From a virus, in the IMG/VR virus record IMGVR_UViG_3300015360_002635, positions 1 through 23,584 of that record: a stretch of 23,584 nt of DNA. One strand, given 5' to 3'. Both the position numbers and the translations under genes were made by a program. Positions 1-23,584 of the stretch are shown piece after piece. How positions within the stretch are numbered: position 1 is the stretch's first letter; every line of letters begins with the position of its first letter. The notes under the pieces are model-generated. The model saw nothing but the letters and a program-made list of their open reading frames with translations, was not told where the DNA came from and did not search any database.

Positions 1-1
1 A

Positions 2-112
2 AAATATGATACAGTATGGTCTGTAAAACAAGCAAAGGACCAACAAGTTTATGATTTTACTGTAGATCACAATGAACACAATTTTGTGGCAAATGGCGTA
101 GTCAGTATGAAT
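2..112 (+). other. C-terminal splicing region of an intein (blocks F and G)
   Basis: In frame with the portal, the last 37 residues before the conserved portal sequence do not belong to gp20. They match the intein C-terminal pattern: block F is VYDFTVDHNEHNFVANG (codons 47-97) and block G ends VVSMN, with the terminal Asn at 110-112 and Thr at 113-115 as the +1 nucleophile. The insertion point is directly before the most conserved portal motif, typical of inteins. The penultimate residue, usually His, is Met. Whether an endonuclease domain exists, or whether the intein is split, cannot be seen because the N-terminal part is upstream of the window. Confidence 0.88.
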
Positions 113-1144
113 ACAAGAGCACCAGAAAGACGTGTATTTTATATCGATGTGCAAAATCTTCCGCCTTATAAAGCCGAAGCTTTTATTGATAGAATGAAAG
201 ATCAGTTTAAAAAGAAAAAAGTTGCCAGTAATCGTGGTGGACCGGGAGCGTCTTCTGTCGAAGAAAGATGGCACGCACCGGCTGCGGATGAAGATTATTG
301 GATTCCAATTCGTGCCAATGCAAATACTCGTGTTGAAACATTGCCCGGTGCCCAGAATCTTGGAGAAATCGATGACACAGTTTATTTTAGGAATAAATTG
401 TTTACAGCATTAAATTTCCCAAAAAATTACTTCAACAATGAAGATGCTCAAAGCACAAGAATCGCTTTGTCTGCTCAAGATGTTAAATTTGCTCGTATGA
501 TTGAAAGATTGCAAAGTCATATCGAAGAAGCCTTATGGGAAATTTGTGATCGTCATTTAAAACTTCTTGGATATCCAGAAGAAGCATATGAAGATCTTGC
601 TATAAAAATGACAGCACCTAGTGATTGGAGAGAACTAACAAGAGCAGAAGTTCTTACCAATCGTCTTAGCAATGCCTCGAACTTAAAAGGGTCGCAACTA
701 ATGAGTGACTTTGACATCCTCACCAAGTTTTTAAAGTATCCAGAAGACGAAGTTACACAAATGCTGGCTAGACTTAAAATACAAAAATTGGACGATCTTA
801 AATTACAAATTATTGCTCAAAACCCAACATTATTAGGCGTTGGTTTGCCGGGTCCAGATGATACAGAAATAGGAACAGAACCGGGTGGACCAAATCCAAT
901 GCTTGGCCAAGATGCTGGAGGACAACCACCAGCACCGGGTGCTCCGCCAGCAGGAATGAAGAAATTCATGGATGATGGAGGCGAAGAAGATATGGAAATG
1001 CCATCTCAAGGCACTCCGCCAATGTCAGGATCAGGAAATCCTATTCCAACTCCAGATCAGGAAGATATTCAAAAATTCAATCTCGACATTCAAAATTTTG
1101 ATTCCGAAATTGACGAAGAAGAAATTGATTTTTCAGAAAACTAA
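2..1144 (+). CDS. 20: Portal protein (T4 gp20-like), C-terminal part, interrupted by an intein; 5' partial
   Basis: Portal vertex protein: a dodecameric ring at one capsid vertex through which DNA is packaged and ejected, and the initiator of prohead assembly. The reading frame is open from base 2. Codons 2-112 are the end of an intein (separate entry) and the portal resumes at Thr 113-115. The segment RAPERRVFYIDVQNLP right after the junction is the hallmark of the gp20 family. The 343-residue C-extein ends in a Gly/Pro-rich linker and an acidic tail (DSEIDEEEIDFSEN), as in T4-type portals. The N-terminal portal part and most of the intein lie outside the window. A GTG at base 86 is inside the intein and is not a start. 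Family call very sure; the frame crosses the junction without a stop. Confidence 0.95.
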   Translation, partial: KYDTVWSVKQAKDQQVYDFTVDHNEHNFVANGVVSMNTRAPERRVFYIDVQNLPPYKAEAFIDRMKDQFKKKKVASNRGGPGASSVEERWHAPAADEDYWIPIRANANTRVETLPGAQNLGEIDDTVYFRNKLFTALNFPKNYFNNEDAQSTRIALSAQDVKFARMIERLQSHIEEALWEICDRHLKLLGYPEEAYEDLAIKMTAPSDWRELTRAEVLTNRLSNASNLKGSQLMSDFDILTKFLKYPEDEVTQMLARLKIQKLDDLKLQIIAQNPTLLGVGLPGPDDTEIGTEPGGPNPMLGQDAGGQPPAPGAPPAGMKKFMDDGGEEDMEMPSQGTPPMSGSGNPIPTPDQEDIQKFNLDIQNFDSEIDEEEIDFSEN

Positions 1145-1185
1145 TAGATGAGTGGAAATCTCACAAAGATGATGAATCTAAAATA

Positions 1186-1323
1186 ATGAATTTTGCAACT
1201 AATGGATGCACGCAATTATACACAGAAAAATATAATGGTAAATCCGGAAATCATGCAACTGAGGTTTTTGATTGTACAGATTACACAGTTGTTTTAGATC
1301 GACTAAACAAATATTTTGAGTAA
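1186..1323 (+). CDS. Small hypothetical protein, 45 aa
   Basis: ATG at 1186 opens a 45-codon frame ending in TAA at 1321-1323, five bases before the ATG of the zinc-ribbon gene at 1328. The product has two Cys and ends in DYTVVLDRLNKYFE, a plausible helix. No recognisable domain. There is no convincing ribosome binding site before the ATG; in-frame sequence reaches back to 1129 without a standard start. It fills what would otherwise be a gap between the portal and the next gene, which is the main support. It could also be the remnant of a longer gene. Confidence 0.35.
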   Translation: MNFATNGCTQLYTEKYNGKSGNHATEVFDCTDYTVVLDRLNKYFE

Positions 1324-1327
1324 TAAC

Positions 1328-1585
1328 ATGAATGAAATATTGATAAAAGAAGCTCCGATTTATTCTATGAAAAATAAGAAATTGATAGATGAATCGGAGT
1401 CTTGCGGGTGTTATTCCTGTTTATCAGTTTTTTCAAAACTTGATATTACAGAATGGACAGACAATGGATTGACTGCACTCTGTCCTAAATGCAATGTTGA
1501 TTCTGTTTTGGCTCAAACATATGGAGTCCCACTTGATGAACAAAATTTAAAAATAGTTCACAATCATTGGTTGAAAAAATGCTGA
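1328..1585 (+). CDS. Small zinc-ribbon protein, 85 aa
   Basis: The product has two Cys pairs, CGCYSC in the first half and CPKC in the second, with EWTDNGLTALCPKC between and around them. This matches a family of small uncharacterised zinc-ribbon proteins found in bacteria and phages, in which a metal is probably held by C-x2-C plus C-x2-C. An in-frame TTG at 1316 exists, but ATG 1328 is the more natural start. The 3' end overlaps the next gene by seven bases (ATGCTGA), so the two are probably translationally coupled. Molecular function unknown; the zinc-ribbon assignment is fairly sure. Confidence 0.75.
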   Translation: MNEILIKEAPIYSMKNKKLIDESESCGCYSCLSVFSKLDITEWTDNGLTALCPKCNVDSVLAQTYGVPLDEQNLKIVHNHWLKKC

Positions 1586-2259
1586 AAATTCCCAAAAAAA
1601 CAATTAGTTTAATTGTTGCTGCTTATAGAGAAGATCTTTATTGGATTAATAAAATTTATCATCCAGTTATTGTATACAACAAAAATGACAAATCAGATCG
1701 TTCTGCAATTCCAAACAATACCACTGTGATTGAATTAGAAAATTATGGCAGAGAATCGCAAACATATTTGTATCATATAGTAAAAAATTATAATAAACTA
1801 TCTGATATCAACATTTTTTGTCAAGGAACACCATTTGATCATTGTCCTTATTTTATTGAAATAGCAAACAAAAATACGATCAAACAAATGAACGAATTAT
1901 CGTGTAAATATAAAAATAAATTGTGTAATGAATCTGACTATTTTTGTGGCATTGGAGATTATTCAGATTTCATAATTAAAGAATGTGTAAATTCAGAATG
2001 GGATCTTCAAAATAGAATTCCGTTCTGTTTCATTGGCATGGAAACAATGTTTCCAAGAGCAAAGCCAATTAAATTGTTTAAATCAATTTGGGGATCTATT
2101 TTTGCTGTGTCAAAAGAAAATATTCTTAGATTCAGAAAAGAACAATATCAAAAGTTATTAGACCTTCACGCTCAATTTTGGAGCTTTCCTTGGGCTATGG
2201 AAAACATTTGGCATCACATATTTGAAAAAGATGACGCACCAAAAGGAAAATTTATTTAA
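1579..2259 (+). CDS. DUF3431-like protein (possibly glycosyltransferase-like), 226 aa
   Basis: The N-terminal pattern SLIVAAYREDLYWI, then VIVYNK, then ENYGRESQTYLYHI and later IFCQGTPFDHC follow the order of conserved blocks in DUF3431 proteins (early R/Y-x-E-D-x-x-W, YNK, N-x-GRE-x-x-YL, QG-x-P-x-x-H). The biochemical role of the family is not established; a distant likeness to glycosyltransferases is only a suggestion. ATG 1579 overlaps the stop of the upstream zinc-ribbon gene in ATGCTGA, and is preferred over the TTG at 1567. The gene ends four bases from the convergent minus-strand gene at 2264. It is cargo in the head cluster, not a known head gene. Base composition is lower in GC than in the neighbouring structural genes, which fits acquisition. 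Confidence 0.75.
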   Translation: MLKIPKKTISLIVAAYREDLYWINKIYHPVIVYNKNDKSDRSAIPNNTTVIELENYGRESQTYLYHIVKNYNKLSDINIFCQGTPFDHCPYFIEIANKNTIKQMNELSCKYKNKLCNESDYFCGIGDYSDFIIKECVNSEWDLQNRIPFCFIGMETMFPRAKPIKLFKSIWGSIFAVSKENILRFRKEQYQKLLDLHAQFWSFPWAMENIWHHIFEKDDAPKGKFI

Positions 2260-2263
2260 CTTT

Positions 2264-2620
2264 TTAAGAATCTCCACCAAACTCATTATTATACCCTCCG
2301 TCAGCATTTGATGGCACGACTTCATGACCATCTGTTGGGTGTCGTGGCTCGCTAAATTGAGGCTTCTTTTCTCTTCTTAATTTACTAAGAATTGAAGACA
2401 CTTCTTCATCGCCTCTTTGAGCAATTCCATTGACAAATTGCATCATTTCATCTGGATATTTATTCATAATGGCTTTGAACAATTCTTTTTGAAGATGTTC
2501 ATGGTCTTGAGCAAAATCATTATCATCGCCATTAAGTTTAAAACCATCAACCGGTTCGCCTGAATCTCCTAGCCCTTCTTTTAGATTTTTTCGCCTCATC
2601 CACTCTTTAAACATCAACAT
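2264..2620 (-). CDS. Hypothetical protein with capsid-targeting-like N terminus, 118 aa
   Basis: A highly charged, probably disordered protein starting MLMFKEWMRRKNLKEG. The FKEW segment resembles the N-terminal motif of four other proteins in this window and the capsid-targeting sequence of T4 internal proteins (MKTYQEFIAE). NLKE-G also fits the L/I-x-E cleavage preference of T4-type gp21 proteases. I infer, without proof, a small head-core or internal protein. The start at 2620 has a good ribosome site (TAAGGAGC) and an AATAAATA late-promoter-like motif about 60 bases upstream at 2683-2690. It is convergent with the DUF3431 gene. No enzymatic domain recognised. Confidence 0.75.
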   Translation of the reverse strand: MLMFKEWMRRKNLKEGLGDSGEPVDGFKLNGDDNDFAQDHEHLQKELFKAIMNKYPDEMMQFVNGIAQRGDEEVSSILSKLRREKKPQFSEPRHPTDGHEVVPSNADGGYNNEFGGDS

Positions 2621-2682
2621 TCTGGCTCCTTAATTATCAAAAATAATGGCATCGTGCATACTTAGTTATAATAGGCACCATC

Positions 2683-2690
2683 TATTTATT
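2683..2690 (-). promoter_or_regulatory. T4 late-promoter-like motif AATAAATA
   Basis: Read on the minus strand, AATAAATA lies about 63 bases upstream of the ATG at 2620. It differs at one position from the T4 late consensus TATAAATA. Similar motifs precede the genes at 17129, 17204 and 21524, which strengthens the call. Confidence 0.4.
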
Positions 2691-2837
2691 GACTTCTTAC
2701 CTAAAAATGACATTCGTCTTGATACATAACGGAAAGAAATCAAAGCTGTAGTGCTTTGGAATGCCAGTGCTGATGCTGTTCAATATGATGGCATTAAAGC
2801 ACCCAGTAACTTAAAAAGTCGAGGAGTGAAAAAAATT

Positions 2838-4580
2838 ATGAGACGTAAACTCATTAAGCAAGATGCCTTTGACAGCATTATCAAAGAATCGGCAACTACG
2901 GCTGAGCGTGAATTAGTCGAAGCTGCAAATGTACTTTCAAGAGCGTTGAACAAGGGTCCAATGTCACTTCGTTGTTTCACAGAAGCCACAGTGGTTTATG
3001 AAACACTTGACAACACCTATGTACACGCTGGTTATCATATTGATAACGGTCATGTCACCTTAAATAATATTGAAGAACTTGTAATTGACGAGACGACTCG
3101 CAAAAACAAGGTGAGAGGTCTGCTCTCACAAATGATTGACAACGTGCTTTCAGATGAACACGCAAAAGCCAAAGGATTGTTTGAAAGCTATCTTAGCATG
3201 ATTCAGTGGAACAAAAACGAAAGCAAGATCAGCAAGAAACACAAGACAAATCTTCAAGAATCACATCGCTATGCTGTTCTCAGCGAAGCGGTAGAAACTT
3301 CTGGAAGAGAAGTTCAAAAAGCATATAGCGTTGCTAAAAATGTCCTTGATTATGTTCAATTCATGAAACATGGACCGGCTCTTCATGAGTCAATATCCAA
3401 GCGAGATGAAAAGGGAAATATCACAGATATCCGCATTCCAACATGCAAAGCACGTAATGATGGCCGAATTAAGAAACTCGGCTACACAGTTACAAACGCC
3501 GATAACCATGACGTTCGAAAGAAAGTTACGGAACTCGTCAAAGAACAAGCCTTCTGTAAGGCAATCGCAAATCTAAAACGTCAAAACTCTTTCTCAGATC
3601 AACAAGGTCTCGAAGAAGCACTTGATGTTATTGTTCAGAAGTACCCACAGGTTCTAATGGTTACACAAACTGAACTCTCGGGAATTATTGGTGAAGCTTT
3701 GTCTCATGTTGGCGTTGCTAATTATGATGACGAAACATGTGAATTCATGGCTGAAGGCATTCTTCGTCGTGCTCACTCTTCTTACACCGAACGTGTGAAC
3801 CAAATCCTACATCTAGCTTCCGCTCCGCAAGTAGCTGAAGGAAATGATCCATACGATCACTTCCAGACAGTTGTAGAAACATTCTTCCCTTCTCTCGACG
3901 AACAATTCGGATTGGAACGTAAAGCTTACACCGATCTATATGAAGTTCTCGAAAGTGTTTGGAAACAAGCTGATAGACGTGGCGACACGGCTCTACAACA
4001 CCAAACAGGTCAACAATTGAATGATTTGGCATCAGTTCTTAATGGAGAAGTTCGCCCAGATATTCAGACAATTGAAGAAAGTGCAACTTGGCTGATGCGT
4101 TTAATCGAAGCTAATGTTGAAGGTAGCAGCAATACATGGAGTGTGTCAAATAAACCACACATGACCATTAATGGCGACCACCCAGATATGGCTAAGAAAG
4201 CAAAAGTTGGTGCAGTTCCGGGCAAGTACGAAGGAGATTGGGGTGATGAAGCTCCTGCCATCGGACAAGACGATATGTCTTATAAAGGCGGAAAACACTC
4301 CAAGAAGATGAGAAATGACAGTTGGGGTCAAGAAGGCGGAGGAGATGTATTCCCTAAGCTTAAAAACCCATATGTTCCAAAACCATTCGGCGATTACACA
4401 ATGAAGGGCGAAAAGGGAATCGATAAAGACGCCACAGGTCAACACGGTGCCACATGGCAGTCCGGTGACACATGGCCAGAATTGAAAAACCCATACGTTC
4501 CAAAAGAAGCTGTAGGCACCGGTGGCAAGTGCTACAAAATGAAAAATGGTAAAGAAACAGATCTCGTCGTAGACAAATAA
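2838..4580 (+). CDS. Large head-cluster protein of unknown function, 580 aa
   Basis: It lies where T4 has the small prohead-core genes 67 and 68, between portal and protease, but is far larger. ATG 2838 is preceded by GAGGAG at 2821-2826; the frame is open back to 2730 and a GTG at 2751 would add 29 residues without a good ribosome site. The first two thirds look helical and polar. The last ~120 residues are Gly/Lys/Asp-rich and hold two near-identical copies of a 13-residue block around LKNPYVPK. No catalytic motif found. GC content and codon use match the flanking head genes, so it is probably a native structural or core protein rather than an insertion. Specific function not known. Confidence 0.8.
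   Translation: MRRKLIKQDAFDSIIKESATTAERELVEAANVLSRALNKGPMSLRCFTEATVVYETLDNTYVHAGYHIDNGHVTLNNIEELVIDETTRKNKVRGLLSQMIDNVLSDEHAKAKGLFESYLSMIQWNKNESKISKKHKTNLQESHRYAVLSEAVETSGREVQKAYSVAKNVLDYVQFMKHGPALHESISKRDEKGNITDIRIPTCKARNDGRIKKLGYTVTNADNHDVRKKVTELVKEQAFCKAIANLKRQNSFSDQQGLEEALDVIVQKYPQVLMVTQTELSGIIGEALSHVGVANYDDETCEFMAEGILRRAHSSYTERVNQILHLASAPQVAEGNDPYDHFQTVVETFFPSLDEQFGLERKAYTDLYEVLESVWKQADRRGDTALQHQTGQQLNDLASVLNGEVRPDIQTIEESATWLMRLIEANVEGSSNTWSVSNKPHMTINGDHPDMAKKAKVGAVPGKYEGDWGDEAPAIGQDDMSYKGGKHSKKMRNDSWGQEGGGDVFPKLKNPYVPKPFGDYTMKGEKGIDKDATGQHGATWQSGDTWPELKNPYVPKEAVGTGGKCYKMKNGKETDLVVDK
4344..4505 (+). repeat. Two-copy peptide repeat (LKNPYVPK block) in the head-cluster protein
   Basis: Codons 4344-4382 encode DVFPKLKNPYVPK and codons 4467-4505 encode DTWPELKNPYVPK; ten of thirteen residues are identical, and the copies are 41 codons apart. 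The DNA of the copies differs at many third positions, so the similarity is kept at the protein level. Such short repeats may be binding motifs for another head protein; that is inference. Confidence 0.8.
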
Positions 4581-4598
4581 TTATAAAGGAGTGTAGCC

Positions 4599-5291
4599 AT
4601 GGAACAAATGTTATTGGTCGATTGTTGCACGCACTCCGGCTTCGAACTCGCACTTCACGAAGGCACTACATCAGGTAAGGGTCTCGTGAAGTTTCGAGGT
4701 AAGTTCCAAGAAGCTGAGGCGATAAACAAAAATAAAAGAATGTATCCGTATGATGTTCTTGATGAAAATATGAGTCGTTTGCAGGAAGCTCTTTCTGATC
4801 GCAGACTTATCGGAGAATTAGACCATCCTACTGATAGTATTATTCACTTCGCTAACGCTTCTCACATAGTTACTAAACTGTGGTGGGAAGGCAATATCTT
4901 AATGGGCGAAGGAGAAATTCTTAATACACCTCACGGTAAAGTTCTAAAAGCTTTAATCGAAGATGGTGTGAAAGTTGGAATTAGCTCACGAGGAGTGGGC
5001 AACGGGAAAGTTAATGAAGACGGCATATTAGTCATTGGTGAAAGTTACAAACTTATTACCTTCGATGCTGTTGCTGATCCTAGCACTTTCTCAGCGTTCC
5101 AAGAAAAGGTAACAAGTAAGAAAGAAAATGTGATTCATTCTCGTGAAGAATCATATCGCAAAGAAGTTGCTAAAACAGTTAACAAAAATGAGACCAGCAG
5201 CATAGATACCGTTAACAAAGAAGCATTGATCGCTTGTTTAGGCGGCTTTGTGAAATCTCAAGCAGATAAAATTAAGTCGAGGTTAAATTAA
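4599..5291 (+). CDS. 21: Prohead core protease (T4 gp21-like)
   Basis: Serine protease that is assembled in the prohead core and cleaves scaffold, capsid and internal proteins during head maturation. The family signatures are present: GELDHP with the catalytic His at about residue 76, GISSRG with the catalytic Ser at 129 or 130, and the FDAVADPS block that follows in gp21 proteins. Length, 230 residues, is close to T4 gp21. The ribosome site AAAGGAGTG precedes ATG 4599. The stop overlaps the scaffold start by one base (TAATG), so the two are coupled. Its presence makes the capsid-targeting-like N termini of other proteins in this window meaningful. Confidence 0.93.
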   Translation: MEQMLLVDCCTHSGFELALHEGTTSGKGLVKFRGKFQEAEAINKNKRMYPYDVLDENMSRLQEALSDRRLIGELDHPTDSIIHFANASHIVTKLWWEGNILMGEGEILNTPHGKVLKALIEDGVKVGISSRGVGNGKVNEDGILVIGESYKLITFDAVADPSTFSAFQEKVTSKKENVIHSREESYRKEVAKTVNKNETSSIDTVNKEALIACLGGFVKSQADKIKSRLN

Positions 5292-6187
5292 TGGACAAGA
5301 TCACAGAAGCACTGAAGAAGATCCTCCCGGCTGAGCATGTGAACGAGGTTCGCAAAGCCGTAGAAGATATGATGGCTGAACAATATAAGGGACTTGAATC
5401 AGAATTTCAGAGCAAACTTGAAGAAGCTTACTCTCAAATCTCAGATGAAAAATCTCGAACAGAACTCGTAGCTGAACAAGGTTATCAACAAGCCTATGAA
5501 ATTATTGGATCATTGATGACTCGTATTGATGAACAACGTTCAGAATTCGAAACAGCTCTTGAAGAAGGTTTCGAAGAAGCCTACCAAGAACTACAAAGTG
5601 AAAAAGGAAAGAATGGCGGCATCGAAGTAGAACTCTACGAAGAGTTTGATAAGAAGCTGCATGAGATGAAGGAATTCATGGTCGAAAAAGTCGATCAGTT
5701 CCTTGGTCTCCAAGAAGAAGAAATTTACGAACATGCCAAGCGTGATGTTCTTAGCGATCCACGCATCGCTGAACATAGAGTTGTTGTCTCCAAGATGGCA
5801 GAAATGCTTTCAGATTATATTGATAATGACACTCTCGGTGGAGTCTCTTCTGCAAAGATTGAAGAAACACACAAACAATTGGAATCCATTAAAGGACAAC
5901 TCCGAATTGTTGAAGCTAAAAATGTCAGACTGTCGGCTCATAATAACAAGCTCAATGAGCAAGTTCGTGAAGCTAATGGCTTGCTGACAGAAGCAGCTAA
6001 AGTAGAAAGAAAAGAAAGAGCAAGCAAGGCAAAGAATGCAAGTGGGCGTGGTAATAGAGTTGGAGCCGATCAGATTCTGTCTGAATACGCTGCACCAACT
6101 TCGGAAGGCAAAGATCAGCACCTTATGGAAGGCTCTGATCCCCTAACCGATCTTCTGGTACTTTCTGGACTACAAGAGTCCAGATAA
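5291..6187 (+). CDS. 22: Prohead scaffold protein (T4 gp22-like)
   Basis: Main scaffold of the prohead core, around which the capsid protein assembles and which the protease later degrades. The product is 298 residues, acidic, Glu/Gln-rich and almost wholly predicted helix or coiled coil, as in gp22 (269 aa in T4). Sequence identity to known scaffolds is not obvious, so the call rests on position between protease and capsid genes, length and composition. The start overlaps the protease stop by one base. The C terminus ends in a short hydrophobic segment (LTDLLVLSGL) that in gp22-type scaffolds probably contacts the capsid protein. Confidence 0.85.
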   Translation: MDKITEALKKILPAEHVNEVRKAVEDMMAEQYKGLESEFQSKLEEAYSQISDEKSRTELVAEQGYQQAYEIIGSLMTRIDEQRSEFETALEEGFEEAYQELQSEKGKNGGIEVELYEEFDKKLHEMKEFMVEKVDQFLGLQEEEIYEHAKRDVLSDPRIAEHRVVVSKMAEMLSDYIDNDTLGGVSSAKIEETHKQLESIKGQLRIVEAKNVRLSAHNNKLNEQVREANGLLTEAAKVERKERASKAKNASGRGNRVGADQILSEYAAPTSEGKDQHLMEGSDPLTDLLVLSGLQESR

Positions 6188-6196
6188 TTCAACAAC

Positions 6197-6210
6197 AAGC
6201 TTTTTAGCTT
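6197..6210 (+). other. Small hairpin in the capsid-gene leader
   Basis: AAGCT-TTTT-AGCTT forms a five-pair stem with a four-base loop between the scaffold stop and the capsid ribosome site (GAGGGA at 6220-6225). It may set mRNA processing or translation of the very highly expressed capsid gene, but it is short and could be chance. Confidence 0.3.
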
Positions 6211-6228
6211 AATAAAAAGAGGGAAACA

Positions 6229-7680
6229 ATGTCTTTTAACTCACGCTATCTAAATGAAGCACGAGAAATTGAAGCCAGATGGTCAAAGCCTTTGAGAAAC
6301 GGTAAGTCTATGCTTGACGGCATTAGCAACCGCTATGAAAGAGCCACGGCCTCTGTACTTCTGGAAAATCAGAGACTTATGAACGAAGCTATGACCGATA
6401 CCGGTGATATCGCTCAGTTCAAGAGAATCTCAATTCCACTTGTTCGTCGTATTTATCCACAATTGATCGCAAACAAAGTTGTTAGCGTTCAGCCGCTGCT
6501 CGGCCCAACAGGTTTGGTTTACTACCTGAGATTCCGATATAGCAGCAACAAGGGTGCAATGAGAGGAGCCGACCTGAACAGCGGCTATCCATCTGATGAT
6601 GCAACATCGTTGCAACAGTTGGCCTCTGGTGATGGCAACCTTGATATCTTCTACACACACCAGTTCATCCAGAACGAAACATCTAGCACTGACGCTGGTG
6701 GAGACACCAACTCAATCTATGCTCCTCTGGAACACACTCCAGTTCTCGCCGGAACAATGACAGGTACTATCTATGATGGCTCTGTTGCCGTTCAGACTTT
6801 CGTCGTTGCAGAAAGCGGAACATTCACCTTCACAGATATTGGAACACCAGCCAACAAGGCTACTGGTGGTACTCTTGATCTTGTGACTGGAGAAATGACA
6901 CTGGCTTGGAATAATGATCCGGGTGCTAACCGTATTGTAACTTCTTACGAATACAACATGGAATGTAACCAAGATCTTCCAGAAGTTAACCTCGTTGTCG
7001 AATCGGAAGAAATTGCCGCTAAGACACGTAAGCTAAAGGCTGTTTGGTCATACGAAGCTCAACAAGATCTTCGATCACAACACAACCTTGATGCCGAAGC
7101 TGAACTCACAGCAGTTCTTGCTCAGGAAATTAACCTCGAAATCGATCGTGAAGTGTTGACAGACCTTCGTAACAACGCAGGTACTATCGCAGTGTGGGAC
7201 TTCAACACAGCACTAGGGGATACTATCAAAGAGAAGTACGAGTCTCTGTATGTTAAGGTTGTTGAAGTTTCTAACGTCGTTCATCGTAAGACCCTCCGTG
7301 GCGGATGTAACTGGCTTGTCACTTCTCCAGAAGTTGCTTCAGTGTTCGAAACTGCAACAGCAGGATTCGCACCGGCACCTTCAGAAACCTTCACAAGTAG
7401 CTTGGGTATTCAGTACGTAGGTACTGTTAATAATCGTTGGAGACTGTACAAAGATCCACTCTTCCCACAGGGCCAGATCCTGATGGGGTATAAGGGTGAC
7501 TCTTACATGGACAGCGGCTATTTTTATTGCCCTTATGTACCACTCACTCAGACCCCCGTAGTACTTGACCCAGAATCATTCTGTCCAAGAAAAGGAATTT
7601 TAACTCGATACGGAAAAAAGTTGCTGCGTGAGGGAGCTAAATTTTATGCTCGCATGTCAATCGCAAATTTCATCATCTGA
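6229..7680 (+). CDS. 23: Major capsid protein (T4 gp23-like)
   Basis: Forms the hexamers of the head shell. LVRRIYPQLIANKVVSVQPL followed by GPTGLVYYLRF is the gp23 family signature (T4: MVRRAIPNLIAFDICGVQPM). Length is 483 residues against 521 in T4. The N-terminal region has a likely maturation site near LENQRLMNE-A (about residues 45-54), where the gp21 protease would remove the leader. Between about residues 165 and 245 there is a beta-rich insert (HTPVLAGTMTGTIYDG to the EYNMECNQ region). The region VWSYEAQQDLRSQHNLDAEAEL is conserved in the family. Ribosome site GAGGGA precedes ATG 6229. A strong terminator follows the gene. Confidence 0.95.
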   Translation: MSFNSRYLNEAREIEARWSKPLRNGKSMLDGISNRYERATASVLLENQRLMNEAMTDTGDIAQFKRISIPLVRRIYPQLIANKVVSVQPLLGPTGLVYYLRFRYSSNKGAMRGADLNSGYPSDDATSLQQLASGDGNLDIFYTHQFIQNETSSTDAGGDTNSIYAPLEHTPVLAGTMTGTIYDGSVAVQTFVVAESGTFTFTDIGTPANKATGGTLDLVTGEMTLAWNNDPGANRIVTSYEYNMECNQDLPEVNLVVESEEIAAKTRKLKAVWSYEAQQDLRSQHNLDAEAELTAVLAQEINLEIDREVLTDLRNNAGTIAVWDFNTALGDTIKEKYESLYVKVVEVSNVVHRKTLRGGCNWLVTSPEVASVFETATAGFAPAPSETFTSSLGIQYVGTVNNRWRLYKDPLFPQGQILMGYKGDSYMDSGYFYCPYVPLTQTPVVLDPESFCPRKGILTRYGKKLLREGAKFYARMSIANFII

Positions 7681-7727
7681 TTTTGTCGGACGATAAATAA
7701 TCAGGCGTAAAGCCAAAAAGCTTAAAG

Positions 7728-7764
7728 AAAAAGCCCGGTCAGAAATGGCCGGGCTTTTTTATTT
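7728..7764. terminator. Strong rho-independent terminator, probably bidirectional
   Basis: AAAAAGCCCGG (7728-7738) pairs with CCGGGCTTTTTT (7749-7760) around a ten-base loop, followed by ATTT. A-rich and T-rich flanks on both sides allow it to stop the capsid transcript on the + strand and the convergent transcript of the nuclease gene ending at 7763 on the - strand. Confidence 0.9.
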
Positions 7765-8929
7765 AAAGAGACTTAACTAATGAGGATTCAAGTAAAGTTT
7801 CCAGATCAAGATTCAAAGATTTGACTTTGTCATTTGCCCATATTTCATAATCAAGAATCTTTTCACATTCTTCTTGAAATGATTTTTTCTTAAGCAAAGT
7901 AAGTTCTAATTTATTTGAATAGTCGTTCTTGACTTCAATGGCCAATGGTCTATCATTGTTGTGATACTTGACAACAAAATCAATTACATAATGTCTTTTA
8001 TGTCCAGTGACATCATAATATGCAACTCTAAACGGCTCATAGTCATACCATTCTACATCAGGATCATTATCTAAATGCCAATGAGTTTTTAACTCATAAC
8101 TAGAACGAAACATCGGATTCGTTCGTTTGCATTTCTTGCTTCGATAATGACCTTTAACACAATGCTTTGGTCCAGAGTTCCATTTGCCTTCGTCTATTAA
8201 CTGCATAACAGCCTCCCGTTGCTTCTGGTTCCATGCTTCTGGTCTTGGCACTCCTTTGTTTGGGCCTCCACTCTCCCAGCTTTCTTTCAACCACTCCCTG
8301 CAATTCTCACGCAAATAGTCTTTCATTTCAGGGAGTTGATTATAATGTTCAACTCCATAGTTCTCATACATGGTCCTAGCCATTTTTGCACGAACTTCAG
8401 GTAGCATTGCAACATTTGCAACGCCATACCTTTCCTGTACGGTTTTTTGCATTTTGGCTTTAATCTCTTCATTTTGAAGAGGAACATGGGTGCCATATCT
8501 TTCTGTAAGAACCGCCTGTTGTTTGGCTTTGATTTCTTCATTTTGCATTGGATGATCTGTGCCATATTTCTCTTGAGAAGTTTTCTTACGTTTATCTACG
8601 ATCTTCTGTGTGGCACTTTCTGTCCCAAACATTTTCTCGACTCTGGCGGCAGTATTCTCTTCAGTATTTAACACACAAGAGGTGCCGTACCGTTCGATGC
8701 ACGTTTTCTCCATCTTTGCACGAACCTCTGGCTTTGAGGCTGGATTGTCCGCAGACATCGAGCATTTTTTGCAGATGTGCTTACCTTTGTTTTTCTTAAA
8801 GTTCTTGTCTGCATCTTTGAACTTTAATGTCCAAAGTTTGCTGCACCGCTCAAAACCACCATTACAGTCATAACGAATGACAACATGTGTTGTGGTTTTA
8901 ACATTATCAGGTATTTCTTCTGTAAACAT
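7763..8929 (-). CDS. Putative homing endonuclease: zinc finger, YG repeats, TnsA-like PD-(D/E)XK nuclease
   Basis: 388 residues in three parts. An N-terminal Cys-rich module has C22, C29, C53 and C56. Residues about 70-205 hold about six repeats with a conserved [FY]-G and a Q-N-E-E-I-K-A-K spacer (YG/FG at 81, 101, 122, 145, 169, 191), a repeat type typical of phage free-standing homing nucleases and probably DNA-binding. The C-terminal part reads FRSSYE (E279), YVIDF (D317) and IEVK (E332, K334), the order of catalytic residues in TnsA-like PD-(D/E)XK endonucleases. The ATG has a strong ribosome site (GAAAGGAAGCC) and a sigma70-like promoter upstream. It is opposite in direction to the capsid gene it abuts. 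Mobility is inferred from family and position. Confidence 0.8.
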   Translation of the reverse strand: MFTEEIPDNVKTTTHVVIRYDCNGGFERCSKLWTLKFKDADKNFKKNKGKHICKKCSMSADNPASKPEVRAKMEKTCIERYGTSCVLNTEENTAARVEKMFGTESATQKIVDKRKKTSQEKYGTDHPMQNEEIKAKQQAVLTERYGTHVPLQNEEIKAKMQKTVQERYGVANVAMLPEVRAKMARTMYENYGVEHYNQLPEMKDYLRENCREWLKESWESGGPNKGVPRPEAWNQKQREAVMQLIDEGKWNSGPKHCVKGHYRSKKCKRTNPMFRSSYELKTHWHLDNDPDVEWYDYEPFRVAYYDVTGHKRHYVIDFVVKYHNNDRPLAIEVKNDYSNKLELTLLKKKSFQEECEKILDYEIWANDKVKSLNLDLETLLESSLVKSL

Positions 8930-8992
8930 GGCTTCCTTTCAGGGATTATTTAATGTCTGTAAAAACTTCACTATCAATTTCGAAGTTGATTT

Positions 8993-9021
8993 ATTATAGC
9001 ACTCAATTGATATTCTTGCAA
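8993..9021 (-). promoter_or_regulatory. Sigma70-like promoter for the minus-strand nuclease
   Basis: On the minus strand TTGCAA (9016-9021) is followed after exactly 17 bases by a perfect TATAAT (8993-8998). The start would fall about 60 bases before the ATG at 8929. It looks like a promoter for host RNA polymerase, so early or middle expression is likely, unlike the late-type motifs elsewhere in the window. Confidence 0.7.
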
Positions 9022-9087
9022 AAATCTTTTTTTATTTTTTCAATTAAGAAGAAAAAATCAATCTTTCACATACTGTTATATGGTATC

Positions 9088-11325
9088 ATGATTAAGCGAT
9101 ACTTAAGAAGCAAGTCTCAAAGAACAGATTTGTTTTTTTCTACAGACGGCTTGTGCTCAATCTGTAAAACCCCATTGCCTGTAAGTTGGCACTCTGATCA
9201 CATAATTCCTTGGAATGGAAATGGATCTACAATAATGTCAAATTTACAACCAACATGTCCAAAATGCAATCAAGAGAAAGGCGACAAAATGCCAAACAAA
9301 ATCAATTACGAAAATTTGAATTACTTTCAAGAAGATTTCCCAGACAACAATGGAGTGAGAATATGTCAGATTGGAGCTTACAATGCTGCAATTCATAAAT
9401 TGGCCATAGGGCCACAAGGCGGTATGACCTCTATGAGTTGCAGCATATTCCTTCCAACAGGAACCGGCAAATCGGATGTTGTTCGAGCACTTTCAATTGG
9501 ATTAAAGAAGAGAGGCCGATGTAGCGGAGTTTGGGTCTTTAGTCCGAGTGAAGGATTAAGACAGCAAATCGCTAAAGATGAAATCAAGGAGTGCTTGGCA
9601 AGACTTGGAGTTTCCTTTCCACGATATTTTCCTTTTAGCGAGGAAACATGCTTGGACAATGAAAGATTTAGAAATGAGTCCATCATGGAATCATATACCA
9701 CCCAATTCTTGATTAACGGCGGATCAAAAAAAACCAACTTAGATCATTTCATTGAACACGATGCTAGAATCTTTAGTAAAACAGGAAAACATGTTGTCAG
9801 TGTATTTGATGAAAGTCATTTGTTTAGCACAGATAACACATGGGGTGATGCAGCAATTAAACTACAAGAGGCTGGCATTCCAATCATTTTAATTACTGGA
9901 ACACCATACAGAACAGATAAGATAAAAATCCCCGGATTTGAACAAGAATTCATAGACGAAGTAGAAAAACTATTCGTCAAAACAACGGTCAGCGACGAAG
10001 TAGTCAAAATCAAACGTGGTAAAGAAAAAATAACTCGGTGGAAGTTGATAGCCGATTATGAATACACATATAGTCGTGCATGGGAAGATGGGGTTATATT
10101 AAGACCATATCCACAATGGATCGATGCAACTGACATTACCTACAACAAAATTCTTTCTGAGATGCCTAAAGGAGAATCATCTAAATTATTGAGGAAATTT
10201 TTACTAGATGATAAAACAATAAGTTCCGCAGTAACTGCTACGATTGAATCTATATGTCGCAGAAAAACAAGTGACAATAATTGTTGTGCCATTGTTACAA
10301 CATTATCTGACTCTGATGACATTGATTCTATTGACACAGTTTATGATGACGACATGTTAGGTAATTTACATGCCAGAAAAATTGAACGAGAATTCCGTAG
10401 GCAAAATCCAAACCTAAGAGTCAGAATTGTGACCTCTTCTCTGAACTCTAATGATTTGAACAAATTCAAAGAGGGGCAATATGATGTGCTTATTGTTAAA
10501 GCAATGGGCACAATCGGATTCAATCATAAACCGATCAAAACTGTTTGTCATCTTTCTAGCTATAGAACCCTACCGGCTTTGATTCAACTTTTGATGCGTG
10601 GATGCAGAGTCTATGGATCTCACAGAACTTTTGATGCTATCCTGACAAAAGACAAAGCATTACGTGATTTGTGGATGCAACTTGAAGAAGAAACTGGCTT
10701 GGTAATCGAAAACAAAGAAGAAATTGAATCTAGCGTCGAAACCAAGCCGATCAAAGAATCAGACGACGAAGAAAGAAAACCATCTGTATTTGACAATCAC
10801 AACTATTCTTATGAAGTTAATAAGAACAGAAATCACAGTGATGAGATCATTGAACTATACGGAAAAAAAGATCCTCAATTAGCGAACGTTTTGAAACCAC
10901 AAGAATTGCTAAATCATTTTGCTTTGATGTCAAAAACACTCGGAGACAATTGGCTCAACAACATGCCTGATTATCAAATTCCAGAGCCAACGATTGCAAT
11001 GCTCGATCCCAACGAAGAAGAGCATCGTAGAAGAACAGAGTCCAAAGAATCTGTACAAGAATTAGCCAATGAAATAATGCTGATGTGCAATGTGGCATAT
11101 TCCAAGGCAACATTCGGGAAATATATCGCTCCCGTATGGAAGTGTGTGAAAAGAATTAGTGGATTCCCTCCAGCGGCTTCTATGGAAAACATATCTGGCA
11201 TAGAAAACTATGGCAAAATAATTGAAGCGTGCATATATGTGAAATCAAGACTCAGTACAGAAAATGAAAGTGATTACTTTGATCATTTTGAATGGTTAGC
11301 AAACATCAGGTCTATGAGACGATAA
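9088..11325 (+). CDS. HNH endonuclease fused to an SF2 (DEAD/DEAH-type) helicase
   Basis: 745 residues from ATG 9088. Residues 20-65 are an HNH domain: C23-x2-C26, H35-S-D37-H38-I-I-P, N52-L-Q and C57-P-K-C60-N. Then a full SF2 helicase core: Walker A PTGTGKS (123-129), Walker B DESH (241-244), motif III TGTPYRTD (270-277), motif V around VKAMGTIGFNH (470-480) and motif VI QLLMRGCR (500-507). The remaining ~230 residues are unrecognised, with a Glu-rich linker first. Expected activity is ATP-driven translocation on nucleic acid coupled to cutting. An upstream in-frame ATG at 8953 would add 45 Lys/Phe/Ile-rich residues overlying the divergent promoter, so 9088 is preferred though its ribosome site is weak. 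Role unknown: defence, counter-defence or mobility are all possible. Confidence 0.85.
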   Translation: MIKRYLRSKSQRTDLFFSTDGLCSICKTPLPVSWHSDHIIPWNGNGSTIMSNLQPTCPKCNQEKGDKMPNKINYENLNYFQEDFPDNNGVRICQIGAYNAAIHKLAIGPQGGMTSMSCSIFLPTGTGKSDVVRALSIGLKKRGRCSGVWVFSPSEGLRQQIAKDEIKECLARLGVSFPRYFPFSEETCLDNERFRNESIMESYTTQFLINGGSKKTNLDHFIEHDARIFSKTGKHVVSVFDESHLFSTDNTWGDAAIKLQEAGIPIILITGTPYRTDKIKIPGFEQEFIDEVEKLFVKTTVSDEVVKIKRGKEKITRWKLIADYEYTYSRAWEDGVILRPYPQWIDATDITYNKILSEMPKGESSKLLRKFLLDDKTISSAVTATIESICRRKTSDNNCCAIVTTLSDSDDIDSIDTVYDDDMLGNLHARKIEREFRRQNPNLRVRIVTSSLNSNDLNKFKEGQYDVLIVKAMGTIGFNHKPIKTVCHLSSYRTLPALIQLLMRGCRVYGSHRTFDAILTKDKALRDLWMQLEEETGLVIENKEEIESSVETKPIKESDDEERKPSVFDNHNYSYEVNKNRNHSDEIIELYGKKDPQLANVLKPQELLNHFALMSKTLGDNWLNNMPDYQIPEPTIAMLDPNEEEHRRRTESKESVQELANEIMLMCNVAYSKATFGKYIAPVWKCVKRISGFPPAASMENISGIENYGKIIEACIYVKSRLSTENESDYFDHFEWLANIRSMRR

Positions 11326-11329
11326 CACA

Positions 11330-11353
11330 GAAAAAGCCAGATCTGGCTTTTTC
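11330..11353. terminator. Rho-independent terminator, perfect 12-bp inverted repeat
   Basis: GAAAAAGCCAGA followed directly by its exact complement TCTGGCTTTTTC, starting five bases after the helicase stop. The centre forms the loop. The T-rich right arm terminates the helicase transcript; the A-rich left arm would serve the opposite strand. Confidence 0.85.
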
Positions 11354-11410
11354 ATTAGTTCTTTCTATAATTTGATCTGTTTTCAGACATAAGTTATTAA
11401 ATCACTTAGA

Positions 11411-11444
11411 GCTATGTTAGTGAAAGCTAACATGGCTTTTTTTT
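11411..11444 (+). terminator. Second rho-independent terminator
   Basis: GCTATGTTAG (11411-11420) pairs with CTAACATGGC (11427-11436), ten pairs including one G-T, loop TGAAAG, followed by eight T. Together with the palindrome at 11330 it insulates the next gene from upstream transcription. Confidence 0.88.
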
Positions 11445-11449
11445 ATTAT

Positions 11450-11510
11450 ATTTCACTCCATGTGATACTTTTTTTAAAGAATCTATTGTAATTTCGCTCC
11501 ATATGAAACT
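11450..11510 (+). repeat. Direct repeat overlapping the promoter of the second nuclease
   Basis: The 20-mer ATTTCRCTCCATRTGAWACT occurs at 11450-11469 and 11491-11510 (17 of 20 bases identical, start-to-start distance 41 bases). The second copy fills the -35/-10 spacer and touches the -10 box. The spacing is close to four helical turns, as for paired operator sites. It may bind a repressor or activator; no regulator is identified. Confidence 0.6.
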
Positions 11511-11515
11511 ATAAT
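11486..11515 (+). promoter_or_regulatory. Sigma70-like promoter for the Hef-like nuclease
   Basis: TTGTAA at 11486-11491, an 18-base spacer and a perfect TATAAT at 11510-11515. The ATG at 11533 follows a strong ribosome site (GGAGGA at about 11523-11528), giving a very short leader. Confidence 0.7.
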
Positions 11516-11532
11516 ATCTATATGGAGGAATT

Positions 11533-12972
11533 ATGATATTAGAAAAAGAAACATTTGAAAAACTTGGCAAACAGTTTGAAGAAGCTTCTAAGAAAGCAAA
11601 GATTGTTTGTCAGTGTGATTATTGTGGCAATGTTTTCGATAGACTCAAAAACAATATTTTAAGATCATGGCAACATATAAAATCAGACAGTTGTAGTGAT
11701 AAAAAATGTATACAAAAGAAACGAGTAAAAACCAATAAATTGGTATTTGGCACTGACAATGCTTTCCAAAATAAAGAAATAAAAGATAAGATAGCCAAGA
11801 CTAATCTGGAAGCCTTCGGCGTTGAAAATCCTATGCAAAATGCTCGTATTAAAGAAAAACAAAATAAAACATGTCGGGAGCGTTATGGAACTGATAATGT
11901 TTTTCAAAACTCTGATATTAAAGACAAAATAAAGAAAATTATACAAGACAAGTACGGTGTATCAAATCCAACTCAGAACAAGGATATTAAAAACAAACAA
12001 GAACAAACGCTAATGTCAATTTACGGAGTGTCACATGCTCTACAAGATCCAGAGTTAAGAAAAAAAGCAATGGATACTTGTGTTGCAAATTTTGGAAAAT
12101 TCCCAGCCAATAATTATGGAAAAACACAAAAGAGCATTGAAGAATGGTTAAACTCTTTTGGATTCAATTTCAGTTCGACAAGGAAATTAATACCCGGTTT
12201 TGAAATTGACATTTATGATGATGATCGAAAATTAGGAATAGAGTATTGTGGTTTACACTGGCACCATGAATTTTCATCTGCATCACGAAACAATAAATAT
12301 CATCATAACAAATACAAAAAATGTTTAGAACAAGGCGTTCAACTTTTAACCATATTCTCAGATGAATGGGAGAAAAGAGAATTGCAATGTAAAGGACATA
12401 TAAAATCAATTTTAGGAATCAATGACACACGACTTTATGCAAGAAAATGTATTGTTGAAGAAATTGACAAAGAAGTTGGGAGAAGGTTTTTTAGCGATTA
12501 TCACATTCAAGGAAAGAATAATCTTGGAGTTGTTTTCTTTGGTTTATTTCATGATTCAGAGCTTATTGGAGTCATGTCTCTTGGTCGTCACAATCGTCAA
12601 GTCAATGCTCTTGTGTTAGACAGACTTTGCTTCAAACATGGATTTCAGATTACTGGTGGTGCAAGCAAGTTGTTTTCAAAATGTGTCTCTTGGGCAAAAG
12701 ACAGAGGTCATACAGAAATAATCAGTTTTAGCGACAATCGCTGGAGTCTTGGCAAAGTTTACCTTGCATTAAACTTTGAAATGGTCAAGGATTACAATCC
12801 AGACTACAGTTATGTTGACATTAAGAAACCTAATGAACGCATCAGCAAGCAAAGTCAAAAGAAAGGCGTTGTGAATTGTCCAGAAGGCATGACAGAATAT
12901 GATTGGGCACATGCAAGAGGATTGGCAAGAATTTGGGATTGTGGCAAGAAGCGTTGGTTGTTTAATATATGA
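11533..12972 (+). CDS. Hef-like homing endonuclease: zinc finger, YG repeats, Vsr-like nuclease, C-terminal Mom/GNAT-like domain
   Basis: 479 residues. N-terminal Cys cluster: C26, C28, C31, C54, C59. Residues 70-190 hold about five YG/FG repeats with Q-N-x-x-I-K-x-K spacers. Residues 195-295 match the Vsr-like (EDxHD-type) nucleases of phages: SIEEW, FEIDIY (D226), GIEYCG (E237), LHWHHE (H242, H244, H245), YHHNKYKKC and LLTIFSDEWE. Residues 300-479 are the domain often fused to these nucleases (LYARKCIV, GGASKLF, SFSDNRWSLGKVY), with a likely acetyltransferase-like fold. Own promoter and strong ribosome site; two terminators upstream. It shares its N-terminal half layout, but not the nuclease, with the gene at 7763-8929. 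GC is low compared with the head genes, fitting a mobile gene. Confidence 0.85.
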   Translation: MILEKETFEKLGKQFEEASKKAKIVCQCDYCGNVFDRLKNNILRSWQHIKSDSCSDKKCIQKKRVKTNKLVFGTDNAFQNKEIKDKIAKTNLEAFGVENPMQNARIKEKQNKTCRERYGTDNVFQNSDIKDKIKKIIQDKYGVSNPTQNKDIKNKQEQTLMSIYGVSHALQDPELRKKAMDTCVANFGKFPANNYGKTQKSIEEWLNSFGFNFSSTRKLIPGFEIDIYDDDRKLGIEYCGLHWHHEFSSASRNNKYHHNKYKKCLEQGVQLLTIFSDEWEKRELQCKGHIKSILGINDTRLYARKCIVEEIDKEVGRRFFSDYHIQGKNNLGVVFFGLFHDSELIGVMSLGRHNRQVNALVLDRLCFKHGFQITGGASKLFSKCVSWAKDRGHTEIISFSDNRWSLGKVYLALNFEMVKDYNPDYSYVDIKKPNERISKQSQKKGVVNCPEGMTEYDWAHARGLARIWDCGKKRWLFNI

Positions 12973-13010
12973 ATTTTTCCAAACTGTTACTTATGATAAG
13001 TTTTGACAAA

Positions 13011-13158
13011 ATGGAATGTAATAGACTAAAGTCATTAAAGTCATTAAAGTTATTCTAAGAATTTGGCGAATACAAGAACGAAGAGTGATGGTAGAGCCAC
13101 TCGTTGTAAAGAGTGTCGTGCTTCTGTCGCTAAGGAAATATATAAAGGAACTTTATAA
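13011..13158 (+). pseudogene. Broken small zinc-ribbon protein gene
   Basis: ATG 13011 reads MECNRLKSLKSLKLF and stops at 13056. One base out of frame the sequence continues KNLANTRTKSDGRATRCKEC and on to a stop at 13156-13158. Joined by removing one base near 13056, the product would be 48 residues and resemble the common small phage/bacterial proteins with CxxC, a K-S-L-x-x-F segment, an N-x-x-x-x-D-G-R segment and C-K-E-C. The second Cys of the first pair is already lost (CNRL). Three copies of a 9-mer (AAAGTCATT, last with one change) at 13028-13054 suggest replication slippage. Decay or sequencing error cannot be told apart here. Confidence 0.5.
13028..13054 (+). repeat. Three tandem copies of a 9-bp unit
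   Basis: AAAGTCATT, AAAGTCATT, AAAGTTATT in direct succession within the broken zinc-ribbon gene, encoding a Lys-Ser-Leu repeat. The frame break lies directly after the third copy. Confidence 0.9.
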
Positions 13159-13301
13159 TGACTACAGAAAAAATTAATAAGAGATCAGATTATCCTCCTG
13201 AACCTAAAAAATCAGATCCATACCCTCATCCACAAACAAGACCAAAGCCAAAACCAGAACCACCTCCGCAGACAAGAGAATTAACGGCAAACGACATTTG
13301 A
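13158..13301 (+). CDS. Small proline-rich protein, 47 aa
   Basis: ATG 13158 follows AAAGGAACTTTATA and overlaps the preceding TAA by one base (TAATG), so it appears coupled to the zinc-ribbon frame upstream. The product has Pro at more than a quarter of positions, alternating with Lys, Gln and Arg (PHPQTRPKPKPEPPPQTR), so it is certainly unstructured. No function recognised; similar short Pro/Lys-rich phage proteins could be linkers or inhibitors, which is speculation. The good ribosome site is the main support that it is real. Confidence 0.6.
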   Translation: MTTEKINKRSDYPPEPKKSDPYPHPQTRPKPKPEPPPQTRELTANDI

Positions 13302-13492
13302 TTTGCAGCCAGAACGAAGGAAAGTTCGTGAGAAGTAACTTTCCGATCCAAGCATTTTTGGATCACGGAATTTTGGACTTGTCATTAATCAACAGATTCG
13401 ATAATTTAAGGCCAATTATAGGTCCAGAAAACTTATCAAAGGCTGATAAGTATGATGAAACGGATTTCAAACAATGGCTAAAATTAAAATGA
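13298..13492 (+). pseudogene. C-terminal fragment of an HNH endonuclease-like gene
   Basis: The segment FPIQAFLDHGILDLSLINRF followed by DNLRPIIGPENLSKADK has the layout of the second half of a phage HNH nuclease: hydrophobic P-[IV]-x-A-F after the D-H pair, then N-L-R-P, then [DE]-N-L-S-K. The D-H position reads S-N here and no upstream zinc or HNH half is found in any frame nearby. Candidate starts are TTG 13298, overlapping the preceding TGA, and GTG 13328, which has GAAGGAAAG before it. Either a remnant or a short, catalytically dead protein. The TGA stop overlaps the next ATG (ATGA). Confidence 0.5.
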
Positions 13493-14141
13493 TTCAAAAA
13501 AGAAACTTACAGAACGCTGTCAGAAAATTCTGCATGGCAATAAACTCAACCAAACTCTGCCAGAGGACGACACACTCTTTCTGTCGTCATTAATCGAGAG
13601 TTATCATCCAGAGGCAGAACTTAAGATTGGATGCGGCATCAGAAGGATGTGGGTCGGTCCCAATGAGTATGGTAGCAAAGGATTCTATTTAGAACGACAT
13701 GATGGCTCATCTACTGATTGGAGTTTCGTGAAGAGCATCAGCAATCCATCCAAGTGGCATGACTTCCATGCAGCCTGTCGGAATGCAATTATGGATCAAA
13801 CAATCGCATACAAGATGCGATTGTTTGAAGAAGAGCGATATATTGAGTGTTGTTTGACTGGCGAACAATTATTTGTGGACACGGCTCATACTGATCATAT
13901 CCCTCCAAGAACATTTGATGCACTTCTAAAAGTTTTCTTACATAAAACCGGAATTGATTACAATGATGTTTTGATTGATCCGACGTATGATAATAAAGTA
14001 GGATGTTGGCTTTCTGATGCAAGTTTTGCAAAGCAATGGTCTGAATTCCACAGAACGAATGCTGTGTTCAGGCTTGTGACTCGCACAGGAAATTTGAGTC
14101 ATTCAAAGCGTGAAGCAAACGCCATGAAGGCTCGAAATTAA
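13489..14141 (+). pseudogene. DUF3223 (DCL-like) family protein, frame broken near its start
   Basis: From ATG 13489 (overlapping the preceding stop as ATGA) the frame reads MIQKRNL and ends early. The downstream frame, open from 13487, reads KKKLTERCQKIL and runs without interruption through the family region (VGPNEYGSKGFYLERHDG, DWSFVKSI, CCLTGEQL, HTDHIPPRTF, WSEFHRTNAVFRLV) to TAA 14139-14141. Adding one A to the A6 run at 13496-13501 would join them into a 217-residue protein. Without this, translation could only begin at ATG 13647, losing about 50 conserved-looking residues. The family matches DUF3223, often with TGE and DH-x-x-P motifs; biochemical role uncertain. Sequencing error or true frameshift both possible. 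Confidence 0.65.
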
Positions 14142-14540
14142 ATTGGCATTGAATTTGAAATTTATTTTGATTCTGCATTGCCTAATTTGCAAATTCCACA
14201 GCAAACGGATATATCATTGGCATAGAACGGCTCCTTAGAGAGAATGATTTAGGCGGGGCGAAAGAATTTTAGTCACAAAAGTTCTTTTGTCAATGAAATC
14301 AGCAAAACAATTTTTTCGTATTATCAATGCAAAGAAATCTGTTTTTTTGATTATTTTTGTCAATAATAACTTGACAACTGCATCTTGGAACATGCGGAGT
14401 GAATCGGATATGTGCAGATGACTTTACAGACAAATATAAAGAAACACCTATGAGTGATTCTCGTTATGTAATGATATTTGATAGTTAAATCGTAAATATC
14501 TAAAGGAAAGATATTCGATAAAACGAACATAGAGGCGAAG
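14142..14540. other. About 400 bases without a convincing gene
   Basis: Directly after the DUF3223 stop the same frame continues for 27 codons to a TAG. On the minus strand TAAGGAG stands eight bases before an ATG near 14220, but that frame has only 13 codons. A palindrome ACAAAAG-TT-CTTTTGT lies at 14277-14292 and a hairpin AATATCT / AGATATT at 14495-14515 with an AAAGGA-like sequence in its loop. TTGACA occurs at about 14371 without a matching -10 box. It looks like gene debris plus the leader of the gene at 14541. Confidence 0.5.
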
Positions 14541-15389
14541 ATGAAATTCAGAAAATGGTTTGAAGTTGTGGAGTTAATGAAGCCGAAAGGTGCAAGAAAG
14601 AGCAACATTGTAAGGGATGCTGGCACGAATACAGCCAGAGGTGCGATTCAGTACAAATGGAAAACACAACTGGGAAGCGAAGTAAAGTTATTGTTTACTC
14701 CTGAAGGCAATGACGAATACACGGTTGTTTTTTATGTAAACAATACATTGTATGACGATGCTGCATCTAACACAGAAAATGGCAGAGACCCAGAGATTTT
14801 GTCTGGTATTTTTTACTTATTAAAGTCCAAGTCGGAAGAAATTGGAGCAAAGACTTTATCGTTTAGGGCACATCAATCTTCTGGCGACACTAAAATTGTT
14901 CGAAGTCTAAACATAGATTCGTATAAGCAACAAGCATTGACAGACATTTTCAATTTCTCGAAAGAATCGTCTACGGTTGTTCCTAATGTTGTACCTCCGA
15001 GCGAGAGATCGCTGTCGCTTATGAAAAAAATTAACAGGCCGATTCTAACAGTATACGATTTTGAAAAGGATCGTTGGTTGAATTTTGCAAAACAAGTAAA
15101 ATCAGCAATTGAACAAAACGAATTGATTTACAATTATGTGAATCAGTTAAAAACTGGAGTAGGGGTTGGCGACTTCCGTACTTTGAATTTTGATATCAAC
15201 AAATTGATTTATTCTTTAAGCAATTATCAAAACGCATTTATGTCAAATACAGAGCAGGGCTGGAGCAAAACCAAAAACAGACGTGCTGTGATATATGAAA
15301 AGCTGTTGAATCGTCATATGTCTAATGACTGGTCTATTAGTGTTCGTGGCGACAATTTTTTGTTGACTAAAAAACATGATGTGGTTTAA
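14541..15389 (+). CDS. Hypothetical protein with capsid-targeting-like N terminus, 282 aa
   Basis: Starts MKFRKWFEVVELM, the same F-[KR]-x-W-hydrophobic-E opening as other proteins in this window. Residues about 45-125 (KLLFTP, YTVVFYVNNTLYDD, EILSGIFYLLKS, AKTLSFRAHQSSGDTKIVRSL) resemble a beta-alpha domain that recurs in large phages and looks acetyltransferase-like, but no cofactor motif is clear. The second half is polar and helical. Ribosome site GAGGCGAAG precedes the ATG. It is followed by an inverted repeat and the ART-like gene. I infer a head-packaged protein; the enzymatic role is unknown. Confidence 0.7.
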   Translation: MKFRKWFEVVELMKPKGARKSNIVRDAGTNTARGAIQYKWKTQLGSEVKLLFTPEGNDEYTVVFYVNNTLYDDAASNTENGRDPEILSGIFYLLKSKSEEIGAKTLSFRAHQSSGDTKIVRSLNIDSYKQQALTDIFNFSKESSTVVPNVVPPSERSLSLMKKINRPILTVYDFEKDRWLNFAKQVKSAIEQNELIYNYVNQLKTGVGVGDFRTLNFDINKLIYSLSNYQNAFMSNTEQGWSKTKNRRAVIYEKLLNRHMSNDWSISVRGDNFLLTKKHDVV

Positions 15390-15399
15390 TTTCTATGAA

Positions 15400-15432
15400 A
15401 AGGAAAAATGATTAAATCAATTTATTTTTCCT
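15400..15432 (+). repeat. Inverted repeat between two internal-protein-like genes
   Basis: AGGAAAAAT (15400-15408) and ATTTTTCCT (15424-15432) are exact complements, nine bases each, loop of 15. There is no T-tract after it, but TATATAAAG, loosely like a late promoter, follows just before the ATG at 15442. It may be a weak terminator or an mRNA-processing hairpin. Confidence 0.45.
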
Positions 15433-15441
15433 ATATAAAGC

Positions 15442-15969
15442 ATGAATTTCAAGTCTTTTTATGAAAATTTATTTGATGACGATTTTGATGTAGAGTCTTT
15501 TCGAAAAGAAAGGAAAGATAGAGGATCTATTATCAATAAGCAACGTCATAAAGAAAATGATCAACTTATTTTGTATCACGGGTTTGATAAAGATCCACAG
15601 TCTTTTAACTATGAATTTGACCCTTCTCATTCAGATCAAGGACTTTTGTGGTTTACCCATAAGATGATTTCATATTATGATCCATATGAGTATGCTTCAG
15701 GAAAAGGTAAATATGTTTTGACATATCCATTGCCAATACAAAAGATTTATGACACAATTACTTATCAAAATGGAAGTACAAAAAAAGAAGTCCCTGAAGA
15801 ATTGCGAAGACAATATGACCCGACATCTAATAGCAGGATCAGAGAGTGGGGCAGTAGCATTATTTCTTTACCAGAGAATTGGTTTTTTACCTACAAAACA
15901 GAAAAATTTATAGGAACTAACAAAAAAATTACAGCACGTCCAGAAATGGTATCAGTGGTTGGTCACTGA
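15442..15969 (+). CDS. Putative ADP-ribosyltransferase-like protein with capsid-targeting-like N terminus, 175 aa
   Basis: After the MNFKSFYENL opening and a charged linker, residues 42-105 read LILYHGF (H46), GLLWFTHK (residues 67-74), a Tyr-rich helix (YYDPYEYASG) and GKYVLTYPLPIQKIYD. This is the order of elements in ART-like folds of the H-Y-E type: [YH]-H-G, W-F-[ST], Tyr in the following helix, then strands ending in Y-D. A candidate last catalytic Glu is E168 in ARPEMVSV. T4 packages the ADP-ribosyltransferase Alt in its head and injects it; a similar role is inferred here. The ribosome site is weak. The 3' end overlaps the convergent gene by seven bases. The ART call is by motif only. 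Confidence 0.6.
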   Translation: MNFKSFYENLFDDDFDVESFRKERKDRGSIINKQRHKENDQLILYHGFDKDPQSFNYEFDPSHSDQGLLWFTHKMISYYDPYEYASGKGKYVLTYPLPIQKIYDTITYQNGSTKKEVPEELRRQYDPTSNSRIREWGSSIISLPENWFFTYKTEKFIGTNKKITARPEMVSVVGH

Positions 15970-17129
15970 GTGGTTACGTGAGTCGGTGAATTACTGACGC
16001 CAAACTGATTAATTGGAGTATATTGTATTCCAAATTGCTTTAAGTCGTCTTGATTATAATGATTGAATATCATTCTCACTACACTTTTTTGTTTGTTTTT
16101 CAGAATTAACTGGCCAGATTTAAGTGCTTGTTGAACTCTGTCGGCATCTTGTTTTGAAACGGCGACGTATGAATTTGAGTAATATGGTTGTTGTCCATAC
16201 ATGAATGTGAAGTAATCATTGTACAGATCTTTGCCGGGCAATTGTCTGAATCCAGAAACCTTTCCTTGAAGTTGATATTTGGTTCCCAATGATTTTGATT
16301 TTGATTTTTGGAAATCAAAATTGGCTCCCAAAAACTTAGATAAATCTAAAATGTAACGATGATATTTTGATTTAACTTCTGTGCCAGCGATTCCTTCATC
16401 GCCACTAATTCTTTTCTCATTAGGCGAATAGGTTACTACAACATGAGGTTTATTTTCAGAATCAAAAAGAGCAATCATAGTTCTGTCTTGATCAAAGCTC
16501 ATGACTCCTGCACTTCCGCAATTTTTCATTAATCCACCCAAGAGCGTACATCTTTTTCCAGCATCAATCCAACGAAATCCATTATTATATGTTTTCAATG
16601 GTTTTTGATCTTGAAATATAGTTTTTTTATCATACTTTTGTTGTGCTTCAAAGAAGCTAAGATCTTTATAAGGAGCTACATTCAAAATTTTATTTGACAA
16701 GATATCATTTATGAGTGAGTAATAGCTAAAGAATGCTTCTGAAAACATTTTATCTTCGATTTGTTCTTCGAGTGCTTTTCTTTGTTCTTGAAGGTACGTA
16801 TCATCATAAACATTTTCATTATCATCAATAGACAAATCTAGTTTTTCAAGAGTTTTCATGTAGTTTTCAGGAGAGTCTGTTGCTTGATGCAGTTCTATTA
16901 AATCTGGCAATGATGTGGTTCTAAAATTTTGATGCACCCAATTAAACCAATTATCTGTCGGATCGTTTGTTCTATAATTTCTGTACCATCTTGCGAATAG
17001 ATGGGCATATTTGCCGAATTTTTTATAGAAGAGTTTGGCAACAATCATTGGATATCCAAGATTTACAACATCTTGTTTAGATTCAAGTATTGTATGTTCT
17101 GAATTTTCTATCCATTGTTTGAATCGCAT
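15963..17129 (-). CDS. Large phage protein with capsid-targeting-like N terminus, 388 aa
   Basis: Starts MRFKQWIENSEHTILES; TILE-S fits an L/I-x-E protease site. The N-terminal half is helical and aromatic-rich. Near residues 200-265 is a recognisable phage domain: GGLMKNCGSAG, then SENKPHVVVTYSPNEKRISG, then SKYHRYILDL. This resembles the M-x-[NH]-C-G ... P-H-V-T ... K-Y-H-x-Y-I pattern seen in virion-associated proteins of large phages and loosely in PcfJ-like proteins; its activity is not known. Late-promoter-like AATAAATAAT lies just upstream. No strong ribosome site. Probably a packaged or virion protein (inference). Confidence 0.7.
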   Translation of the reverse strand: MRFKQWIENSEHTILESKQDVVNLGYPMIVAKLFYKKFGKYAHLFARWYRNYRTNDPTDNWFNWVHQNFRTTSLPDLIELHQATDSPENYMKTLEKLDLSIDDNENVYDDTYLQEQRKALEEQIEDKMFSEAFFSYYSLINDILSNKILNVAPYKDLSFFEAQQKYDKKTIFQDQKPLKTYNNGFRWIDAGKRCTLLGGLMKNCGSAGVMSFDQDRTMIALFDSENKPHVVVTYSPNEKRISGDEGIAGTEVKSKYHRYILDLSKFLGANFDFQKSKSKSLGTKYQLQGKVSGFRQLPGKDLYNDYFTFMYGQQPYYSNSYVAVSKQDADRVQQALKSGQLILKNKQKSVVRMIFNHYNQDDLKQFGIQYTPINQFGVSNSPTHVTTQ

Positions 17130-17132
17130 AGA

Positions 17133-17143
17133 TTATTTATTAA
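17133..17143 (-). promoter_or_regulatory. Late-promoter-like AATAAATAAT for the minus-strand gene at 17129
   Basis: On the minus strand TTAATAAATAATC lies immediately before the ATG at 17129. It matches the T4 late motif except at its first base. The distance to the ATG is very short, so the transcript would be almost leaderless, or translation could start at a later codon. Confidence 0.35.
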
Positions 17144-17158
17144 AAGTCATTTTATTTT

Positions 17159-17168
17159 ACATAAATAA
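17159..17168 (+). promoter_or_regulatory. Late-promoter-like CATAAATAA for the 17204 operon
   Basis: ACATAAATAAATG has seven of eight bases of TATAAATA. It lies 37 bases upstream of ATG 17204, leaving room for transcription start and the ribosome site. No -35 box is needed for T4-type late promoters. Confidence 0.55.
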
Positions 17169-17203
17169 ATGTGATATTTGAATTTAATAGAGAGGTTTAA
17201 GCT

Positions 17204-17476
17204 ATGCAAGTGTGCATTTTAGCAAAAAATGAAGACATAGATGGAATTAGAGAAAAAGCTAGATTAGAAATCGAGTTTTTTTCTAATCACACACAAATAT
17301 TAAACATAGGTTTATCTGAAACTGGTGAGAAGCCAATTACCCATTGGTTTTGTACTTTCAATGCGGATCAAGAGATGCTTGATAAGTTAAAGTCAATTCA
17401 GGAATTGACGGAAATTGAAGCTGCGAATGCTAGAGGATTTTTAAGTAAACGAAAATTAAAAACAATAAAGGATTAA
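17204..17476 (+). CDS. Hypothetical protein, 90 aa
   Basis: First gene of a three-gene late-type operon. Ribosome site GAGAGG precedes ATG 17204. The product is a compact alpha/beta protein opening with a hydrophobic strand (MQVCILAKN) and holding THWFCTFNADQEML; the last third is helical and Lys-rich. No family recognised. The stop TAA is one base before the next ATG, so the two are coupled. Confidence 0.7.
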   Translation: MQVCILAKNEDIDGIREKARLEIEFFSNHTQILNIGLSETGEKPITHWFCTFNADQEMLDKLKSIQELTEIEAANARGFLSKRKLKTIKD

Positions 17477-17477
17477 A

Positions 17478-18098
17478 ATGAACTTCAAGAAAAAAATAGA
17501 TTTCATTACAGAGTCAGAAAAGTCTGAGATAATGAATTTTGTTCATAGTTACAAAAAACAAGATTTCTATATAACTAACGATCATATCAAAGAAATCAAC
17601 ATGGCTACAAATGGTTGGTCTGTCTTGTGTGACCTAACCAAGACAATCGTTTCTGAAGAAGTCTCAAAATTTCAGGGGGATGCGACTCAGATCGAAGAAG
17701 TTCCTGAGATATTTCATTTGTTGCACAATCGTATTTCTGAAACCTTAATGATTAGTTCTGACAATGTTTTTTTTCAGTGTATCTATTTAGGAGAAAATGG
17801 TGAAGTAAAAAGGCACTATGATGCTGGCAAGCCCGGATATATAACGTACAAATGCAATGTTTTCATTGATGGTCCAGATGTAGATTTTGTATACGTTGGC
17901 GATTCAATTAAAGAAATAAACAAATTAGATTTATATTGTTTTGAAGCAAATTTATACAAACATTGGATGGATAAATCAGAATCACCAAGAGTACATTTGA
18001 GTTATGGATTTTTGATACCATGCGGTGATTTAGGGTGGCATGAAGATCATCCAAGAATCAGATTAAGTAATAGAATTTGGAGACATTACATAAAATAG
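17478..18098 (+). CDS. 2-oxoglutarate/Fe(II)-dependent oxygenase-like protein, 206 aa
   Basis: Residues 113-115 (HYD) give the H-x-D iron motif in the context GEVKRHYDAGKPGYITYKCN; H162 in NLYKHW is the distal His and R171 in SPRVHLSYGF the 2-oxoglutarate-binding Arg, nine residues further. The strand pattern around IDGPDVDFVYVG fits a double-stranded beta-helix. Such phage enzymes hydroxylate proteins, bases or small molecules; the substrate here is unknown. AAAGGA precedes the ATG and overlaps the end of the upstream gene. The stop lies within the ribosome site of the next gene. The call rests on motif order and spacing. Confidence 0.72.
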   Translation: MNFKKKIDFITESEKSEIMNFVHSYKKQDFYITNDHIKEINMATNGWSVLCDLTKTIVSEEVSKFQGDATQIEEVPEIFHLLHNRISETLMISSDNVFFQCIYLGENGEVKRHYDAGKPGYITYKCNVFIDGPDVDFVYVGDSIKEINKLDLYCFEANLYKHWMDKSESPRVHLSYGFLIPCGDLGWHEDHPRIRLSNRIWRHYIK

Positions 18099-18105
18099 AG
18101 GAAAT

Positions 18106-21082
18106 ATGACATTTAGATGTTTAGACAAAAAAAACAAATACGATAAGAGAAGTAACTTGGATTTATCGTAAAAACGCATGGGTTCCAGTCGTTACTGTCT
18201 GTATTTATGGATTATATCCAAGACAATCTGTCGCTACAGTTATCCCCAACGTAAGCGGTTTGCTTTTGGATTTAATCAATTTAGGACTCAACATATCTTG
18301 GACGTTAAATTCCAATTATGAAACGGAAATAACCTACAATATAAATGACACAGAATGGGTGGAAATAATTGTAGATCAAGGAAATTCAACAATAATTGAT
18401 ACCAATCCAAACGACACAATCGAAGTAAGAGCTAGATTCAAAGATGGAAGTCGTTACTCTGCCAGCTATGCGACCGCCACAATTGAAATTTGGGAAATGA
18501 CTGACATTGCTTTGTATGGACTTACGGAGCGAAGCGGCAGCCAAAATGAGGAACCATTTTTAGGAAACACTGTTTATTCGCTCGTGGAAGTATGGGAGAG
18601 CCTTCAAAGGGAAAAGTTAAAAACTTTCACTATTGAAAATACAGTAGAAGCAAATCATGTAATTGCTTGGCATCCAAATGGTTATCTTTATAGACTTATT
18701 CTTAAAGGGACAGAATACGATTCTCCGTCTTACAAGTTTGAACGAGTAAATATTAGCACTCTTGAAGTTGTTGACATTCCCATAACAACATCTACCCCAG
18801 AGTTTGACATAAACTGTCCTGCAACTGCTATGGTTTATCATCCGAACGAGAACGCATTTTTTGTTTGCAGCAGTTGTGGTTTTTATAAATTAGCAACAAA
18901 TGGATCAACTGCCACATTAGAATTAATAAATGTTAACAGTCCTAATAGTTTAGTCTATGATGGAGGTTTGATTACAGCCGAATTATATGGTAGTAATATT
19001 GATTTTTGGACGGTCAATATTACAGGCATCTACGAATCGCCATCGTTATTTGCCATAACAACTACTGATGACCCTGATTATGTTTTAACTGGAATCATTA
19101 GTTTGGCAATTCATAACGGAACTTTATACGCAATCTCTTCTGGTAATGCGGCTGACAATTCTTATACAGGCTTGCTTTTTATCACCATCTCCGACGATGT
19201 AATTCGGACTGCATCGGTGATTGCCAGATTGACTGCCCCATTCAAAAGATTAGCTTCTGTAATTGTAGATCAAGTTCCTGTATTAGTAGTTCAGCAAGTT
19301 TCCAATGGATTTTCTGGACTGCATCATTTGAGCGAGGGAGGAGTTGTAGGCGATTTGATTGTTGATACAAGAGCTTGTTGTAATTTAGAAGAATTTCATT
19401 CTATGTCATTTAATCCAAGAGACAGACACATTTATCATTCTTGTATGCGTTTAATTGATTATGCGTTTAATACGCAAGACCCTGATGTCAATAGTGTTTT
19501 GGTATTTGAAAAATTGAATTTAGACACTCTTGAGGTTTCAAACATTTCTGTTTCGGGGTCTAATTATGTAAGAGGAATTGAATCTGACACCCAATCTTTC
19601 ATAGATGATGGTGGAGAAGACATGTATGATGATGGAAACGTCCTAAGCACAAACTTAGTAGATAACGGATTCATTGAATACACACATACCATACAATCAT
19701 CAGTAGGGGATACTCATGGAGAAGATTTTGTACAAACAGCAGACGGAACAGTAGCAGACGGCACTGATTATTTTGGGAATGGAAGCTCTTATTTCACGAA
19801 TATGTACACTGGTTTATTTGTAATGGTTGCAACCAACATAAACATCACTGAATTTGTTGTTAGCGGGGAATTAGGAGCAGATGGCGACGGAATTGTATCG
19901 TCAGACGTGATCGCATTGAACGGCGGACACACAGGATATTTCAAAAAGGTTTATGATTCAGGTGATCCGTCAGTAAATCACTTAATCATAATTCCGTCCA
20001 AAAATGGCGTAGTACAAAGTATAAGTGAAAATACTGACGATGATTTTCATTTACTGAGCAACTTATCTGGTGTAAATCGTATTTATTATCTATTGTTTGC
20101 CACGAAAGACAATGAAAACAATGTTAATGATGAGGTTACATCGGAACAAGCTGCAACAATTGGAAATTTGTTCTTGTCTGCTATTGGCAGTCAAAATATC
20201 AATCAAATTCTTTCCAATTTGAATGATAACTATCTTGATGTTACCGATAATATCACAGACTTGTTTGCTTTTACGGATGCAAATGACGGCAATCAGCACC
20301 AAATAACAGAAATGTTGGGATATAGACCAGGATTAAATGAGCCACACTGCATGACCTATGCCGGAAACGATAAATTTTTCATAGCGAGCGAAGAAGGCTT
20401 GTTCTCAATTACATCAGATGGTCATATTTCTTTAATCAACAGCGAGTTCCGTTGGGGAGAATGTCGTGGATTGGCATTTGTAGAAGGTCGTTTGTATGCT
20501 TCATATTCTTTTGGTACTTTTTTAGTTGAGATAAATCCAATTACTGGCGAACAAATTTTACAGGTAAATGAAAAAGGCTCCACCATTGTTTTCAATGGAG
20601 GCGAAGGTAACACTACCAGTATTCGGGCTTTGGCTTCTGATGGCATAGGGCTTTATGTTCTTGGAGTTAATAATGAGCATACCGAATTTGCTGTTGGTTT
20701 AATCGTAAATTTAGTACCTGATGAAAACAACGAAATTTTCGCCACATATTTAGTAGAGTTCAAAACGATAGGCGGATTGACCATAGAGAGATTTGGGAGA
20801 ACAGCACCCATAGGAAACGTATTTATTGAATACACCGAGACATCTACATCATTGCATCTTAATGACACTACTCAGGTAAATGCCGACGAATTAGAAGTTC
20901 AATGGCACGAAGATGACAATGCAAACCAAAGTTTTGAAGATTGGAATCCCATTGCGGTAGAAGAGGTGTTGGTGGTGGAAGATTACACTTTAGTTATCAT
21001 CAATAAAACTGCAAGTAGTTTCAAAGCTAGAATGAGATTTATCAACCCTCTTAGCAAGTGGAGTTATTTCAGTTGGAATTAA
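18106..21082 (+). CDS. Large beta-propeller virion/adhesin-like protein with a frameshift near its start (about 991 aa if joined)
   Basis: ATG 18106 has a strong ribosome site (AGAGGAAAT) and reads MTFRCLDKKNK, stopping at 18169-18171. The long frame, open from 18125, joins this start if one A of the A8 run at 18127-18134 is removed. Otherwise its only nearby start is TTG 18260 inside conserved-looking sequence. The joined N terminus has TWIYRKNAWVPVVTVCIYG, like the W-x-P-V strand repeats of phage tail-fibre proteins. Residues about 150-480 and 730-920 hold propeller-like blades (HPNGYLYRL, HPNENAFFVC, IHNGTLYAISS, VEGRLYASY). About 490-700 is an inserted domain (DDGGEDMYDDGN, YFGNGSSYFTNMYTGLF, RIYYLLFATKD) of a type I recall from large viruses. 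A receptor-binding or surface role is inferred. Confidence 0.75.
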
Positions 21083-21119
21083 TTGATTGTCAACTACCAC
21101 GCCGCTAAAGACGTAGTGA

Positions 21120-21524
21120 TTAGTCAGCCTTGTTGATATTTTTGTTTTTTCTCAATCGTTCCAAGAATGAACTTTTGCTTTTTCTTGTAGAGATTTTGAT
21201 TTCGTAAGTAGAATCGTTGTTTTGTTTAACATCAACTACTTCGCCTCCGATATCGGATATAATTTTTGGGATGGATTGAAATGGATTTGTTTCATTGTCC
21301 ATATCAACCACAACTGTAAGTTGTTGTTTAGACATTAAGCTATATGTTGTGATAGTTGAAAGGCTGATAATTATACAAATTAGAATTGCAAGCCATGTAC
21401 GTGGTTTTTTTTCTACGACAATTTGTCCCATTTCAACAACGCATGATCCTCCTGTATCTCCGGTTTCTTGGAGATTTTTTACATATTGAGGCAGATTTTC
21501 AAGGGACATTGGTTTTTGTTGCAT
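21120..21524 (-). CDS. Single-pass membrane protein of unknown function, about 134 aa
   Basis: Start placed at ATG 21524 because GAAAGG stands seven bases before it and the late-type motif at 21552-21559 lies upstream; longer in-frame starts at 21548 and 21593 would begin at or before the promoter motif. The product has a cytoplasmic-looking N-terminal part with GDTGGSCVVEMGQIVVEKK, one membrane segment (TWLAILICIIISLSTITTYS), and an outer C-terminal domain (LTVVVDMDN, IISDIGGEVVDVK, STYEIKIS) with a basic tail. No family recognised. The opposite strand begins a second exported protein, the nuclease at 21597. Confidence 0.7.
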   Translation of the reverse strand: MQQKPMSLENLPQYVKNLQETGDTGGSCVVEMGQIVVEKKPRTWLAILICIIISLSTITTYSLMSKQQLTVVVDMDNETNPFQSIPKIISDIGGEVVDVKQNNDSTYEIKISTRKSKSSFLERLRKNKNINKAD

Positions 21525-21551
21525 TTTTAACCTTTCAATTAGTGACATTCT

Positions 21552-21559
21552 ATTTATGC
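21552..21559 (-). promoter_or_regulatory. Late-promoter-like GCATAAATA for the membrane protein
   Basis: On the minus strand GCATAAATAG lies about 28 bases before ATG 21524, with the ribosome site GAAAGG in between. Seven of eight bases match TATAAATA. Confidence 0.5.
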
Positions 21560-21596
21560 GTCTTGAACATTTATAATTTTTGAGTAAAATCAAGTT

Positions 21597-22025
21597 ATGA
21601 AAAACTTAAAAATATCATTAGTGTATATTGCCATTGTGACTTCTTTCTTTGCTGGCATTTCAATTCGTTCGAATTTTTTGGACGATCCTTCAATTCAAAT
21701 ATCTCATGTTCATGACGGAGATACAATTGTTGTAAACATTACAAACTGGCACCCAATCGTTGGAAAAAAGATGTCAATCAGGATTAGAGGGATCGATACT
21801 CCAGAATTGAATGATACTTCTAAGAAAATTTTAGCAAAAGAAGCCAAAGACTTTACTACAAAAATGATTTCTTATTCACATGTTGAATTCAAAAATTTCA
21901 CAAGAGACAAATATTTCAGACTAGATGCAGATGTTTATGTAAACGGCAAGAATTTAGGAGATTTGTTAGTTGAACATAATCTTGCAAAACGATATGATGG
22001 CGGCAAAAAGCCCACATGGAAATAG
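21597..22025 (+). CDS. SNase-like (thermonuclease family) nuclease with N-terminal membrane/signal anchor, 142 aa
   Basis: Ca-dependent nuclease fold. Residues 6-22 are hydrophobic (SLVYIAIVTSFFAGISI), so the protein is probably exported or membrane-anchored. The active-site set of staphylococcal nuclease is complete: HDGDT (D40), IRIRGIDTPE (R64, D67, E70) and RDKYFRLDADVYVNG (R108). LGDLLVEHNLAKRYDGGKKPTW closes the domain as in the family. A TATAAT at 21572-21577 lies upstream without a good -35 box; the ribosome site is weak. Six bases separate it from the phosphoesterase gene. Likely acts outside the cytoplasm on DNA or RNA; the purpose (host DNA use, exclusion of other phages) is inference. 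Confidence 0.88.
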   Translation: MKNLKISLVYIAIVTSFFAGISIRSNFLDDPSIQISHVHDGDTIVVNITNWHPIVGKKMSIRIRGIDTPELNDTSKKILAKEAKDFTTKMISYSHVEFKNFTRDKYFRLDADVYVNGKNLGDLLVEHNLAKRYDGGKKPTWK

Positions 22026-22031
22026 GAATTT

Positions 22032-22667
22032 ATGAATATTTATGCTTTATCTGACATGCACGGAAGATTACCGGATGTACCTAATTGTGAAATTTGCATC
22101 ATTGCTGGAGATGTTTGCCCGATTGAAAATCACAAGCTTTCTTATCAATCTAATTGGCTCGACACAACATTTCGTGCTTGGTTGGAAAGAATTCCAGCCA
22201 AGCACATTATTGGCATAGCTGGCAATCACGATATCATTTTTGAAGAAGCTCCGGAGCGTATTCCTAAAAATCTCCCTTGGACATATTTACATGATAAAAT
22301 GATAGAAGTTGAAGGGATAAAGATTTACGGGACTCCTTACCAGAAGTTCTTTGGCGGATGGCCATTCATGAAACATGAACACGAGTTGGAGATTTTGTGG
22401 AAAGACATGCCAGTTTGTGACATTGTAGTTTGTCATGGCCCTCCTTATGGTGCTGGAGACGTAGTTAATTTTGAGGGACCACAAGGATCAAAGATTTTGG
22501 CACGAAAGCTATTGGAACTTAAAATTCCATGGTGTATAACTGGGCATATTCATGAAAACTATGGCATTCATGAACTTGGAAATACAAAAGTCGCCAACGT
22601 AGCTGTTTGCGATGAAAGATATATTTTGTGTCAAGAGCCTCTTAAAATTATTTTTCAAGATGTTTAA
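22032..22667 (+). CDS. Calcineurin-like metallophosphoesterase, 211 aa
   Basis: All metal-binding blocks of the family are present in order: SDMHG (D8, H10), AGDVC (D27), GNHD (N65, H66, D67), VVCHGPP (H135) and TGHIHE (H172, H174). A two-metal phosphoesterase or phosphodiesterase is therefore certain; the substrate is not. The overall layout (GTPYQKFFGGWPF, then HGPPYGAGD) resembles small single-domain relatives such as the MPPED type. The 3' end overlaps the convergent gene by 20 bases. It follows the SNase gene closely and is probably co-transcribed, so the two could act one after the other on nucleic acid products, which is speculative. Confidence 0.9.
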   Translation: MNIYALSDMHGRLPDVPNCEICIIAGDVCPIENHKLSYQSNWLDTTFRAWLERIPAKHIIGIAGNHDIIFEEAPERIPKNLPWTYLHDKMIEVEGIKIYGTPYQKFFGGWPFMKHEHELEILWKDMPVCDIVVCHGPPYGAGDVVNFEGPQGSKILARKLLELKIPWCITGHIHENYGIHELGNTKVANVAVCDERYILCQEPLKIIFQDV

Positions 22668-23004
22668 TCCCTTGTGCTGTTGGCAAAATTATCGCATGTG
22701 CCCGACCTACGCCATCAATTCCACTTATTAACTGCTTGTCAAAAGAAGCCTTCATTTGTGGGTATTTAAAAGATTTTTCCCTTTCACGCACCTTCATAAA
22801 TATTTGTTGCAATTGACCATAAATGGCTTCTAATCCTTGAGCAGCTTGAGCAATATCTGGATCTATAGGAACAAAATTATTTGCATTATTTCCAGCTACA
22901 TCTGTCTCTGCATTGCCATTATTTGCAGTTCCATTTGGAATATAAGTTTTTTGGCTTGTAGAAAATTCAGTTTCTAGCCATGTCTTAAAAGATATTTTGC
23001 TCAT
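22648..23004 (-). CDS. Hypothetical protein with capsid-targeting-like N terminus, 118 aa
   Basis: Starts MSKISFKTWLETEF; FKTWLE is the clearest match to the shared N-terminal motif. It is followed by an Asn/Gly/Ala-rich disordered stretch and a helical C-terminal half (QLQQIFMKVREREKSF). Twelve bases separate it from the upstream minus-strand gene; no strong ribosome site, so translation is probably coupled. TATATATT on the minus strand just upstream is a poor late-promoter match. Head-packaged protein inferred; no activity recognised. Confidence 0.65.
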   Translation of the reverse strand: MSKISFKTWLETEFSTSQKTYIPNGTANNGNAETDVAGNNANNFVPIDPDIAQAAQGLEAIYGQLQQIFMKVREREKSFKYPQMKASFDKQLISGIDGVGRAHAIILPTAQGIKHLEK

Positions 23005-23016
23005 AAAATATATAGA

Positions 23017-23202
23017 TTAAAATCCATCTGTTTTCCAATCAAGTTTAATTGATTGGTCGTTTTTAGAATTACGCACATCTTCCAAATATCTTTCCAAATA
23101 ATTAGTTAATCTGGGTTGGTCCCATGTTGTCGATTGAGAGTTAGACATGCAGCGTTTCATGAGTGGAATCATAAATCGTGTAAATTTAGCTATTTCAGAC
23201 AT
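23017..23202 (-). CDS. Hypothetical protein, 61 aa
   Basis: Small, polar, mostly helical product (MSEIAKFTRFMIPLMKRC, then LTNYLERYLEDVRNSK). GGA lies about eight bases before the ATG. It sits between a terminator upstream (23215-23245) and the gene at 23004 downstream and is in the same direction. The terminator upstream means it needs its own promoter or read-through, and no clear promoter fits in the space. Family not recognised. Confidence 0.55.
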   Translation of the reverse strand: MSEIAKFTRFMIPLMKRCMSNSQSTTWDQPRLTNYLERYLEDVRNSKNDQSIKLDWKTDGF

Positions 23203-23214
23203 AATTGTTCCAAT

Positions 23215-23245
23215 AAAAAAAACTGCCTATTTGAGAGGCAGTTTT
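23215..23245 (-). terminator. Rho-independent terminator (minus strand)
   Basis: AAAACTGCC (23219-23227) pairs with GGCAGTTTT (23237-23245), loop TATTTGAGA. On the minus strand the stem is followed by eight T. It stops the transcript of the 23420-23250 gene five bases after its stop codon. Confidence 0.88.
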
Positions 23246-23249
23246 CATT

Positions 23250-23420
23250 TTATCTAACTTGTTTTTGCTTAAGTTCTGCAAGTTCATTTCTAAGTCTTTG
23301 ATTTTCGCTTTCCAAAGCACCAATGCCTTTAATGACTCGATTCATAAAGATTTTGTCACCATCATATGTGTTTGTTGCGATTCTTCTTAGTTCTTGTAGA
23401 TCAGCGGTTGATACAGCCAT
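23250..23420 (-). CDS. Small coiled-coil protein, 56 aa
   Basis: ATG at 23420 has a very strong ribosome site (AAGGGAGG) and the 57-codon frame ends in TAA directly before a terminator, so it is well supported despite its size. The first half (STADLQELRRIATNTYDGDK) is helical and polar. The second half is a leucine-zipper-like heptad pattern (IGALESENQRLRNELAELKQK), so it likely dimerises or forms trimers. No family recognised. The 57 bases upstream are AT-rich and contain CTATATCATAGG, possibly a -10 region. Confidence 0.75.
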   Translation of the reverse strand: MAVSTADLQELRRIATNTYDGDKIFMNRVIKGIGALESENQRLRNELAELKQKQVR

Positions 23421-23477
23421 AGGGCCTCCCTTAAATTGTTACCTATGATATAGTAGTGTAGTTAATAGTTGCTTAGC

Positions 23478-23584
23478 TTATAGAAAAACATTCATGTATT
23501 TTCTTGTTCGTTCAAAACCAGCTTTTTGTACATCAGGGACTATAGGCTCCTGACCGAAAGCATTGCTACCTTCATTACTTACCA
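23478..23584 (-). CDS. C-terminal end of an unidentified protein (5' part outside the window)
   Basis: The minus strand is open from the window edge to TAA at 23478-23480, giving 34 residues: NEGSNAFGQEPIVPDV, then QKAGFERTRKYMNVFL. It precedes a gene with a strong ribosome site in the same direction, which suggests a real gene end. Too little is visible for a function. Confidence 0.5.
   Translation of the reverse strand, partial: VSNEGSNAFGQEPIVPDVQKAGFERTRKYMNVFL

What the first reader, a model, noticed from the sequence alone, without database searches (positions are those of the whole stretch)
2..1144. Intein in the portal gene of a T4-type phage
The 37 residues in frame before RAPERRVFYIDV have the block F/G layout of intein C termini, and the Asn-Thr junction falls exactly where the most conserved portal motif starts. 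Inteins are well known in phage DNA-metabolism and terminase genes; a portal host is less usual. The intein, two putative homing nucleases and an HNH-helicase fusion all lie within 13 kb of the conserved head genes.
Basis: partly seen in the sequence, partly recalled or inferred. Interest (0 to 1): 0.7.

Follow-up and report, generated by a model that had tools for sequence, protein, structure and literature searches.

The report
Intein in a phage portal gene
The window opens on the tail end of an intein, a protein segment that cuts itself out, sitting in the gene for the DNA gateway of a large T4-like phage; close relatives with and without it show a mobile element that repeatedly enters this gene.

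Summary
Confirmed. Window 2-112 encodes the last 37 residues of an intein and 113-1144 the C-extein of a T4-like portal (gp20). The 5' half lies off the contig, but 17 of 61 distinct related portals carry an intein at exactly this site (YRL|[T/S]RAPERR) and 44 lack it. Complete same-site inteins are 395-430 aa Hint + LAGLIDADG proteins (one decayed to 262 aa) starting with Cys. The window's nearest relative (93-94% nt) has an empty site, whereas a phage only 79-82% identical shares the window's first 123 nt exactly, intein end included. Occupied and empty alleles 98-99% identical exist: a sporadic homing element. All relatives readable upstream also hold a second, nuclease-less ~230-aa intein at a wing-domain site, inherited with the portal and under purifying selection. 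More distant gp20 genes carry inteins at other sites, so gp20 is an intein hotspot here. Portal inteins are known from cluster C1 mycobacteriophages; I found no report for T4-like gp20 in the papers searched. Splicing and homing are inferred. In the window itself the N-terminal intein half, the endonuclease and the second intein are predicted, not seen.

The parts
2..112 (+). C-terminal 37 residues of an intein (blocks F and G: VYDFTVDHNEHNF, NGVVSMN); the contig starts inside the intein
   Evidence: Pfam Intein_splicing positions 120-155, E 1.6e-5; aligns with the C-termini of full-length inteins at the same site
110..115 (+). C-terminal splice junction Asn|Thr (intein Asn, +1 extein Thr); corresponds to T4 gp20 I276|T277
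   Evidence: Frame; T4 numbering from GNMP = N291-M292 (PMC4493910) through KPN6 portal T275
113..1144 (+). C-extein of the gp20-type portal: end of stem helix, clip, second wing part, crown, long acidic tail
   Evidence: Portal_T4 E 4e-51; PHROG 213 portal, E 7.6e-49; 3ja7 alignment of relative L003
1..123 (+). Stretch identical to the start of contig IMGVR_UViG_3300015360_000770 (L002/L082); 123 is the largest k in a published JGI MEGAHIT setting, so this looks like an assembly-graph branch
4599..7680 (+). Conserved head genes downstream: prohead protease (4599-5291), probable scaffold by position (5291-6187), major capsid (6229-7680)
   Evidence: PHROG 207 and 138; the 5291-6187 protein has no PHROG match and is named by its place only
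7677..11381 (.). 3.7-kb block with a DUF7487/TnsA-like protein (7763-8929, -) and an HNH + helicase-like protein (8953-11325, +), absent from the 94%-identical relative L003; independent of the intein
   Evidence: blastn window vs L003, junction sequences, Pfam/PHROG

Best explanation
Window 2-1144 is the 3' end of a gp20 portal gene interrupted in frame by a mobile intein at the bond T4 I276|T277, where the stem helix meets the clip. After translation the Hint domain should excise the intein (Cys1, the TxxH of block B and the terminal Asn are seen in full-length relatives) and join VVYRL to TRAPERR, restoring the portal. Its LAGLIDADG endonuclease, present in most relatives, should cut intein-free portal genes at this conserved sequence so that repair copies the intein in (homing). 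The window's intein was probably acquired recently, since its nearest relative is empty while a more distant phage, probably from the same sample, has an identical intein end. Shown: the sequence anatomy, exact insertions, presence/absence pattern and predicted folds. Inferred: splicing, DNA cutting, homing, and the content of the window's unseen N-terminal half.
For: Pfam Intein_splicing on the 37-mer. Full-length inteins at the same bond. Profile hits to solved inteins: Spl DnaX 3.9e-18, NpuDnaB 2.3e-14, TliVMA, PI-PkoII, PI-SceI. AF2 model of relative L036, pLDDT 93.7, best Foldseek hits endonuclease-bearing TliVMA (1.2e-19), PI-PkoII and PI-SceI. Window vs empty L003 93-94% nt. Window vs L002 79-82% nt but identical over the 112 readable intein nt; at 79% identity this has probability about 1e-11 if positions are independent. 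14 state changes on the extein tree, at least 9 forced by well-supported branches, and no clustering beyond chance. L031 occupied vs L062 empty: 98-99% nt around a 1251-nt insert. Decayed 262-aa version L018, as the homing cycle predicts.
Against: The 5' half is outside the contig and could not be recovered. Penultimate His is Met; inteins without it can splice (my knowledge), but activity is untested. No splicing or cutting data. Site-2 intein and extein distances still correlate (Mantel r 0.50), so part of the history is vertical.
Confidence: 0.93

Rival explanations
1. A split (trans-splicing) intein: the window carries only the short C-intein plus C-extein as its own gene, and the N-extein/N-intein is encoded elsewhere, as in phage gp41-1 and NrdJ-1.
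For: The readable intein part is 37 aa, about the length of natural C-inteins (my knowledge); no start codon or upstream sequence is visible.
Against: Every same-site relative readable upstream of the junction is one continuous ORF with no break at this point. The contig start is better explained by an assembly branch, because exactly 123 nt are shared with L002 and 123 is the largest MEGAHIT k. No portal N-extein elsewhere in the window.
Confidence: 0.04
2. An assembly chimera: an intein fragment from another genome was joined to an intein-free portal gene.
For: Contig start lies at a probable graph branch; two contigs share the same start.
Against: The fragment is in frame and joined at the exact bond used in all other occupied portals. 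Two divergent exteins (79% nt) are each joined to it; a false join would have to occur precisely twice.
Confidence: 0.02
3. An old, vertically inherited, decaying intein rather than an actively homing one.
For: One same-site member (L018) has lost its nuclease; the site-2 tree partly follows the extein (Mantel r 0.50).
Against: Presence is not clustered on the tree; identical intein ends in phages 79-82% identical; dN well below dS in the LAGLIDADG part where dS could be computed (dN 0.20-0.24, dS 1.0-1.2, two pairs).
Confidence: 0.08

Closest known systems
Portal-protein (PORT) inteins of cluster C1 mycobacteriophages (Kelley et al. 2016, PMC5050341)
   Same: Intein in a phage portal gene
   Different: No mycobacteriophage was among the tblastn hits of the same-site intein
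Bifunctional Hint-LAGLIDADG inteins (TliVMA, PI-PkoII, PI-SceI)
   Same: Fold of the full-length same-site relatives and splice-block layout
   Different: Host gene, insertion site; low sequence identity (13-18% in the structural alignments)
Multiple inteins in phage packaging genes, e.g. TerL of cyanophage Mic1 with a large and a small intein (PMC7156551)
   Same: One nuclease-bearing and one small intein in one packaging gene
   Different: TerL instead of portal; single phage instead of a clade-wide fixed plus mobile pair
Intein- and intron-rich Jug and crAss-like phages (PMC12363816, PMC7886860)
   Same: Large phages with late genes interrupted by inteins; Jug portal genes reported as fragmented and/or divergent
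   Different: gp20 intein sites are not described in the passages read; crAss-like phages are a different lineage

Membership tests
Intein (Hint, class 1) | C-terminal blocks F and G ending in Asn followed by Cys/Ser/Thr | tested here: met
   Window 2-115; Pfam E 1.6e-5. Penultimate His replaced by Met
Intein (Hint, class 1) | N-terminal nucleophile Cys/Ser and block B TxxH | tested here: inconclusive
   Outside the contig in the window; met in same-site relatives (CLxGDT..., TxTHP)
Intein (Hint, class 1) | In-frame insertion in a host protein that is complete without it | tested here: met
   Empty-site relatives incl. L003 (93-94% nt) and 44 of 61 distinct portals
Intein (Hint, class 1) | Self-excision with ligation of exteins | not testable with these tools
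   Needs expression
LAGLIDADG homing element | LAGLIDADG domain within the intein | tested here: inconclusive
   Not visible in the window; present in most same-site relatives, decayed in L018
LAGLIDADG homing element | Sporadic distribution with identical copies in divergent genomes | tested here: met
   14 changes on tree; window/L002 identity over the readable 112 intein nt
T4-like portal gp20 (host gene) | Portal_T4 profile and gp20-gp21-gp22-gp23 gene order | tested here: met
   PF07230 E 4e-51, PHROG 213/207/138; gp22 assigned by position only
Natural split intein | N and C halves in separate genes | tested here: inconclusive
   No relative is split; upstream DNA of the window is missing

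The most novel reading that the evidence does not exclude
The second, fixed intein in this portal (site 1, ADEA|C...HN|C, about 230 aa, no nuclease, a helix-turn-helix-like insert) is no longer a parasite but a retained part of portal maturation. Splicing, possibly conditional on DNA or another signal sensed by the insert, would set when functional portal becomes available and head assembly starts. The mobile site-2 intein then adds a second splicing step to the same protein.
Probability: 0.2. Interest if true: 0.75.

Novelty: new member of a known kind. Interest (0 to 1): 0.5.

Why it matters
gp20 is widely used as a T4-type marker gene, and in this clade it is interrupted by one fixed and often one mobile intein, so annotation, phylogenies and structural models of these phages' portals will be wrong unless inteins are removed. 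Natural occupied/empty pairs at 98-99% DNA identity, and an identical intein end in two phages that are 79-82% identical, give a clean system for measuring intein homing among uncultured phages. A nuclease-less intein found in every readable member of the clade, with its insert under purifying selection, is a good test case for the open question whether some inteins are useful to their hosts.

Tried and rejected
Mycobacteriophage C1 portal for site comparison: records not in the collection. Host: the genome-contig scan gave one clade member (L168, 53% identical, on a 77-kb contig in a Neisseriaceae MAG) with both inteins; a phage contig in a MAG is weak host evidence. Literature searches for gp20/portal inteins in T4-like or huge phages found none (two searches were rejected as malformed). 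An early portal HMM was discarded as an intein-free reference when its positions 99-335 proved to be the fixed site-1 intein. Considered and rejected: chance match, natural portal insert, chimera. Split intein kept as a low rival.

Full report
OBSERVATION. The window is a whole IMG/VR contig of 23,584 bases, so nothing upstream of base 1 can be read. ORF 2-1144 is open at its 5' end. Its first 37 residues match the C-terminal end of the Pfam intein splicing domain (E 1.6e-5 for the 37-mer alone) and the rest is a T4-type portal (Portal_T4, E 4e-51). The junction is Asn|Thr, directly before RAPERRVFYIDV.

SAME SITE IN RELATIVES. A scan of viral contigs with the ORF gave 80 loci. Most read ...EDAMVVYRL-TRAPERRVFYID... 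without interruption; the others carry an intein between L and T/S. Among 61 distinct C-exteins, 17 are occupied and 44 empty; one of the 44, L127, is a divergent portal. Complete same-site inteins are 395-430 aa in the clade, start with Cys, hold the TxxH of block B and LAGLIDADG motifs, and end HN|T or HN|S (AN in L107). One (L018) is 262 aa with the nuclease motifs lost. A profile of 26 inteins from this and neighbouring portal sites hits solved inteins (Spl DnaX 3.9e-18; also TliVMA, PI-PkoII, PI-SceI). The AlphaFold model of L036 (pLDDT 93.7) matches endonuclease-bearing TliVMA best (1.2e-19). The full ORF of each readable relative is continuous, which argues against a split intein.

MOBILITY. 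The window is 93-94% identical in DNA to L003, an empty-site phage, over the portal C-extein and 5.4 kb including the head genes, but only 79-82% identical to L002/L082, which is occupied. Yet window and L002 are identical over the 112 readable intein nucleotides plus 11 of extein, 123 in all, and both contigs begin at the same base. The largest k-mer in a published JGI MEGAHIT setting is 123 (PMC6646334), so both contigs most likely start at a graph branch where two co-occurring genomes share intein sequence and then diverge; that they come from one assembly is my inference. On the extein tree the occupied/empty state needs 14 changes, at least 9 forced by well-supported branches, and is no more clustered than shuffled labels (mean 15). 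L031 (occupied) and L062 (empty) are 98-99% identical on both sides of a clean 1251-nt insertion. This is the pattern of a homing intein with frequent gain and loss.

WHERE IT SITS. By the T4 portal structure (PMC4493910: stem 255-278 and 359-377, clip 279-358; N291, M292 at the clip tip) and alignment, the bond is I276|T277, the end of stem helix alpha-5 just before the clip that binds the packaging motor. An unspliced intein there should block portal function (inference).

A SECOND INTEIN. Empty-site portals are still about 850 aa against 524 for T4 because all of them carry another intein near T4 residue 100 in the wing domain: ADEA|C...VYDLSVEKH.NF...HN|C. It is in every clade portal long enough to show it, 59 of 59 distinct full sequences, including L168; LR756511, a 595-kb uncultured phage, has it too. 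It is 228-235 aa, has no recognisable nuclease (43 of 43 members match Intein_splicing, with weak HTH hits in some), models at pLDDT 96.3 and matches mini-inteins such as NpuDnaE and DnaB. Its distances follow the extein (Mantel r 0.84) more closely than those of the site-2 intein (0.50). Median dN/dS is 0.07 in the insert and 0.08 in the splicing part against 0.03 in the extein, on pairs where dS could be estimated; many dS values are near saturation. So the insert is not decaying. The window's portal is predicted to have it; it lies off the contig.

HOTSPOT. Mapped on an intein-free gp20 profile, more distant portals have inteins at other places: YGK|, SYLHK|, RQL|, RIVR|, LPGA|, IPK| and EGK|; LR756508 (484 kb) has three in one portal ORF, and L106 and L114 at least three inserts each. 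Several of these bonds were read by eye. Cultured T4-like references (P-SSM4, KPN6, SynMITS9220M01, immuto) have none.

KNOWN AND NEW. Portal inteins are described for six cluster C1 mycobacteriophages (PMC5050341), and multiple inteins in a packaging gene for TerL of Mic1 (PMC7156551). The papers I could search held no report of inteins in T4-like gp20; subscription papers and most preprints are outside that library. The window's intein is a new member of a known kind; the fixed plus mobile pair in one portal and the multi-site hotspot are the more interesting part. The proportion of occupied portals comes from loci found by similarity to an intein-bearing query and to an intein alignment, so it overstates how common the intein is.

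Noticed in passing
L003:6804-7499 and equivalents in 58 other distinct portals: A fixed ~230-aa nuclease-less intein with an HTH-like insert at a second site of the portal, inherited with the portal and under purifying selection.
   Followed up: yes
L083:2825-6985 (LR756508); L114, L106, L097, L141: Portal ORFs of 1300-2060 aa with two or more inteins at different sites.
   Followed up: partly
window 7677-11381: 3.7-kb block (DUF7487/TnsA-like gene and HNH-helicase-like gene) inserted cleanly between the gp23 stop and its terminator; absent from the 94%-identical L003.
   Followed up: partly
window 1130-2270: Region between portal and the next conserved gene has no blastn match to L003 or L082 although both flanks do: a variable spot.
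   Followed up: no
window 11533-12972: Homing-endonuclease-like protein (PHROG 3339, E 1e-89) with DUF7487 and a GNAT/Mom-like domain.
   Followed up: no
L079:1-2112: A portal of this group with an intein bearing an HNH-like motif at LPGA|C...CN|S, in the channel-loop region.
   Followed up: no
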